In this document: positions 1 through 64,000 of the stretch, in pieces | How positions within the stretch are numbered: the stretch's first letter is position 1 | Layout of the letters: each line of letters starts with the position of its first letter | Made by a program: the position numbers and the translations under genes | Origin: Kofleriaceae bacterium | Lineage (GTDB): Bacteria > Myxococcota_A > Polyangia > Haliangiales > Haliangiaceae | Length of the DNA stretch: 64,000 nt | Direction: 5' to 3' | Assembly (NCBI GenBank): GCA_018057825.1 | Contig: JAGPCY010000011.1 | Location: 1-64,000, forward strand | The notes under the pieces: model-generated | Database searches by the model: none | What the model was told of the DNA's origin: nothing | The model's input: the letters and a program-made list of their open reading frames with translations, nothing else

Positions 1-270
1 GCGGCCGGGTGCGAGGCGTAGATGGCGGCCGGGTGCGAGGCGTAGATGGCGGCCGGGTGCGAGGCGTAGATGGCGGCCGGGTGCGAGGCGTAGATGGCGG
101 CGGGGTGCGAGGCGTAGATGGCGGCCGGGTGCGAGGCGTAGATGGCGGCGGGGTGCGAGGCGTAGATGGCGGCGGGTTGCGAGGCGTAGATGGCGGCGGG
201 TTGCGAGGCGTAGATGGCGGCAGGCTGCGAGGCGTAGATGGCGGCGGGCTGCGAGGCGTAGATGGCGGCG
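1..270 (-). repeat. 24-bp tandem repeat encoding octapeptides
   Basis: At least eleven 24-bp units lie in frame inside the left-edge gene. The shared core GCGAGGCGTA starts at 11, 35, 59 and then every 24 bp to 251. Units differ mainly at the codon for the last residue: CAC in the seven leftmost units, CAA or CAG in the four rightmost. The array continues past the window edge. Confidence 0.9.
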
Positions 271-485
271 GGTTGTGTCGGAGGCGCCACCGCGCCGGGC
301 AGGGTGGCCAGCGCCTGGCGACCGATCTGGGCGTGGATCCGGTTGCCGTCGCCCGATGCGAGGATCGCGCGATCTTCCTCGGAGAGATCCGCCTTGGCGA
401 TGGCGGCCCCGGGATCCGCCGCGAAGGCCTGCTGGGCGGCGGGATCCGCAGCGAGGGAAGCCAGGTACTGGAGCAACGTCGACAT
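1..485 (-). CDS. Octapeptide-repeat protein with short helical N-terminal domain (3' end cut by window)
   Basis: The gene reads leftward from an ATG at 485 and leaves the window still open. The start is supported by GGAG five bases upstream. The first ~70 residues (starting MSTLLQYLASLAADPAAQQ) form a small helical domain with the pattern FAADPGAAIAKADLSEEDRA and SGDGNRI. This resembles the LigA-type small domain (LSxEDRxxLxSGD) found in short uncharacterised proteins and some dioxygenase small subunits. An APPTQ linker follows, then at least eleven perfect copies of the octapeptide PAAIYAS[QH]. The copies nearest the N terminus carry Gln and the seven distal ones carry His. No signal peptide is seen. 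Function is unknown; a repeat-bearing structural or peptide-precursor role is only a guess. Confidence 0.75.
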   Translation of the reverse strand, partial: MSTLLQYLASLAADPAAQQAFAADPGAAIAKADLSEEDRAILASGDGNRIHAQIGRQALATLPGAVAPPTQPAAIYASQPAAIYASQPAAIYASQPAAIYASQPAAIYASHPAAIYASHPAAIYASHPAAIYASHPAAIYASHPAAIYASHPAAIYASHPA

Positions 486-676
486 CGGGACTCCGTCAGG
501 TTGGATTTGGCCGGAGGCCGGGCTGCGCCCGGCCCGAGGAGCGACCGCGAGTTGGACCACCCCCGCGGGGGTCGCGACGCCGCGACCCGAGGACGCCAAG
601 TGTATCGCGAGGCGGGGCGGGCTGGCCGCCCACGCGGCACTGACAGCGGGGTGGCATCGTGGGACCGGGGCGCTCG

Positions 677-3226
677 CTAGAGCGAGCGGGCGAGGCGGAA
701 CCCGAGCGTCACGTCGCGGACGACCGACGGCGTGTTGTGGCGCGTCGCGGCCCGCAGCAGGAAGGCGTCGAACAGAAAACACCCGCCGCGCAAGGCGCGC
801 TCGCCCGGGGTCGGGGCGTGCCCCGGCGGCAGGTAGATGCCGTCGACCAGCGGCGGGCCCTCGCGTCGATACTCGTCGGCACACCAGCTGATCGTGTTGC
901 CGGCCATGCCCCGCGCGCCGTACGGGCTGACGTCGACCGGGAAGGCGTCGACCTCGACGGGGCGGAGGCTACCCTCGCGCGACAGCCGCATGCCGGCCCA
1001 GGTCGGGTCGAACGCGTCGCCCCAGGGGAAGCTGCGGCCATCGACGCCGCGGGCCGCCTTCTCGAACTCGAGCTCGCCCGGGAGCCGATAGGCCCGGCCA
1101 CAGCGCCGCGACTCCCAGTCGGCGAAGGCGACCGCGCCGTGCCAGTTGACCATGAACGCTGGCACCGTCGGGCCCCAGCTCAGGCCCTCGTCGTCGACCC
1201 CCAGGTCGAAGTGTCCCGAGGGCAGGCGCGGCCAGATCAGCGTCCCGGCCTCGGCCGCCGAGGCGCCGCGGTGACGCGGCACCACGCTCAGCGCCAGGGC
1301 CTCAGCCTCGGCGGTCCCCTCGTCGATCAGGGCGTTAACCATGGTCAGCAGTTCGCGGTTGGTGACCGGATCGCGACGCAGCGCGAACCCGTCGACCCAG
1401 ACCCGCTGTCGGGGCATGACCTCACCGGCGGCCTGGGGATCACCGCCGCACCAGAACGGTCCTGCGGGGACGAACACCTCGTCGCGATCGAGCTGGTCGA
1501 GCCGAGGCAGCACCACCGGCGTCGGGCCGACGGCCCCCGGGCGGATCGGGTTCCAATGTTCCTGGCGACCGATCGCCACCGGGTAGCGGACCTCGTGGTG
1601 GCCTGGGGCCCGCAGCACGAGCAGGTAGCTCCCGCGCTCGAGCTCGTGATCGACCAGCGGGGTCGGGCCGAGGTCGGCGACGTGGGTGTCGACCAGGCGG
1701 CGGCCGCGCAGCTCGTAGCGCCGCAGCTCGACCTGCGCTGGCGGCTCGGTATAGAGCGTCACGGCGCCGCGGCCAGCCAGGTAGGTGGCGTGCTCGCCGC
1801 GGTCGTGGACCCGCAGCTTGGCCTCGAGTGCCCGGGCCGCCGGGTCACGACGCTCCTCGGCGGTGGCGTGGAGCTTGCGGTAGTGGCGCGCCAGCATGGC
1901 GTGGGCCTCGGGCAGCTCGGCCTCGATGAGCGACAGGTCGATCAGGCGGTTCATCTCGACGGTGGCGAGCTCGGCCTCGATGCGCTGGCGCGCCGCGGCG
2001 TCCTCGAGCTCCCAGCCCGGCTGCTTGGCCTCGCTCGGCGCCGACGGAGGGAGCGGATCGAGGATGACCCGGGCCTGGCTCTCGAGGTCGGCGGCCTCGG
2101 CTTCGCACGCCGCGATCCGCGGCACCAGCGCCTCGGCCTGTTCGAGCAAGGCGCGCGCACGTTCGCGCTTGCGGGCACCGTCGAGGAACCCGGCGACCGC
2201 CTGACCCAGGTCGCTGGCGTCGACCCATCGCGCGTCCGGATCGGTCGCGGTGGCCCGGCTGGCGATCGCGATCAACTCCTCGGGCAGCGGGCGTTCAGCC
2301 GCCGCCACGATCGGCGCCAGGACGCCCATCCGCTCCGGCAGGGTCGGCGGTCGTCCGAGCAGGATCTCACGCAGGATCATGCCGAGCGCGTAGACGTCGG
2401 TCGGCGGGCCGAGCTCGATCTCCCCCGAGGCCTGCTCGGGAGACATGTACCCGGCGGTGCCGGCGATCTGTCCGGCCTGGCTCATCAAGGCGTCGTCCTC
2501 GCCGCGCGTCGTCGACGGCGCCGGGCTCTGACCGTCGGTCCGGGAGCCGATCCGCGCCAGCCCCCAGTCGAGGACCAGGACCTCGCCGAACGGACCGAGC
2601 ATGATGTTCTGCGGCTTGAGATCGCGATGGACCACGCCGCGGGCGTGGGCGAACCCGACGCACTCGCACACCCGATGGAAGTAGTCGATCAAGCGGCGGA
2701 ACGAGACGCCGCCCGCCTCGGGGGCCCAGCCGGTGGCCGACGCCGCATGGACCGCCTCGATGACCATCGACAACGTGCGCCCGCGGATCTCCGCCATCGT
2801 GTAGTAGGGCCGCCCGTCGGTCAGCGTGCCGATCTCATGGACCGGCACGACGCTCGGGTGCTGGAGCTGCGCCGTGACCTGCGCCTCCTGGACGAAGCGC
2901 GCCAGGGCGACCGGGTCGTCGGTCCACCAGTCGCCCAGCACCTTCATCACCATGTCGCGGCGGAGCTGGCGATCGAAGACCCGGTAGACGTCACCCTGGC
3001 CGCCGGCGGCCAGGTGCTTGCCGAGGACGTAGCGCTCGGGCGGCACCGGCTGGGCGCGCGGCCGCGCGCCCCGGGAGGCCCCGGCGGTCGCCTCTTGGAT
3101 CACGCTGCCGAGCGCCATCGTCACGGCGTTCGACATCCCAGCCGGGGCGCCATCGGAGCGCGCGGTCTGGGCGTCGGACGCGGTCTGCGCCACCTCCGGC
3201 GGGCTGCCCCCCTCGGGCTCGGACAT
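677..3226 (-). CDS. Ser/Thr protein kinase fused to a formylglycine-generating-enzyme (SUMF1-type) domain
   Basis: 849 aa. The kinase domain spans roughly residues 66-350: a Gly loop AAGGQGDVY, Lys95, HRDLKPQN at 200-207, DWG at 220-222 (in place of DFG) and GTAGYMSPE. A coiled, Glu/Ala-rich linker follows. From about 600 there is an FGE-sulfatase/EgtB-PvdO domain: FVPAGPFWCGGD, RVWVDGFALRRDPVTN, WHGAVAFADWESRRCGRAYRLP, FPWGD, and the closing RGGCF and GFRLARS. This kinase-FGE architecture is known from Planctomycetes and Myxococcota; substrates are unknown and the FGE-like part need not make formylglycine. ATG at 3226 has TAACAT six bases upstream and no Shine-Dalgarno. No membrane span is evident, so it is probably cytoplasmic. 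Confidence 0.93.
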   Translation of the reverse strand: MSEPEGGSPPEVAQTASDAQTARSDGAPAGMSNAVTMALGSVIQEATAGASRGARPRAQPVPPERYVLGKHLAAGGQGDVYRVFDRQLRRDMVMKVLGDWWTDDPVALARFVQEAQVTAQLQHPSVVPVHEIGTLTDGRPYYTMAEIRGRTLSMVIEAVHAASATGWAPEAGGVSFRRLIDYFHRVCECVGFAHARGVVHRDLKPQNIMLGPFGEVLVLDWGLARIGSRTDGQSPAPSTTRGEDDALMSQAGQIAGTAGYMSPEQASGEIELGPPTDVYALGMILREILLGRPPTLPERMGVLAPIVAAAERPLPEELIAIASRATATDPDARWVDASDLGQAVAGFLDGARKRERARALLEQAEALVPRIAACEAEAADLESQARVILDPLPPSAPSEAKQPGWELEDAAARQRIEAELATVEMNRLIDLSLIEAELPEAHAMLARHYRKLHATAEERRDPAARALEAKLRVHDRGEHATYLAGRGAVTLYTEPPAQVELRRYELRGRRLVDTHVADLGPTPLVDHELERGSYLLVLRAPGHHEVRYPVAIGRQEHWNPIRPGAVGPTPVVLPRLDQLDRDEVFVPAGPFWCGGDPQAAGEVMPRQRVWVDGFALRRDPVTNRELLTMVNALIDEGTAEAEALALSVVPRHRGASAAEAGTLIWPRLPSGHFDLGVDDEGLSWGPTVPAFMVNWHGAVAFADWESRRCGRAYRLPGELEFEKAARGVDGRSFPWGDAFDPTWAGMRLSREGSLRPVEVDAFPVDVSPYGARGMAGNTISWCADEYRREGPPLVDGIYLPPGHAPTPGERALRGGCFLFDAFLLRAATRHNTPSVVRDVTLGFRLARSL

Positions 3227-3232
3227 CGAGTG

Positions 3233-3238
3233 ATGTTA
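3233..3238 (-). promoter_or_regulatory. -10-like TAACAT, leaderless geometry
   Basis: TAACAT ends six bases before the ATG at 3226, so a start about 7 nt downstream of the hexamer falls on the A of ATG. No clear -35 is seen. Confidence 0.45.
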
Positions 3239-3354
3239 CCGCTTCGAGGGCGGCGCCGAAACCTACCGGCGGGGTGACCGGGGCCGCTGGCGTCGCCGGC
3301 GACACCTGGTGGCTTCCCGACCCGCCGGCGCGTCCCCTTGCCAGGGTTCAGTCG

Positions 3355-3360
3355 TATGAT
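3355..3360 (+). promoter_or_regulatory. Possible -10 box TATGAT
   Basis: TATGAT is one base from the sigma-70 -10 consensus. It lies 56 bp before the ATG of the lipoprotein gene, leaving a leader of about 49 nt that carries a GAGG Shine-Dalgarno. No well-spaced -35 was found. Confidence 0.3.
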
Positions 3361-3415
3361 TCTCGCTGGTTAGGTCGAGGTCCAGGTGGAGCACCACTTG
3401 CTATCCGAGGACGGC

Positions 3416-4621
3416 ATGAAGCGCACCGTGCTGATCCTGGCCGCGGCCCTCTCACTCGCGGCGTGTGTCGAGGGCGAGTTCGACAAGGGGGAGGAAGAGG
3501 AGGTCCCGGCGGACGGCAAGCTCGACTCGTTCGCGCGTCCGACGCATCACGGCGAGCTGGCTTTCGGCGACCGCCCCGAGGCGACGCTGACGGCGACCGA
3601 GCGTCATCACACCTGGACCTTCGCGCTCACCGGCGAGGCCGCCATCCACGCCTTCACCGGCACCAGCCTCACCAGCCGCAGCACCGTCGACACCGTGCTC
3701 TACCTGTACCGCCAGCGCGCCGATGGTTCGTGGGGGCCGTACCTGGCGCGCAACGACGACGCCAACGGCACGCTGTACTCGGCGCTGCGCCGCAACCTGA
3801 CGGCCGGGACCTATCGGGTCCTGGTCAAGGGCTATAGCGCGAGCACCCGCGGGCGGTTCTCGGTCCAGGTCGACTGCGAGGGCGCGGGCTGTGCGGCGCC
3901 GAGCACCTGCCTGTTCGGCGCGACCTTCGGGGACCTCCTCGACGGCGTCGGTGGCCTGATCACCGGCGACCGCGCGATGGTCGCCACCGACTGGCTGTCG
4001 CCGCTCGATCAAGCGCGCGTGGTCCTGGCGGTGCAGCAGTCGGCTCACACCGACGTCACGACGGTGGCCGAGGCCTTCACCCGCGTCGACGGCAACACGA
4101 TCCGCCGGGTCGACGTCTACGACGAGGTCGGGGCCCGGTCGTTCGTCGCGTTCGAGTACGGCGCCGGCGACAACAGCTACGGCGCGGTGTTCGGCTACGG
4201 CTCGACCGCGCTGGTGGCGTCGATCCGCGACGGTGACCTGACGGCGTGTACCGCCCGCGCGCAGACCTGCGCGCTCGGCACCGACTGGGGCACGACCCGG
4301 GGCGACGCCGACTTCACCCGGCTGGGCGCGACCGTGGTCACCGCGGCGGGCCAGCTCTCGGGCGCCGATGCCGCGGCCGCGACGGACGCCATCCGCGTCG
4401 CCTACGCCGACGCCGCTGATCTGGCCGACGGCTTGACGCGGGTCGACGGCGGGGTCCTCGACGTGGTCGACCTCCGCCACGAGCCGACCGGCACTGCGAT
4501 CCGGGCCTTCACCTACGGCGCGGGCGACAACACCTACGGCGCGCTGTACCAGGCCGGCACCACGACCCGCCTGGCCTCGGTGGTCGACGGCTTCTACTAC
4601 GATTGCAGCTTCGCTCCCTGA
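3416..4621 (+). CDS. Secreted lipoprotein with pre-peptidase C-terminal-like domain and paired C-terminal repeats
   Basis: 401 aa. An upstream in-frame ATG at 3386 is less likely, because the ATG at 3416 has GAGG five bases before it and opens directly into a lipoprotein signal (MKRTVLILAAALSLAAC). An acidic tether containing ADGKLDSF follows, a motif common in exported myxobacterial proteins. A beta-sandwich of the pre-peptidase C-terminal type comes next (HTWTFALTGEAAIHAFT, TVLYLYRQ, LTAGTYRVLVKGY). The C-terminal half holds two related units, each with TRVDG, a (F)xYGAGDN(S/T)YGA core and LASxxDG. Function is unknown; it should be anchored to the outer membrane or cell surface. Confidence 0.85.
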   Translation: MKRTVLILAAALSLAACVEGEFDKGEEEEVPADGKLDSFARPTHHGELAFGDRPEATLTATERHHTWTFALTGEAAIHAFTGTSLTSRSTVDTVLYLYRQRADGSWGPYLARNDDANGTLYSALRRNLTAGTYRVLVKGYSASTRGRFSVQVDCEGAGCAAPSTCLFGATFGDLLDGVGGLITGDRAMVATDWLSPLDQARVVLAVQQSAHTDVTTVAEAFTRVDGNTIRRVDVYDEVGARSFVAFEYGAGDNSYGAVFGYGSTALVASIRDGDLTACTARAQTCALGTDWGTTRGDADFTRLGATVVTAAGQLSGADAAAATDAIRVAYADAADLADGLTRVDGGVLDVVDLRHEPTGTAIRAFTYGAGDNTYGALYQAGTTTRLASVVDGFYYDCSFAP

Positions 4622-4687
4622 CGACCGCGGGCGGCGACGAGCGCGCGGTCGGCTTGACCGCGACCCGGCGGCGGTCGACCCTCAGTC

Positions 4688-5290
4688 ATGCTCGCGATCG
4701 ACGACCTCGACGACCGCCGCCCGGGGACCGCGGACGACCTGGCCGCGATCCGCAACGATGACTGGAACGACGCGGTCGACGTCGAGGAGCTGAGCGCCCA
4801 CGACGGCGACCTCAGCCTCGACGACGATCTCAGCGTTCACGGCGGCGCGCTCCTGGTCCGCGGCGACCTGACCGTCGCCGGCACGGTCACGATCGACGAG
4901 ACCGGCACGCTGGTCGTCACCGGGCGGCTGCGCTGCGCCAACCTCGGGTGCGAGGGCAACCTCGAGGTCGGCGGCGACGCCGAGGTCGGCGGCACGATCT
5001 TCGGTTGCTATGAGGCCGGCACCTCGTGGTTCCACGGCGCCGTGACCGCGCGCCTCTTGCTGCGCGGCAACCACGGCTTCGAGTACGACCCTGAGCGCCT
5101 CGCGGTCGGCGCGCACCTCGCGTTCACCAACTTCCGGGGGCTCCAACGCGGCACGGCCGCCGAGGCCCAGGCGATCCTGTCGGCCCCGGCCTACGCGCTC
5201 CTGGCGCCGCTCATCGGGCTGGTGCCCGACGGCCCGTCATCGCAGGGGGCGCTCCGGTTCCTGCGCACCGACGGCTTCCTCGCCACCTGA
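4688..5290 (+). CDS. Hypothetical beta-helix protein (bactofilin-like repeat pattern)
   Basis: 200 aa, no signal peptide. Residues ~35-110 show a regular alternation of Gly, Val and Asp (SVHGGALLVRGDLTVAG, TLVVTGRLRC, LEVGGDAEVGGTIFG). This suggests a right-handed beta-helix like that of polymer-forming bactofilins or related cytoplasmic repeat proteins. It is not a clear bactofilin match, because the family's usual polar tails are missing. It lies 67 bp after the lipoprotein gene on the same strand. The ATG has neither a Shine-Dalgarno nor the TANNNT box seen elsewhere, so the start is less certain. Confidence 0.7.
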   Translation: MLAIDDLDDRRPGTADDLAAIRNDDWNDAVDVEELSAHDGDLSLDDDLSVHGGALLVRGDLTVAGTVTIDETGTLVVTGRLRCANLGCEGNLEVGGDAEVGGTIFGCYEAGTSWFHGAVTARLLLRGNHGFEYDPERLAVGAHLAFTNFRGLQRGTAAEAQAILSAPAYALLAPLIGLVPDGPSSQGALRFLRTDGFLAT

Positions 5291-5421
5291 GCCCTTGGCG
5301 GGCCGGGCGGCGACGGCGAGGCCGGAACCGAGTCAGCTCGCCGACGATGATCCGCGGAGGTCGTCCAGCCCGGCGCCGGCGCGGTTGCGTCGCGTGACCA
5401 GGCGGGGCACGGTGCGCGGCG

Positions 5422-7173
5422 ATGCATCCCCTGGTCCGCCTGTGGCGTTACGCCGGCGCCTATCGCACCCGGATCCGCCTGGCGGTCCTCTACACCGTCA
5501 TCAACAAGCTGTTCGACATCCTGCCCGAGGTGCTGATCGGCGTCGCGGTCGACGTCGTGGTCCGCCGCGAGGGCTCGTGGCTGTCGAGCCTCGGGGTCGA
5601 CGGCGTCGAGACCCAGCTCTACCTCCTGGCCGCGATCACCGCGGTGGTGTGGATGAGCGAGTCGGCCTTCGAGTACGCCTACGAGGTGGCGTGGCGCGAT
5701 CTGGCCCAGGCCCTCCAGCACGAGCTGCGCCTCGACGTCTACCGCCACGTCCAGTCCCTCGACGTCGCCTACTTCGAGGACAAGCAGGCCGGCGCGATCC
5801 TCAGCACGCTGAACGACGACATCAACCAGCTCGAGCGCTTCTTGAACGACGGCGCGACCCAGATCATCTTGGTGATCGCGTCGACCCTGTTGTGCGGCGT
5901 GGCCTTCGTCGTGGTCGCCCCCGGCACGGCGCTGTTCGCGCTGGCGCCGATCCCGGTCATCCTCTACGGCGCCTACTGGTTCCAGGGCCGCCTCGAGCGT
6001 CGCTACCTGGCGGTCCGGGCCGAGGCCGCCGAACTCAATGGCCTGGTCGGCAACAACCTGGGCGGGCTGACGACGATCCGCGCCTTCGGCCGCGAGGACC
6101 ACGAGGCAGTTCGGGTCGAGGGCGGTAGCGCGCGCTACCGCGAGGCCAACCGGCGCGCGATCCGGCTGTCGAGCGCGATCACGCCGGTCATCCGCATGGC
6201 GATCATGGCCGGGTTCATCGCCACGCTGGTGGTTGGCGGTCACCTGACCCTGCGCGGCGAGCTGGCGGTCGGGGCCTACTCGGTGTTCGTGTTCCTGACC
6301 CAGCGCCTCTTGTGGCCCCTGACCCGGCTGGCCCAGGTGACCGACATGTACAACCGCTCGATGGCGTCGGCGCGCCGGGCCTTCGCGCTCCTCGACACGC
6401 CGCTCGCCCATCCGGCCGGCACCGCGCCGCTCGGCGACGCCGCCCAGGGGGACGTGCGCTTCGAGGGGGTCGAGTTCGCCTACGCCGATGGACCGCCGGT
6501 CCTGCGCGGCCTCACGCTCACCGCCGCGGCCGGCCGCACCACCGCCCTGGTCGGCACCACCGGGGCCGGCAAGAGCACGGTGATGAAGCTGCTCCTCAAG
6601 TTCTACCGGGCGACTGGCGGCGCGATCACCCTCGGCGGGCGCGCGCTCGATGAGCTCGATGACGTCGCGGTCCGCGCCGCGGTCGGCTACGTCGGCCAGG
6701 ACGTGTTCCTGATCGACGGCACGATCGCCGACAACATCCGCTACGGGCGCCTCGACGCCAGCGACGCCGAGGTCGAGGTTGCGGCCCGCGCCGCGGCCGC
6801 CCACGACTTCATCGCCGCGCTGCCCGACGGCTACGCCACCCGGGTCGGCGAGCGCGGCCAGAAGCTGTCGGGCGGTCAGCGCCAGCGCCTGGCCATCGCT
6901 CGGGCCCTGGTCCGCGACCCGGCGATCCTTATCCTCGACGAGGCCACCAGCGCGGTCGACAACGAGACCGAGGCCGCGATCGCCCGGGCCCTGGCCGACA
7001 TCACCCGGGGCCGCACGACGATCATGGTCGCGCACCGCCTATCGACCATCCGCCACGCCGACGAGATCTTCGTGCTCGAGAACGGCGCCGTCCTCGAGCG
7101 CGGCACCCACGAGGAGCTGGTCGCGCGCGGTGGCGCCTACGCCGCGCTCTGGCGGCTCCAGACCGGCGACTGA
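5422..7173 (+). CDS. ABC transporter, fused permease and ATPase (MsbA/LmrA-type exporter)
   Basis: 583 aa half-transporter. An exporter-type six-helix membrane domain spans residues ~15-310. The nucleotide-binding domain spans ~340-580, with Walker A GTTGAGKST near 378, Q-loop GQDVFLIDGTI, signature LSGGQRQRLAIARAL near 483, Walker B ILILDEATSAVD and switch MVAHRLST. It would work as a homodimer in the inner membrane. The substrate (lipid, drug or peptide) cannot be told; no C39 peptidase domain or adaptor gene is nearby. A hexanucleotide repeat tract starts 27 bp after its stop codon. Confidence 0.95.
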   Translation: MHPLVRLWRYAGAYRTRIRLAVLYTVINKLFDILPEVLIGVAVDVVVRREGSWLSSLGVDGVETQLYLLAAITAVVWMSESAFEYAYEVAWRDLAQALQHELRLDVYRHVQSLDVAYFEDKQAGAILSTLNDDINQLERFLNDGATQIILVIASTLLCGVAFVVVAPGTALFALAPIPVILYGAYWFQGRLERRYLAVRAEAAELNGLVGNNLGGLTTIRAFGREDHEAVRVEGGSARYREANRRAIRLSSAITPVIRMAIMAGFIATLVVGGHLTLRGELAVGAYSVFVFLTQRLLWPLTRLAQVTDMYNRSMASARRAFALLDTPLAHPAGTAPLGDAAQGDVRFEGVEFAYADGPPVLRGLTLTAAAGRTTALVGTTGAGKSTVMKLLLKFYRATGGAITLGGRALDELDDVAVRAAVGYVGQDVFLIDGTIADNIRYGRLDASDAEVEVAARAAAAHDFIAALPDGYATRVGERGQKLSGGQRQRLAIARALVRDPAILILDEATSAVDNETEAAIARALADITRGRTTIMVAHRLSTIRHADEIFVLENGAVLERGTHEELVARGGAYAALWRLQTGD

Positions 7174-7200
7174 CCCGCTGGTTTTCCCCGGCCGACCCGC

Positions 7201-7258
7201 CTCGGCCTCGGTCTCGGCCTCGGTCTCGACCTCGGTCTCGGCCTCGGTCTCGGTCTCC
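7201..7258. repeat. CTCGGY hexanucleotide tract A
   Basis: About 58 bp of CTCGGC/CTCGGT units in + orientation, beginning 27 bp after the ABC transporter stop. Confidence 0.9.
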
Positions 7259-7523
7259 ATCGGCGTGGATCCGGTGATGACTCCGGAGTCGTAGGTACAC
7301 GGGACCGCCGACGTGGGCCTGCCCGCGTCGGTCACCCGCCGCGGTGGACGCCTCCCGTTCGCTCGCGATGAACACGCGACAACAGAGGCTGGCTCGGGGA
7401 CCAGGGATCGATCTATCGCATACGTCCTAGCGTGGGAGCTCACGAGGTCGGCGCCACCGCGCGGGCTCCCTAGCGGGCGGCCGGCCCCCGTCGGCTCTGT
7501 GCGCGCACTACCCCTTCCCCAGT
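7259..7523. other. Non-coding spacer between two repeat tracts, with two dyads
   Basis: No credible gene is seen. Two structured elements are present: a 12-bp perfect palindrome GACTCCGGAGTC at 7279-7290, and a hairpin at 7308-7331 with stem CCGACGTGGG/CCCGCGTCGG (one G-T pair) and loop CCTG. The sequence is less biased than the flanking tracts. It could be old coding DNA, a small RNA or terminator remnants; nothing decides between these. Confidence 0.4.
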
Positions 7524-7799
7524 TCGGTCTCCGCCTCGGCCTCGGTCTCGATCTCGGTCCGCCTCGGTCTCGGCCTCGGTCTCGGCCTCGGCCTCGGCCT
7601 CGGCCTCGGTCTCGGTCTCGGTCTCGGCCTCGGCCTCGGTCTCGGCCTCGGTCTCGATTTCGGTCCGCCTCGGACTCGGCCTCGGTCTCGGCCTCGGTCT
7701 CGGTCTCGGTCTCGGCCTCGGTCTCGGTCGGTCTCCGCCTCGGTCTCGGTCTCGGTCTCGGTCTCGGCCTCAGTCTCGGCCTCGGTCTCCGCCTCGGCC
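7524..7799. repeat. CTCGGY hexanucleotide tract B
   Basis: About 276 bp (roughly 46 units) of CTCGGC/CTCGGT with scattered CTCCGC and CTCGAT variants, + orientation. It sits 63 bp beyond the stop codon of the giant leftward adhesin gene. Confidence 0.95.
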
Positions 7800-7803
7800 A
7801 CAC

Positions 7804-7844
7804 CGAAAACGCGCCCGGCCCGCCGGGACTGCCGACGGGCCGGG
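7804..7844 (-). terminator. Hairpin terminator of the giant adhesin gene
   Basis: On the minus strand a 9-bp perfect stem (CCCGGCCCG at 7836-7844 pairing with CGGGCCGGG at 7814-7822) with a 13-nt loop is followed within 4 nt by TTTT. It lies 18 bp after the adhesin stop and before tract B. The short U run makes it a moderate factor-independent candidate. Confidence 0.5.
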
Positions 7845-7862
7845 TCTGGGGCGTGGCTGCGG

Positions 7863-10800
7863 CTAGTTCGGCGCGCCGGGGCTGGAGGTCCGGAGCGCGA
7901 AGTCGGCGGCGTTGTCCTGCGTGTCGCGGCCGTTCGGGATGCGCGACATGCTCTGCAACGGGGCGGGGAGCGCCGCCGCCGTGTCACCGGTGGGGTGGCC
8001 CGTGCCTTCGACGAACGCGAAGGTCCCGACCAGCCCGGCCAGCGCGCCGGTTGCGACGGAACCTTCGTAGCTGAACACGTCGACGGGCACCGGCGTGGCC
8101 GCGCTGAAGTCGTACAGTCCGATGGCGTCCGGCGCGCCATTCTGGATCCAGCCCGCGGTGGGCGAGGTGATGTTGATCCGGGCCACGCCGACCGGCGTGA
8201 CCACGGCGGCCTGCCCGATCACGATCATCCCCCCGGGGGCCAGCAGGTTGCCAGGCAGGCCGGCGCTGGCGAGGCTGATCCGCTTCGAGGCGTTCGCAGC
8301 GCCCGTCGAGCCATCGAAGAAGTACTCGGCGCCTGGGGTCGAGTTGCCATTCATCAGGACCAGCCGGACGTTGGTGACGTCCGCCGGCGCGGTGCCGACG
8401 TTTTGCACCTCGACGAACTCCACGGTGTCGTTGCCCGGCTGATCGTAGTCGACCTCGTTGATCACTAGCTTGGCGCACGTGCTCGGCGCGCCGCTGCAGG
8501 TCGCGCCCGCCTCGATCGCGCACGTCGCCGAGCAGCCATCGCCGCTGGTGCGGTTGCCGTCGTCGCAGGCGTCGCCGGCGTGGAGGATGCCGTCGCCGCA
8601 GGTGGTCGGCGGCAGCTCGCACACCCGGCTGGTGGTGAAGCCGACGAAGCTGCAGTTGGTGTCGCCCCAGTTGGCCAGACCGTCGACGCCGGCCAGGCAG
8701 TCGCCGTTGCCGCCCACGCCGACGTCGTCGTCGGGCTCGCCGGCGGCGAACGACGTGAAGCCGCCGAACGCCTCGGTGGTGACCCAGCGGAACGTGCCCT
8801 CGGTCGCGGTGTCGCTGGCGCCGAGCCACGGGACGCCGATGTGGTGGAGCATGTGCAGCCGATCCTGCTCGGCGGCGCTGGTGACCGTGATCAGGTAGCC
8901 GTTCAGACCCACGCACGCGGTCTGGGCGTCGGCCCAGGTCGTCGAGCCAGTGAACGTGATGTAGCAGTGGCCCGTCGACGGCTCGGTCGAATAGGCGGCG
9001 CCACCGGGGATCGCCGCGGCGGTGCAGATCCGCCCGGTCACACACTGCGACGTGCAGCCGTCGGTGTCGGGGCCCGGGCCGTCGTCGCACTGCTCACCGC
9101 CGACCACCAGGGTGTCGCCGCAGATCTCGTCACAGGCGCTGGGCTGACCGGTACACGTCCATCCGGTCTCGGTCGCGCACGCCGCCGAGCAGCCGTCGCC
9201 GGGCGCCGTCCCGAAGTCGTCGCAGGTCTCGGGCAGCTCGATCACGCCGTCGCCGCACACCACGACGTTGTTGACGGTGATGCCGACCGTGGCCGGCGCC
9301 GAGCTGACCGTGCCGTCGTTGGCCGTGAAGGTGAAGCTATCGGGCCCGACGTAGCCGGCGGTCGGGGTGTAGGTCACGGTCGCGCTGGTCGCGGTAGCCG
9401 GCGTGATGGCGCCGAGCGCGCCGTTGGTCGGCCCGGTCGCGACCGCGAACGTCAGGGCGTCGCCGTCGAGGTCGTTGCCGGTCAGGGTGATCACCAGCGA
9501 GCCATTCTCGTTGACCGACACGGTCTGCCCGTTGGCCACTGGTGGGTCGTTCACGGCGTTCAGGTTGATCGTCACCGTGGCCGGCGGGCTGACGTCGCCG
9601 TCGGCGTCGGTCACGGTGTACGTGAACGTGTCGGTGCCGTTGTGGTTGGCGTTGGGGATGTAGAGGATGTTCGTCGCGCCTGGGGTGGCGGTGCCGTTGG
9701 CCGGCGCCGTCGCGATCGCGATCGTGAGGCCACCGTCGCCCAGGCCGGTGTCGTTGGTGAGGACGTCGACGAAGATGCCGAGGTCCTCGTCGGTGAAGCC
9801 GACGTCGGCGACCGCGACCGGCAGGTCGTCGACCGCGGTGACGGTGACCGTGACCCGGCCGATGTCGGTCGAGGTGCCGTCCGAGATCGTGTAGTCGAAG
9901 CCGGCGACGCCGAAGAAGTTGGCGGTCGGGGTAAAGGTCACGACGCCGGCCGCCAGGCCGACGGTGCCGTTGGTCGCGCCGCCGACCGCGGTGACGGTCG
10001 GCGTGCTGTCGAGGTCGGTGTCGTTGGCCAGGAGCGTGGCGACCGGGATGAGGAGCGCGCTGTCCTCGTCGGTGGTCGCGGTGTCGTCGACCGCGACCGG
10101 CGGGTCATCGACGGCGGTGACTGTCACGGTCACCCGGCCGGTGTCGGACAGCACGCCGTCGGACACGGTGTAGTCGAACCCGGCGGTGCCCGCGAAGTTG
10201 GCGGTCGGGGTGAACGTGATCACGCCGCCGGCCAGGGTGACGGTGCCGTTGGTCGGGTTGTCGACCGCGGTCACGGTCAGCGTATCGCCGTCGAAGTCGG
10301 TGTCGTTGGCGACCAGGGTGGCGGCGGTGATGGTGGCCGCGGTGTCCTCGGCGGTGGTGGCGGTGTCGTCGACCGCGATCGGCGGATCGTTGACGTTGCC
10401 GATCGACACCGTGACCAGGCCGGTGTCGACGGTCGCGCCGTCGGTCACCGTATAGGTGAACGACGCGAAGCCGGTGAAGCCGGTGGTCGGGGTGAAGGTG
10501 GTGACCCCGGCGGCGCGCCCGACCGTGCCGTTGACCGCGCCCCCGACCGCGATGATCGCCAGCAGGTCGCCGTCGGCGTCGGTGTCGTTGGCAAGGAGGA
10601 CGGCGTCGGGGAAGGTGACCGCGACGTCCTGGTTGGTGGTGCCGGCGTCATCGACCGCGACCGGGGCGTCGTTGACCGCGGTGACCGTGACGGTGACGCG
10701 GCCGGTGTCGGTGGCGGTGCCGTCGGACACGGTGTAGTCGAAGCCGGCGGTGCCGGCGAAGTTGGCGGCCGGGGTGAAGGTGACGGTCGTGCCGGCCAGG

Positions 10801-13262
10801 GCCACGGTGCCGTTGGTGGCGCCGCCGACCGCGGTGATCGTCAGGGTGTCGCCGTCGCCGTCGGTGTCGTTGGCCAGGAGCGTGGCGGCGGTGAGCGTGG
10901 CCGCGGTGTCCTCGGCCGTCGTCGCGGTGTCATCGACCGCGACCGGGGCGTCGTTGACCGCGGTGACCGTGACCGTGACGCGGCCGGTGTCGGTGGTGGT
11001 GCCGTCGGACACGACGTAATCGAAGCCGGCGGTGCCGGAGAAGTTGGCGGCCGGGGTGAAGGTGATCGTGGTGCCGGCCAGGGCGACGGTGCCGTTGGTG
11101 TCGCCCCCGACCGCGGTGATCGTCAGGGCGTCGCCGTCGCCGTCGGTGTCGTTGGCCAGGAGCGTGGCGGCGGTGAGCGTGGCCGCGGTGTCCTCGGTGG
11201 TGGTCGCGGTGTCGTCGACGGCGACCGGCGGGTCGTTGACCGCGGTGACGGTGACCGTGACCCGGCCACTGTCGGTCGCGGTGCCGTCGGACACGGTGTA
11301 GTCGAAGCCGGCGGTGCCCGAGAAGTTGGCGGCCGGGGTGAAGGTGATCGTGGTGCCGGCCAGGGCGACGGTGCCGTTGGTGGCGCCGCTGACCGCGGTG
11401 ACCGTCAGGGTCGCGCCCTCGGCGTCGGTGTCGTTGGCCAGGAGCGTGGCGGCGGTGATCGTGGCCGCGGTGTCCTCGACGGTGGTGGCGGTGTCGTCGA
11501 CCGCGACCGGCGGATCGTTGACCGCGGTGACCGTGACGGTGACCCGGCCGGTGTCGGTGGCGGTGCCGTCGGACACGGTGTAGTCGAAGCCGGCGGTGCC
11601 CGAGAAGTTGGCGGCCGGCGTGAAGGTGACGGTCGTGCCGGCCAGGGCGACGGTGCCGTTGGTCGCGCCGCTGACCGCGGTGATCGACAGGGTCGCGCCC
11701 TCGGCGTCGGTGTCGTTGGCCAGGAGCGTCGCGGCGGTGAGCGTGGCCGCGGTGTCTTCGGCGGTCGTCGCGGTGTCATCGACCGCGACCGGCGGGTCGT
11801 TGACCGCGGTGACGGTGACCGTGACGCGGCCGGTGTCGGTGGCGGTGCCGTCGGACACCGTGTAGTCGAAGCCGGCGGTGCCGGCGAAGTTGGCGGCCGG
11901 GGTGAAGGTGACGGTGGTGCCGGCCAGGGCGACGGTGCCATTGGTCGCGCCGCTGACCGCGGTGAGCGTCAGGGTCGCGCCCTCGGCGTCGGTGTCGTTG
12001 GCCAGGAGCGTCGCGGCGGTGAGCGTGGCCGCGGTGTCCTCGACGGTGGTGGCGGTGTCGTCGACCGCGATCGGCGGGTCGTTGACCGCGGTGACCGTGA
12101 CGGTGACGCGGCCGGTGTCGGTGGCGGTGCCGTCGGACACCGTGTAGTCAAAGCCGGCGGTGCCCGAGAAGTTGGCGGCCGGGGTGAAGGTGACGGTCGT
12201 GCCGGCCAGGGCGACGGTGCCGTTGGTGGCGCCGCTGACCGCGGTGACCGTCAGGGTCGCGCCCTCGGCGTCGGTGTCGTTGGCGAGGAGCGTCGCGGCG
12301 GTGAGCGTGGCCGCGGTGTCCTCGGTGGTGGTGGCGGTGTCGTCGACCGCGACCGGGGCGTCGTTGACCGGGGTGACCGTGACGGTGACGCGGCCGGTGT
12401 CGGTGGCGGCGCCATCGGACACCGTGTAGTCGAAGCCGGCGGTGCCGGCGAAGTTGGCGGCCGGGGTGAAGGTCACGGTGCCGCCAGCCAGGGCGACGGT
12501 GCCGTTGGTGGCGCCGCTGACCGCCGTGAGCGACAGGGTCTGGCCCTCGGCGTCGGTGTCGTTGGCGAGGAGCGTCGCGACGGTGAGCGTGGCCGCGGTG
12601 TCCTCGGCGGTGGTGGCGGTGTCGTCGACCGCGACCGGCGGATCGTTGGCGCCGCCCACCGCGACCGTGACCACCGCGGTGTCGGTGGCGGTGCCGTCGC
12701 TGACGGTGTACTCGAAGGTCGCGTCGCCGACGAAGTCGGCGGCCGGCGTGAACGTGATGTCGTTGCCGGCCAGGGCGACGGTGCCGTTCACGGCAGCGCC
12801 CACCGCGCTGATCGTCAGCGTGTCGCCGTCGACGTCGGTGTCGTTGGCCACGAGCGCGGCTGCGGTGATCGTCGCGGCGGTGTCCTCGGCGGCGGCCGCG
12901 CTGTCGTCGACGGCGACCGGCGCGTCGTTGACCGGCGTGACCGTGATGGTCACGGTCGCGGTCGCGGTCAGCTCGCCGTCGCTGACCGTGATGGTCGCGC
13001 TGTCGGGGCCCTGGTAGTTGGCGTCAGGGGTGTAGGTGAGGGTCGAGCCCGAGACCGCGATCGTCCCGTGGTCGGGCTCGCTGGCGGTGAACCGCAGCGC
13101 CTCACCTTCGGGATCGGTGGCGCTGATCGTGAACTCGACCGGGGTGTCCTCGGCGGTCGTGATCGCGCGGTCGGCGGCGGTCGGCGGCTGATCGCCCTTC
13201 AGGTTGTCGCCGCAAGCCACCAGCAATGCGGCGCAGGAGAGCGCGAACGCGTAGGTCCTCAT
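7863..13262 (-). CDS. Giant surface lipoprotein: cadherin-like repeats, C-type lectin domain, lamin-tail domain
   Basis: 1799 aa. The lipoprotein signal ends LLVAC (Cys17). About fourteen ~94-residue cadherin-like/Big_9 domains follow to ~1330. Each carries VNDxPVAVDDTATT, ANDTD, NGTVALAG and FTPAANFxGTAGFDYTVSDG, and the middle ones are nearly identical. Then come two DUF4215-type Cys repeats (CGDGVIELPETCDD, ~1333), a C-type lectin-like domain (~1409-1550, with HCYITF, WADAQTAC and WGDTNC), a third Cys repeat (CGDGILHAGDACDDGN) and a lamin-tail domain (VINEVDYDQPGND, ~1596 on). The likely role is a long fibrous adhesin or carbohydrate-binding protein on the cell surface; this is inferred from domains. 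Start ATG follows TACGGT by 8 bases. A 1565-codon open frame on the opposite strand is a by-product of the repeats. Confidence 0.95.
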   Translation of the reverse strand: MRTYAFALSCAALLVACGDNLKGDQPPTAADRAITTAEDTPVEFTISATDPEGEALRFTASEPDHGTIAVSGSTLTYTPDANYQGPDSATITVSDGELTATATVTITVTPVNDAPVAVDDSAAAAEDTAATITAAALVANDTDVDGDTLTISAVGAAVNGTVALAGNDITFTPAADFVGDATFEYTVSDGTATDTAVVTVAVGGANDPPVAVDDTATTAEDTAATLTVATLLANDTDAEGQTLSLTAVSGATNGTVALAGGTVTFTPAANFAGTAGFDYTVSDGAATDTGRVTVTVTPVNDAPVAVDDTATTTEDTAATLTAATLLANDTDAEGATLTVTAVSGATNGTVALAGTTVTFTPAANFSGTAGFDYTVSDGTATDTGRVTVTVTAVNDPPIAVDDTATTVEDTAATLTAATLLANDTDAEGATLTLTAVSGATNGTVALAGTTVTFTPAANFAGTAGFDYTVSDGTATDTGRVTVTVTAVNDPPVAVDDTATTAEDTAATLTAATLLANDTDAEGATLSITAVSGATNGTVALAGTTVTFTPAANFSGTAGFDYTVSDGTATDTGRVTVTVTAVNDPPVAVDDTATTVEDTAATITAATLLANDTDAEGATLTVTAVSGATNGTVALAGTTITFTPAANFSGTAGFDYTVSDGTATDSGRVTVTVTAVNDPPVAVDDTATTTEDTAATLTAATLLANDTDGDGDALTITAVGGDTNGTVALAGTTITFTPAANFSGTAGFDYVVSDGTTTDTGRVTVTVTAVNDAPVAVDDTATTAEDTAATLTAATLLANDTDGDGDTLTITAVGGATNGTVALAGTTVTFTPAANFAGTAGFDYTVSDGTATDTGRVTVTVTAVNDAPVAVDDAGTTNQDVAVTFPDAVLLANDTDADGDLLAIIAVGGAVNGTVGRAAGVTTFTPTTGFTGFASFTYTVTDGATVDTGLVTVSIGNVNDPPIAVDDTATTAEDTAATITAATLVANDTDFDGDTLTVTAVDNPTNGTVTLAGGVITFTPTANFAGTAGFDYTVSDGVLSDTGRVTVTVTAVDDPPVAVDDTATTDEDSALLIPVATLLANDTDLDSTPTVTAVGGATNGTVGLAAGVVTFTPTANFFGVAGFDYTISDGTSTDIGRVTVTVTAVDDLPVAVADVGFTDEDLGIFVDVLTNDTGLGDGGLTIAIATAPANGTATPGATNILYIPNANHNGTDTFTYTVTDADGDVSPPATVTINLNAVNDPPVANGQTVSVNENGSLVITLTGNDLDGDALTFAVATGPTNGALGAITPATATSATVTYTPTAGYVGPDSFTFTANDGTVSSAPATVGITVNNVVVCGDGVIELPETCDDFGTAPGDGCSAACATETGWTCTGQPSACDEICGDTLVVGGEQCDDGPGPDTDGCTSQCVTGRICTAAAIPGGAAYSTEPSTGHCYITFTGSTTWADAQTACVGLNGYLITVTSAAEQDRLHMLHHIGVPWLGASDTATEGTFRWVTTEAFGGFTSFAAGEPDDDVGVGGNGDCLAGVDGLANWGDTNCSFVGFTTSRVCELPPTTCGDGILHAGDACDDGNRTSGDGCSATCAIEAGATCSGAPSTCAKLVINEVDYDQPGNDTVEFVEVQNVGTAPADVTNVRLVLMNGNSTPGAEYFFDGSTGAANASKRISLASAGLPGNLLAPGGMIVIGQAAVVTPVGVARINITSPTAGWIQNGAPDAIGLYDFSAATPVPVDVFSYEGSVATGALAGLVGTFAFVEGTGHPTGDTAAALPAPLQSMSRIPNGRDTQDNAADFALRTSSPGAPN
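10740..12710 (-). repeat. 282-bp tandem repeats encoding 94-aa cadherin-like domains
   Basis: Near-identical units repeat every 282 bp: equivalent positions recur at 10750, 11032, 11314, 11596, 11878, 12160 and 12442. Divergence is low and mostly synonymous, which fits recent duplication or gene conversion. Flanking units at either end are more diverged. Confidence 0.9.
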
Positions 13263-13270
13263 CGCGCGGA

Positions 13271-13276
13271 ACCGTA
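13271..13276 (-). promoter_or_regulatory. -10-like TACGGT before the adhesin gene
   Basis: TACGGT ends eight bases upstream of the ATG at 13262; no Shine-Dalgarno and no clear -35. Confidence 0.35.
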
Positions 13277-13337
13277 GTCGATCTCACCGTCCGGCGGAAG
13301 CGACATCCCGGCTGCGACTCGGTGCCGCGGGCGCGGC

Positions 13338-13359
13338 GGCCGTGACTCGAGTCACGGCC
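13338..13359. promoter_or_regulatory. 22-bp perfect palindrome upstream of the adhesin gene
   Basis: Core GCCGTGACTCGAGTCACGGC (13339-13358), extended by one more G-C pair on each side, with no loop. It lies 76 bp before the adhesin start and 77 bp after the stop of the upstream co-directional gene. A loopless dyad suits a dimeric repressor or activator site better than a terminator. The cognate regulator is unknown. Confidence 0.4.
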
Positions 13360-13435
13360 CTGCGGCCCGGGCCGCCCCGCGCGACGACGTCGCCGGCGTG
13401 TCAGCCCAGGGTCCGCGAGCGCCCTCGCGGGGCCC

Positions 13436-14041
13436 TTACTTGGCCGCCTCCTGGGCGCCCTCGCCGTCGAGCTCGATCCAGGCCCGGTCCCGCTGCTTCC
13501 AGACCTCGCTCTGGATGGCGGCCTTGGCCGCCGGCGCGGCGTAGCCCCCGGCCTCGTCGGCGGCGGTCCGGGTCGTGCTCTCGATCCGCTTGCTCAGGGC
13601 CTTCGGCATGCGGGTCTTGCCGATCGTGAAGGTGTTGGCCGACGACGGGCTCGAGCGATGGGAGTCGATGCAGAAGACGTCGAGCCTGACCTGGACGGTC
13701 TCGCCCGGCGCCAGGGTCACCGCGGTCTCGCGGGCCAGCTTGTCGCCGCGCGCGATCTCGATCGGGCCGACCGCGCCGAGGCGCTGCGGCGCGGAGTCGG
13801 GATCGCCATCCGGGACGAAGTACAGGCCGTCGGCGGAGAACCGCTGGGCGGCCCCGGTCCGGTTCTTCAGCTCGACCGTGAGCACGCCGTTGGTCGCGCC
13901 GTCGTAGGCCACCACGCGGAGGGCGACCGGCGCGGTCTTGCCCTTCCCCGGCACGGGATGGAAGCGACGGTCGGCGAGGGCGGGGGCGGCGGCGAGGACG
14001 ACCCCGAGGATGAGGGACACGGCGACGAGGAGGGAGCGCAT
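13436..14041 (-). CDS. Exported hypothetical protein
   Basis: 201 aa with a Sec signal peptide (MRSLLVAVSLILGVVLAAAPALA, cleavage after ALA). The mature part has an immunoglobulin-like beta region (LRVVAYDGATNGVLTVELKNRTG, AVTLAPGETVQVRLDVFCIDSHR). A helical C-terminal part contains KALSKRIESTTRTAADEAGG and AIQSEVWKQRDRAWIE. The VFCIDSHRSSP segment, with one Cys and one His, is the most distinctive part. I do not recognise the family. It lies between fumarase and the adhesin on the same strand, separated from each by more than 170 bp, so it is probably transcribed alone. Confidence 0.8.
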   Translation of the reverse strand: MRSLLVAVSLILGVVLAAAPALADRRFHPVPGKGKTAPVALRVVAYDGATNGVLTVELKNRTGAAQRFSADGLYFVPDGDPDSAPQRLGAVGPIEIARGDKLARETAVTLAPGETVQVRLDVFCIDSHRSSPSSANTFTIGKTRMPKALSKRIESTTRTAADEAGGYAAPAAKAAIQSEVWKQRDRAWIELDGEGAQEAAK

Positions 14042-14140
14042 GGCGGTGTCGACGCGCGTTCGCCGATGATGATCTAACCGCGACGATCCGACGCGGCGCG
14101 CGCAACCGCGGCCCGTCCAGCGTGTCTCGCGCTAGCGCTG

Positions 14141-14222
<82 letters not shown>

Positions 14223-14225
14223 GAT

Positions 14226-15860
<1,635 letters not shown>

Positions 15861-15867
15861 GGTGCGG

Positions 15868-15873
15868 ACCCTA
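15868..15873 (-). promoter_or_regulatory. -10-like TAGGGT before fumarase
   Basis: GGTAGGGT ends seven bases before the ATG at 15860, and there is no purine-rich ribosome site in between. Confidence 0.35.
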
Positions 15874-15983
15874 CCCGGCATCGCCGCGGCGGTCACGTCG
15901 CGCGACCGACCCGAAGCGAGGGCCGGCCGGCCGGCAGCGCACCGAACGGTTTGAAAGGCCGCTGCGTCGCGACGTGCGGGCAG

Positions 15984-15989
15984 TACGAT
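15984..15989 (+). promoter_or_regulatory. -10-like TACGAT, leaderless geometry
   Basis: TACGAT ends exactly six bases before a GTG at 15996. This decides the start in favour of the GTG over the upstream in-frame TTG at 15951. Confidence 0.45.
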
Positions 15990-15995
15990 CGCGCT

Positions 15996-16496
15996 GTGCT
16001 GCCGCGCGTGCCGTGGCTCGGCGACGAGCCCATTCCGTACCTCGAACTCTTGAATCCGTCGGCGCGACACTCGGTGTGCGCGGAGCTCTTGACGCGGATC
16101 CGCGGGCGCGCCCCGGGCGCGCCGGCCGACGCGATCGCGGCCATGTTGACGAGGTCGTGGCGCCCCGCGCTGGTCGCCTGCGCGGCGGTGTGCGCGCGCG
16201 CCGACGGCGAGCGCTTCGCGGCGCCGCTGACCGCGCTCCTGCGCGAGGGCTCGTGGGTGTCGCCGCAGGTGGCGGTCGCCCTCGGCCACGCCCGACGCTG
16301 GGACCTCGCGGCCGTGGTCGCCGACCTCGACCTGACGGCGCTGCCCGACAAGGCCCGCGGCGGGCTCTGGGCGATCGGGGTCACCTGGCAGACCGCGCCG
16401 GCCTCGGGGGGCTGGTCGGAGTTCGGCCTGGGCCGAGGCGTCGCCGAGCAGTGGCTGGCCGAGGTGGTGGTGCCGCCGCGCGCGCCAGCCCCGTGA
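15996..16496 (+). CDS. Hypothetical protein, alpha-helical
   Basis: 166 aa from the GTG start. Begins [21 protein letters not shown] and continues as predicted helices rich in Ala, Leu and Arg ([67 protein letters not shown]). This could be a short HEAT-like array. No signal peptide, membrane span or known motif is seen. It is divergent from fumarase and convergent with dapL, with tract D after its stop. Confidence 0.6.
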
Positions 16497-16509
16497 GCCC
16501 CGCGGCCGC

Positions 16510-16657
<148 letters not shown>

Positions 16658-16675
16658 GTCTCCCCGGCCTCTCCG

Positions 16676-17908
16676 CTACCCGAAGGACTTCCCTAGGCGC
16701 GCGACCGCAGCCTCGACGTTGGCGCGCGAGTTGAACGCCGAGAGCCGGAAGTAGCCCTCGCCGGCGGGGCCGAAGCCGGAGCCCGGCGTACCGACCAGGT
16801 GGGCGCGCTCGAGGAGCTGATCGAAGAAGTCCCACGACCGCATGCCGCCCGGGGTGGCCAGCCAGATGTACGGGGCGTGCTGGCCGCCGAACACCGTGAA
16901 GCCGGCCGCGGTCAGCCCGGCGCGCAGGAGCTTGGCGTTGTCCATGTAGAACCCGACCTGCCCGAGGGTCTGGGCCATGCCCTCGGGCGAGTACGACGCC
17001 GCCGCGCCGCGCTGAACCACATAGCTCGTGCCGTTGAACTTGGTCGAGTGGCGTCGGCTCCACATCGCGTTGAGCGACACCCGCGCGCCGTCGGCGCCGA
17101 CCCCGGTCAGATCCTTGGGCACGACCATGAACGCGCAGCGCACCCCGGTGAACCCGGCGCGCTTCGAGTAGCTGCGCAGCTCGATCGCGCACGACCGGGC
17201 CTCGGGGATCTCGTAGATCGAGCGCGGCAGGTCGGGATCCGAGATGTACGCCTCATAGGCGGCGTCGAAGACGATCAGCGCGTCGTGGCGTCGGGCCCAC
17301 GCGACCCAGGCCGTGAGTTGATCGCGGGTCATGACAGCGCCGGTCGGATTGTTGGGCGAGCACAGGTAGACCACGTCGATGCCGCCGCCGGCCGGCGGCT
17401 CGGGGACGAAGCCGGTGGCCGCCGTCGACGGCAAGTAGACCAGGCCCGGGTAGCGACCGTCGGCGCCGGGGGCGCCGGTGCGCCCTGCCATGACGTTGGA
17501 GTCGACGTAGACCGGGTAGACCGGATCGGCGATCGCGATCACCGCGTCGGGCGCGAACAGCTCCTGGAGGTTGCCGCTGTCGCACTTCGAGCCGTCGGAC
17601 ACGAAGATCTCGTCGGCGCCGAGCTCGACGCCCCGGGCGCGGTAGTCGTGTTCGCGGATCGCGTCGAGGAGAAAGTCGTAGCCCTGCTCGGGGCCGTAGC
17701 CGCGAAAGGTCTCGCGCACCGCCAGCTCGTCGACGGCGGCGTGCATGGCGGCGACGATGGCCGGGGCCAGGGGCTCGGTCACGTCGCCGATGCCCAGGCG
17801 GATGACGGCGGCGGTCGGGTTGGCGGCGGTGAAGGCGCGGACGCGGCGGCCGATCTCGGGGAACAAGTAGCCGGCCGGCAGCTTCTGGAAATGGGGGTTG
17901 GCGCGCAT
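16676..17908 (-). CDS. dapL: LL-diaminopimelate aminotransferase
   Basis: 410 aa, matching the family length. It converts tetrahydrodipicolinate directly to LL-diaminopimelate using glutamate, a one-step branch of lysine and peptidoglycan synthesis that replaces DapD/DapC/DapE. Evidence: N terminus [73 protein letters not shown], and the PLP lysine in [18 protein letters not shown] at 17908 is chosen by family alignment and a TAGAGT box eight bases upstream; the open frame runs further upstream without good support. Confidence 0.95.
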
Positions 17909-17916
17909 CGGCGCGG

Positions 17917-17922
17917 ACTCTA
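17917..17922 (-). promoter_or_regulatory. -10-like TAGAGT before dapL
   Basis: GGTAGAGT ends eight bases before the ATG at 17908. Confidence 0.35.
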
Positions 17923-18034
17923 CCCCCAGGGCTCCCGGCGACGAAGCGATCGCGCGCGTGGGGGCGCCACGGGGACGCCTGGCCGGACCGGTCGGGGACC
18001 GCGAACGGGAGGCAACCGATCGGTGCACCAGGGA

Positions 18035-18063
18035 TAGACGCCGCCCGCGAATTCGGGTAGAAG
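18035..18063 (+). promoter_or_regulatory. Promoter of tRNA-His
   Basis: TAGACG (18035-18040), 17-bp spacer, TAGAAG (18058-18063). The expected start near 18070 is about 5 nt before the mature tRNA. Confidence 0.45.
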
Positions 18064-18074
18064 ACCTCCCACGC

Positions 18075-18148
18075 GGTGGGTGTAGCTCAATTGGTAGAGC
18101 ACCAGATTGTGGTTCTGGGTGTCGTGGGTTCGATCCCCATCACTCACC
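18075..18148 (+). tRNA. tRNA-His (anticodon GTG)
   Basis: Full cloverleaf: acceptor GTGGGTG/CACTCAC, D arm GCTC..GAGC, anticodon stem CCAGA/TCTGG with loop TTGTGGT, and T arm GTGGG TTCGATC CCCAT. The extra G at 18075 opposite the C discriminator at 18148 is the G-1 identity element of tRNA-His. CCA is not encoded. Confidence 0.97.
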
Positions 18149-18152
18149 CCGC

Positions 18153-18180
18153 GCGGCGCCGAGAGGCGCCGCTTCTTTTT
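18153..18180 (+). terminator. Rho-independent terminator after tRNA-His
   Basis: Perfect 8-bp stem GCGGCGCC/GGCGCCGC with loop GAGA, followed by TTCTTTTT. This is the clearest factor-independent terminator in the window. Confidence 0.9.
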
Positions 18181-18200
18181 GTGCCGGCACCGCTTCTTGG

Positions 18201-18206
18201 TACGCT
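18201..18206 (+). promoter_or_regulatory. -10-like TACGCT before the eIF1-like gene
   Basis: TACGCT ends nine bases before the ATG at 18216. A weak -35 (TTGTGC, 18179-18184) lies 16 bp upstream, overlapping the tail of the terminator. Confidence 0.35.
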
Positions 18207-18215
18207 GGCGCGACG

Positions 18216-18578
18216 ATGAGCGGCGGCAAGCCCACCCCCGGTACCCCTACCGGCCTGGCGGCCCTGGCCGCGCTGCGCTCCGAGCTCCCGGCGGGCCCGG
18301 CCCCGACCCAGGCGCCGCCCCCACTACCCCCGAAGGGCCCCGCCCGGGCGGTGGTTCGCCTCGAGCGCAAGGGCCGCGGCGGCAAGGAGGCGACGGTGAT
18401 CGAGAAGCTGGCCCTGGCTCCGGCTGAGCTCGAGCGGTGGTGCAAGGAGCTCAAGGCCGCCCTCGGCTGCGGCGGCGTGGTCGACGGTGAGGCCATCGTG
18501 CTGCAGGGCGATCTGCGACCCCGGCTCGAGGCGGTCTTGACCAAGCGCGGCGTCCGCAAGGTCACGATCGCCGGCTGA
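18216..18578 (+). CDS. eIF1/SUI1-family translation factor (YciH-like)
   Basis: 120 aa. A ~45-residue Pro/Ala/Gly-rich N-terminal region precedes the SUI1 domain: VVRLERKGRGGKEATVIEKL, the helix LERWCKELKAALGCGG, and DGEAIVLQGDLRPRLEAVLTKRGVRKVTI. Bacterial members such as E. coli YciH affect start-site fidelity on the ribosome, so a role in initiation, perhaps on weak or leaderless mRNAs, is plausible but unproven here. It sits just after tRNA-His in the same direction, behind a terminator, so it has its own promoter. Confidence 0.9.
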   Translation: MSGGKPTPGTPTGLAALAALRSELPAGPAPTQAPPPLPPKGPARAVVRLERKGRGGKEATVIEKLALAPAELERWCKELKAALGCGGVVDGEAIVLQGDLRPRLEAVLTKRGVRKVTIAG

Positions 18579-18609
18579 GGCGCGTGGGCGTCGCGGCCGC
18601 GCGGATTTG

Positions 18610-18683
18610 CGCGCCCAAGAGGACTCGAACCTCTGACCCTCGGCTTAGAAGGCCGATGCTCTATCCAGCTGAGCTATGGGCGC
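18610..18683 (-). tRNA. tRNA-Arg (anticodon TCT)
   Basis: Acceptor GCGCCCA/TGGGCGC, D arm GCTC..GAGC, anticodon stem TCGGC/GCCGA with loop CTTCTAA, T arm AGAGG TTCGAGT CCTCT, discriminator G. CCA is not encoded. It lies 29 bp downstream of tRNA-Pro on the same strand, so the two probably share a transcript. Confidence 0.97.
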
Positions 18684-18712
18684 GGATGACCGTGAACGGT
18701 CGAGAAACGTGG

Positions 18713-18786
18713 TCGGGGTGAGAGGATTTGAACCTCCGGCTCCCTGCTCCCAAAACAGGTGCGCTACCAGGCTGCGCTACACCCCG
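18713..18786 (-). tRNA. tRNA-Pro (anticodon TGG)
   Basis: Acceptor CGGGGTG/CACCCCG, the Pro-typical D arm GCGC..GCGC, anticodon stem CCTGT/GCAGG with loop TTTGGGA, T arm GGAGG TTCAAAT CCTCT, discriminator A. CCA is not encoded. Confidence 0.97.
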
Positions 18787-18806
18787 GATCGCGAACGATC
18801 CCCCAA

Positions 18807-18835
18807 GGAGTACCGCCCGTCCGCGGTCGACGCAA
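18807..18835 (-). promoter_or_regulatory. Promoter of tRNA-Pro/tRNA-Arg
   Basis: On the minus strand TTGCGT (18835-18830), a 17-bp spacer and TACTCC (18812-18807). The start would lie about 14 bp before tRNA-Pro. Confidence 0.35.
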
Positions 18836-18918
18836 GCCCCGCGGCGGCGCGCCTGTGCGGAACCCGTGCTCGGGCCATCGGGGTACAGGTCGCCACCCTC
18901 CCTCTCGATCCGAATCGA

Positions 18919-19264
18919 CCTCGGCCTCGGTCTCGGCCTCCGCCTCGGCCTCGGTCTCGGTCTCGGCCTCGGTCTCGGTCTCGGCCTCCGCCTCGGCCTC
19001 GGCCTCGGTCTCGGTCTCGGTCTCGGCCTCGGTCTCGGTCTCGGCCTCCGCCTCGGCCTCGGCCTCGGTCTCGGTCTCGGTCTCGGCCTCGGTCTCGGCC
19101 TCGGTCTCGGCCTCGGCCTCGGTCTCGGCCTCGGTCTCCGTCTCGGTCTCGGCCTCGGTCTCGGCCTCGGCCTCGGTCTCGGTCTCGGTCTCCGCCTCGG
19201 TCTCGGCCTCGGTCTCCGCCTCGGTCTCCGCCTCGGTCTCCGCCTCGGTCTCGGTCTCGGCCTT
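18919..19264. repeat. CTCGGY hexanucleotide tract E, with a 60-bp internal duplication
   Basis: About 346 bp (58 units), + orientation, ending 23 bp from the rdgB stop. Bases 18961-19020 and 19021-19080 are identical, so ten units were duplicated as a block. The rest of the 18787-19287 gap holds only the tRNA promoter and unremarkable GC-rich sequence. Confidence 0.95.
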
Positions 19265-19287
19265 CGTCCCCCGCGTCCCGCTCCTCC

Positions 19288-19920
19288 CTACCTGCCGAGC
19301 GCGAGGTACGTCTGGAGGTGCGGCAGCAGGCTGGCCAGCGCGCGTCCTCGGTGGGACACCGCCGCCTTGGCGTCGCGGTCGGCCTCGGCGAAGGTGAGGC
19401 CCAGCTCGGGCGAGAAGAACAGCGGATCGTAGCCGAACCCGCCGGTGCCCCGCGGCGACTCGAGCAAGGTGCCGCGGACCACGCCCTCGGCGGTCATGAG
19501 CTCGCCGCCCAGGAGGCCGGCGGGATCGGCCACCGCCAGCACGCAGCGGAACTGCGCGGTGCGGCGCTCGGGCGGGACGCCGACCAGGGCGGCCAGGAGC
19601 TTGGCGTTGTTGGCCGCGGTGTCGCCGTGGCCGCCGGCGTAGCGCGCCGAGTACACCCCGGGGGCTCCGCCGAGGGCGTCGACCTCGAGGCCGCTGTCGT
19701 CGGCCAGGGCCGGCCAGCCGGTCGCGCCGGCGACCTCGCGGGCCTTCTTGCCGGCGTTGCCGACGAAGGTCGGGGCGTCCTCGACGGTGTCCGGGATGGT
19801 GACGCCCAGGCGGACCTCGGCCTCGGCGACGTCGATCACCTCGAGGTCGGTGGCGGCGAACATCGCGCGCAGCTCGTAGAGCTTGCCGCGGTTGCGGGTG
19901 GCGACGACCAGCGGCCGCAT
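19288..19920 (-). CDS. rdgB: XTP/dITP diphosphatase (RdgB/HAM1)
   Basis: 210 aa. It removes non-canonical purine triphosphates (dITP, XTP) from the nucleotide pool, giving the monophosphate and pyrophosphate. Motifs: [17 protein letters not shown] at the N terminus, the family's substrate-binding [39 protein letters not shown]-type strand, and [15 protein letters not shown] plus AVSHRGRAL. The start ATG overlaps the rph stop as ATGA, so translation is coupled. This Rph-RdgB order is common in bacteria. Confidence 0.96.
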
Positions 19921-20621
19921 CAGCCCACCGCCGCGCGCTGGGCCCGGGTCAGCTCGGCGATCCCGCGGCTGGCCAGGTCGAGCATGGCGTCGAGCTGGGC
20001 GCGTGAGAACGGCGCGCCCTCGGCGGTGCCCTGGACCTCGATCAGCTCGCCGCTCTCGGCCATCACCACGTTCATGTCGACCTCGGCGCGCGAGTCCTCG
20101 ACATACGGGAGATCCAGGACGACCTGGCCGTCGACGACCCCGACCGAGACCGCGGCCACCGGCGGTCGCAGGGCGCTCAGATCCGGCAGCGCGCCGCGCT
20201 CCACCAGGCCGCGCAGGGCCAGGGCCACCGCGATCCACGCGCCGGTGATCGACGTGACCCGGGTGCCGCCGTCGGCCGACAGCACGTCGCAGTCGACGGT
20301 GATCGTGCGCTCGCCGAGCTTGCCGAGATCGACCGCGGCCCGCAGCGCCCGGCCGATCAGCCGCTGGATCTCCTTGCCGCGGCCGCCGGGATCGCGCTTG
20401 CTGCGGGTGTGGGTCGAGCGCGGCAGCATCGCGTACTCGGCGGTGATCCAGCCCTGGCCCTTGCCGATCAGAAACGGCGGCACGGTCTTCTCGACCGAGG
20501 CCGCGCACAGCACCCAGGTGTCGCCGAGCTTGACCAGGGCCGAGCCCTCGGCGTGCTTCTGGAAGCCGGTGATGATCTCGAGGGGGCGGAGCTGATCGGC
20601 GCGACGGCCATCGGGGCGCAT
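19920..20621 (-). CDS. rph: Ribonuclease PH
   Basis: 233 aa. A phosphorolytic 3'-5' exoribonuclease that trims tRNA and other RNA 3' ends; it works as a hexamer. The family N terminus [13 protein letters not shown] fixes the start at 20621, although an upstream in-frame ATG exists. Other marks: [70 protein letters not shown], and the phosphorolytic-site region [21 protein letters not shown] lies seven bases upstream of the ATG. Confidence 0.96.
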
Positions 20622-20628
20622 GGCCGGG

Positions 20629-20634
20629 ACCATA
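20629..20634 (-). promoter_or_regulatory. -10-like TATGGT before rph
   Basis: GTATGGT ends seven bases before the ATG at 20621, inside the 35-bp gap after the amidase gene. Confidence 0.35.
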
Positions 20635-20656
20635 CACCGCGGCTCGCGGCCCGCGG

Positions 20657-21400
20657 TCAGCGCGCCGGCACGGCGGCGAGGATCGCCTTGGCGAGCGCGT
20701 CGGCCAGGCCGGCCTGGACCGCCGGGGTGGCCAGCTCGCGGCCCTCGATCGGGTGATCGATGAAGCCGACCTCGACCAGCACCGCGGGCATGGTCGCGCC
20801 CAGGAGCACATGGTGGGCGTCCTGGCGGACCCCGCGATCGCCGGCGCCGCCGCGCAGCGCCCGCAGCTCGCGCTGGATCGCGACCGCCAGGTCGGCGGCC
20901 TCCCACTGCGCGGCGCCGCGCTCGACATCGTCGAGGACCAGGGCGGTCGTCGGGTCGACCCCGCGGCGCGGCGTGCCGGTCTCGGAGCGCAGCGCCCGGG
21001 CGTCGCGATCGACCCCGGCGGCGGTGAGGACGAAGGTCTCGAAGCCGCGCTGGACCCGCTCGGGAGAGGCGTTGGCGTGGATCGACACGAACAGATCGGC
21101 GGCCTGCTTGTTGGCCAGGGCGACCCGCTGCCGCAGGGTCAAGGTCACGTCGCGATCGCGCGTGAGGAGCACGTCGACGCCGCCGGCGGCGAGGCGGTCG
21201 CGCACCGCGAGGGTCAAGGCCAAGGTCAGGTGCTTCTCGAGGAGGCCGGGCACCGCGCCGACCGCGCCGCCGTTGGAGCCGCCATGGCCGGCGTCGAGGA
21301 CGACCAGCGGTCGCGAGCGCGGGGGCGTGGCCGCGGCGTCGCCGCGCGCCGACGAGGCCAGGGCGACCAGGGCGAGGCAGGCAGCCGGCAACGTCTTCAT
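20657..21400 (-). CDS. N-acetylmuramoyl-L-alanine amidase (Amidase_3)
   Basis: 247 aa with a Sec signal peptide (~1-20, [20 protein letters not shown]). It cleaves the amide between MurNAc and L-Ala in peptidoglycan. The zinc site is complete: His39 in LDAGHGG, Glu55 in LLEKHLTL and His108 in VSIHANA. The catalytic Glu is in [12 protein letters not shown]. It has no LysM, SPOR or AMIN domain, so it is a bare periplasmic amidase. Same strand as rph-rdgB, 35 bp upstream of them. Confidence 0.94.
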
Positions 21401-21407
21401 GACATGT

Positions 21408-21413
21408 AGGATA
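21408..21413 (-). promoter_or_regulatory. -10-like TATCCT before the amidase
   Basis: TATCCT ends seven bases before the ATG at 21400, in a locally AT-rich 90-bp divergent region. Confidence 0.4.
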
Positions 21414-21454
21414 TGGTGAACCTATGTAGACTGGGCCAGTTCTTTTCCAGTGCC

Positions 21455-21483
21455 TTGACGCAACTACCCTTCCCGTCTAAGTT
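21455..21483 (+). promoter_or_regulatory. Sigma-70-like promoter of the membrane-protein operon
   Basis: TTGACG (21455-21460), 17-bp spacer, TAAGTT (21478-21483). The start would fall about 4 nt before the ATG at 21494, which supports that start over the upstream ATG at 21413. Confidence 0.4.
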
Positions 21484-21493
21484 TTTCGGCTAC

Positions 21494-23191
21494 ATGGACG
21501 TGTACCCGCGGACGCGCCAAGCCATGGAGCGGACGCTCCTGGTGGTCGTCGCGCTCGAGGCCTTCCTCGGCCGGTTCCTGCTCAAGGGCATCGAGCTGCC
21601 GGGGACCGCGCGGTACGCGCCCGGCAAGCCGGTCCCGCCGCCGGCCTGGTACGTCGCCCTCGACTACCTGGCGCTGTTCCTCCTCTACTTCGCCACGGTC
21701 CTCGGCGTGCTCACCCTCGTGGTCGGGCGCCTCGAGGCCCATCGTCGCCGGGGGGCGCCGGCGCCGGTGCGGCTCGGCGGATACCTGGGCGGCGCGTGCG
21801 TGGTCGCGCTGGTCGTGACCGCGGTCGGCGGCATGGTGAACGCGGGCGGGCCGGCCTGGATCATGACCGCGGCGATCGGCGGAGTGGCGCTCTACGCGAT
21901 CGCCGCGCCGTGGCTGGCGGGGCACGAGCGCGTGACCGCGATCGGCCTGGGGCTGGTCGCCGCGCCGGTCCTTCTGTACGCGGTGCTGGCGCTGTTCACC
22001 GATCGGATCTGGACCGAGGAGGAGCTGTGGAGCGGCGCGGCGCGGGCCAGCTTCGGCCATCGCCTCGCGCTCGCGACCGCGCTGGCGGCGCTGGCGGCAC
22101 CGCTCGTGCTCGCGCCGCGGCCCCTGTCCCGGGCGATGGTGCAGCTCGTGCCGTTCGTCGCGGCCACCGCGGTGTCGGCCTTGGGCATGTTCATGCTGTT
22201 CGCCAACCTGCCGACCACGATCGCGGCGATCGAGCGGACCTTCGGGTTCAGCGTCGGGGCGCGCGACGCGCTGTCGGGCCTGGCCCTCGGCCCGGTGCGG
22301 ATCTCGTGGGTCCACCTCGGGCTGTTCGCGCTGTCGGCGATGACCTGGACGATCGCGAGCTGCGTGGTGGCCGACAGCCCGGCGCGGCGCCGCCTCGGGG
22401 TTGGCCTGGGCCTGGTGGTCGCGGCGGGGCTCGGCTTCGCGTGGCCGATGAACTACGTCGTGGTCGCCGCCGGGCTCCTGGCCATGGTCGACGCCGCGCC
22501 GCTGGTGATCGCCGAGGAGCGCCGCGGGTTGTCGGCGGTGACGCCGGCGATCGACGACGAGGCCTGGCTCGGCTTCGTGTCCGAGGTCGTGGCCCGGCTG
22601 CGCGGCGCCGGCGGCGAGGTCAGCGCAGTCTCGGTGCGCGGCGACCACGGGCAGATCTCGACCGTGGTCATCACCGAGCGCCACCACGTGCCGGTCCGCC
22701 TCGCGATCACCCGGGTCGCCGGCGCGGTGGTGTCGGTCGATCTGGTGTGTGGCCGCGAGAGCGCGCGGGTCCCGGCCTGGACCGCGGTCGCGCGCGGCAC
22801 CCACCCGGCACCTCCACCTCTCGAGCCGAGCTTCGCCCTCGACGAGCCGAGCTTCGATCGGCGGTTCCTGTGCCGCGGCGATCGCGTCGCCTTCTCCCGC
22901 GCGGTCGACCCCGAGCTGCGCGCGGCCCTGGCGCGCGACGTCGACGGCTGGCTGGCCGGCTGGGACGGCGACGGCGTCCGCCACCGGGTGTTCCCGGGCT
23001 GCGGCGCCGAGATCGATCAGCTGCTGCCGCTGACCGCGCTGGCCGAGGGCCGCCGGCCCGAGGTCGCCGCGGTCGATCGGGTGGTCGCGCGCCTCGAGCT
23101 GTGCGCCCGGATCGCGGTCGGCGCCGGCGCCGCCGTCGAGCCGACGAGCGAGTCGGCCAGCGAGTCGGCCAGCGAGGCCGTCGACCCATGA
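21494..23191 (+). CDS. Polytopic membrane protein with soluble C-terminal domain
   Basis: 565 aa from MDVYPRTRQAMERTL; an in-frame ATG at 21413 would add 27 poorly coding residues. About eight to ten hydrophobic segments fill residues ~10-345 (LLVVVALEAFLGRFLL, YLALFLLYFATVLGVLTLVV, ACVVALVVTAVGG and others). A ~220-residue soluble part then starts at AIDDEAWLGFVSEVVARLRG. It contains VSVRGDHGQISTVVITERHHVPVRLAITR and CRGDRVAFSRAVDPELRAALARDVDGWLAGW, and ends in a short Ser/Glu repeat. Family not recognised. First gene of a three-gene overlapping operon. Confidence 0.8.
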   Translation: MDVYPRTRQAMERTLLVVVALEAFLGRFLLKGIELPGTARYAPGKPVPPPAWYVALDYLALFLLYFATVLGVLTLVVGRLEAHRRRGAPAPVRLGGYLGGACVVALVVTAVGGMVNAGGPAWIMTAAIGGVALYAIAAPWLAGHERVTAIGLGLVAAPVLLYAVLALFTDRIWTEEELWSGAARASFGHRLALATALAALAAPLVLAPRPLSRAMVQLVPFVAATAVSALGMFMLFANLPTTIAAIERTFGFSVGARDALSGLALGPVRISWVHLGLFALSAMTWTIASCVVADSPARRRLGVGLGLVVAAGLGFAWPMNYVVVAAGLLAMVDAAPLVIAEERRGLSAVTPAIDDEAWLGFVSEVVARLRGAGGEVSAVSVRGDHGQISTVVITERHHVPVRLAITRVAGAVVSVDLVCGRESARVPAWTAVARGTHPAPPPLEPSFALDEPSFDRRFLCRGDRVAFSRAVDPELRAALARDVDGWLAGWDGDGVRHRVFPGCGAEIDQLLPLTALAEGRRPEVAAVDRVVARLELCARIAVGAGAAVEPTSESASESASEAVDP

Positions 23192-24699
23192 GGGCGCTGC
23201 CGGCGGGGCTGACGGCCGCGCTGATCGCGCTCCTGGCGTGTCGGCCCGCGCCCGCGCCGGCGCGCCGCGGCCCCGCCGGTCCCGCGCCGGTCGCGCCGAG
23301 CCCGGCCCCCGGTCCCGACGACCGCGTCGCCGCCGATCCCGCGCCGGTCGCGCCGCCGACCCCGCTGGCCGACCCGCTGCGCCCGGCGGTCGCCCAGATC
23401 CTCGCCGCCGCCCGCGCCGACCGCACCGCCTACCTGCGCCTGGCCGAGCTGACCGACGGCATCGGGCATCGGCTGTCGGGCAGCCCGGCCCTCGATCGCG
23501 CGATCGCCTGGGCGGTCGCCGCGCTCACCGCCGATGGCCACGACGTGCGCACCGAACCGGTGATGGTGCCGCGGTGGGAGCGCGGCGTCGAGCACGCCCG
23601 GGTGGTCGCGCCGGTCGCGCGCGAGCTGGTCATGCTCGGCCTGGGCGGGTCGGTCGGCACGCCGCGCGGTGGGTTGACCGCGCCGGTCGTGGTGGTGCGG
23701 AGCTGGGACGAGCTCGCGGCTCGGGCCGCCGAGGTCAAGGGGGCGATCGTCCTCTACGACGTCGCGATGCCGGCGTGGACCGAGGAGCACGGCTCGGGCT
23801 ACGGCGACGTCGTCCGGTTTCGTGGCGGCGGCGCCAGCGCGGCGGCCCGCCTGGGCGCGGTCGGGGTCCTGATGCGCAGCGTGACCGCGCGTAGCCTGCG
23901 CACGCCGCACACCGGCGCGATGCGCTACGCCGACGACGCGCCCCGGATCCCGGCGGCCGCCATCACCACCGAGGACGCCGACCTGATCGTGCGGCTGGCG
24001 GCGACCGGTCCGGTCCGGGTCCAGCTCACGATGGGCGCGCGGACCTTGCCCGACGCGCCATCGGCCAACGTCATCGCCGAGCTGCGCGGGCGCGAGCGCC
24101 CCGACGAGCTCGTGGTGATCGGCGCTCACCTCGACTCGTGGGATGTCGGCCAGGGCGCGCACGACGACGGCGCCGGCGTGGTCCACGTGATGACCGCCCT
24201 CACCACCCTGCGCCGCCTCGGGTTGGTCCCGCGTCGGACCATCCGCGTGGTCCTGTTCACCAACGAGGAGAACGGCCTGCGCGGCGGACGAGCCTATGCC
24301 GCGGCCCACGCCGGTGAGCGCCACGTCGCCGCGCTCGAGACCGATAGCGGCGGGTTCGCGCCGCGCGGCTTCTCGATCGCAGCCCACGGCGACGCCCGGG
24401 TGCGCGCCGCGGTCGCCGAGCTGGCCGGCCTGCTGGCGCCGGTGGGCGCCGCCGAGCTGCGCGACGGCGACGCCGGCGCCGACGTCGGCCCGCTGGTCGA
24501 CACCGGCGTGCTCGGCCTCGGCCTGTGGGTCGACGGTCGCGCGTACTTCGACTACCACCACAGCCCGGCCGACACCCTCGACAAGGTCGACCCGACGGCG
24601 CTGGCCGACGGGGTCGCGGCGATCGCGGCGATCGCCTACGCCCTGGCCGAGGTCGAGCCCGCGCTCGTGCCGGCGCCGGCCGCCGCCGCGGCGCCATGA
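23188..24699 (+). CDS. M28-family zinc aminopeptidase lipoprotein
   Basis: 503 aa. Lipoprotein signal with LIALLAC (Cys18) and a Pro/Ala-rich tether to ~60. A PA-like inserted region (~130-290) precedes the M28 peptidase core: GAHLDSWDVGQGAHDDGAG (zinc ligands His314, Asp326/327; catalytic-support Asp316), TNEENGLRGG (Glu360/361), ETDSGGF, and a C-terminal YHHSPADTLDK (zinc His). It probably releases N-terminal amino acids from peptides outside the inner membrane. Starts by ATGA overlap with the membrane-protein gene. Confidence 0.93.
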   Translation: MRALPAGLTAALIALLACRPAPAPARRGPAGPAPVAPSPAPGPDDRVAADPAPVAPPTPLADPLRPAVAQILAAARADRTAYLRLAELTDGIGHRLSGSPALDRAIAWAVAALTADGHDVRTEPVMVPRWERGVEHARVVAPVARELVMLGLGGSVGTPRGGLTAPVVVVRSWDELAARAAEVKGAIVLYDVAMPAWTEEHGSGYGDVVRFRGGGASAAARLGAVGVLMRSVTARSLRTPHTGAMRYADDAPRIPAAAITTEDADLIVRLAATGPVRVQLTMGARTLPDAPSANVIAELRGRERPDELVVIGAHLDSWDVGQGAHDDGAGVVHVMTALTTLRRLGLVPRRTIRVVLFTNEENGLRGGRAYAAAHAGERHVAALETDSGGFAPRGFSIAAHGDARVRAAVAELAGLLAPVGAAELRDGDAGADVGPLVDTGVLGLGLWVDGRAYFDYHHSPADTLDKVDPTALADGVAAIAAIAYALAEVEPALVPAPAAAAAP

Positions 24700-25241
24700 T
24701 CGGGCGCGCGGTCGCGCTCCTGGCGCGGCCCTTGACCGCCGGGGTCGCGCTCGACGGCGAGGTGGTCCTCGCGCGACGCGACGCGATCGTGGTCCTGGGG
24801 GCGCCGCTCACCGACGATCGGGTCGGCCCGGTGGTGGCCGAACGCGTCGCGATCGCGGTCGCGCTGTGGCGGGCCGGCGCCGGCGCGCGGGTGATCGCGA
24901 CCGGCGGCCGCAACCGCGGCGCCCGCGTGACCGAGGCCGACGCGATCGCCGAGGCCCTGCAGGTCGCCGGGGTCCCCTCGGCTGCGATCGCGGTCGAAGA
25001 CGCCGCTCGTTCGACCGCCGACAACGCGCGCCTGGTCCGCGCGCTGGCGCCCACCGTCCACACCGTCTGGCTCGCGACCCAGCGCTTCCACAGCCGGCGC
25101 GCGACCCGCTGCTTCACGCGCGTGGGCTTCGACGCGCGCGTGGCGTATCCGCGCCGCGGCCTCGAGGACGATCCGCTGCGCGCGCTGCGCTTCACCGCCC
25201 GCGAGTACGCCGCGTGGCTGCGCGCCCTCGCGCTGGGTTAA
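24696..25241 (+). CDS. YdcF/SanA-like protein (DUF218)
   Basis: 181 aa. DUF218 hallmarks: IVVLGAPLTDDRVGPVVAERVAIAVALWRAG, VIATGGRNRGARVTEADAIAEAL, VEDAARSTADNARLV, and LATQRFHSRRATRCFTRVGF. Homologues have envelope-related roles (SanA, ElyC) or bind S-adenosylmethionine (YdcF). There is only a weakly hydrophobic N terminus here, so its location is uncertain. It overlaps the peptidase stop (ATGA). Its own TAA is followed within 2 bp by tract F. Confidence 0.88.
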   Translation: MIGRAVALLARPLTAGVALDGEVVLARRDAIVVLGAPLTDDRVGPVVAERVAIAVALWRAGAGARVIATGGRNRGARVTEADAIAEALQVAGVPSAAIAVEDAARSTADNARLVRALAPTVHTVWLATQRFHSRRATRCFTRVGFDARVAYPRRGLEDDPLRALRFTAREYAAWLRALALG

Positions 25242-25353
<112 letters not shown>

Positions 25354-26994
25354 TCAGCGCAGGTCGGTCGCCGGCGCGCTCGGCTGGGTCTCCGGCGCCG
25401 GCGGGGGCGCGGTCGGCTGGGTCTCCGGCGCCGGCGCGGGCGCGGTCGGCTGGGTCTCCGGCGCCGGCTGGCTCGGCTGGGTCTCCGGTGCGGGCGCGGG
25501 CGCGGTCGGCTGGGTCTCCGGCGCCGGCGCGGGCGCGGTCGGCTGGCTCTCCGGCGCGGGCGCCGGCGACACCACCGTCCCGGTCTGATCGTCGACGATG
25601 ATGTGGAACTCGATCCGCCGGTTCTCGGCGCGGCCCTTGTTGGTCTTGTTGGTCGCCCGCGGCACGTCCGGGCCGTGGCCGACCGTCTCGATCCGATCCG
25701 CCGCGATGCCTTGATCGACCAGGTACCACTTCACCGCGTCGGCCCGCTTCTGCGACAGCGCCAGGTTGCGCTCGCGGCTGCCGCGGTCGTCGGTGTGGCC
25801 CTCGATCCGGATCCGGATCGCGGCGTACTCGCGCAAGATCTTGGCGGCCTGGTTCAGGGTCTTCTTCGAGGCTGGGCGGATCCGGGCCTTGGCGAACTCG
25901 AAGGTGATGCCCTGGATCACGCCGGTGTACTGCTTGATCACGCGGGGCAGCTCGTCGGGGCAACCGTCGTCGTCGTCGAAGCCGTTGTAGACCTCGGGGT
26001 CGGCCGGGCACACGTCGGCGGCGTCGGGCTTGCCGTCGCCGTCGTTGTCGAGATCCGGGCAGCCGTCTTCGTCCTGGTGCTTGTCGAAGTCCTCGGCGTC
26101 GGTCGGGCAGGCGTCGCGCGAGCCGACCAGGCCGTCGCCGTCGTGATCGATCTCAGGGCAGCCGTCGTCGTCGTCGACGCCGTTCACGGTCTCGGGATCC
26201 TCGACGCAGCGATCGTCGGGATCGAGGATGCCGTCGCCGTCGCGATCGGCGACGTCGGGGCAACCGTCGCGATCGCGAAAGCCGTTCATGGTCTCGGGCT
26301 CGGCCGGACACTCGTCGTCGCGATCGAGGATGCCATCGCCGTCGGTGTCGCGCGGCGGCGGCGGCGGGGTGGCCGGCCCGCGGGTCAGGTCCCAGCCGGT
26401 CGTGACGCCGAAGTGCAGCTCGACCGTCGACACGGTGCCGTCGATGCGGCCGGCGGTCAGGCCGTGGCGCAGGTCGACCCGCCCGTCGAGACGATCGGTC
26501 AGCTTCCACGACACGCCGGGGCCCCAGTAGAAGGCCGCGTCGCTGTCGTCGGACATGAACGGCGAACCGGTGATCACGCTCTCGCCGCCCAGGCCGACCA
26601 CCAGGTGTGGGGTCAGGAGGTGCCCCGAGCGCAGTCGGGCCAGGGCGTGGAGGCGCCAGCCGATCACCGGCGCGGCGTAGCTGGCGCGACCGCCCTCGGC
26701 CGACTCGCCGGTGCCGGCCAGGGCCAGCTTGAGCTCGGCCTCGACGCCGAGCTGCGGGTCGAGGGTCGAGCCCTTCATCAGATCGGGCAGGGCGATGAAC
26801 CCGGCCCGTCCGCCGGCGAGGAGCGCGGTCCCTGGGACCTGCTCGGGCGCCCACGAGTTGCCGAGCTCGATGTCGTCGCCGAAGTAGTCGAGCCCGAGGA
26901 AGCCGCCGACCTCGATCCGGCGCGGCGGATCGGCGGCGGCGGTGGTCGTCGTCAGGGCGACCGCGAGCAGGGCGGCGAGGCGGGCAGGGCGCAC
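25354..26994 (-). CDS. OmpA-family outer-membrane protein with TSP type 3 repeats and Pro-rich tail
   Basis: 546 aa. Sec signal (AALLAVALTTTTAAA), an N-terminal beta-barrel (~25-215), and about five calcium-binding thrombospondin type 3 repeats (DTDGDGILDRDDECP, DRDGDGILDPDDRC and similar, ~220-345). The OmpA C-terminal peptidoglycan-binding domain follows (ITFEFAKARIRPASKKTL, IEGHTDDRGSRERNLALSQKRADAV, GRAENRRIEF; ~355-475). Unusually, a ~65-residue tail of APAPETQPT repeats follows the OmpA domain. GTG start at 26994 with TATGCT eight bases upstream. Role: link between outer membrane and peptidoglycan. Confidence 0.93.
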   Translation of the reverse strand: MRPARLAALLAVALTTTTAAADPPRRIEVGGFLGLDYFGDDIELGNSWAPEQVPGTALLAGGRAGFIALPDLMKGSTLDPQLGVEAELKLALAGTGESAEGGRASYAAPVIGWRLHALARLRSGHLLTPHLVVGLGGESVITGSPFMSDDSDAAFYWGPGVSWKLTDRLDGRVDLRHGLTAGRIDGTVSTVELHFGVTTGWDLTRGPATPPPPPRDTDGDGILDRDDECPAEPETMNGFRDRDGCPDVADRDGDGILDPDDRCVEDPETVNGVDDDDGCPEIDHDGDGLVGSRDACPTDAEDFDKHQDEDGCPDLDNDGDGKPDAADVCPADPEVYNGFDDDDGCPDELPRVIKQYTGVIQGITFEFAKARIRPASKKTLNQAAKILREYAAIRIRIEGHTDDRGSRERNLALSQKRADAVKWYLVDQGIAADRIETVGHGPDVPRATNKTNKGRAENRRIEFHIIVDDQTGTVVSPAPAPESQPTAPAPAPETQPTAPAPAPETQPSQPAPETQPTAPAPAPETQPTAPPPAPETQPSAPATDLR

Positions 26995-27002
26995 GGGACT
27001 CG

Positions 27003-27008
27003 AGCATA
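27003..27008 (-). promoter_or_regulatory. -10-like TATGCT before the ompA-like gene
   Basis: TATGCT ends eight bases before the GTG at 26994; no Shine-Dalgarno. Confidence 0.4.
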
Positions 27009-27089
27009 TCCCAGGCGCGCCGAGGATGCGCGCGGCGGGCCGCCGGGGTTGCGCGCCGTCACCGGCGGCGGCAAGCTCACCCCGGCCGA

Positions 27090-28784
27090 GTGATGCTCCA
27101 GTTCAGTCACGATCCCGACGTCGCCGAACACCAGATGAACGCCATCATCTTCTACCTGACGGCGTTCGGGTACATCGACGGCGACTTCGACCAGACCGAG
27201 AAGACCTTCGTCAAGATCCACATCCGACAGCTCGTGTCGGCGCGGGCCCGGGCCTCGATGCCCGACGCGACGCCGGCCCAGCGCGCCGAGGTCACCAACC
27301 GCTTCGTCGCGCACTTCCACGAGGTCTTCGAGCAGATCGACGCCCAGATCCGGGCGCTGTTCGACGAGGCGGTCGCCGACGCCGAGCGCCCCGAGGAGTT
27401 CGTCTACGCCAAGCTCAAGCTGCGCTGCTTCGAGATCTGGAGCGGCTTCGACCCGGCCAACCGCGGCGAGCTGTTGGCCACCGTCGATGAGCTGATCTAC
27501 GCCGATGGCTCGGTCCATCCGGCCGAGGCCCGCTTCCGCGAGGAGCTCGAGGCCCTGCTGCACGCGCCGGTCAAGGTCGACGCCGGCGCCGCCGAGCCCA
27601 TCGAGGGCCCGCTGGTCGAGATCACGGCGCCGTCGCGGGTCCACCCGCGGGCCGACGATCACCCGTTCTTCCAGCGCTTCGAGCAGCACTACTCGGCCGA
27701 CCCCGACACCCTGCGGCGCCAGGCCGAGGCCGACCTCAAGCTGATGCGCACCGTCGAGGCCAAGCTGGCGGCCCAGCGCGCGGCCGGCGCCGGCAAGCTG
27801 GCCGGCAAGCAGACCGTCGCCGAGCTGGCCGGTCAGGCCCCGTTCCTCGACGGCCACACCTACGTCCACCCGGTCGGCGCCGGCGAGAGCTACGAGCTGA
27901 CCGTGCTCGGCGACCTCCACGGCTGCTACTCGTGCCTGAAGGGCGCGCTCATGCAGTCGGACTTCTTCGCCAAGGTCGACGCGTGGAAGAAGGACCCGCG
28001 GCGGCCCAACCCCAAGCTGGTCCTCCTCGGCGACTACATCGACCGCGGCCGGTTCTCGTACAACGGCATCCTGCGCACGGTCATGCAGATGTTCGCGGCC
28101 GCGCCCGACCACGTCTACATGCTGCGCGGCAACCACGAGTACTACATCGAGTACAAGGGCCGCATCTACGGCGGGGTCAAGCCGGCCGAGGCTATCAACA
28201 CCCTGGTCGGCTACATGCCGGGCGAGATGTTCGAGGCCTACATGCAGTTCTTCGAGCAGCTCCCCAACGTGCTCCTGTTCGACCGCACGATGTTCGTCCA
28301 CGCCGGCATCCCGCGCGACCGCGACGTGGACGATCGCTTCACCGACCTTTCGGCGCTCAACGACGCCGATCTGCGCTTCCAGATGTTGTGGAGCGATCCG
28401 TCGAGCGCCGACTACATCCCCGACGAGCTGCAGGCCGAGAACGCCCGCTTCCCGTTCGGACGCCTGCAGTTCGAGAAGTTCATGAAGCGGATCGGCTGCA
28501 CGATGCTGGTGCGCGGCCACGAGAAGATCGACGAGGGCTTCCGCGAGGTCTACCCCGGCAACCCGACGACCCTGCTCAACCTGTTCTCGGCCGGCGGCGC
28601 CGACAACGACGATCTGCCCGAGCAGTCGAGCTACCGCTCGGTCACCCCGATGGCGTGTACGATCCACGTCGGCCCCGGCACGGCGCGGGTCGTGCCGTGG
28701 GAGATCGACTACCGGCGGTGGAACGATCCGGCCCGCAACCGGTTCTTCGCGACCGAGCCGGAGATCATGCACAAGATTGGTTGA
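27090..28784 (+). CDS. TerB-like domain fused to PPP-family protein phosphatase
   Basis: 564 aa. The N-terminal ~160 residues are TerB-like: AIIFYLTAFGYIDGDFDQTEKTF and later ATVDELIYADGSVHPAEARFREELE, the paired acidic-helix pattern of tellurite-resistance TerB. A helical linker (~180-255) leads to the calcineurin-like core: GDLHG (~274), GDYIDRG (~314), RGNHEYY (~346), FVHAGIPRD and RGHEKIDEGF. All dinuclear-metal ligands of the PPP Ser/Thr phosphatases are present. It is probably cytoplasmic and may oppose the local Ser/Thr kinases, which is inference. The start (GTG then ATG) has no clear upstream signal. Confidence 0.9.
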   Translation: MMLQFSHDPDVAEHQMNAIIFYLTAFGYIDGDFDQTEKTFVKIHIRQLVSARARASMPDATPAQRAEVTNRFVAHFHEVFEQIDAQIRALFDEAVADAERPEEFVYAKLKLRCFEIWSGFDPANRGELLATVDELIYADGSVHPAEARFREELEALLHAPVKVDAGAAEPIEGPLVEITAPSRVHPRADDHPFFQRFEQHYSADPDTLRRQAEADLKLMRTVEAKLAAQRAAGAGKLAGKQTVAELAGQAPFLDGHTYVHPVGAGESYELTVLGDLHGCYSCLKGALMQSDFFAKVDAWKKDPRRPNPKLVLLGDYIDRGRFSYNGILRTVMQMFAAAPDHVYMLRGNHEYYIEYKGRIYGGVKPAEAINTLVGYMPGEMFEAYMQFFEQLPNVLLFDRTMFVHAGIPRDRDVDDRFTDLSALNDADLRFQMLWSDPSSADYIPDELQAENARFPFGRLQFEKFMKRIGCTMLVRGHEKIDEGFREVYPGNPTTLLNLFSAGGADNDDLPEQSSYRSVTPMACTIHVGPGTARVVPWEIDYRRWNDPARNRFFATEPEIMHKIG

Positions 28785-28805
28785 GGTTTTTTCGCAAAAA
28801 ACCTC
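28783..28805 (+). terminator. Hairpin terminator overlapping the phosphatase stop codon
   Basis: Perfect 10-bp stem GAGGTTTTTT/AAAAAACCTC with loop CGC. The stem begins inside the TGA stop (28782-28784). A second hairpin, CCCCGGC/GCCGGGG with loop ATTC, follows directly. On either strand the first stem supplies a U-rich arm, so it may work in both directions. Confidence 0.65.
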
Positions 28806-28950
28806 CCCCGGCATTCGCCGGGGCCCCCTCCAAAAACGATCCGACCTGACCTCGGGCCCCGCAAGCGCGTGCGGGCGATCGCGATGGGATGTTGCCACCG
28901 ACGTTCATCGGGGACTGAGGGACGCGGAGCGCGAGTTCGCGGGGGACCCC

Positions 28951-29088
<138 letters not shown>

Positions 29089-29092
29089 TAGT

Positions 29093-29557
29093 TTAGGCTT
29101 CGCGCTTGATGAGGAAGTGGGCGTGGGCGGCGGCGACGAGCTGGCTGCGGCTCTCTTGCCAGGCCTCGACGCGGACGGCGGCGACCCGGCGGCCGAGTCG
29201 GGTCACGACGCCGATCGCGCTGGTGTCGCGGGGGCCGGCGGACCGCAGGTAGTCGACGGTGATGGTGATGGTCTTGGGCAGGACCGCGGTCTCGGCTGCC
29301 CACAGGAGCGAGAACACCGCGGCCGACTCGAGGAGCGCGCCCAGGGTGCCGCCGTGGAGCGCCGGCAGCGCCGGGTTGCCGATCAGGTGCGGCGCGTAGC
29401 GCATCGTCGTGACGAGCTCGCCGTCGACGAGCGCGGCGTCGAGGCCGAGGAACTGCGCGTACGGAACCGCGGCCAGCAGGCGCCCGGGGTCGCCGGCGGC
29501 CCGCGCGGCGGCGATGTGCGAGAACACCGTCGAGCTGGGGCGCGCGTCGGCGGTCAC
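29093..29557 (-). CDS. PaaI-type hotdog thioesterase (second of a tandem pair)
   Basis: 154 aa from a GTG that overlaps the upstream stop (GTGA). Hotdog-fold marks: LHGGTLGALLESAAVFSLLW (helix with HGG), ITITVDYLRSAGPRDTSAIGVVTRLGRRVAAVRVEAWQ. Members hydrolyse acyl-CoA thioesters. It is distantly related to the adjacent upstream paralogue and may form a heteromer with it. Substrate unknown. Confidence 0.85.
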   Translation of the reverse strand: MTADARPSSTVFSHIAAARAAGDPGRLLAAVPYAQFLGLDAALVDGELVTTMRYAPHLIGNPALPALHGGTLGALLESAAVFSLLWAAETAVLPKTITITVDYLRSAGPRDTSAIGVVTRLGRRVAAVRVEAWQESRSQLVAAAHAHFLIKREA

Positions 29558-30039
29558 GCGCCACCACCTCGAGGCGCGACGGTGCCGAGCTTGGTCGCGA
29601 TCATGAACGTGCCCGCCGCGGTCGCGATCGGCGCGCCGCCGTCGGCGTGGTCGGCCACCGCGCGCACGAACGCGACGTGCTTGCTCATGTGGTGACAGGT
29701 GGCCTCGGCCCAGACGTCCTTGCCGGGCTCGGCCGGCCGCAGGTAGTCGATGCGCAGATCGAGGGTGGCGATCGGCTGGAGCTGCGGCAAGGCGGCGAAC
29801 ACCGCGGCACCGCAACACGCGTCGAGGAGCGCGGTGATCGCGCCGCCGTGCAGGACCCCGGTCTCGGGGTTGCCGACCAGCTTGGCGGCGTAGGGCAGGC
29901 GAAACCGCGCGGTGCGATCGGCCAGGCCTTCGACGACCAGGCCCAGCGCGTGGTTGTGCGGCACGTTGTCGACGAACGCGCGGGCCAGGGCCAGGCGGCG
30001 GTCGCGTCGCCGCGTCGCCGCGTCGGCGTCGTCGGTCAT
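29554..30039 (-). CDS. PaaI-type hotdog thioesterase (first of a tandem pair)
   Basis: 161 aa. VLHGGAITALLDACCGAAVFA, ATLDLRIDYLRPAEPGKDVWAEATCHHMSKHVAFVRAVA and TAAGTFMIA fit the acyl-CoA thioesterase PaaI/YbdB group. The ATG overlaps the stop of the sulfatase gene (ATGA) and the stop overlaps the next GTG, so the three genes form a tightly coupled leftward operon. Confidence 0.87.
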   Translation of the reverse strand: MTDDADAATRRRDRRLALARAFVDNVPHNHALGLVVEGLADRTARFRLPYAAKLVGNPETGVLHGGAITALLDACCGAAVFAALPQLQPIATLDLRIDYLRPAEPGKDVWAEATCHHMSKHVAFVRAVADHADGGAPIATAAGTFMIATKLGTVAPRGGGA

Positions 30040-32168
30040 CGCCCGGACGATACCGCCAGCGGGTTGCCGGGCGCCAGGTTGGTCAGGTCACCCCAGGTCG
30101 CGGCGTGCCAGCGCGTGCGGTGAGCCAAGAACAGCCCGGCGCCATCGCGGAGGTAGCGCAGCGCCACCGCCGCGTCGCCGGCGCGATCGCGCTCGGAGTC
30201 GGGATCGGCGACCACGTCGTAGAGGTGCTGCGTGCCGTCGTAGTCGACGACCAGATGCCAGCGCCCGGCGCGCAGGCCGTAGCTCTTGCCGTACTCGCTG
30301 GCGACCACTCGCGGCCAGGCCACCGCGGCCCGCGCCAGCGGCAAGAGGCTCTGGCCCATCATCCGCGGGTCGGGCGGCACGCCCGCCAGCTCGAGGAGCG
30401 TCGGCGCGACGTCGAGGTTCGAGGTCGGCACAGTCACCCGCGCCGCCGGCGCGCCGCCGAGGATGATGAGCGGCGTGGCGACCAGCTCGCGGTGCAGGCC
30501 ATAGGCGTGACCGGCTCGGCCGCCGCGCTCGCCCAGGCCTTCGCCGTGATCCGAGGCCAGGACGATCGCGGTCGCGTCGAGGACGCCGGCGGCGCGCAGG
30601 CCGTCCTCGAGCGCGCCGTAGCACGCGTCGAACCGCGTGACCTCGCCGTCGTACAGCGCGCGCAGGCGGTGCCAGTCGTCATCGGTGAGCTTCATCGAGC
30701 GCAGCCGCCCGAGGTGGGCGCCGGTGACGCGCTTGGCGAAGGGCTTGGGCCACGGCCCCGGCCAGTACGCCTCGGTGATGCCGTCGTGGAAGCGGTAGGC
30801 GACGTGGGGTTCGATCGGCAGGAGCGACACGAACGCCCGCTGCCCGGCGGCCTCGGCGGCGCGCACCGCGGCGAGACCTGCCTCGATGATCGGCGCGCAG
30901 TCCTTGCCGTGGGCGTAGTACGGCGTGGTGAACGACTGCCAGCGGCCGACCTTCTTGAACCGGCTCATCGCGAAGTCGTTGTTGCCGGCGTAGGTCGCGA
31001 CGAAGCCGGCGCCGGCCAGGAGCGCCGACACGATCGGGGTGTCGGCGCCGAGGGTGCCGTCGTCGCCGGTGATGCCGTGGACCCGCGGGATCTGGCCGGT
31101 GTGCAAGGTGGCGTGGGACGGCGGCGACGACGGCGCCATCGACTGGTGGCGGAGGAACACCGCGCCGCGGGCGGCGGCGGCGGTCAGGCGCGGCGTGGTC
31201 ACCCGGGTCGGCCCGTAGGCGGCGAGGCGATCGGCGCGCAGGGTGTCGACCACCATCAGGATCAGGTGGCGCGGCGGCGGCGGCGCGGCGGCCGGCGGCG
31301 GCGGCGCGATCACGCCCAGGGCGAGGTCGTCCCAGCGGGCGCATCCGTCGACGGCGGCCAGCTCCAGGCGGACCACGTGGTCGGCCTCGACCAGCACCGG
31401 GCGCGGCATCGCCAACCCGGCCGCCGGGCCGCGGTACAGCTCGCGCGCGGCGCCGCCCTCGTCGACGGTGCGGACCACGACCTCGCCGGGGACGGCGGGC
31501 GCCCCGGCCAGGTGAGCGCCGGCCGGCAGCTCGGCGTAGAGCGCCACCTGGCGCCAGGTCCCGGCCTCGGCGCAGGCCGGGCCGTCGCTGGTCGCCAGCT
31601 CGATCGAGCGCCAGCGCACGTCGCGGCCCTCGACGGTCAGGGTGTGCTCGCCGGGCGCCAGGCCGGTCGGCACGGTCACGGTCGCGCGGTCGCCGTCGAC
31701 CACCGGCGCCGGCAGCGGTCGGCCGTCGAGGCGGAGGCGGGCCCGCGCCAGGTTGTCGCCGCGCACGATCGCGGTCACCGGGCCAGCGCCGTCGCCGGCG
31801 GTCCACGGGAAGGTCAGGGTCGCCGGACCGCGGGCGGTGCGGTACGCCCCGGCGCCGTCGCCGCGCACCGCGCTCCACGGCGAGCGGTAGCTCTGGTCGT
31901 ATTTGCGCAGGCCCTCGTCGGCGACGGTCAAGACCAGGCCGCGGTCGTAGACGTGCCAGCGAGCGCGGTTGGCGGCCAGGTCGAGGCGCGGGGTTGCCGC
32001 CAGGGTCGGCGGTGGTCCCGCCGGCGCGGCGGGCGCGGGCGCCGCGGTGGTCGGCGCGGGCGCGGTGGCCGAGGGCGACTCGGCCTTGGCCACCGGCGGT
32101 GGCGTGGCGCCGTGGCTGCCGCAGGCGGCGACCAGCGCGACGAGCGAGAGAGGACAGACGCGGGCCAT
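30036..32168 (-). CDS. Sulfatase-superfamily lipoprotein
   Basis: 710 aa. Lipoprotein signal ending LVAAC (Cys16), Ala/Pro tether, and a beta-rich N-terminal half (~50-310) of no known family. The alkaline phosphatase/sulfatase fold follows: LILMVVDTLRADRLAAYG (metal Asp), MAPSSPPSHATLHTG near 345 (nucleophile region), LPIEPHVAYRF and VLASDHGEGLGERGG (metal Asp-His). The nucleophile signature reads S-x-P-S-H rather than the classic C/S-x-P-S-R, so it could be a Ser-type sulfatase, a phosphonate hydrolase or a phosphoglycerol-transferase relative. The ATG at 32168 was chosen for the lipobox; the open frame extends far upstream but is not coding there. Confidence 0.88.
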   Translation of the reverse strand: MARVCPLSLVALVAACGSHGATPPPVAKAESPSATAPAPTTAAPAPAAPAGPPPTLAATPRLDLAANRARWHVYDRGLVLTVADEGLRKYDQSYRSPWSAVRGDGAGAYRTARGPATLTFPWTAGDGAGPVTAIVRGDNLARARLRLDGRPLPAPVVDGDRATVTVPTGLAPGEHTLTVEGRDVRWRSIELATSDGPACAEAGTWRQVALYAELPAGAHLAGAPAVPGEVVVRTVDEGGAARELYRGPAAGLAMPRPVLVEADHVVRLELAAVDGCARWDDLALGVIAPPPPAAAPPPPRHLILMVVDTLRADRLAAYGPTRVTTPRLTAAAARGAVFLRHQSMAPSSPPSHATLHTGQIPRVHGITGDDGTLGADTPIVSALLAGAGFVATYAGNNDFAMSRFKKVGRWQSFTTPYYAHGKDCAPIIEAGLAAVRAAEAAGQRAFVSLLPIEPHVAYRFHDGITEAYWPGPWPKPFAKRVTGAHLGRLRSMKLTDDDWHRLRALYDGEVTRFDACYGALEDGLRAAGVLDATAIVLASDHGEGLGERGGRAGHAYGLHRELVATPLIILGGAPAARVTVPTSNLDVAPTLLELAGVPPDPRMMGQSLLPLARAAVAWPRVVASEYGKSYGLRAGRWHLVVDYDGTQHLYDVVADPDSERDRAGDAAVALRYLRDGAGLFLAHRTRWHAATWGDLTNLAPGNPLAVSSGR

Positions 32169-32245
32169 CCTCGGGTGGTGCCACGGGCCACCGACCCGCG
32201 CATCTTTTCGGTCAGCCGCGCCGCAGCCGGCGCCGCGGCCGCGGG

Positions 32246-33088
32246 CTATTCGGCCCGGTAGTCGACCAGGTCCATGCGGATGTCGCCGTAGTCGGTGTGC
32301 GCGACCAGCCGCACCGGCACGCGATCGGCGTCGTCGCTGACCCACAGCGAGAACTTGCGGCGATCGGACTCGGGATCCTCGGTGCCGTCGCGCAGGAGCC
32401 GCACCCCGGAGCCATCGAACCGCACGGTGGCGAACTCGCCGAGGGCGGTCATCACCGGCTCGCGCTTGCCGACCGTGAGCTGGACCCGCCACACCGTGCG
32501 CGAGCGCATGACGTCGAGGTCGACGGTGGCGCCGGTCGGCGCGTCCCAGCCGCGCAGGAACACCAGCATCGATGGCACGTCGTAGGGGTGGCCGCGCACG
32601 ATCTGCTGCTCGGCGATCGGCTGGCCGTCGCGGACGACGTTGACGTCGAACCGATCGGGCGCGAACCGCACCTCGGTGTCCTCGAGGGCGTCGCTCTTGG
32701 CCGACGCCATCTCGTGGGCGCGGAACGCGATCGGCCGACCGGTCGTGGGATCGATCCACGATTGCAGCGTGTCGTCGACCTTGTGGAACAGGGTCAGGAG
32801 CGGCGAGCTGACCGCGTGGGTCTCGACCGGGATGGTCGGCGCGCCGTCGAGCATGGTCGCGGCGCCGATGCTGACGGTGAACTCGGCGACGTCGAGGCCG
32901 AGCAGGCTGATCTTGTAGATCATCTGCTCGCCGGGACGAGCCACCACCGCGGCCGGGGCCGGGGCGTCGGTCGGCGAGCCGGGCCCGGTCGGATCGCTCG
33001 GGCCGGGCCCGGTCGGGGGCGTCGGGCCGGTCGACGCGGCGGTGCCACAGGCGGCGGCGAGGGCGAGGACGAGGGACAGGCGGACCAC
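32246..33088 (-). CDS. DUF3108 lipoprotein
   Basis: 280 aa. GTG start; signal with LAAAC followed by a Gly/Pro/Thr linker. The DUF3108 beta-barrel-like domain runs from ~70: GEQMIYKISLLGLDVAEFTVSIG, FHKVDDTLQSWID, AHEMASAKSDALEDTEVRF, and the closing LWVSDDADRVPVRLVAHTDYGDIRMDLVDY. DUF3108 proteins are periplasmic or outer-membrane and have no firmly assigned reaction. TAGGCT lies exactly six bases before the GTG. Confidence 0.9.
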   Translation of the reverse strand: MVRLSLVLALAAACGTAASTGPTPPTGPGPSDPTGPGSPTDAPAPAAVVARPGEQMIYKISLLGLDVAEFTVSIGAATMLDGAPTIPVETHAVSSPLLTLFHKVDDTLQSWIDPTTGRPIAFRAHEMASAKSDALEDTEVRFAPDRFDVNVVRDGQPIAEQQIVRGHPYDVPSMLVFLRGWDAPTGATVDLDVMRSRTVWRVQLTVGKREPVMTALGEFATVRFDGSGVRLLRDGTEDPESDRRKFSLWVSDDADRVPVRLVAHTDYGDIRMDLVDYRAE

Positions 33089-33094
33089 GGCGCG

Positions 33095-33100
33095 AGCCTA
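33095..33100 (-). promoter_or_regulatory. -10-like TAGGCT, leaderless geometry
   Basis: GGTAGGCT ends six bases before the GTG at 33088. Confidence 0.45.
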
Positions 33101-33238
33101 CCACCGCGGCCGGCCGCCCCGAGCGCTGTCGTCGGCGGGAATAGCCGGGCGCAGCGCGCCGGTTGTGCGCAGATCGGGGGACCGATCGCGGGGCCGGTCG
33201 CCGACGTCGGGCCGCGCACGCCGTCGTCGAGGTTCGCC

Positions 33239-33266
33239 TCGACAAGTGCAACGACATGTGTAGTAT
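33239..33266 (+). promoter_or_regulatory. Strong promoter giving a leaderless mRNA
   Basis: TCGACA (33239-33244), 16-bp spacer, TGTG then TAGTAT (33261-33266). Six bases separate the -10 from the ATG at 33273, so the predicted start site is the A of the start codon. Best-matched of the set. Confidence 0.65.
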
Positions 33267-33272
33267 CCCGTC

Positions 33273-34124
33273 ATGCGCAAGGTCCTCCTCTCCTTCACCG
33301 CCGCCGCGTTGCTCGTCGGCTGCCAGCAAGATGACAAGAAGCCCGCGGCCACCGCGGCGCCCGGCGGCTCGACGGGCTCGGTGCCGACCGACGTCGAGGG
33401 CCGCCTGGCGCGCCTCGAGAAGAAGCTCGACAAGATCACCGGCTTCCTCAAGCAGGCCGTGCCGCCCGAGCTCGACACCAACCAGACCTACGCGGTCCCG
33501 GTCGAGCCCGGCGACCCGGTGATCGGTCCGGCCGACGCCAAGGTGACGATCGTCGAGGCCTACGAGTTCCTGTGCCCGTACTGCGCGATGATGGCGCCGA
33601 CGATGGAGCAGGTGATGGCGGCCTACCCGAAGGACGTCCGCATCGTGCCCAAGTACATGCTGATCCACGGCGCCCCGGCCGCGCCGTCGGGCCTGGCGAT
33701 GTGCGCCGCCGGCAAGCAGGGCAAGGCCGCCGAGATGCAGAAGGCGCTGTGGGACTCGATCTTCCCCAACCCCCAGGGCGGCGCGGCTCGCGACAAGGCC
33801 ACCGTCGAGGGCGTGGTCGCCACCGCCGGCACCCTCGGCCTCGACACGACCAAGTTCAAGGCCGACCTCGAGGGGCCCGAGTGCCAGAACTGGCTGCAGC
33901 AGAGCGGCAAGACGCTGCAGAAGTTCGGCGTCAGCGGCACGCCGTCGTTCTTCATCAACGGCAAGCCGGCCCAGGCCCGCGACCTGGCGTCGTTCAAGGC
34001 GCTGATCGACGCCGAGCTGAAGGCGGTCGACGCCAGCGGCCTCAAGGCCGCCGACTACTACGAGAAGGCGGTCGTGGCCAAGGGCCAGCCCAAGGCCGTC
34101 ATGATCTCGCCGTTCGACGAGTGA
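33273..34124 (+). CDS. DsbA-like thioredoxin-fold lipoprotein
   Basis: 283 aa. Lipobox LLVGC (Cys17), a short coiled segment (VEGRLARLEKKLDKITGFLKQ), then a DsbA/DsbG-type domain: EAYEFLCPYCAMMAPTMEQV with the redox pair Cys101-Cys104 and, after a helical insertion, FGVSGTPSFFINGKP with the cis-Pro. Two more Cys (in LAMCAAG and GPECQNW) may form a structural bond. It probably acts in periplasmic disulfide exchange, tethered to a membrane. It precedes the metal-efflux operon by 53 bp but is separated from it by a promoter. Confidence 0.92.
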   Translation: MRKVLLSFTAAALLVGCQQDDKKPAATAAPGGSTGSVPTDVEGRLARLEKKLDKITGFLKQAVPPELDTNQTYAVPVEPGDPVIGPADAKVTIVEAYEFLCPYCAMMAPTMEQVMAAYPKDVRIVPKYMLIHGAPAAPSGLAMCAAGKQGKAAEMQKALWDSIFPNPQGGAARDKATVEGVVATAGTLGLDTTKFKADLEGPECQNWLQQSGKTLQKFGVSGTPSFFINGKPAQARDLASFKALIDAELKAVDASGLKAADYYEKAVVAKGQPKAVMISPFDE

Positions 34125-34137
34125 GCGCGGGACCGGC

Positions 34138-34157
34138 GCTTGGCACTGAGGCCAAGC
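34138..34157. promoter_or_regulatory. Candidate operator dyad over the efflux-operon promoter
   Basis: GCTTGGC-N6-GCCAAGC, a perfect 7-bp dyad that includes the -35 hexamer of the next promoter. The placement suits a metal-responsive repressor of the ArsR or CsoR type. No regulator gene lies within the operon. Confidence 0.4.
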
Positions 34158-34168
34158 CGCCGTATCGT
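34140..34168 (+). promoter_or_regulatory. Promoter of the metal-efflux operon
   Basis: TTGGCA (34140-34145), 17-bp spacer, TATCGT (34163-34168). The predicted start is about 3 nt before the ATG at 34178. Confidence 0.6.
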
Positions 34169-34177
34169 TAATCGCCG

Positions 34178-34498
34178 ATGCGCCGCTCGCTGCTCGCTCT
34201 CTTGATCGTGTTGGCCACCGTGCCGACCATCGAGGTGCTCGAGCAGGCGGCGCACCTGATCGAGCACGGGGTCGGGGACGACGATCACGACCTCGGGCAC
34301 CACGATCACGACGACGACGGCGCCAACGGTTGCGCCGAGCTGTCGCGCATCTACGGCGCCGCGCAAGCGGTTCCCAGCGCCCGAGCGGCGACGCTCCACG
34401 GCCAGGCCCGGGTCGCTCATCTGGTGACGCATCGCCCGGTCGATCCGTGGCGCGATCGCGGCTCCGGGCCTCCACCGTACCGACCTCCGATCGGCTGA
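34178..34498 (+). CDS. Small His/Asp-rich protein heading the metal-efflux operon
   Basis: 106 aa. A hydrophobic N terminus (LLALLIVLATVPTIEVLEQ) is followed by LIEHGVGDDDHDLGHHDHDDDGANGC, which has many His and Asp and one Cys. The C-terminal part is basic and Pro-rich. It resembles small His-rich proteins found before CzcCBA-type operons. A periplasmic metal-binding or metal-sensing role is likely but inferred. The promoter and operator candidates lie directly upstream. Confidence 0.75.
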   Translation: MRRSLLALLIVLATVPTIEVLEQAAHLIEHGVGDDDHDLGHHDHDDDGANGCAELSRIYGAAQAVPSARAATLHGQARVAHLVTHRPVDPWRDRGSGPPPYRPPIG

Positions 34499-34562
34499 CG
34501 CGCTTCGCTCGCGTCCCGGCCGGCCCATCTGGGTCGGCGCGTTCGTCCGTTCCGGAGGAGCC

Positions 34563-35801
34563 ATGCCTACGATCGATTCGTGGGCGCGTCGGCTCGCCGT
34601 GGTCGCCACGTTGGCGATCCCGGCGGGTGCGCGCGCCGATGCCCCGCCGTCGCCCGTCGCGGCGGGGGCACCGTCACCCCTCGCCTTCACCGAGGCCGCG
34701 TTCGTCGCGGCCGCGGTCGCCCGCGCCCCCGAAGCCACCGCCGCCCAGGCCAGTCGCGCCGCCGCGGTCGCGGCGATCGACGTCGCTCGGCGTCGCCCAG
34801 AGCCGCGCTTGGCCTGGGAGCACGACGACCTCCTGACCGACGGTCGGCTCGATCGCGTGACCGTCGAGGTCCCGGTCGACCTGTCGCCGCGCCGCGCCGC
34901 CCTGGTTCGCGCGGCCGCCCATGAGGTCGCGGCCCAGGACGCCGAGGCCGCGCGGGCCGAGCGCCGGGTCGCCCTGGCGGCCGCCGAGGCCTACCTGACC
35001 GCGGCGGCGGCCCGCCAGCGCCGGCTCGCGCTGGAGGCCGCGCGGGCTCCGGTCGCCGACCTGGCGGCCCAGATCGCGGCCCAGGCCGCCGCCGGCGCGG
35101 CGTCCGGGTACGACGCCGATCGGGTCGCGCTCGAGCTGGCGGTGGTCGACGCCGACCTCGCGCAGGCGCAGGGCGACGAGGTCGTCGCCGAGGTCGCCCT
35201 GGGGGCGTGGGTCGGGGCCGCGCGGGCGACCGCGAGCGACCCGCTCACGTTGCCGGCCGCCCCGCCGCCGGTGGCGATCGCCGCTGACCTCGAGGCCGCG
35301 CCCGCCGCGCGCGCGGCCGCCCGCCGCGCCCTGGCCGACGGCGAGCGCCGTCCGTGGGCCCGCCTCGAGCTGATCGCTGGCGCGCTCTACGAGCGCAGCG
35401 CCGACGCGCGCGCCGCCGGCTTCACCGTCGGAGTGTCGGCGCCGCTACCGATCTTCGGCGCCGGCCGCGCGGCCGCCGCCCAGGCGCGGGCCGCCGCGGT
35501 CGCCGAGGAGGCCGGGGGCCGCGTCCTCCGGGCCACGGCCGAGCGCGCCGCGCACCGGGCCCACGCCGCCACGGTCGCCGCGATCGACGCCGCCCTCGCG
35601 CATCGCGCCGGACCCGCCGCGCTGGCCGGCCGCCTGGTCGCCAGCGTCGAGGTCGCCTACCGCGAAGGCGATCGCGGCCTCCTCGAGCTGCTCGACGCGC
35701 TGCGCGCGACGCGGTCGGCCGCGGTGCGCGACCTCGAGCTGATCCACGCGGCGCGCGCCGCCCACCTCACCCTCATCGCCGCCCAGGCAGGCCTGCCATG
35801 A
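34563..35801 (+). CDS. TolC-family outer-membrane factor of a metal RND efflux system
   Basis: 412 aa with a signal peptide (AVVATLAIPAGARA). It has two Ala-rich coiled-coil halves typical of CzcC/CusC: FTEAAFVAAAVARAPEATAAQASRAAAVAAIDVARRRPEPRLAWEHDD and, later, FTVGVSAPLPIFGAGRAAAAQARAAAVAEEAG and VEVAYREGDRGLLELLDALRA. Forms the outer-membrane channel. Preceded by a strong ribosome site (GGAGGA four bases from ATG). Confidence 0.88.
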   Translation: MPTIDSWARRLAVVATLAIPAGARADAPPSPVAAGAPSPLAFTEAAFVAAAVARAPEATAAQASRAAAVAAIDVARRRPEPRLAWEHDDLLTDGRLDRVTVEVPVDLSPRRAALVRAAAHEVAAQDAEAARAERRVALAAAEAYLTAAAARQRRLALEAARAPVADLAAQIAAQAAAGAASGYDADRVALELAVVDADLAQAQGDEVVAEVALGAWVGAARATASDPLTLPAAPPPVAIAADLEAAPAARAAARRALADGERRPWARLELIAGALYERSADARAAGFTVGVSAPLPIFGAGRAAAAQARAAAVAEEAGGRVLRATAERAAHRAHAATVAAIDAALAHRAGPAALAGRLVASVEVAYREGDRGLLELLDALRATRSAAVRDLELIHAARAAHLTLIAAQAGLP

Positions 35802-37333
35802 TCCGATCCGCAACGCTCACCCTGACCGCGGTCGCGCTCGTCGCGGCCTGCGGCCACCACCACGACCACGGCGAGGGTCACGACCACGGTGACGGCGAGA
35901 CGCCGTCGACCTCGTTCACCCGCTGGACCGCCACCCACGAGATCTTCGCCGAGCACGACGTCCTGGTGGTCGGCGCCGCCGCGGGCTCGGCCATCCACGT
36001 CACGCTCCTCGACGGCCACCGCGCGGCCGAGGCCGGGGCCTTGACCTTCGAGCTCCGGCAGAAGGACGGCACGCTCGTCACCGGCCGCGCCGAGGCGCCG
36101 GCCCGCGCCGGCATCTACCAGCCGACCTTGACCCCGACCGTCGCCGGTCCGTGCACGTTGACCGTCCGCTACGCCGGGCCGCCCGCCACCGAGGCGGCGA
36201 CCGAGGACTGCCAGGTCTACCCGACCGCCCAGGCCATCCCGGCCGAGGAGGAGGAGCCGGCCGGCCGCATCGCGTACCTGAAGGAACAGGCCTGGGGCAC
36301 CGGGTTCGCGACCGCGCTGGTGGCCGCGCGTCCGATCGTTCGGACCCTGCGCGCGACCGGCGAGCTGCGGCCGGTCACGGGTCGCCAGGCCCAGCTCGCG
36401 GCGCCGGTCGCCGGGCGGATCGAGCTGGCCCCCGGCCTGGCGCTCGGCGCCGTCGTCGAGCGCGGCCAGCTCCTGGCCGAGCTCATCCCGACCGTCGACG
36501 CCGGCGCCAATCGCGCGGTGCTCGCCGCCGACTCTCAGGGCGCCGCCGCCGAGCTGGCCGCCGCCACCGCGCAGCTCGGGCGGGCCGAGCGACTGTGGGC
36601 CGCGCGCGCCATCCCCGAGCGTCAGCTCGACGACGCCCGCACCCAGGTGGCCCTGGCCCGGGCCAAGGTCGCCGCGGTCCGCGGTCGCCTGGCCCAGTAC
36701 GACGCCAGCGCCGGTGGGCGCGGCGCCGCCGGGCGGATCGCGCTGCGCGCGCCGCGGGCTGGCCGCATCGCCGACCTCGCCGCCATCTCCGGCGCCGCGG
36801 TCGACGCCGGCGCGCCGCTGGTCACGATCGTCGACGGCGAGCGCCTGTGGCTCCACGCCGACGTCTACGAGCCCGACGTCGCCGCCGCCGCCGCCGCGAC
36901 CGGCGCCAGCTTCACCGTCGACGGCGTCGCCGCGCCGATCGCGATCGCTCCCCCCGACGGCCGCTTGGTCAGCGTCGGCGCGGCGGTCGACGAGGCCACG
37001 CGCACGGTGCCGGTGGTGTTCGAGTTCGCCAACCCCGGCGGCCTGCGGGTCGGCAGCTTTGCCTCGGTCGAGCTGCACCTGGGCGTCGCGCGCGAGGTCC
37101 TGGCCGTCCCCGAGACCGCGCTCCTGCGCGACGCCGGGCGCTGGGTCGCCTACGTGCAGCTCGAGGGCGAGGCCTTCGAGCGCCGCCTGATCGAGCCCGG
37201 CGAGCGCGCCGGGGGCTGGGTCGAGATCGTCGGCGGTCTGGCCGCCGGCGATCGGGTGGTCACCGCGGGCGCGTATCAGGTCAAGCTGGCGGCCGCTGGC
37301 GGCGCCGTGCCGGGGCACGGCCATGCGCATTGA
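35798..37333 (+). CDS. Periplasmic adaptor (membrane fusion protein) of the metal RND system
   Basis: 511 aa. Lipoprotein signal VALVAAC (Cys18) followed by a His-rich stretch (GHHHDHGEGHDHGDG) likely to bind metal. Then an N-terminal accessory domain (~35-150). The barrel-sandwich and hairpin regions follow (RTLRATGELRPVTGRQAQLAAPVAGRIELAPG, LWAARAIPERQLDDARTQVALARAKVAAV, RAPRAGRIADLAAISGAAVDAGAPLVTIVD). A beta-barrel and C-terminal domain come last (VPETALLRDAGRWVAYVQLEGEAFERRLIEPGERAGGWVEIVGGLAAGDRVV). It starts by ATGA overlap with the TolC-like gene. Confidence 0.92.
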   Translation: MIRSATLTLTAVALVAACGHHHDHGEGHDHGDGETPSTSFTRWTATHEIFAEHDVLVVGAAAGSAIHVTLLDGHRAAEAGALTFELRQKDGTLVTGRAEAPARAGIYQPTLTPTVAGPCTLTVRYAGPPATEAATEDCQVYPTAQAIPAEEEEPAGRIAYLKEQAWGTGFATALVAARPIVRTLRATGELRPVTGRQAQLAAPVAGRIELAPGLALGAVVERGQLLAELIPTVDAGANRAVLAADSQGAAAELAAATAQLGRAERLWAARAIPERQLDDARTQVALARAKVAAVRGRLAQYDASAGGRGAAGRIALRAPRAGRIADLAAISGAAVDAGAPLVTIVDGERLWLHADVYEPDVAAAAAATGASFTVDGVAAPIAIAPPDGRLVSVGAAVDEATRTVPVVFEFANPGGLRVGSFASVELHLGVAREVLAVPETALLRDAGRWVAYVQLEGEAFERRLIEPGERAGGWVEIVGGLAAGDRVVTAGAYQVKLAAAGGAVPGHGHAH

Positions 37334-40300
37334 GTCGTCCGGCCGCGCCATGTCCGTGATCGACGGGGTCCTCGGGTGGTCGATCGCCCACCGCACCTTC
37401 GTCGTCGTGGTCGCCGTGGTGCTCACGATCTACGGCGTCTGGGTCGCGCGGCGCATGCCGGTCGACGTGTTCCCCGATCTGACCGCGCCGACCGTGACCG
37501 TGGTGACCGAGGCCCACAACATGGCGCCCGAGGAGGTCGAGGGCCTGGTGACCGCGCCGATCGAGGCCGCCCTGAACGGGCAGACCGGGGTGCGGCGCCT
37601 GCGCTCGCTGTCGGGCCTGGGGATCTCGATCGTGTGGGTCGAGTTCGAGTGGGACGTCGACATCCTGCGCGCGCGTCAGCTCGTGGGCGAGAAGCTCCAG
37701 CTCGCCGCCGCGTCGCTGCCGCCCGACGTCGCCGCGCCGCAGCTGGCGCCGGTGGCCTCGGTCATGGGCGAGATCCTGTTCGTCGGCCTGCGCAGCGATC
37801 GCCACCAGGGCTTCGAGATCCGCGACGCCGCCGAGTGGCAGGTCCGGCGCCGCTTGCTGGCGGTGTCGGGCGTGGCCCAGGTCGTGCCGATCGGCGGCGG
37901 CCAGAAGCAATACCAGGTGCTGGTCCGGCCCGAGCGCCTGGTCCATCACCGGGTGACGCTCGACGAGGTGGTCCACGCCCTGACCACGTCGAACCAGAAC
38001 ACCTCGGGTGGGTTCTTGATCCGCGGTCCGCAGCAGCACCTCATCCGCGGCCTCGGTCGCCTGGGTTCGCGCGATGACATCGCCCGCCTGGTCGTGAAGT
38101 CGGTCGCCGGCAAGCCGATCACGATCGGCCAGCTCGCCGACGTCGAGATCGGCCCCGGGCCGCAGCTCGGCGACGGCTCGGTCGATGGCCAGCGCGCGGT
38201 GGTGATGGCGATCGCCAAGCAACCCGGGGCCAACACCCTGACCCTGACCGCGGCCCTCGATCAGGAGCTCGACGCCATCGCCGCGACCCTGCCCGAGGGC
38301 ATGCACCTCGATCGCCACCTGTTTCGCCAGGCCGAGTTCATCGACGCCGCGGTCGACAACGTCGCGCTGGCGCTGCGCGACGGCGCGATCCTGGTGGTGA
38401 TCATCCTGCTCCTGTTCCTGCTCGATCTGCGCGCGACCCTGATCTCGGCCGTGGCCTTGCCGGTGTCGCTGGTGGTCGCGGTGGTGGTCCTCGATCGCCT
38501 GGGCAAGAACCTCGACACCATGACCCTGGGCGGCCTGACCATCGCGATCGGCGCCCTGGTCGACGACGCCATCATCGACGTCGAGAACGTGGTGCGCCGC
38601 GTCCGCCTCGAGGCCCTCCGGCCGCCCGAGGCGCGCCGGCCGCTGGCGCTGGTGGTCTACGAGGCCTCGCGCGAGGTCCGCGGCTCGATCGTGTTCGCGA
38701 CCGCGATCGTCATGCTGGTGTTCGTGCCGGTGTTCTTCCTGACCGGCGTCGAGGGCCGCTTGCTCGAGCCGCTGGGCTTCGCCTACCTGGTCGCGATCTT
38801 CGCGTCGCTGGTGGTGTCCCTGACCCTGACCCCGGCCCTGTGCGTCCTGACCATGGGCCGCGGGCTGGCCGCGGTCCACCGCGAGGCGGTGGTGTCGCGG
38901 GTGCTGGGCGCCGGCTATCGGCGGGCCCTGGGCTTCACCCTGCGCCACGGCCGAGTGGTGGTCGCGGTCGCGGTGCTCCTGGCCGTCGGCGCCGGCGCCC
39001 TCGCGACGCGCCTGGGGCGATCGTTTCTGCCCGAGTTCAACGAGGGCGCGCTGACCATCAACCTGGTGACCCTGCCCGGCACCTCGCTGGCCGAGTCCGA
39101 CGCGATCGGCCAGCGCGCCGAGCGCGCGCTCCTGGCCATCCCCGAGGTCGCGTCGACCGCGCGCCGCACCGGGCGCGCCGAGCTCGACGAGCACGCCCAG
39201 GACGTCAACGCCAGCGAGCTCGAGGTCCGGTTGCGGCCGGGCCGGCCGCGGGCCGCGGTCCTGGCCGACGTCCGCGCCGCGATGGCCCGGCTGCCCGGGG
39301 TCACCGCCACGATCGGACAGCCGATCTCGCACCGCATCGATCACATGCTGTCGGGCACCCGCGCCGCGATCGCGGTCAAGCTGTTCGGCGATGACCTCTA
39401 CACGCTGCGGGTCTACGCCGAGCGCCTGCGTCGGGTGATCGCCACGGTCCCGGGCGCCGTCGACGTCGCCATCGAACAGCCGGTCGATCTGCCGCAGGTG
39501 GTGGTCGACTTCGAGGCCGAGCGCGCGGCCCGCGCCGGGGCCCACCGCGGCGAGCTGGCCGAGGCCATGGAGCGCGCGCTGTCGGGGGTCGCGGTGGCGA
39601 CCGTGATCGAGGGCACCCGCGCCTATCCGGTGGTGGTGCGCTATCGCCCCGATCAGCGCACGACCGAGGCCGAGCTGGCGCGCACGCCGATCGATGTCCC
39701 CGGCCATGGCCTCCTGCCCCTCGGCATGCTGGCCCGGATCTACGAGGACGTCGGTCCCAACACGATCAGCCGCGAGTCCGGGCAGCGCAAGATGGTGGTC
39801 ATGGCCAACGTGGCCGGCCGCGACCTCGGCGCCGTGGTGTCCGACATCCGGACACGGATCGCGCGCGAGGTCGACCTGCCCGACGACTACTACGTGGTCT
39901 ACGGCGGCCAGTTCGAGAGCCAGGAGCGGGCCAGCCGCGCGCTCCAGCTCCTGGGCGCCGTGGTCGTGATCGCGATCTTCATCATCCTGCAGGCCGCGTT
40001 CGGCGCGGCCCGGCGCGCGCTCCTGGTCATGATCAACCTGCCGCTGGCGCTGATCGGTGGCCTGGTCGCCGCCTACCTGGGCGACGCCATCCTGTCGGTC
40101 GGCTCGCTGATCGGCTTCATCACGCTGTTCGGCATCGCCACCCGCAACGGCATCATGCTGGTCTCGCACTTCGAGCACCTGCGCCAGGTCGAGGGCGTCG
40201 ACCTCGAGGAGGCCGTCACCCGCGGCGCCCGCGAGCGCCTGAGCCCGATCCTCATGACCGCGCTGTCGGCGGGCCTGGCGCTCATCCCGCTGGTGCTGGC

Positions 40301-40463
40301 GGCCGGCGAGCCGGGCAACGAGATCCAGGCGCCGATGGCCCAGGTCATCCTCGGCGGCCTCATCAGCTCGACCGCGCTCAACCTGTTCCTGGTGCCGCTC
40401 GGCTACCGCTGGCTCGAGGGGCGGCGCGGCGCGGCGGCGCCAGCGATCACCGCGCCGCGGTGA
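37323..40463 (+). CDS. Heavy-metal RND efflux pump (CzcA/CusA family)
   Basis: 1046 aa from the ATG at 37323, which overlaps the adaptor stop by 11 bp. MSVIDGVLGWSIAHRT at 37350 is an alternative start closer to the family N terminus. Proton-driven inner-membrane pump with twelve membrane helices and two large periplasmic loops. Signature regions: MPVDVFPDLTAPTVTVVTEAHNMAPEEVEGLVTAPIEAALNG, GALVDDAIIDVENVVRRVR, FNEGALTINLVTLPGTSLAESD, and GIATRNGIMLVSHFEHLR. The CusA Met relay is not obvious, so the ion cannot be named (Zn, Co, Ni, Cd or Cu/Ag). Confidence 0.95.
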   Translation: MRIESSGRAMSVIDGVLGWSIAHRTFVVVVAVVLTIYGVWVARRMPVDVFPDLTAPTVTVVTEAHNMAPEEVEGLVTAPIEAALNGQTGVRRLRSLSGLGISIVWVEFEWDVDILRARQLVGEKLQLAAASLPPDVAAPQLAPVASVMGEILFVGLRSDRHQGFEIRDAAEWQVRRRLLAVSGVAQVVPIGGGQKQYQVLVRPERLVHHRVTLDEVVHALTTSNQNTSGGFLIRGPQQHLIRGLGRLGSRDDIARLVVKSVAGKPITIGQLADVEIGPGPQLGDGSVDGQRAVVMAIAKQPGANTLTLTAALDQELDAIAATLPEGMHLDRHLFRQAEFIDAAVDNVALALRDGAILVVIILLLFLLDLRATLISAVALPVSLVVAVVVLDRLGKNLDTMTLGGLTIAIGALVDDAIIDVENVVRRVRLEALRPPEARRPLALVVYEASREVRGSIVFATAIVMLVFVPVFFLTGVEGRLLEPLGFAYLVAIFASLVVSLTLTPALCVLTMGRGLAAVHREAVVSRVLGAGYRRALGFTLRHGRVVVAVAVLLAVGAGALATRLGRSFLPEFNEGALTINLVTLPGTSLAESDAIGQRAERALLAIPEVASTARRTGRAELDEHAQDVNASELEVRLRPGRPRAAVLADVRAAMARLPGVTATIGQPISHRIDHMLSGTRAAIAVKLFGDDLYTLRVYAERLRRVIATVPGAVDVAIEQPVDLPQVVVDFEAERAARAGAHRGELAEAMERALSGVAVATVIEGTRAYPVVVRYRPDQRTTEAELARTPIDVPGHGLLPLGMLARIYEDVGPNTISRESGQRKMVVMANVAGRDLGAVVSDIRTRIAREVDLPDDYYVVYGGQFESQERASRALQLLGAVVVIAIFIILQAAFGAARRALLVMINLPLALIGGLVAAYLGDAILSVGSLIGFITLFGIATRNGIMLVSHFEHLRQVEGVDLEEAVTRGARERLSPILMTALSAGLALIPLVLAAGEPGNEIQAPMAQVILGGLISSTALNLFLVPLGYRWLEGRRGAAAPAITAPR

Positions 40464-40533
40464 GTCGTTCGGCCGTCGCAGGCGTCGCACGCTTGCCGCA
40501 CCTGCCGCACGACGATTCCGCCGACGAATCCGA

Positions 40534-40561
40534 TCGACAGCGACGGGCGCGCTGCTAGGTT
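40534..40561 (+). promoter_or_regulatory. Promoter of the M16 peptidase gene
   Basis: TCGACA (40534-40539), 16-bp spacer, TAGGTT (40556-40561). The leader would be about 17 nt and carries a GGAGG ribosome site, so this is not a leaderless gene. Confidence 0.5.
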
Positions 40562-40584
40562 CGCCTCCGCACACTGGAGGAACC

Positions 40585-43404
40585 ATGCGATCCGTTTTGC
40601 CCCGCGCGCTCGCGCTCGTCGCCCTGGTCGCGGCCGCCACCCCGGCGGTCGCCGGGCCGCCGCCCAAGGTCGAGATCCCGTACCAGGAGTTCACCCTGCC
40701 CAACGGGCTGCGGGTGATCGTCCACACCGATCGCAAGGCGCCGATCGTCGCGGTCAACGTCTGGTACCACGTCGGCTCGAAGAACGAGCCCAAGGGCCGC
40801 AGCGGCTTCGCCCACCTGTTCGAGCACCTGATGTTCCAGGGCTCCGAGAACCACAAGGGCGAGTTCTTCGAGCCCTTCGAGCTGGTCGGCGCCACCGATC
40901 AGAACGGCACCACCAACGGCGACCGCACCAACTACTTCCAGAACGTCCCGACCACCGCGCTCGACATGGCGCTGTGGATGGAGTCGGACCGGATGGGCCA
41001 CCTCCTGGGCGCCGTCGATCAGAAGGTGCTCGACGAGCAGCGCGGCGTGGTCCAGAACGAGAAGCGCCAGGGCGAGAACCAGCCCTACGGCCAGGTCTTC
41101 GAGCTCTTGTTCGCGGCGATCTACCCCGAGGGCCACCCGTACCACCACACCACGATCGGGTCGATGAACGACCTGAACGCGGCCAAGCTCGAGGACGTCC
41201 ACAACTGGTTCAAGAGCTGGTACGGCCCCAACAACGCCGTCCTGGTCCTGGCCGGGGACATCGATCTCGAGACCGCCAAGGCCAAGGTCACGCGCTTCTT
41301 CGGCGACATCCCGCCGTCGGCGAGCGTGCCGAAGATGAAGCCGCAGGTCGCGCCGCGCAAGGCGCCGACCCGGGCCACCCTCGAGGACAAGGTCCCGCAG
41401 CCGCGCATCTACAAGGTGTGGAACATCCCGCAGTACGACAGCGCCGACGCCGATCGGCTGCAGATCCTGGCCTACGTCCTGGGCGGCGCCCGGTCGTCGC
41501 GCCTCGATCGCCGGCTGCTCCACACCGACAAGCTGGTCGACAACGTCGCGGCCTTCGCGTGGGCCCAGGAGCTGGGCGGCATGTTCCTCATCCAGGCCGA
41601 CGTCAAGACCGGCGTCGATCCGGCGGTGGTCGAGAAGGCGATCGACGAGGAGCTCCAGCTCCTCCTGACCAAGGGCCCGACGCCGGCCGAGCTGGCCCAG
41701 GCCAAGACCCTGACCGCCGCCGAGTTCATCCGCGGCGTCGAGCGGATCGGCGGCTTCGGCGGCAAGGCCGATACCCTGGCCGAGTGCGCCGTCTACACCG
41801 GCAAGCCCGACTGCTACAAGAAGTCGCTCAAGAACATGTCGACGGTCACCGCCGCGCAGCTGAAGGCGGTCGGCAAGAAGTGGCTGGGCAAGGGCGTCCA
41901 CACGATGCTCGTCAAGCCCGGTCAGCGCACGCCGCTGGTCGAGCCGCCCGCGGTGACCGATCTGCCGCCGACGGTGGTCGCCAAGCCGAACCCCAAGCTG
42001 AAGGCGGTCGCGTCCGATGTCGATCGGACCAAGGGCGTGCCCAAGACCGACAAGTTCCCCGACCTGACCTTCCCGGCGATCGAGCGCGCGACCCTGCCCA
42101 ACGGCCTGAAGGTCGTCCTGGCCCAGCGGCGCGAGCTGCCGATCGTGCAGCTCAGCCTCGACGTCCGCGGCGCCGGCATCTCGTCGGACCCGGCCGACCG
42201 TCCCGGCCTGGCGTCGTTCGCGATGGGCATGCTCGACGAGGGCGCCGGCGCGCTCGGCGCCCTGGCGCTGGGCGACAAGGTCGACTCGCTGGGCGCGCGG
42301 CTGTCGACCTCGGCCGGCCTCGATCAGGCGACCCTGTACCTGTCGAGCCTGACCACCAACCTCGAGCCGTCGCTGGCCGTCCTGGCCGACGTGCTCTTGC
42401 GCCCGACCTTCGACGCCGCCGAGCTCGAGCGCGTGCGCGCGACCTGGCTGGCCGGCCTGGCCCAGGAGAAGTCGCGGCCGCAGTCGGTGGCCCGCCGCGC
42501 CCTGACCCCGCTGCTCTACGGCAAGGGCCACCCCTACGCCGCGCCGCCCAGCGGCACCGGCACCGAGGCCTCGATCAAGGCGCTGACCCGCGATGAGCTG
42601 ACCGCCTGGGTCAAGGCCAAGCTCACCCCCGATCGCACCACGGTGATCGCGGTCGGTGACATCACGATGGCCGAGCTGCAGGCCAAGCTGACCGCGGCCT
42701 TCGGCGAGTGGAAGCCGTCGGGGGCGATGGCCGGCGCCAACCTGCCGACCGTCAAGCTGCCGACCAAGCCGCGGGTGTTCCTGATCGATCAGCCGGGCGC
42801 GGTCCAGGCCACGATCCTGGCCGCGCAGCTCGTGCCGGGCTCGACGGACGCCGGCGCGATCGATCTCGAGATCGCCAACGCGGTCCTGGGCGGCGAGTTC
42901 AGCTCGCGCCTCAACATGAACCTGCGCGAGGACAAGCACTGGGCCTACGGCTCGTACTCGGGCATGTCGGGCGCCCTCGGCCAGCGGGTGTGGGCGGCCT
43001 CGGCCGCGGTCCAGCTCGACAAGACCGTCGACTCGATCAAGGAGCTCGAGCGCGAGATCCGCGAGTACGCGACGGGCAAGGCCCCGGCCAAGCCCGACGA
43101 GGTCGCGAAGATCCAGGCCTCGGAGATCCGCGGCCTGCCGGGCAGCTACGAGACCGCCCAGGCGGTCCTCGGCACGCTGTCGGGGCTGGTGCTGTACGGC
43201 CGCCCCGACGACTACGTGAAGCAGCGCGCGGCCAAGATCAGCACGCTGACCCCGGCGGCGGTCGCGGCCGCGGCCAAGACCATCAACCCCGGGGCCCTGA
43301 CCTGGATCGTGGTCGGCGATCTGTCGAAGATCGAGAGCGGCGTCCGCGCCCTCAAGCTGGGCGAGGTCAAGGTGGTCGACGCCGACGGCGCGATCGTCCG
43401 CTGA
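40585..43404 (+). CDS. M16 zinc peptidase, two fused halves, exported
   Basis: 939 aa with signal peptide ALALVALVAAATPAVA. The N-terminal half has the inverted zinc motif HLFEH (His77, Glu80, His81) and a downstream Glu in the region QRGVVQNEKRQGENQPYG. The C-terminal half repeats the fold (FPAIERATLPNGLKVVLAQRRELPIVQLSLDVRG) but lacks the HxxEH site (GLASFAMGMLDEG). This is the usual active/inactive pairing of pitrilysin-type peptidases. Acts in the periplasm on short peptides. GGAGG four bases from the ATG. Confidence 0.95.
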   Translation: MRSVLPRALALVALVAAATPAVAGPPPKVEIPYQEFTLPNGLRVIVHTDRKAPIVAVNVWYHVGSKNEPKGRSGFAHLFEHLMFQGSENHKGEFFEPFELVGATDQNGTTNGDRTNYFQNVPTTALDMALWMESDRMGHLLGAVDQKVLDEQRGVVQNEKRQGENQPYGQVFELLFAAIYPEGHPYHHTTIGSMNDLNAAKLEDVHNWFKSWYGPNNAVLVLAGDIDLETAKAKVTRFFGDIPPSASVPKMKPQVAPRKAPTRATLEDKVPQPRIYKVWNIPQYDSADADRLQILAYVLGGARSSRLDRRLLHTDKLVDNVAAFAWAQELGGMFLIQADVKTGVDPAVVEKAIDEELQLLLTKGPTPAELAQAKTLTAAEFIRGVERIGGFGGKADTLAECAVYTGKPDCYKKSLKNMSTVTAAQLKAVGKKWLGKGVHTMLVKPGQRTPLVEPPAVTDLPPTVVAKPNPKLKAVASDVDRTKGVPKTDKFPDLTFPAIERATLPNGLKVVLAQRRELPIVQLSLDVRGAGISSDPADRPGLASFAMGMLDEGAGALGALALGDKVDSLGARLSTSAGLDQATLYLSSLTTNLEPSLAVLADVLLRPTFDAAELERVRATWLAGLAQEKSRPQSVARRALTPLLYGKGHPYAAPPSGTGTEASIKALTRDELTAWVKAKLTPDRTTVIAVGDITMAELQAKLTAAFGEWKPSGAMAGANLPTVKLPTKPRVFLIDQPGAVQATILAAQLVPGSTDAGAIDLEIANAVLGGEFSSRLNMNLREDKHWAYGSYSGMSGALGQRVWAASAAVQLDKTVDSIKELEREIREYATGKAPAKPDEVAKIQASEIRGLPGSYETAQAVLGTLSGLVLYGRPDDYVKQRAAKISTLTPAAVAAAAKTINPGALTWIVVGDLSKIESGVRALKLGEVKVVDADGAIVR

Positions 43405-43412
43405 GCGCGATG

Positions 43413-43428
43413 CGCGCCCCCGGGCGCG
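43413..43428 (+). terminator. Weak hairpin after the M16 peptidase
   Basis: CGCGCC/GGCGCG stem with loop CCCG, 8 bp after the stop; no U run. Confidence 0.25.
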
Positions 43429-43527
43429 ATGGGTGACAGTGGCGTGACGGAGGCGACACGGCCTGCGACCGTGCGCCGCGCCCGGCCTCGGGGGCTTTCC
43501 GAGGCGGCGCGACGTCGACGATCGGGC

Positions 43528-43556
43528 TTGGACGTGGGCGGCATCCCGGGTACAAC
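43528..43556 (+). promoter_or_regulatory. Promoter with leaderless geometry
   Basis: TTGGAC (43528-43533), 17-bp spacer, TACAAC (43551-43556), then six bases to the ATG at 43563. Confidence 0.55.
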
Positions 43557-43562
43557 CCGCGC

Positions 43563-45128
43563 ATGTCGCTCCCTCGTTGGTCTGTGTTCGCGCTCTCGGT
43601 GGCTGGCCTCGCGGCCTGTGGTGATGATGGCGGGTCGAACCCGCCGATCGACGCGCCGAGGCCGATCGATGGCCGGGTGATCGACGCGGCGAACCCCGAC
43701 GCCGCCGAGATCGACGCGACCGTGCCCGACGCGGCGACGCCCGACGCGGCGACGCCCGACGCGGCGACGCCCGACGCGGCGACGCCCGACGCGGCCAGCC
43801 CCGACGCCGCCGCGCCGCCCGACGCCGCCACGCCCGACGCGCCGCCGGCGCCGATGAACACCACCGTCTGGGTGTTCGGCGACGTCGCGACCAACAACGT
43901 CGGCCAGGTCGGCTTCTTCGCCCACCCGCAGGCCGCCACCGTCACGCCGACCTTCGTGCCGGCCACCGGCCAGACCCCGGTCAACAACTTCCCGACCCCG
44001 TTCTCGATCGCGACCGACGGCACCCGGATCGCGTACGTGTCCGGCGCCTCGGGCACCGGGCCGTGGAGCCTGTCGATCGCCAACGCCGACGGCACCGGCG
44101 CGGTCGAGGTGTTCGCCGCGCCGGCCACGTCGATCATCACCGACGTCGCGATGTCGCCTGACAAGACCAAGATCGCGTTCCGCGCCGACCTCGAGCTGGC
44201 CGGCATGTTCGACGTCTACGTCGTCTCGGCGGCCGCGGCCCAGACCCCGGTCAAGGTCAGCCCGGATCGCGCGACCAACGACGTCGCTCTCGACGCCCAG
44301 GCCTTCCTGGCGTGGTCGGCGAACTCGCGCTTCCTCGCCTTCGGCGGCGCCTTCACGGTCGCCGGTGAGAACGAGGTGCGCATCCGCGACACGATGACCA
44401 ACACCACCGCGACCGCCCTGGGCGACGCGGCGATCATGGCGCCCGACGCGCCGCGCGGCCTGCTCATCGCGCCGCAGTGGACCGCGAGCAACACTCTGGT
44501 CTTCGCCGCCCGGGTCTCGGTCGCCGGCGAGCGCCAGCTCTACACCGCCAGCGCCGACGGCACCGGCTTCGCGGTCCTGCCCAACTCGGTCCTGACCCGC
44601 GGTGACGCGACGATGTCGCAGGCCAACACCTTCGCGCTGTCGCCCGACGGCACCCAGATCGCGTTCGCGGCCGACGGCGTCGTCGCCACCGCGTTCGAGG
44701 TCTACGTGATGCCGGCTACCGGCGCGACCGCGCCGACCCGCCTGACCTCGGGCACGATCGCCGCCGGTCGCGGCCTCGACGCGTTCCGCACCCCGCGCTG
44801 GAACCCGGCCGGCACCGCGATCGCGTTCGGCGCCGACTACGGCGCGACCGACGACAAGTTCCAGCCCTACGTCCTGCCGCTGGCCGGCGGCACGCTGCGC
44901 CGGCTCGCGATCCTCGGCACCGACACCGACGCCGCCCGCGACGTGCAGAACCTGGCCTGGACCCACGACGGCGCCTTCGTCTACGCGATCGCCGACGGCG
45001 GCGCGACCGACAACGACTTCGAGGTCTACGCCCTCGACGCGTCGATGACCGATCAGACCCCGGCGCTGCGGGTCGATCCGCCGGCCTCGGGCGACGCCTT
45101 CGACGTCGTCACGCGCTTCGTCCCGTGA
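43563..45128 (+). CDS. Lipoprotein with PDA-repeat tether and TolB-like beta-propeller
   Basis: 521 aa. Lipobox GLAAC, then a ~60-residue tether of repeated DAATP/PDAA units, typical of myxobacterial surface lipoproteins. The rest is a PD40/TolB-like propeller whose blades carry SPDKTKIAF, ANSRFLAFGG, SPDGTQIAFAADG, WNPAGTAIAFGADYG and THDGAFVYAIADG. Probably a protein-interaction module facing outward. It is followed after 4 bp by another lipoprotein gene. Confidence 0.88.
   Translation: MSLPRWSVFALSVAGLAACGDDGGSNPPIDAPRPIDGRVIDAANPDAAEIDATVPDAATPDAATPDAATPDAATPDAASPDAAAPPDAATPDAPPAPMNTTVWVFGDVATNNVGQVGFFAHPQAATVTPTFVPATGQTPVNNFPTPFSIATDGTRIAYVSGASGTGPWSLSIANADGTGAVEVFAAPATSIITDVAMSPDKTKIAFRADLELAGMFDVYVVSAAAAQTPVKVSPDRATNDVALDAQAFLAWSANSRFLAFGGAFTVAGENEVRIRDTMTNTTATALGDAAIMAPDAPRGLLIAPQWTASNTLVFAARVSVAGERQLYTASADGTGFAVLPNSVLTRGDATMSQANTFALSPDGTQIAFAADGVVATAFEVYVMPATGATAPTRLTSGTIAAGRGLDAFRTPRWNPAGTAIAFGADYGATDDKFQPYVLPLAGGTLRRLAILGTDTDAARDVQNLAWTHDGAFVYAIADGGATDNDFEVYALDASMTDQTPALRVDPPASGDAFDVVTRFVP
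43727..43800 (+). repeat. 15-bp in-frame repeats encoding DAATP
   Basis: About five near-identical copies of GACGCGGCGACGCCC within the tether of the propeller lipoprotein. Confidence 0.85.
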
Positions 45129-45132
45129 TCGC

Positions 45133-45768
45133 GTGACCCGCGCCGGCCTGGTCGCATCGCTCGCGCTGGCGTGGGTGGTCGCGACCTCCGGCTGCCGCGG
45201 CCGCGAGCGGGCGGCGGCGGGGCAGGGCGCGGCGCGCGCCGATGCGAGGGGGTTGGTCGATGCCCGGCCCGGCCGCGCCCTCACCGCCGACGACCTGGAG
45301 CGGCTGGCGGCCCTGGTCGTCCCGGGCGCGGCGGTCGAGGTGGCCGCGCGCTCCGAGCGCGAGCTGGCGCTCGTGGTGCGCAGCGATCGCGCCCGCGCCA
45401 CCGTCACCGCCGCCGGCTGTCTCGCGTGTACCCCGCCCACCGTCGCCGCGTGGGAGGAGCAGCGCGCGGTCCTGGCCGCGCTGTGGGGCGCCGAGAACGT
45501 CGGTGGCGCCGCCGACGTCGGCCTGACCATCGCGGCCCTCGAGGACGGCGGTTTGCCCGCGATCACGCTCGACGTCCGCCGAGGCGAGGGCCGCCCGCTG
45601 GCCTTCGTCGGCCACTGGAACGACGGCGAGACCCAGCTCCAGGTCGTGTGCGAGGCCGCGCCGATCCCGCCAGCAGCCTCGGACGCTGCGCCCGCGCCAC
45701 CGACCACCTCCCCGTGCGCGGGGCTGGTCGTCGCCACCCTGACCGCCGCGATGACCACCCTGCGCTGA
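45133..45768 (+). CDS. Small lipoprotein, function unknown
   Basis: 211 aa from a GTG four bases after the propeller gene stop. Signal with VVATSGC; then RALTADDLERLAALVVPGAAVEVAARSERELALVVRSDRARATVTAAGCLACTPPT and AAWEEQRAVLAALWG. It has a CLAC pair and a VVCEAAP/SPCAG pair of Cys. Family not recognised. It may be co-transcribed with the upstream propeller lipoprotein. Confidence 0.75.
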   Translation: MTRAGLVASLALAWVVATSGCRGRERAAAGQGAARADARGLVDARPGRALTADDLERLAALVVPGAAVEVAARSERELALVVRSDRARATVTAAGCLACTPPTVAAWEEQRAVLAALWGAENVGGAADVGLTIAALEDGGLPAITLDVRRGEGRPLAFVGHWNDGETQLQVVCEAAPIPPAASDAAPAPPTTSPCAGLVVATLTAAMTTLR

Positions 45769-45877
45769 GCGGAGGTGATCGGCGGTCGCCCGCGACCGAC
45801 CGGTGAGGGCTGGCGGGTGGCAGGATCGGGTGGGTGACGGTAGGGGCCCGGGGCCGAGCGGGGGTGTCGAAGGCCCG

Positions 45878-45912
45878 GCGTCAGAGGCTCGTCACCGACG
45901 TCGCCCTGACGC
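45878..45912. promoter_or_regulatory. Inverted repeat in the intergenic region
   Basis: GCGTCAG (45878-45884) and CTGACGC (45906-45912) with a 21-bp spacer, plus a third related TCTGACGG just after. It lies 71 bp before the YiiX-like gene. Possible regulatory site; weak. Confidence 0.25.
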
Positions 45913-45982
45913 TTTCTGACGGTCTAAGAGGCTGGAATAGCTGGCACCTTAGATTGGTCCGACCTTCGCATTTCTCGCGGGC

Positions 45983-46618
45983 ATGACCCGCCTCCGCACC
46001 GCCGCCCTCGCCACCGTCACCCTCGCCCTCGCGCTCACCTCGACCGGCTGTAACCACTCGCTGGCGGTGTCGCGGCCCAAGGACGCCAAGCTCGACGCCG
46101 CCTACACCGAGGTGTGGACCCAGGAGTTCTACCGCGAGGTCCAGGACGGCGACATCATCCTGCGCCGCGGCTACGCGGTCCTGTCGGACGTGATCCTGCT
46201 CGTGACCCGCAGCGACATGAGCCACGCCGGCATCTACGACGCCGAGACCGACACGGTGATCGACGCGGTGTCGAGCGGTGTGCGCGCGATCCCGGCGGCG
46301 CAGTTCCTGGGCGCGTCGCACCGCTGGCGCATCGTCCGTCCGGCCGGCCTGACCCGCGACGAGCGCCACGCCGCGGTCGAGCGCGCCCGCGCCACGATCG
46401 GCACCGGCTTCGACTTCTCGGGCTTCATCGGCCTCGACGACGGCGACCGCTTCTACTGCTCGGAGCTGGTGGCCTGGGCGCTCGAGGCGCGCGACGAGGT
46501 GTACGCCGACGACGTGCTCGTGACCCCGGCCGAGCTGACCGCCCTGGGCCCGGTGGTGTTCGACTCCGGCGAGCGCGGCGCCCGCCCCACCGCGTCGGTC
46601 GATCCCTACTGGCGCTGA
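45983..46618 (+). CDS. YiiX-like permuted NlpC/P60 (papain-fold) lipoprotein
   Basis: 211 aa. Lipobox TSTGC (Cys23). Circularly permuted papain-like order: VQDGDIILRRGYAVLSDVILLVTRSDMSHAGIY with the catalytic His81, then GTGFDFSGFIGLDDGDRFYCSELVAWAL with the catalytic Cys159. Relatives are hydrolases of amide or ester bonds in cell-wall peptides or lipids. Tract H begins 2 bp after its stop. Confidence 0.9.
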   Translation: MTRLRTAALATVTLALALTSTGCNHSLAVSRPKDAKLDAAYTEVWTQEFYREVQDGDIILRRGYAVLSDVILLVTRSDMSHAGIYDAETDTVIDAVSSGVRAIPAAQFLGASHRWRIVRPAGLTRDERHAAVERARATIGTGFDFSGFIGLDDGDRFYCSELVAWALEARDEVYADDVLVTPAELTALGPVVFDSGERGARPTASVDPYWR

Positions 46619-46620
46619 CA

Positions 46621-47003
<383 letters not shown>

Positions 47004-47049
47004 CGTCTCTCCTCTCCTCCTCGCGGCGCATCGATCGCTCCGACCGTGC

Positions 47050-47055
47050 TAGATC
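47050..47055 (+). promoter_or_regulatory. -10-like TAGATC before fxsA
   Basis: GCTAGATC ends seven bases before the GTG at 47063; imperfect match to TANNNT. Confidence 0.25.
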
Positions 47056-47062
47056 CCCCTCC

Positions 47063-47536
47063 GTGAGCTACGTCCTTCTGTTCTTCGCGGCGGTGCTCGC
47101 CGAGGTCGCCAGCCTGGTGATCGTCGGAAGCTGGATCGGTTGGTGGACGCTCGCGGCGGTCGCGGCGGCGATGGCGCTGGGCCTGCTCGTCCTGTCTGGC
47201 CGCGTCTTGGCCACCGGCCGCGAGGCAGTCACCGCCCTGGCCGCTCGCGAATCGCCGGCCCCGGCGCTGGTCGACGGCGTGCTCCTGGCCGTCGCGGGCC
47301 TCTTGCTGCTGTCGCCCGGCTTCGCCTCCGACGTGGTCGGCCTGGCCCTCTTGCTCCCGCCGGTGCGCGCGCCGCTGCGCGGCCGCGCGGTATCGGCGAT
47401 CCGGGCGCGCTTCGTCCGGCGCGGTGGTGGCGGCCGCGGTGGCGCACGCGACGGGATCATCGACGCCGAGGCCAGCGAGGTCGAGGTGGGCGACCGCGGC
47501 GACGATCCGCCCGAGCGCCCGACCCTTAGCGCGTGA
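47063..47536 (+). CDS. fxsA: FxsA-family inner-membrane protein
   Basis: 157 aa from GTG. Helices [42 protein letters not shown] and a second pair around the family signature [32 protein letters not shown], followed by a basic/Gly-rich and then acidic tail. In E. coli FxsA overproduction relieves phage T7 exclusion by the F plasmid; its normal role is unclear. Its 3' end overlaps the convergent GST gene by 11 bp. Confidence 0.92.
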
Positions 47537-48191
47537 TGATCGCCGCGCCGACCTTGGCGACGTCGTCCGCGGTGCGCCGCTCGGTCGCCGGCACCGCCAG
47601 GCCGCGGACCACCGCCGGCCGCGCCGCGATCGCCGCCAGCCACCGGGCCACCGCCGGCAGGCCGTCGATCGACACGCCCGACCACGCGTAGGTGCGGACC
47701 CACGGGAAGGTCGCGACGTCGGCGATCGAGTACGCGCCCGCGAGGTACTCGTGGTCGGACAACCGGCGCTCGAGGACCTCGAACAACCGCCGGCTCTCCT
47801 TCTGGTAGCGCTCGATCGCGGCCGGCAGCTTCTCGGGGAAGTAGCGGTAGAACACGTTGGCCTGGCCCATCATCGGCCCGACCCCGCCCATCTGGAACAT
47901 CAACCACTGCACGACCACCGAGCGCCCCTTGGCGTCGCTCGGCAGGAGCTGACCAGTGCGCTCCGCCAGGTAGAGCAAGATCGCCCCCGACTCGAAGACC
48001 GCGAAGTCCTCGGCGTCGTGGTCGACGATGACCGGGATCCGCCCGTTGGGGTTCAGGGCCAGGAAGTCGGACCGCTTCTGCTCGCCAGCCGCCAGGTCGA
48101 CGGCGTGGACGCGGTAGGGCAGGGCCAGCTCCTCGAGGGCGATCGAGACCTTGTGGCCGTTGGGGGTAGGGGCGGTGTAGAGCGTGATCAC
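47526..48191 (-). CDS. Glutathione S-transferase (YfcG/YghU-like)
   Basis: 221 aa from GTG. The thioredoxin-like N-terminal domain has [30 protein letters not shown] and [14 protein letters not shown], as in the Nu-class disulfide-bond reductases YfcG and YghU. The helical C-terminal domain has [22 protein letters not shown] and [18 protein letters not shown]. Glutathione-dependent redox or detoxification in the cytoplasm. TATGCT sits six bases before the GTG. Confidence 0.93.
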
Positions 48192-48197
48192 GGCGAC

Positions 48198-48203
48198 AGC
48201 ATA
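48198..48203 (-). promoter_or_regulatory. -10-like TATGCT, leaderless geometry (GST gene)
   Basis: TATGCT ends six bases before the GTG at 48191. Confidence 0.45.
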
Positions 48204-48238
48204 GCGCCGGCCCCTGGCGCGGCCGCGCCGGCCGGCGG

Positions 48239-48244
48239 TACCCT
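48239..48244 (+). promoter_or_regulatory. -10-like TACCCT, leaderless geometry (heparinase-like gene)
   Basis: GGTACCCT ends six bases before the GTG at 48251. The two divergent boxes are 35 bp apart in a 59-bp gap. Confidence 0.45.
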
Positions 48245-48250
48245 GGGCCC

Positions 48251-50203
48251 GTGAAGCCTCTATCCTGCTTGGCCTTGGTCGCGGCGGTCGGCTCTGCCGC
48301 GGTCGCGTGTGGCGGCGATGACGGCGGCCCGACGTTCGCCGACGATCACCCGCGGATCTACCTGCCCAACGACCGCACGCGCCTCGAGCGCCTGGTCACC
48401 AGCAACGCCGCGAGCTGGGCGCGCTTCAAGCGCATCGTCGACCTCCAGCTCGACGGCGCCAACATCTACGGGTTCCAGGCCTGGTACGCCGCGCTGGTCG
48501 GCCAGCTCACCGGCGAGCCGCGCTACTGCGAGGCCGCGGTCGCGCAGATCGACGACTTCGTGTCCGCCGAGGAGGACAAGATCTCCTCGGGCGAGCGCCC
48601 CGATGCCGCCTTCGATAGCTACCTCGAGGTCGGCTTCCTGGTCGGCGATCTGGCCCTGACGTACGACTGGTGCTTCGAGCAGACCTCGAACGGCCAGCGC
48701 GAGCGCTGGATCACCTACGCCAACCAGGCGGTGTGGAACGTCTGGCACCACGAGGAGGCGACCTGGGGCGGCGAGGCGTTCCCGTGGAGCGGGTGGTCGG
48801 TCGACAACCCGTCGAACAACTACTACTACTCGTTTCTCCGCGCGACCATGTTGCTCGGCATCGCCACCCGCGGCGAGACCCCCGAGGGCGAGCAGTGGAT
48901 CGCCAAGTTCCGCGACGAGAAGATCGCCGGCCAGCTCGTGCCGACCTTCAATCGCGACCTGACCGGCGGCGGCTCGCGCGAGGGCACCGGCTACGGCGTG
49001 GCGATGAAGAACCTGTTCGAGCTGTACGACTTCTGGCACGGCTCGACCGGCGAGGCGCTCGACGAGCTGACTGGCCACACCCGCGACTCGATGCTGCACA
49101 TGATGCACTCGACCGCGCCGACCCTCGATCGGGTCGCGCCGATCGGCGATCACAGCCGCGACGCCAGCGCCGCGTGGTTCGACTACCACCGCCACTACCT
49201 GCAGACCCTGGCCTACCTCTACGCCGACGATCCGGTCGCGGCTCGCGCCACGACCATGCTGGCCGACTCGTCGGTGCCCGAGATGGACCAGCCGTTCATG
49301 TACGTCTACGACTTCCTGTACACGCCCGACGTCACGCCGGCGCCGCTGGCGACCCTGGGCCGCAGCTACTACGCGTCGGGGGTCGGTCAGCTCTACACCC
49401 GCTCGAGCTGGGCCGCCGACGCCACCTGGCTGACCTTCATCGCCGGCGCGTACACCGAGTCCCACGCCCACCAGGATCAGGGGTCGTTTCTGCTCTACAA
49501 GGGCGACTGGCTGGCCTACGACGCCAACATCGACTCGAACGACGGCCTGCGCCAGGACGGCGAGCCGCACAACCTGATCCGCTTCTTCGAGGGCGGCAGC
49601 GCGGTCGCGCAGCGCGAGGGCACGACCTCGGAGATGACCGCGATCGCGCGCGGCGCGGGCTGGGTCTACGCCGCCGGCGACCTGACCGCGGCCTACGGCT
49701 CGTCGTCGCCGATCGATCGCTGGCAGCGCGAGCTCGTCATGATCGAGCCCGACGTGGTGGTGATCTACGATCGGGTGACCGCGCCCGGCGTCGAGCAGCG
49801 CTGGCAGGTGGTCGGCCCGTCGGCCTTCACCGTCTCCGGCGGCTCGGCGACCAGCACCTCGGGCGGCCAGACCTTGCGGGTGGCGCGGCTCCTGCCGGCC
49901 ACCGCCACCGCCAGCGCCGGCGGACTGTCGGGGGACTTCTCGGGGGGCTTCCGCTACGAGGAGCGCTCGACCGGCACCACCGCGCACCTCCACGTCGTGT
50001 CGATCGGCGGCGCGGTCACCGCCACCACGCCGGCCGACGCCGGGGCCCAAGACGGCGTGACGATCACCTTGGCCGACGGCCGCACCGCCACGGTGCGCTT
50101 CAACCGCGACGCGATCGGCGGCCACCTGACGGTGAGCGGCGGGGCCGGCAGCGTCGATCGCGACCTGGGCGCCGGGATCGCCGACCTGCCCGAGCTCGAG
50201 TGA
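48251..50203 (+). CDS. Heparinase II/III-like polysaccharide lyase lipoprotein
   Basis: 650 aa from GTG. Lipobox AAVAC followed by GGDDGG. An alpha-helical toroid (~35-345) contains [60 protein letters not shown] and [19 protein letters not shown]. The beta-sandwich heparinase II/III domain follows, with [35 protein letters not shown] and [16 protein letters not shown]. Likely beta-eliminates an acidic polysaccharide outside the cell; the substrate is unknown. Its stop overlaps the next kinase start as GTGA. Confidence 0.9.
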
Positions 50204-51084
50204 TCGACCTGGCCCCCGGCGCGGTCCTGGCCGACCGCTTCATCCTCGGCGAGCGGCTCGGCGCCGGCGGCATGGGCGCGGTCTTCCGGGCCCGCGATCG
50301 CGACGGCCGCGAGGTCGCGATCAAGGCCGCGCTGCCCGACCTCGACGACGGTGGCGAGGCCGCGCGCCGGCTGGCCCGCGAGGGCAACGCCCTCCAGCTC
50401 CTCGCCCATCCCAACATCGTCGAGGCCCTCGAGCTGTGCGCGGTCGCCGGCCGGCTGTACCTGGTGGTCGAGCTGATCGACGGCCGGCCGCTGTCGGCGA
50501 TCGTCGCGGCCGGGGCGCTGGCGCCGCGCCGGGCCTTGGTCCTGGTCCGCCAGCTCCTCGACGCCCTCGAGCACGCCCACGGCCGCGGCGTCGTCCACCG
50601 CGACCTCAAGCCCGACAACCTGCTGGTCACCCTGGCCGGCGCCGCGGCCGATCCCTTCGAGCGGCTGAAGGTCCTCGACTTCGGCCTGGTCAAGCTCCTG
50701 GACGACGCCGCGGCGATCGTCGGCGGCGAGCGCCTGACCCGCACCGGGATCGCGTTCGGCACGCCGGCCTACATGGCGCCCGAGGCCGCCCTCGGCCGCG
50801 CCCTCGATCGCCGGGTCGATCTGTACGCGGTCGGGGTGATCCTGTTCGAGCTGTTGACCGGCGCGCTCCCGTTTGCCGGCGACGACGCGCTCACGCTCCT
50901 GCGCCAGCACGTCGGGGCGCCGCCGCCGCGGCTGGCCGATCGGGTCGGCGCGGCCCCGTGGTGCACGCCGGTCCTCGAGGCCCTGGTCGCGGGCGCGCTG
51001 GCCAAGCGGCCCGACGAGCGCTTCGCGAGCGCGGCGCAGATGCGGGCCTGTCTCGACGACGCGTTCCTGGCCCTGCCGGGTTGA
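50200..51084 (+). CDS. Ser/Thr protein kinase, soluble
   Basis: 294 aa, essentially a bare kinase domain. GAGGMG at 21-26, Lys42, HRDLKPDN at 133-140, DFG at 160-162, GTPAYMAPEAA and RRVDLYAVGVILFELLTG. No membrane span or sensor domain. Translationally coupled to the heparinase-like gene (GTGA), which is an unusual pairing. Cytoplasmic; substrates unknown. Confidence 0.93.
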   Translation: MIDLAPGAVLADRFILGERLGAGGMGAVFRARDRDGREVAIKAALPDLDDGGEAARRLAREGNALQLLAHPNIVEALELCAVAGRLYLVVELIDGRPLSAIVAAGALAPRRALVLVRQLLDALEHAHGRGVVHRDLKPDNLLVTLAGAAADPFERLKVLDFGLVKLLDDAAAIVGGERLTRTGIAFGTPAYMAPEAALGRALDRRVDLYAVGVILFELLTGALPFAGDDALTLLRQHVGAPPPRLADRVGAAPWCTPVLEALVAGALAKRPDERFASAAQMRACLDDAFLALPG

Positions 51085-51107
51085 GCGCGCCGGGCGCGAC
51101 GTCGCGG

Positions 51108-52367
51108 TCAGCGCACGTCGTCGAGCCAGGCCCCCAGCGCGCGCGAGGCGTCGCTGGCGCCGTGCTTGCGTTCGAACTCGCGCAGCTTGGCGCGGGCCTT
51201 GTCGAGGTCGCCGCGGTGGACCTCCTCGGCGATCTTGCGCCAGTCGCGAGCGGCCCGGGCGTCGAGGTCGGGCGGCGCGGCGAACCGCCGCTCCTCGGTG
51301 GCTCCGGCGCCGCGGCCGCGGGCCGGTCGGTCGCGCTCGCCGTCGCCGTCGCAGGTGACGATCGCCACCAGGAGGCCGAAGCCTACGACGCCGCCGGCGA
51401 CCTTGGCGATCCGCCGCCACGGCAGGACCGGCCAGGCCGGCGCCGGCCCCGGCGTCACGACCGCCGCCGCGGTCGCGCCCCCGTCGGTGGTGATCGCGGC
51501 GCGGTCGGTCGCGGTCGCGCCCGGCGCGGTCGCGGTCGTGGTCGCCTCGGCCTGGTCCGCGCCGCTGGCCGCCGCCGCCAGCGCGGTCGCCAGCTCGCCG
51601 GCGCTCGGGCGCTCCTCGGGGACCACCGCCAGCGCGCGCGCGAGCGGCACCGCCAGCGGGCCGAGCGCCGCGCGGCCGCGCTCGTCGAGGAGCGGGGCGT
51701 CGGCGGTGGCGATCAGGTGGGCCAGGGTCAGGTCGGCGCGCGGCCGGGTCCCGGTCGCGACCTCGACCAGGGTCGCGGCCAGCGCGAACACGTCGGACGC
51801 CGGGCTGAACCGCCCGAGCGCCAGCGCCTCGGGCGCCGCGTACGACGGCGTGCCGACGAACTGCCCGGCCAGGGTCACGTCGGAGTCGGGGGTGTGGGCG
51901 ACGCCGAAGTCGACCAGCTTCCAGCCGCCGTCGCCGCCGCGCACCAGGTTGGCCGGCTTGACGTCGCGGTGGAGGATGCCGCGGGCGTGGGCGGCCTCGA
52001 GGGCGCGGGCGACCTGGATGCCGAGGGCCGCGACCTCGGCCGGCGGCAGGGCGCCGCGGGTCGACAAGAGCTCGCGCAGGCTCGGCCCGGGCAAGAGCTC
52101 CATCACCAGGTACGGCTCGCCGTCGTCGACGCCCAGGTCGAAGACCGCGACCACCCCGGGGTGAGCCAGGGCCGCCAGCGCGCGCGCCTCGGCCTCGAAG
52201 CGGGCGTTGAAGATCGCCGCCGCCACGCCGTGGAGGTTGCGGATGCGCTTGATCGCGACCTCGCGGCCGAGCCGATCGTCGTGGGCCCGCACGACCGTGC
52301 CCATCGCGCCGGCGCCGATCGCGGCCCCGACGCGGTAGCGGCCGATCATCGCGCCGGGCTCGGCCAT
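51108..52367 (-). CDS. Ser/Thr protein kinase with one transmembrane helix
   Basis: 419 aa. Kinase domain 10-265: GAGAMGTV, Lys40, HRDVKPANL (133-141), DFG (153-155), GTPSYAAPEALALG. An Ala/Thr-rich juxtamembrane linker, a single helix at ~320-338 (AKVAGGVVGFGLLVAIVT), then a ~80-residue extracytoplasmic helical tail (RDWRKIAEEVHRGDLDKARAKLREFERKHG). PknB-type topology without PASTA repeats. It starts one base after the stop of the wax-ester synthase gene. Confidence 0.94.
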   Translation of the reverse strand: MAEPGAMIGRYRVGAAIGAGAMGTVVRAHDDRLGREVAIKRIRNLHGVAAAIFNARFEAEARALAALAHPGVVAVFDLGVDDGEPYLVMELLPGPSLRELLSTRGALPPAEVAALGIQVARALEAAHARGILHRDVKPANLVRGGDGGWKLVDFGVAHTPDSDVTLAGQFVGTPSYAAPEALALGRFSPASDVFALAATLVEVATGTRPRADLTLAHLIATADAPLLDERGRAALGPLAVPLARALAVVPEERPSAGELATALAAAASGADQAEATTTATAPGATATDRAAITTDGGATAAAVVTPGPAPAWPVLPWRRIAKVAGGVVGFGLLVAIVTCDGDGERDRPARGRGAGATEERRFAAPPDLDARAARDWRKIAEEVHRGDLDKARAKLREFERKHGASDASRALGAWLDDVR

Positions 52368-52368
52368 G

Positions 52369-53763
52369 TCACGCCACGCCGAGGGCCTGCTCGAGGGCGC
52401 TGACCTCGTCGCCGCTGTAGACCGCGAGCCGCTGCAGGCTCGGCACGGCGTCGCGACAGCCGGTGAAGCCGAAGTTGAGCGTCCCGCAGTAGCCGTTGAT
52501 CGTGATGTTCAGACCCTGGCCGTGGTACGGGATCGACAGCGGATACAGGGCGTCGAGGCGCGCGCCGCGGAAGTAGAGGCGCTGCTCGGGGCCGGGCACG
52601 TTGGACACCACGACGTTGAAGGCCGGGCGCAGCCAGTTGGCCGCGGTCGGCATCTGCTGCATCGCCAGCGGCGCCATCAGCGCGGCGCTGTACTGCATGA
52701 TCGCCGACCGCGACATCCCGGCGAGCTGGTCCTTGGCCCGACGGGTCGAGGTCATGACCGCGTCGAGGCGCGCGACCGGCAGGTCGACGTCGGTGGCCAG
52801 CGAGCACAGGATCGCGCCGACCGCGTTGCCGCCGCCGGGGTCGTCCTTGGGCCGGGTGTTCACCGGCAGCATCGCGGTGAGCGGCTCGGCCGGCAGCTCG
52901 TCCTGCTCGCGCAGGTAGCGGCGCAGCGCTCCGCCGCACACCGCCAGCGCGACGTCGTTGATCGTGCCGCCGCTGGCCTTGGCCAAGCGGCGCAGGCGCT
53001 CGAGGTCGTACTGCTGGGTCGCGAACCGGCGGTTGCGCGAGATCCGGCGGTTGAGCAGCGTGCGCGGCGCCGCCATCGGCGCGACCAGGCCGCGATCGCC
53101 GGCCTGGCGTGAGCGCACGACGTTCATGATCGCGCGCCCGGCCTCGCGGGTCGCGCCGAGCTGCTCGCGGACCGCGCCCCACAGCCGCTCGAAGGTCGGC
53201 GCGGGCTCGGGGTCACCGCCGGTCGGGGCCCGGGTCCGCCCCGGCCGGGCGAAGAACATCGGCGTGTCGCGGTCGTCGGGGTCGACCGACAGGCTGCGGG
53301 CCAGGAGCTTCATGCTGGTGAAGCCGTCGACCAGGGCGTGGTGGATCTTGAAGTACATCGCGAACCGCCCACCCTCGAGGCCCTCGATGAAGTGGACCTC
53401 CCACGGCGGGCGGTGGAAGTCGATCGGCACCGAGTGCAGCCGCGACACCAGGATGCCGAGCTCGCGCTCGTCGCCCGGGGCCGGCAGGGCCGAGCGCCGC
53501 ACGTGGTACTCGAGGTCGACGTCCTTGTCCTCGATCCACGCCTGCAGCGGGTTCTTCAGCAGCTCGGGCGTCCACAGCCGTTGATTCCACGGCGGGTAGA
53601 TCGCGACCTCGGCGCGCAGCTCGTTGGCCAGGTGGCGCAGGAGCTGGGGATGGGCGTCGGCCGGCGGCGTGAAGATCAACAGGCCGCCCACGTGCATCAT
53701 CGCCTCGCGGGTCTCGGCCGCCAGGAAGAACGCATCGAACACCGAGAGCTTCTTGCCGGCCAT
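52369..53763 (-). CDS. Wax ester synthase/diacylglycerol acyltransferase
   Basis: 464 aa. Bifunctional WS/DGAT family, transferring fatty acyl groups from CoA to alcohols or diacylglycerol to make storage lipids. The catalytic motif HHxxxDG is HHALVDG (141-147), and the PLW-type region is FHRPPWEVHFIEGL. C-terminal hallmarks are NDVALAVCGGALRRYL and AFNVVVSNVPGP. True start ATG at 53763 (MAGKKLSVFD) has GGAGG seven bases upstream; the longer open frame reading back across the promoter is not coding. Neutral-lipid storage is well known in myxobacteria. Confidence 0.95.
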   Translation of the reverse strand: MAGKKLSVFDAFFLAAETREAMMHVGGLLIFTPPADAHPQLLRHLANELRAEVAIYPPWNQRLWTPELLKNPLQAWIEDKDVDLEYHVRRSALPAPGDERELGILVSRLHSVPIDFHRPPWEVHFIEGLEGGRFAMYFKIHHALVDGFTSMKLLARSLSVDPDDRDTPMFFARPGRTRAPTGGDPEPAPTFERLWGAVREQLGATREAGRAIMNVVRSRQAGDRGLVAPMAAPRTLLNRRISRNRRFATQQYDLERLRRLAKASGGTINDVALAVCGGALRRYLREQDELPAEPLTAMLPVNTRPKDDPGGGNAVGAILCSLATDVDLPVARLDAVMTSTRRAKDQLAGMSRSAIMQYSAALMAPLAMQQMPTAANWLRPAFNVVVSNVPGPEQRLYFRGARLDALYPLSIPYHGQGLNITINGYCGTLNFGFTGCRDAVPSLQRLAVYSGDEVSALEQALGVA

Positions 53764-53779
53764 CGGACCTCCACGCGCG

Positions 53780-53809
53780 ATTGTATCCGCGGCGGTCGCG
53801 GCCGTGTTA
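53780..53809 (-). promoter_or_regulatory. Sigma-70-like promoter of the WS/DGAT-kinase operon
   Basis: On the minus strand TTAACA (53809-53804), 18-bp spacer, TACAAT (53785-53780). Leader of about 10 nt with a GGAGG site. Both hexamers are five-of-six matches. It overlaps the divergent dus upstream region. Confidence 0.6.
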
Positions 53810-53821
53810 AACGCGGCCGCC

Positions 53822-54784
53822 ATGTCGCACGCCGCCACCATCGCCGCGCTGTGGCGTCGCTCGCCGGCGATCTTGGCGCCGATGGAGGACGTCACCGACG
53901 CGGTCTTCCGGCGGGTGTGCCGCGATCTCGGGGCCGAGCTGTGCGTGACCGAGTTCATCCGCGCCGAGCAGCTCCTGGCCGGGGCCCGGGCCGCCCGGCG
54001 CAAGGTCACCCTGGCCGCCGACGATCGGCCGACCGCGATCCAGATCTACGGCGCCAACCCCGACCTCCTGATGGAGGCCGCGATGGTGGCGGCCGACGCC
54101 CGGCCGGCCTACGTCGACGTCAACTGCGGCTGCTGGGTGCCGCGGGTGGCCCGCGGCGGCGCCGGCGCCGGCTGGCTGCGCGACCCGGCCAAGATGGTGG
54201 CGATGGCGGCTCAGGTGGTGCGCGCGGTCGACCTGCCGGTGACGGTCAAGACCCGCATCGGCTGGGGCCCGGAGTCGGACATGCCGATCGTCGACCTGGC
54301 CCGCCGCCTCGAGGACGTCGGCGTCGCGGGCCTGACGATCCACTGCCGGACCGCGCTGCAGGGTCACGGCGGCGCCGCCGACTGGCGGTGGGCGGCCCGG
54401 GCGGCGGCCGCGGTGGCGATGCCGGTCACGGTCAACGGCGACGTCACCTCCGGCGACGACGCGGTCCGGGCCCTGGCCGAGACCGGGTGCGTCGCGGTCA
54501 TGATCGGTCGGGCCGCGGTGTCGTCGCCGTGGGTGGTCGGTGACGCCCTAGTCCGCCTGACCCGCGGCGAGGTCCGGCCGGCGCCGACGGTGGCCGATCG
54601 CCGGGCGGTGTACCGCGCCATCCTGGCGGCCAACGTCGCCGCCCGCGGCCCGGTCTTCGGCGTCCGGGTCACCCGGCGGCATGTCCCGATCGTCGCGCCC
54701 CACCTGACCGAGGCCGACCGCCGGGCCCTGTACGTCGCGCCGACCGAGGACGAGGCCCTGGCGCTGGTCGAGCGCGCGGCGTAG
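53822..54784 (+). CDS. tRNA-dihydrouridine synthase
   Basis: 320 aa. An FMN-dependent TIM-barrel enzyme that reduces uridine in tRNA D loops. Evidence: APMEDVTDAVFRRVCRDLGAELCVTEF, AIQIYGANPDLLMEAA, PVTVKTRIGW, TIHCRTALQGHGGAADW, VNGDVTS and the phosphate site CVAVMIGRAAVSSPW. The catalytic loop reads VNCGCWVPRVARGGAGAGWL, where the family has NxGCP(xx)K. The active Cys104 is kept but Trp105 replaces Pro. It starts divergently from the WS/DGAT operon. Confidence 0.93.
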   Translation: MSHAATIAALWRRSPAILAPMEDVTDAVFRRVCRDLGAELCVTEFIRAEQLLAGARAARRKVTLAADDRPTAIQIYGANPDLLMEAAMVAADARPAYVDVNCGCWVPRVARGGAGAGWLRDPAKMVAMAAQVVRAVDLPVTVKTRIGWGPESDMPIVDLARRLEDVGVAGLTIHCRTALQGHGGAADWRWAARAAAAVAMPVTVNGDVTSGDDAVRALAETGCVAVMIGRAAVSSPWVVGDALVRLTRGEVRPAPTVADRRAVYRAILAANVAARGPVFGVRVTRRHVPIVAPHLTEADRRALYVAPTEDEALALVERAA

Positions 54785-54804
54785 CGCCCGGCCCGGCCGC
54801 GGCG

Positions 54805-54810
54805 TAGACT
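54805..54810 (+). promoter_or_regulatory. -10-like TAGACT before the parvulin lipoprotein
   Basis: GTAGACT ends nine bases before the ATG at 54820. Confidence 0.35.
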
Positions 54811-54819
54811 GCGCGCCTC

Positions 54820-56178
54820 ATGGCTTCTACCCGTGCTTCGTCGTCGCCGCGCCCGCGGCGCCTCCGCCTGGGCGCCGCCCTCCTGGCCGCGGCGCTGTTC
54901 GTCCCCACCGCCGCGTGCCAGCGCGACAAGGCCAAGACCGGCACCGCCGAGCAGGGCGGGACCACCACGGTCAGCGCCAACAACCTCGGCCAGCCCGGCG
55001 CCGACGGCGCCTACGACATCGACTCCAAGGACATCCTGGCGCGGACCAAGACCGCGGCCTCGGTCGACGTCAAGCACGTGCTCCTCGGCTGGGACAAGCT
55101 GTCGGACGTCTACGGTCCGCAGATGGATCCGCGGGCCAAGGGCCGCGACAACAAGGCCGCCGCCACCCTGGCCCTCGATCTGGCTGGCAAGCTCAAGGCC
55201 AAGCCGGCCGCGATCGACGAGCTGATCAAGCAGCACGGCGAGGATCCCGGCGCCAAGGCCGGCGACCCGTACACCGTCACCGCCGACGCGCCGTTCGTGC
55301 CGGAGTTCAAGAACCTGGCGCTCCGCCTCGAGGCCAACGAGGTCGGCATCGTCAAGACCCGCTTCGGCTACCACGTCATGGTCCGCGTGCCGCCGCCGCC
55401 GCCCGATCCCCTCGAGTCGGCCGACATCCTGGCCCGCCCGGCCGGCACCGAGAAGGTCTGGGTCCAGCACGTCCTGGTGTCGTGGCAAGACGCGCCGATC
55501 ACCAAGCGGCGGCCGCCGGATCCGCGCGCCGCCGCCCGCACCAAGGCCGACGCCGACAAGCTGGCCCAGGACCTCCTCGCCAAGGCCCGCGCCGAGGGCG
55601 CCGACATGGTCGCGCTCATGAAGGAGCACTCCGAGGATCCGGGCTCGAAGAACGACGGCAAGGCCTACGACGTCGGCCCCGACACCCCGTTCGTCCCCGA
55701 GTTCAAGAACCTGGCGCTGCGCCTGAACCTCGGCGAGGCCGGCCTGGTCAAGACCTCGTTCGGCTGGCACATCATCAAGCGCATCCCGCCGCCGCCGCCG
55801 CCGCCGCCCGATAGCCTCGACTCGGTCGACATCCTCGGCCGCCAGCCGGTGACCGAGAAGGCCAAGGTCAAGCACATCCTCCTCGGCTGGGCCGAGGTCA
55901 ACGCCGGCGACGACCGCGGCAAGAAGCGCACCCGGGCCGAGCTCGAGGCCCTGGTCGGCAAGACCATGGCGTCGCTCAAGAAGGGCGCGAAGATCGAGCC
56001 GCTCATGAAGGAGCTGTCGGAGGATCCCGGCTCGGCCGCCAGCGGCAATAGCTACGACGTCGATCCCAACGCCGGCCTGGTGGCGCCGTTCAAGGACCTG
56101 TCCTTGCGCCTCAACGTCGGCGAGGTCGGCGCGGTCAAGACCCAGTTCGGCATCCACATCATCCAGCGCACGGAGTAG
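54820..56178 (+). CDS. Lipoprotein with three tandem parvulin-type (PpiC) rotamase domains
   Basis: 452 aa. Lipobox VPTAAC (Cys33). Three PpiC domains of ~120 residues, each opening with (K/Q)HxLL(G/S)W, holding HGEDPG, HSEDPG or LSEDPG in the middle, followed by PF(V/K)PEFKNLALRL or APFKDLSLRL, and closing with FGYHVMVRV, FGWHIIKRI or FGIHIIQRT. Pro-rich linkers (PPPPPP) and a conserved DILxRxxxTEK separate them. Probably a periplasmic or surface prolyl isomerase and chaperone for outer-membrane proteins. It lacks a SurA N-domain. Confidence 0.92.
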   Translation: MASTRASSSPRPRRLRLGAALLAAALFVPTAACQRDKAKTGTAEQGGTTTVSANNLGQPGADGAYDIDSKDILARTKTAASVDVKHVLLGWDKLSDVYGPQMDPRAKGRDNKAAATLALDLAGKLKAKPAAIDELIKQHGEDPGAKAGDPYTVTADAPFVPEFKNLALRLEANEVGIVKTRFGYHVMVRVPPPPPDPLESADILARPAGTEKVWVQHVLVSWQDAPITKRRPPDPRAAARTKADADKLAQDLLAKARAEGADMVALMKEHSEDPGSKNDGKAYDVGPDTPFVPEFKNLALRLNLGEAGLVKTSFGWHIIKRIPPPPPPPPDSLDSVDILGRQPVTEKAKVKHILLGWAEVNAGDDRGKKRTRAELEALVGKTMASLKKGAKIEPLMKELSEDPGSAASGNSYDVDPNAGLVAPFKDLSLRLNVGEVGAVKTQFGIHIIQRTE

Positions 56179-56225
56179 GGCGGGCCGGGCGGGGCACAAA
56201 GCTGGGACCGGCCGCGGCGATCGGG

Positions 56226-56231
56226 TACGAT
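56226..56231 (+). promoter_or_regulatory. -10-like TACGAT, leaderless geometry
   Basis: GGTACGAT ends six bases before a GTG at 56238 and nine before the following in-frame ATG. Confidence 0.45.
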
Positions 56232-56237
56232 CTCCCG

Positions 56238-57335
56238 GTGATGCGGGCCCGCTACACCGTCCTCGAGCGCCTCGGCGGCGGTGGCCAGGCCGAGGTCTTT
56301 CGCGGCGTCGCCGAGACCCTGCAAGGGTTCCGCAAGACCGTCGCGATCAAGCGGGTGCTGCCGACCCTGTCGGGCAACCCGCGGTTCGTCGCGATGTTCC
56401 TCGACGAGGCCCGGCTGTCGCTGTTCCTGCAGCACGCCAACGTCGTCCAGGTCTTCGACATCACCAAGGCCGCCGACGACGCCTACCTCCTGGTCATGGA
56501 GTTCGTCGACGGTTGCGACCTCAAGGCCGCGATCGAACGCGAGGCCCGCGGCGGGCGGCTGATCGAGCTGCGCCTGGTCCTGCACATCATCATCGAGTCG
56601 TGCAAGGGCCTGCACTACGCCCACACCCTCGAGCACCCCGAGACCGGGCAGCCGCTCCACATCGTCCACCGCGACGTGTCGCCGCCCAACATCATGCTGT
56701 CGAAGAACGGCGAGGTGAAGATCGTCGACTTCGGGCTGGCCAAGGCCAACAGCCAGGTCGAGCAGACCGATCAGGGCGTGGTCAAAGGCAAGTTCAGCTA
56801 CCTGTCGCCCGAGGCGGCCTGGGGCCTCGAGATCGACGCCCGCACCGACGTGTTCGCGATCGGCATCCTCCTGTGGGAGATGTTGACCGGGCGCCGGCTG
56901 TTCTACGCCGACACCGCCTACGCCACGGTCGAGCTGGTCCGCGAGGCCCGGGTGCCGTCGGTGACCGCGCTCAACCCCAACGTCGACGCCGAGCTCGACG
57001 CGATCGTGCGCAAGGCCCTGGCCCGCGATCCCGTCGAGCGCTATCAGACCGCGGCCGACGTCGGCGACGCCCTGGCCAACTACCTGTTCAGCCACGAGCT
57101 CAAGGTCACCTCGCGCGACGTCGCCAACCTGGTGCGCGACGGTCGGGCCGCTGAGCGCGCCCGCGGCACCCGGCTGTCCCTGGTCGACGCGGTGGTCGCC
57201 GATCAGCGCGCGGCCATGCTGGCCGAGGTCGCCGCCGAGCTGGCGGCGGCGGCGCGCCCCACCGGTGAGGCCTTCGCCCTCGAGACCACCGCGGTCCGCG
57301 ACTGGGTGTCCGAGCTCGGCCTCGATCTCGAGTGA
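56238..57335 (+). CDS. Ser/Thr protein kinase, soluble
   Basis: 365 aa from GTG (adjacent ATG at 56241 possible). Gly loop GGGGQAEVF, Lys38, HRDVSPPN at 144-151 (Ser for the usual Lys, as in a myxobacterial kinase subgroup), DFG at 164-166, GKFSYLSPEAAWG. A ~90-residue helical C-terminal extension holds VTSRDVANLVRDGRAAERARG and AMLAEVAAELAAAAR. No membrane helix. Followed 37 bp later by a TerB-like gene in the same direction. Confidence 0.94.
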   Translation: MMRARYTVLERLGGGGQAEVFRGVAETLQGFRKTVAIKRVLPTLSGNPRFVAMFLDEARLSLFLQHANVVQVFDITKAADDAYLLVMEFVDGCDLKAAIEREARGGRLIELRLVLHIIIESCKGLHYAHTLEHPETGQPLHIVHRDVSPPNIMLSKNGEVKIVDFGLAKANSQVEQTDQGVVKGKFSYLSPEAAWGLEIDARTDVFAIGILLWEMLTGRRLFYADTAYATVELVREARVPSVTALNPNVDAELDAIVRKALARDPVERYQTAADVGDALANYLFSHELKVTSRDVANLVRDGRAAERARGTRLSLVDAVVADQRAAMLAEVAAELAAAARPTGEAFALETTAVRDWVSELGLDLE

Positions 57336-57360
57336 GCGCGCGGCCGCCCGGCCGGTGGGG

Positions 57361-57366
57361 TACACT
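57361..57366 (+). promoter_or_regulatory. -10-like TACACT, leaderless geometry
   Basis: GGTACACT ends six bases before the ATG at 57373. Confidence 0.45.
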
Positions 57367-57372
57367 GCCACC

Positions 57373-57774
57373 ATGGACGCCGCGCTCACCCTGACCGGTC
57401 CGCTCGCGCGCGCCTACGGTGCGTCGCTGCACGCGGTGGCGATCGCCGACGGCGAGCTCGGGGTGCTCGAGAGCACCCGCCTCGATCACCTGCTCGAGCG
57501 CCGTTGCCCAGGCCTCGATCGCGAGGATCTGTTCTTCGAGCGCGTCACGCCGGAGTCCTTCGCCGCCGCGGTGCGGGCCACCGCCGACGCCGACGCCACC
57601 GCGATCGGCCTGGCCTTCGTCGCCGACGCGGTCGAGCTGGGCACCGTCGACGGCGAGCTGCGCGCGGTCGAGGCCCACGCGATCTTGCGCTGCGCCCGGG
57701 CCTTCGCCTTGGGTCCCTTCGACGTGTCGAGCGTGACCCGCGCCCTCGACGAGTGGATCGGCGCGCTGTCGTAG
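57373..57774 (+). CDS. TerB-like protein
   Basis: 133 aa from MDAALTLTGPLARAYGASLHAVAIADGELGVLE; the open frame upstream overlaps the kinase end and is not the start. Two TerB-type helical hairpins with acidic loops: AIADGELGVLESTRLDHLLERR and LGTVDGELRAVEAHAILRCARAF. TerB domains bind divalent metal at such acidic sites and act in stress-related phosphorylation systems. A second TerB-like domain is fused to the phosphatase at 27 kb. Neighbour of a Ser/Thr kinase. Confidence 0.8.
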   Translation: MDAALTLTGPLARAYGASLHAVAIADGELGVLESTRLDHLLERRCPGLDREDLFFERVTPESFAAAVRATADADATAIGLAFVADAVELGTVDGELRAVEAHAILRCARAFALGPFDVSSVTRALDEWIGALS

Positions 57775-57790
57775 TCGGCCCAGGCCCAGC

Positions 57791-57928
57791 TTCCGCCTCG
57801 GCTTCGGTCTCGGTCTCCGCCTCGGTCTCGGTCTCGGTCTCGGCCTCGGCCTCGGTCTCGGTCCCGGCCTCGGCTTCGGCCTCTGCCTCTGTCTCGGACT
57901 CGGTCTCGGTCTCGGTCTCGGCCTCCCG
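57791..57928. repeat. CTCGGY hexanucleotide tract I
   Basis: About 138 bp in + orientation with CTCGGCTT and CTCTGC variants. It lies between the stops of the convergent TerB-like and outer-membrane barrel genes (16 and 20 bp away). It is followed by a short CCGCTA repeat. Confidence 0.93.
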
Positions 57929-57948
57929 CTACCGCTACCGGCTCCCCG

Positions 57949-59289
57949 CTACCGCTCCCGCTCGGGGCGGGCCTCTTCGCCGACCGGCGTGTTGTCGCGC
58001 CGATCGACGCGCAGGCTGTCGCGCATCGGGATGTCGGCGGCCAGCCGCTCGGGGAAGCGCCACGCCACCGAGGTGATCACGGTCGTGCGGTCGTACTCGA
58101 GGGCGGCCATCATGGTCGTGCTCTCGCCCGGGATCTGCCGCTGGTGCTGGGCCCGGACCACGAAGGTCAGGTCGCCGCGCGGCGCGTAGGTCACCGCCAG
58201 ATCGCCGAACACCACGTTCACCGTCGAGGCGATCACGTCGCCGCGGATCACCTGGCTGCGCCCGGCGCCGAGCACCCCGCCGACGGTCAGGGTCGGCAGG
58301 TTGGGATCGTCGGTCAGCCACGGCAGCGGCAGCGAGGCGTTGGCGATCGCGGTGTCGGTGATCGTGTTCTCGGCCAGGTACAGGTTGGGCGCCAGGGCGC
58401 GGCGGACCTGGAACCCGGCGGCGCCCCACTCGGGCGCGTAGCTCAGGTTCAGGCCAAAGGTCGGCTGGACCGTGTGGGCGTCCTCGTCGATGGGCGCGAT
58501 CCACGCCACGCCAGCGTCGGCCAGGCTCGACCACCGCCGCGACAGATCGCGGCGGAACGACACCGCCAGGCTCGAGTGGATCGAGCGGTTGTCGGTCAGC
58601 CCCTGGGTCAGGATCACGTAGCGCGCGCCGGTCTGGACCGCCAGCGCGCTCTGCCGCCAGCCGCGGTCGACGCCCAGGCTCGCGCCGAGGTCGGTGCCGT
58701 GGGTCTCGGCGCCGAGGGCGTCGGTCGAGCTCAGGCGGTGGACCTGGAGGCCCTGGGTCACCCGCAGGTCCCGGGTCGCGGCGTAGTTCAGGCCCTGGGA
58801 CGCGTCGATCGACCAGAACTCGCCGTTGCCGCTGCCGCGCGCCACCGGCTGCCCCTCGCTCGGGGTCTGCCGGGTCGACAGCGCGGCCAGCATGCCCGTC
58901 GAGATCCCGAGCGAGGTCTGGACCTCGGAGCGCGGCGAGGTCAGGTAGAAGCCGCGGGCGATCAGGTTGTGGCCGATCGAGCGCGCCTCGGTGTGATCGA
59001 GGTACAGGTTGGCGTCGAGGGTGTACTCGACGTTGTGGATCGTCCGCGGGGTCTCGTAGGTCGTGAGCACGCCGGGGCGGAACCGGATGAGGACGTCGCT
59101 CTCGTGGGGCGGCAGCGGATCGGCGCTGTCATCCGGGACCGCGAACAGGTTGTCGGTCCACGACGCCTCGGCGGTGCCCAGGACGTGGACGCTGTAGTTG
59201 CCGGCGTGGGAGGGCAGCGCGGCCGCGGCCAGGCCGGCCAGCGCCAGGGCCGCCCCGCGCCGGGCCGAGGACCGAGAGACGAGCACCAC
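57949..59289 (-). CDS. Outer-membrane beta-barrel protein
   Basis: 446 aa from tandem GTG codons. Signal peptide ending ALPSHAG. The mature part alternates hydrophobic and polar residues through many strands with aromatic ends (EYTLDANLYLDHTEA, NLIARGFYLTSPRSEVQTSLGIS, TFGLNLSYAPEWGAAGFQVRRALAP, LTFVVRAQHQRQ). It resembles outer-membrane proteins linked to polysaccharide or surface assembly, but no specific family is clear. A charged, Arg-rich C terminus after the barrel is unusual. TAGCTT lies six bases before the first GTG. Confidence 0.82.
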   Translation of the reverse strand: MVLVSRSSARRGAALALAGLAAAALPSHAGNYSVHVLGTAEASWTDNLFAVPDDSADPLPPHESDVLIRFRPGVLTTYETPRTIHNVEYTLDANLYLDHTEARSIGHNLIARGFYLTSPRSEVQTSLGISTGMLAALSTRQTPSEGQPVARGSGNGEFWSIDASQGLNYAATRDLRVTQGLQVHRLSSTDALGAETHGTDLGASLGVDRGWRQSALAVQTGARYVILTQGLTDNRSIHSSLAVSFRRDLSRRWSSLADAGVAWIAPIDEDAHTVQPTFGLNLSYAPEWGAAGFQVRRALAPNLYLAENTITDTAIANASLPLPWLTDDPNLPTLTVGGVLGAGRSQVIRGDVIASTVNVVFGDLAVTYAPRGDLTFVVRAQHQRQIPGESTTMMAALEYDRTTVITSVAWRFPERLAADIPMRDSLRVDRRDNTPVGEEARPERER

Positions 59290-59295
59290 CGCGCG

Positions 59296-59301
59296 AAGCT
59301 A
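59296..59301 (-). promoter_or_regulatory. -10-like TAGCTT, leaderless geometry
   Basis: GCTAGCTT ends six bases before the GTG at 59289. Confidence 0.4.
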
Positions 59302-59340
59302 GCACGAGCCCGCCGCCTGGCGCCCGGCTCGTGACCAGGG

Positions 59341-60912
59341 CTACTCGGCCGCGGCCCGCGCCCGCAGCGCCTCCTTCATGACCTTGCCGCTCTCGTTCTT
59401 GGGCAGCGCCGCGCACAGCTCGAGCTGGCCCGGGATCTTGTAGGCCGGCAGGCGGTCCTTGAGGAACCGGCCCAGGGTCGCGGCGTCGAGGTCGGCGCCG
59501 TCCTTGGCGACGACGAAGGCCCGCAGGCGATCGCCGAGCAGCTCGTCGGGCACGCCGATCACCGCGCACTCGTGGACCGCCGGGTGCTCGACGATCGCGT
59601 CCTCGATCTCCTTGGCCGCGACCCGGTGGCCGCCGACCTTCAAGAGATCGCGGGCCCGCCCGACCAGCCACAACAGGCCGCGCGGGTCGCGCCGGGCCAG
59701 ATCGCCGGTCCGGTAGCCGTGGGGCCCAAGCACCCGGGCGGTCTCGTCGGGGTCGCCCCAGTAGCCGTCCATCAGGTTCGGCCCCTCGGCGTACAGCTCG
59801 CCGACCTCGTCGTCGGCGCACGGCCGGCCGTCGGGATCGCGCACGGTCAAGGTCACGCCGGGGATGGCCCGGCCGATCGAGCCGACCGCCGCCGGCAGCT
59901 CGTCGGGTGGCAGGTACGACAGCCGGGCCGAGGCCTCGGTCGCGCCGTACATGACGAACAGCCGACGGTCGGGGCCGAGCGCGGCGTGGACCGCGCGGGT
60001 CAGGGCCGGGCTCATGCCGCCGCCGGCCTGGGTCGCCCACCGCAGGTGCGGCAGCTCGGCCAGGCGCGTCGCGAAGTCGGTCTTGTGCATGAGGATCGCG
60101 TAGGTCGACGGCACGCCGGCCAGGCCGGTCACGCGCTCGCGCGCGATCGTGTCGAGGGCCGTGGTCGGGTACTGGAAGCGGTTCTCGACGATCACCGCGC
60201 CGCCGACCGCGAAGGTCGTCGTCAGGATCGACAGCCCGTAGACGTAGTAGAACGGCAGGAGCGCGAGGGCTCGATCGTCGGGGCCGAGCGCGAGGTAGCT
60301 CACGATCGAGCGGACGTTGGCGACCATCGCGGCGTGGCGGAGCAGGGCCCCGCGCGGCCGCCCGGTCGAGCCCGAGGTGTAGATGATCGCGGCGTGGGCC
60401 TCGGGGCCCAGCTCAAGGCCGCGGATCGCGATCGCCGGCGCCCCGGCGGGCTCACCGCGCGCCGCAACCACCTGGGCGGTCGGGATCGCCGTCGCCAGGC
60501 GCGCGGCGCTGTCGGCCGGCGCGATGATCGCGATCGCGCCCAGGCTGGCGCCGGCCGCGGCCACCACGCGCTCGAAGCGCGCGCCGACCACCAGGACCCG
60601 CGCGCCGCTGTCGGTGACGTAGTGGGTGAGCGAGTGGGGATCGGCGGCGGTGTTGAGCGGCACCGCGATCGCGCCGGCGGCCAGCGCGCCGAAGAACCCG
60701 GCGACCCAGCCGAGGCCGTTGCCAGCCAGGACCGCGACCCGATCGCCGGGCGCGACCCCGAGCTCGACGAGCTGGGCGGCGACCGCGGCGGCCGCCGCCG
60801 CGACCTCGGCGTAGGTGGCGCTCCCAGCCTCGGGAGCGTGGGTCACCAGGGCCTCGCGGTGGGGCGTCGCGGCGGCGGTGGCGAACAGCAGATCGTGGAC
60901 CAGCCCGGCCAT
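59341..60912 (-). CDS. AMP-forming acyl-CoA/acyl-ACP ligase
   Basis: 523 aa from MAGLVHDLLFATAAATPHREALV; a GTG at 60921 would add three residues. Adenylate-forming superfamily: phosphate loop IIYTSGSTGRPRGALL, LPFYYVYGLS, AGGGMSP, MYGATEASARLSYL, YRTGDLARRD, GRARDLLKVGGHRVAAKEIE and the catalytic Lys in PKNESGKVMKEAL. It resembles ligases found beside acyl carrier proteins in exosortase-A and surface-lipid loci; an ACP gene is 2.7 kb away. Substrate inferred only. Confidence 0.92.
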   Translation of the reverse strand: MAGLVHDLLFATAAATPHREALVTHAPEAGSATYAEVAAAAAAVAAQLVELGVAPGDRVAVLAGNGLGWVAGFFGALAAGAIAVPLNTAADPHSLTHYVTDSGARVLVVGARFERVVAAAGASLGAIAIIAPADSAARLATAIPTAQVVAARGEPAGAPAIAIRGLELGPEAHAAIIYTSGSTGRPRGALLRHAAMVANVRSIVSYLALGPDDRALALLPFYYVYGLSILTTTFAVGGAVIVENRFQYPTTALDTIARERVTGLAGVPSTYAILMHKTDFATRLAELPHLRWATQAGGGMSPALTRAVHAALGPDRRLFVMYGATEASARLSYLPPDELPAAVGSIGRAIPGVTLTVRDPDGRPCADDEVGELYAEGPNLMDGYWGDPDETARVLGPHGYRTGDLARRDPRGLLWLVGRARDLLKVGGHRVAAKEIEDAIVEHPAVHECAVIGVPDELLGDRLRAFVVAKDGADLDAATLGRFLKDRLPAYKIPGQLELCAALPKNESGKVMKEALRARAAAE

Positions 60913-60923
60913 CGACCTCACTG

Positions 60924-60929
60924 TACTAT
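60924..60929 (+). promoter_or_regulatory. -10-like TACTAT, leaderless geometry
   Basis: GTACTAT ends six bases before the GTG at 60936. Confidence 0.5.
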
Positions 60930-60935
60930 CGACGG

Positions 60936-61760
60936 GTGTCGCGCGCCTGGATCGCCGCCGTCGCCCTGACCGCTAGCCTCGCCGCCTGCGCTCCGCCCCG
61001 CCCGCGCGCGCCGCGCCGCCTCGACCCCGCCGCGCTGTTCGCCGCGGTCGCGCCGTCGGTGGTCTACACCCGCTGGCGCCACGACAGCGCCGAGGACGTC
61101 ACCGTCGATACCGGCGCCGGCGTGCTGATCGACGGCAGCGGGCTGGTCCTGACGACCTGCCACCAGCTCACCGATAGCGACGACGGCCGTCGGGCCACCG
61201 CGCTCGAGGTGCTCCTGGCCGAGCCCGATCCCGAGCGCCGCACCTTCCGCCCGAGCGCGCCGGTCGCCGCCGACGTCGTGGCCTGCTCCGAGGAGCCCGA
61301 CCTGGGCCTCATCCGGCTGCGCGGCGGCGCCGGCGGCCGCCCCGCGATCCCGCTGGCCGCCACCTTGCCGGCGCCGGGCGACACGATGGTGGTGGTCGGC
61401 GCGACCCACCTCGGCTTTTTGTGGTCGGTGCAGAGCTGCCTGGTGTCGGGGCTCGGCGATCAGCGGGCCACCGGCACCTCGCCCTACGGCGCCGCCAGCG
61501 CCGAGACCGCGGCTGAGATCCGCGCTGGCATGACGCCGGGCACGGTCTTGCAGGCCGGCTGCCACGTCAACCCGATGTCGGGCTCGCCGGCCCTCGATCC
61601 GACCGGCGCGATCGTCGGCCTGCACCTGTTTAGCCGCTACAACACCGACGAGCCGCCCGCCGAGGTCAACTACTACCTCGGGGTCGATGAGCTGCGCCGC
61701 TTCGTCGCGCCCTACCTCGCGCCGGTCGGGTCGCCCGCCGCCGCCGCCGTCACTCGTTGA
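60936..61760 (+). CDS. Trypsin-like serine protease lipoprotein
   Basis: 274 aa from GTG. Lipobox SLAAC (Cys18). DegP-like chymotrypsin fold with a plausible complete triad: His76 in VLTTCHQLTD, Asp122 in EEPDLGLIRL and Ser215 in VNPMSGSPALD, followed by AIVGLHLF. No PDZ domain. Exported, possibly periplasmic quality control. Its 3' end overlaps the convergent lipoprotein gene by 11 bp. Confidence 0.87.
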   Translation: MSRAWIAAVALTASLAACAPPRPRAPRRLDPAALFAAVAPSVVYTRWRHDSAEDVTVDTGAGVLIDGSGLVLTTCHQLTDSDDGRRATALEVLLAEPDPERRTFRPSAPVAADVVACSEEPDLGLIRLRGGAGGRPAIPLAATLPAPGDTMVVVGATHLGFLWSVQSCLVSGLGDQRATGTSPYGAASAETAAEIRAGMTPGTVLQAGCHVNPMSGSPALDPTGAIVGLHLFSRYNTDEPPAEVNYYLGVDELRRFVAPYLAPVGSPAAAAVTR

Positions 61761-62601
61761 TCGGGCGTCCGGTGTCGAACCACACCTTCCATCCGCCGTC
61801 GGGTTGGCGGCGCCAGATCGTCACGTAGGCCGAGCGCCAGCCGGCGCCGCCGGCCCGCGGCGTGAACTGCGCGGTGCCGACGGTGTAGCCGACCTCGCCG
61901 CGCTGGCCGCTGGCCAGCGGGGCCCACGCCAGCGTCCCGGCCTCGAGCACGCCGCGCATCAGCTCGCCGACCGCGGCCGGCCCCTCGACGCGCCGGCCGT
62001 CGTCGAGCATCGCGCCGTCCGGATCGAAGGCGGACGACCACGCGGCCACGCCGCCGGCGGCGGTAGCGTCGGAGAACGCGCGATCGGCGGCCGCCAGCGC
62101 GGGCGCGGGCGTCGGCGCCATGGGCCGGAACCCGAAGCGGCGCGCGCGATCGTCGCCGGTGAGCTCGGCGATCAGATCGATGCCGTCCTTGCGGTAGGTG
62201 ATCGCGGTCGGGAAGTCGTCGCCGTCGCGGCGAAACGTGACGCGATCGACGCCGACCTCGGCGCCAGCGAAGGTGTCCTGGCTCGCGCCGCCCGGCATCG
62301 CGAAGAACCGGAGCGTGCCGTCGGCCGGGCCGGGGCCGGCGGCGTCGTCGACGATCATGACCTCGAAGCTGCCGTCGGCGCCCAGGGCCACGCCGAACAG
62401 CACCCCGCCGGCGGCGACCCAGTGCTCCGAGCCGTGGTCACCCGCCCAGTCGCCCAGCCACCAGGCCAGCGGCGCCAGGGCCGGCGACAGCTCGGCGACG
62501 GCATCGGGTGGCGCCGGCGGCGCGGCGGGCGCGCTGGGCCGGGCCGAGCTACCACACGCGATCGCACCGACGAGCACGAGCGAGGACAAGCGACGGACCA
62601 T
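61750..62601 (-). CDS. Lipoprotein with DUF6265-like and SnoaL-like domains
   Basis: 283 aa. Lipobox VGAIAC and an Ala/Pro linker. The first half (LAPLAWWLGDWAGDHGSEHWVAAGGVLFGVAL, MIVDDAAG, LRFFAMPGGASQDTF, DDFPTAITYRKDGIDLIAEL) is lipocalin-like, as in DUF6265. The second half (AADRAFSDATAAGGVAAWSSAFDPDGAMLDDGRRVEGPAAVGELM, TIWRRQPDGGWKVWFDTGRP) is an NTF2/SnoaL-type cone fold. Function unknown; exported. Confidence 0.85.
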   Translation of the reverse strand: MVRRLSSLVLVGAIACGSSARPSAPAAPPAPPDAVAELSPALAPLAWWLGDWAGDHGSEHWVAAGGVLFGVALGADGSFEVMIVDDAAGPGPADGTLRFFAMPGGASQDTFAGAEVGVDRVTFRRDGDDFPTAITYRKDGIDLIAELTGDDRARRFGFRPMAPTPAPALAAADRAFSDATAAGGVAAWSSAFDPDGAMLDDGRRVEGPAAVGELMRGVLEAGTLAWAPLASGQRGEVGYTVGTAQFTPRAGGAGWRSAYVTIWRRQPDGGWKVWFDTGRPINE

Positions 62602-62681
62602 GGGCCTCAAGCCTGCCACAACCCAGCCTGGAACACCTCCGCACGCCCCACCTCCGCCTGCCCACCTCCGCCCCGTCGCGG

Positions 62682-63659
62682 TCAGCGGATCTCGGGGACC
62701 TCGCCGACGAGCTGGGGCGCCAGGCCGAGGTAGCGAGTGGTGGCGCGCTTCTGATCGATGTCGCGATAGACCCGCGCGACCTGATCGGCGGTGAGCCCGA
62801 CGGTCGGCGCGACCTCCGACGGCGCCACGCCGTGGTTCTTCGCCCACAGGCACAGATCCATCTCGCGGTAGGGCAGGGCGAAGTAGAACTCGTCCTGGCC
62901 CTGGGCCAGCGAGTAGGTGTCGGTGGTCGGCGACCGGTTGCAGATGTCCTCGGGCACGCCCAGGTGGCGGGCCATCGCGTAGACCTGGGTCTTGTACAGG
63001 TGCGCGATCGGCTTGACGTCGGCCAGACCGTCGCCGCCCTTCACGAAGAAGCCCTGGTCGTACTCGAGGCGGTTGGGCGTGCCGCTGACCGCGTAGTGCA
63101 GCCGATCGGCGTGGAAGTACTCGAGGGTCTTGCGCGTCCGCTGCTTGAAGTTGGTGGCGGCGACGATCTGCAGGTAGGCCGGCAGCGGCAGCCGCTGCTT
63201 GTCCTGCGAGCCGTCGGGCCGCTGCACCACCAGGTAGTAGACGTTGAGCTCGCCGCCGGCCAGGCCGGGCAGGACGATCTTCGACTTCCAGCCCGGACCG
63301 AAGTCCGGGTACACCGTGCGGATCGCCTCGTCGCGCCGGCGGTAGCAGCCGTAGCCGTCGAGGATCGGGGTGATCTCCTCGAGCACCGAGTCGAAGCCGA
63401 AGGTGTCGGACACCGACCGGCTGAGCCGCAGGGTCTCGGCCGACGAGTCGCGCTCGGGCATGTGCAGGCCGAACACCTTGGCCTTGCCCAGGGCCCGGGT
63501 CGCCAGGCCGGCGACGCACGAGCTGTCGATGCCGCCCGACAGCGCGACCACCAGGCCGCGGCGCTTGCACTCGTGGGCGATGATCCGGCGCAGCTCGCCG
63601 GCGATGCGGTTGGCCTCGGCCTCGTAGTCGAGCGCGAGGACGTCCCAGGAGAGCGCCAT
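62682..63659 (-). CDS. nadE: NAD synthetase-family PP-loop amide ligase
   Basis: 325 aa, ammonia-dependent type without the nitrilase/glutaminase domain. PP-loop VVALSGGIDSSCVAGLATRALG (~37-58), AATNFKQRTRKTLEYFHADRLHYAVSGTPNRLEYDQGFFVKGGDGLADVKPIAHLYKTQVYAMARHLG, and ICNRSPTTDTYSLAQGQDEFYFALPY. In most bacteria this family amidates nicotinate adenine dinucleotide. Here it starts 2 bp after an acyl carrier protein stop, so it could be NadE or a paralogue acting on an ACP-bound or sugar acid. The symbol is the family name, not a proven role. Confidence 0.88.
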   Translation of the reverse strand: MALSWDVLALDYEAEANRIAGELRRIIAHECKRRGLVVALSGGIDSSCVAGLATRALGKAKVFGLHMPERDSSAETLRLSRSVSDTFGFDSVLEEITPILDGYGCYRRRDEAIRTVYPDFGPGWKSKIVLPGLAGGELNVYYLVVQRPDGSQDKQRLPLPAYLQIVAATNFKQRTRKTLEYFHADRLHYAVSGTPNRLEYDQGFFVKGGDGLADVKPIAHLYKTQVYAMARHLGVPEDICNRSPTTDTYSLAQGQDEFYFALPYREMDLCLWAKNHGVAPSEVAPTVGLTADQVARVYRDIDQKRATTRYLGLAPQLVGEVPEIR

Positions 63660-63661
63660 GA

Positions 63662-63925
63662 TCAGGCCGCCTTTCGCACGACGAAGGCCGCCAGGTTGGC
63701 GACCGAGTCGAGGTTCTCGGGCACCAGCTCGTCGTCGCCGACCTTGATGTTGTAGGTCGACTCGATGAACCCGACCAGCTCGAGCACGCCGGTCGAGTCG
63801 ATGAGGCCGGTCTCCATGAACGACGTCGACGGCGCGGGCGCGTCGGCGGCGTTGCCAAACAGGAAGTTGTCGACGATGAACGTGGTCACCGTGCGCTCCA
63901 CCGCGCCGGCGTCGAGGGCTGCCAT
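63662..63925 (-). CDS. Acyl carrier protein
   Basis: 87 aa. Phosphopantetheine site Ser44 in GLIDSTGVLELVGFIE, preceded by MAALDAGAVERTVTTFIVDNFLFGN and followed by NIKVGDDELVPENLDSVANLAAFV. The DST core and short length resemble stand-alone ACPs of surface-lipid or exosortase loci more than the fatty-acid synthase AcpP (DSLD core). First gene of an operon with the NadE-like gene. Confidence 0.92.
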   Translation of the reverse strand: MAALDAGAVERTVTTFIVDNFLFGNAADAPAPSTSFMETGLIDSTGVLELVGFIESTYNIKVGDDELVPENLDSVANLAAFVVRKAA

Positions 63926-63931
63926 CTAGAC

Positions 63932-63961
63932 GGGGTATCGCGACCGGCCTGGTGAAATCAA
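63932..63961 (-). promoter_or_regulatory. Candidate promoter of the ACP-nadE operon
   Basis: On the minus strand TTGATT (63961-63956), 18-bp spacer, TACCCC (63937-63932), then six bases to the ATG at 63925. The -10 lacks the final T. Nothing else is seen to the window edge. Confidence 0.35.
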
Positions 63962-64000
63962 GGTCGACTCAGAGAGCTTGTGAGGTTTTTGCGGACGCCC

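What the first reader, a model, noticed from the sequence alone, without database searches (positions are those of the whole stretch)
1..485. Octapeptide-repeat protein with a Gln-to-His switch along the array
A ~70-residue helical N-terminal domain precedes at least eleven perfect PAAIYAS[Q/H] repeats. The proximal copies end in Gln and the distal seven in His, while the other seven positions are invariant. A short helical domain followed by identical short repeats could be a peptide precursor with a leader and multiple cores, a filament or a metal-binding array. I do not know a described family with this layout.
Basis: partly seen in the sequence, partly recalled or inferred. Interest (0 to 1): 0.6.

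Follow-up and report, generated by a model that had tools for sequence, protein, structure and literature searches.

The report
Many-copy precursor of N-methylated peptides
The repeat gene at the window edge is the first half of a peptide precursor whose partner enzyme, cut off by a break in the genome assembly, belongs to the borosin family that adds methyl groups to the peptide backbone; here one precursor carries about 40 near-identical copies of the short target sequence instead of the usual single one.

Summary
Observation confirmed: a minus-strand ORF (window 485..3) has a helical N-terminal domain and 11 perfect PAAIYAS[Q/H] repeats, 4 ending in Q then 7 in H. The window starts at a contig end inside the array. 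The other half of the gene lies at the end of contig C80. An exact 96-bp overlap in frame, and synteny with a relative in which everything is on one contig, support the join.

The merged protein has at least 449 aa and at least 39 copies. Beyond the window the eighth residue returns to Gln, Arg or Gly, so the "switch" is a local expansion; the AIYA motif is the constant.

Overlapping the precursor stop is a borosin alpha-N-methyltransferase gene (SonM, E 1.6e-65; key SonM active-site residues kept), then a VioB-like ferritin-like gene and an unknown gene. The N-terminal domain is a borosin binding domain (family profile hits SonA, E 7e-15). Three more genomes hold the same locus, with VVYAA, MVYAA or MVYGA repeats.

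Best reading: a multicore split borosin RiPP precursor, methylated in trans along the array. Known: enzyme and leader. Unusual: ~40 cores and VioB-like partners. Not shown: methylation, cleavage, product. Key borosin surveys were not readable here, so multicore types may already be described.

The parts
1..485 (-). 5' part of the precursor gene (161 aa shown; continues on contig C80 58519-59478, minus strand, to a stop; merged length at least 449 aa)
   Evidence: ORF; C80 continuation in frame with exact 96-bp overlap; same gene order on a single contig in relative G025
306..485 (-). leader, residues 1-60: borosin binding domain (BBD), five-helix bundle
   Evidence: BBD profile without the order's members finds it at E 1.3e-16; family profile hits SonA E 7.3e-15; AlphaFold five helices; Foldseek top matches all borosins, TM 0.67-0.73 to the OphMA clasp
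1..273 (-). core array: 11 x PAAIYAS[Q/H] in the window (4 Q, 7 H), 24-bp DNA unit; continues on C80 with 32 more AIYA motifs, 4 of them probably the same units
   Evidence: TRF; per-position codon table
491..494 (-). GGAG, possible ribosome-binding site of the precursor
   Evidence: sequence upstream of the ATG; inference
677..3226 (-). protein kinase + sulfatase-modifying-factor (FGE) fusion, directly upstream on the same strand; probable member of the locus
   Evidence: Pfam PF00069 1.4e-27 and PF03781 3.1e-32; ortholog (E <= 1e-100) in exactly the 4 of 30 family genomes that hold the close methyltransferase, adjacent to the precursor in all four

Best explanation
The gene encodes the precursor of a split borosin, a ribosomally made peptide whose backbone amides are N-methylated, in a multicore form. 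The N-terminal BBD (about 60 residues) binds a separate SAM-dependent alpha-N-methyltransferase encoded by the next gene. The long, probably disordered tail presents at least 39 copies of a short core (AIYAS here; VVYAA, MVYAA, MVYGA in relatives), and the enzyme methylates backbone amides in or near the hydrophobic/Tyr motif repeatedly along the tail. The VioB-like ferritin-like protein and its partner, encoded in the same overlapping gene set, probably act on the same tail, with the invariant Tyr as the likeliest site. Shown: sequence, operon layout, BBD and enzyme homology with kept catalytic residues, conservation of the locus in four genomes. Inferred: methylation and its sites, oxidation by the VioB-like pair, and whether the tail is cut into octapeptides (no protease is conserved in the locus).
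For: Next gene (C80:57722-58522) matches SonM E 1.6e-65 and OphMA E 3e-54; SonM Y58, R67, Y71, Y93, F99, W166, E146 all conserved, of which Y58, R67, Y71, Y93 were shown by mutation to matter in SonM (PMC8429565). Stop/start overlaps GTGA and ATGA link precursor, methyltransferase, ferritin-like gene and ORF3. BBD found in 67 of 80 loci that hold such a methyltransferase. Leader fold matches only borosins at the top. Same locus in three more genomes, with species-homogenised repeats.
Against: No methylation data. Most relatives surveyed do not have such arrays. A single BBD would have to serve cores up to ~380 residues away. SonM Q178 is Pro here. No conserved peptidase or exporter was seen. 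The single leader sequence alone does not find SonA by phmmer; the link needs a profile.
Confidence: 0.87

Rival explanations
1. The tail is methylated but never cut: a long backbone-methylated repeat protein serving a structural or protective role, not a peptide precursor.
For: No peptidase or transporter conserved in the locus; spacing between motifs varies (8-17 aa here, 8-12 in L018 and L020), unlike uniform excised cores.
Against: Few mature borosins are known because the specific peptidase is usually missing from view (noted in PMC11395268), so absence says little; the uniform octapeptides of the window part would suit excision.
Confidence: 0.3
2. A plain repeat protein (filament, adhesin, metal binder) that merely sits beside the methyltransferase.
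For: Low-complexity repeats of this kind do occur in structural proteins; Pfam Cornifin matches weakly (E 0.041, below cut-off).
Against: Leader is a BBD; overlapping start/stop codons with the methyltransferase; the pair is kept together in four genomes across three genera.
Confidence: 0.05
3. Assembly artefact: the repeat expansion or the join of C54 and C80 is wrong.
For: The contig breaks in identical 24-bp units; copy number unresolved.
Against: Relative G025 has the same gene order from clpX to the cadherin-like gene on one contig, with a 309-aa repeat precursor; relative G011 has kinase-FGE, precursor, methyltransferase, ferritin-like gene and ORF3 on one contig; G029 breaks at the same place, as predicted.
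Confidence: 0.03

Closest known systems
Split borosin SonM/SonA of Shewanella oneidensis (type IV; PMC8429565, PDB 7LTC)
   Same: separate SAM-dependent alpha-N-methyltransferase of the TP-methylase fold with the same active-site residues; N-terminal five-helix BBD on the precursor; adjacent genes; core C-terminal to the BBD
   Different: SonA is ~71-75 aa with one core methylated twice; here the precursor has at least 449 aa and at least 39 core motifs, and the operon has a VioB-like ferritin-like gene and an unknown gene
Fused borosins (OphMA, dbOphMA, MroMA; type III KchMA, PMC11395268)
   Same: same methyltransferase and, as the clasp domain, the same BBD fold; KchMA carries up to 11 methylations on a long tail
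   Different: enzyme and precursor are one polypeptide there; separate here
Multicore RiPP precursors such as the microviridin precursor AMdnA (PMC5934393), cyanobactins, fungal ustiloxins
   Same: one leader serving several tandem cores
   Different: other enzymes and leaders; three cores in AMdnA against ~40 here
VioB (iminophenyl-pyruvate dimer synthase) and Pfam Ferritin-like PF12902
   Same: the third gene matches PF12902 (E 4e-27) and the C-terminal part of the VioB model (E 1e-18, positions 594-959)
   Different: 66.6 bits against the VioB equivalog cut-off of 1250; 439 aa against 1003 model positions

Membership tests
Split borosin | separately encoded alpha-N-methyltransferase homologous to SonM/OphMA | tested here: met
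   SonM E 1.6e-65, OphMA E 3e-54; TP_methylase PF00590 E 1.3e-18
Split borosin | active-site residues of SonM (Y58, R67, Y71, Y93; F99 and W166 lock) | tested here: met
   all six identical, E146 too; Q178 is Pro
Split borosin | precursor with borosin binding domain | tested here: met
   profile and structure
Split borosin | precursor gene adjacent to the methyltransferase gene | tested here: met
   GTGA overlap on C80; on one contig in G025 and G011
Split borosin | backbone alpha-N-methylation of the core | not testable with these tools
   needs mass spectrometry
Type IV borosin in the strict sense | short precursor (~75 aa) with a single core | tested here: not met
   at least 449 aa and at least 39 motifs; so filed as split borosin (BBD and core in one protein, enzyme separate: class 3 of PMC11395268), not as type IV
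VioB equivalog (TIGR04492) | score above 1250 bits over 1003 positions | tested here: not met
   66.6 bits, positions 594-959 only
Pfam Ferritin-like (PF12902) | score above gathering cut-off 22.3 | tested here: met
   95.9 bits; EH and QEMEH motifs invariant in 6 homologs
LigA (PF07746) | score above gathering cut-off 25.3 | tested here: not met
   22.2 bits; SonA itself is deposited as 'LigA domain-containing protein'
IniB N-terminal domain (NF038175) | score above cut-off 40 | tested here: not met
   30.7 bits, E 2.2e-7

The most novel reading that the evidence does not exclude
The product is a long, uncleaved polypeptide with tens of backbone N-methyl groups, in which the invariant Tyr of every repeat is further oxidised or cross-linked by a VioB-like ferritin-like enzyme and its partner: a ribosomally made, backbone-methylated polymer rather than a small natural product.
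Probability: 0.13. Interest if true: 0.85.

Novelty: new variant of a known kind. Interest (0 to 1): 0.52.

Why it matters
Backbone N-methylation makes peptides protease-resistant and membrane-permeable, and borosins are one of the very few ribosomal routes to it. A precursor with about 40 cores behind one binding domain asks how a methyltransferase that works on SonA's 10-residue core reaches sites hundreds of residues away, and offers a natural scaffold for making many N-methylated peptides from one chain. The repeat-homogenised cores (one motif per genome, another in its relative) are a natural series for reading out substrate preference, and the VioB-like pair would add a new tailoring chemistry to borosins.

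Tried and rejected
Own-genome hits on C72, C21 and C11 with repeat similarity are low-complexity repeats (some beside a transposase-like ORF), not precursors. The weak hit on C43 is not a BBD (best domain E 4.6). The ABC exporter at window 5422-7173 is collinear in G025 but not near the locus in G011 or G029, so it was not counted as a part. The HD gene is kept only in G025/L018. VioB itself was not found in 187 genomes of the phylum, nor in the 14 controls, so the guess (from memory) that ORF3 resembles the VioB N-terminal region could not be tested. ORF3 has no Pfam, NCBIfam, PDB or confident fold match (model pLDDT 74.8). ORF3 and the ferritin-like gene also occur as a pair with a kinase but without methyltransferase or BBD in other loci, so they are a portable module rather than borosin-specific. 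Imani 2022, Cho 2022 and Lee 2024, the surveys most likely to mention multicore borosins, are not held.

Full report
Observation. The minus-strand ORF at 485..3 reads MSTLLQYLASLAADPAAQQAFAADPGAAIAKADLSEEDRAILASGDGNRIHAQIGRQALATLPGAVAPPTQ followed by four PAAIYASQ and seven PAAIYASH. The DNA array (1-273, 24-bp unit, 11.4 copies, 96% matches, score 469) is far from chance.

The missing half. The window is the start of contig C54 of an 8.9-Mb, 84-contig genome. The same 24-bp unit, in the same orientation, fills the end of contig C80. The last 96 bases of C80 equal the first 96 of C54, and with that overlap the frames agree (arithmetic on the coordinates). The frame continues for 319 aa to a stop at C80:58519. 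Merged by the 96-bp overlap the precursor has 449 aa and 39 AIYA-type motifs; since both contig ends consist of identical units these are minimum values. The join is supported by relatives: in G025 one contig carries, in this order, the end of clpX, the HD gene, ORF3, the ferritin-like gene, methyltransferase, repeat precursor, kinase-FGE gene, lipoprotein-like gene, bactofilin-like gene, ABC exporter and cadherin-like gene, which is the order obtained by joining C80 to C54. In G029 the methyltransferase contig starts inside a repeat array; the contig with the kinase-FGE gene was therefore expected to end in leader plus repeats, and it does (60-bp overlap).

The array. In the window part all eleven copies share seven of eight residues. 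In the C80 part I is 32 of 32 and Y 32 of 32, the alanine before I 31 of 31, the residue after Y is Ala in 31 of 32, while position 8 is Q 14, G 7, H 6, R 4, S 1 and motif spacings of 8 to 17 residues occur. Thus Gln to His is not a gradient but a block of recently copied His units. The three relatives have VVYAA (25 motifs, L018), MVYGA (14, L020) and MVYAA (at least 12, L019, with the other end of the same array in L121), each nearly uniform within its genome and different between genomes, with synonymous changes among copies. Tyr followed by Ala/Gly is the shared element; one Tyr in L018 is Asn.

The leader. Pfam LigA matches at E 1.6e-4, just under its cut-off. A profile seeded with three leaders of this family finds such a domain in 67 of 80 loci that hold a borosin-type methyltransferase, from many phyla. 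Rebuilt without members of this order, the profile still finds the window leader at E 1.3e-16 and nothing else in the window; its rows were gathered from a search begun with the window's family, so this is not a fully independent test. The profile of 45 leaders hits SonA in the PDB at E 7.3e-15 and the clasp of OphMA at 2e-5. The AlphaFold model of the window leader has five helices, as described for SonA's BBD (PMC8429565), and the first 43 Foldseek matches are all borosin entries, TM about 0.6-0.73 over the query, though with E-values of 0.2-2 because the domain is tiny.

The enzymes. The gene overlapping the precursor stop (GTGA) encodes 266 aa with SonM as best PDB match, E 1.6e-65. Y58, R67, Y71, Y93, F99, W166 and E146 of SonM are identical; Q178 is Pro. 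The next gene overlaps by ATGA and is a PF12902 ferritin-like protein (E 4e-27) resembling VioB positions 594-959 (E 1e-18, far under the equivalog cut-off), with EH and QEMEH motifs kept in six homologs. The fourth gene, ORF3, again overlaps by ATGA and matches nothing known. Ferritin-like gene and ORF3 were not found in the other borosin loci checked outside this family and occur elsewhere in this bacterial family with a kinase but no methyltransferase. Upstream, a kinase-FGE fusion gene (window 677-3226) has orthologs in exactly the four of 30 family genomes that hold the close methyltransferase. So the conserved set is kinase-FGE, precursor, methyltransferase, ferritin-like, ORF3.

Mechanism. 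From SonM/SonA (PMC8429565): the BBD docks on the methyltransferase, the core lies in the active site, and methylation proceeds N to C. By analogy the tail here is methylated repeatedly; which amides is unknown. SonA is methylated on Leu63 and Ile65 in its core, so I-Y of each motif are the likeliest neighbourhood (inference). Borosin methyltransferases tolerate varied cores (review PMC11285071), so strict conservation of Tyr may reflect another enzyme or the product's function; the VioB-like pair is the candidate (speculation). No peptidase or transporter is conserved, so release of octapeptides is open.

Comparison and novelty. It meets the tested defining features of split borosins and fails the size and single-core features of type IV in the strict sense. 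By the scheme in PMC11395268 it would be class 3 (BBD and core together, enzyme separate). Repeated tails also occur in BBD precursors of Solirubrobacter soli (L059) and a Phenylobacterium MAG (L064), with different units, so multicore borosins seem to have arisen more than once. The surveys that define types V-X could not be read, hence 'new variant of a known kind' with that reservation.

Noticed in passing
L024 9289-9567 and 9668-10456; also L026, L027, L028, L034, L036, L040, L041, L045, L050, L053, L056, L062: In these cyanobacterial borosin loci a BBD precursor with a short D-P-D-P tail lies about 2-3 kb after the methyltransferase, with TPR-like ORFs between (seen in L024), and is followed within about 0.1-0.7 kb by a sequence similar to Ser/Thr kinases. 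Kinase-like neighbours occur in 32 of the loci searched.
   Followed up: partly
L059 5225-5977; L064 5260-5865; L072 and L077 2298-2804: Other BBD precursors with tandem-repeat tails: PQILPQIHPQQIFPQVA (Solirubrobacter soli), HPQIFPQ (Phenylobacterium MAG), LSTRAP (Polyangium).
   Followed up: partly
L060 5782-6783; L074 580-1584: BBD fused N-terminally to the methyltransferase with no obvious core between them; the core must be elsewhere or absent.
   Followed up: no
L039 5810-5989; L067 5804-5986: BBD at the C-terminal end of a ~400-residue open frame just upstream of the methyltransferase; possibly a BBD fused to another protein.
   Followed up: no
L102-L105, L106-L109: Ferritin-like (VioB-like) + ORF3 + Ser/Thr kinase as a three-gene module without borosin genes, in related genomes.
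   Followed up: partly
window:294-485: The leader also resembles the IniB N-terminal domain model NF038175 (E 2e-7, below cut-off); IniB-type proteins might share the BBD/LigA fold.
   Followed up: no
window 7199-7257, 7524-7797, 14141-14222, 16509-16657, 18915-19263, 25248-25353, 28950-29088, 46622-47015, 57795-57925: Many arrays of a 6-bp unit (CTCGGT/CTCGGC), several apparently between genes; similar arrays occur at other sites of the genome (L010, L011, L012), in two cases near a transposase-like ORF.
   Followed up: no
window 7863-13262: 1799-aa minus-strand protein with about eleven ~94-residue cadherin/Ig-like repeats (282-bp DNA period) and Cys-rich segments near the C-terminus.
   Followed up: no
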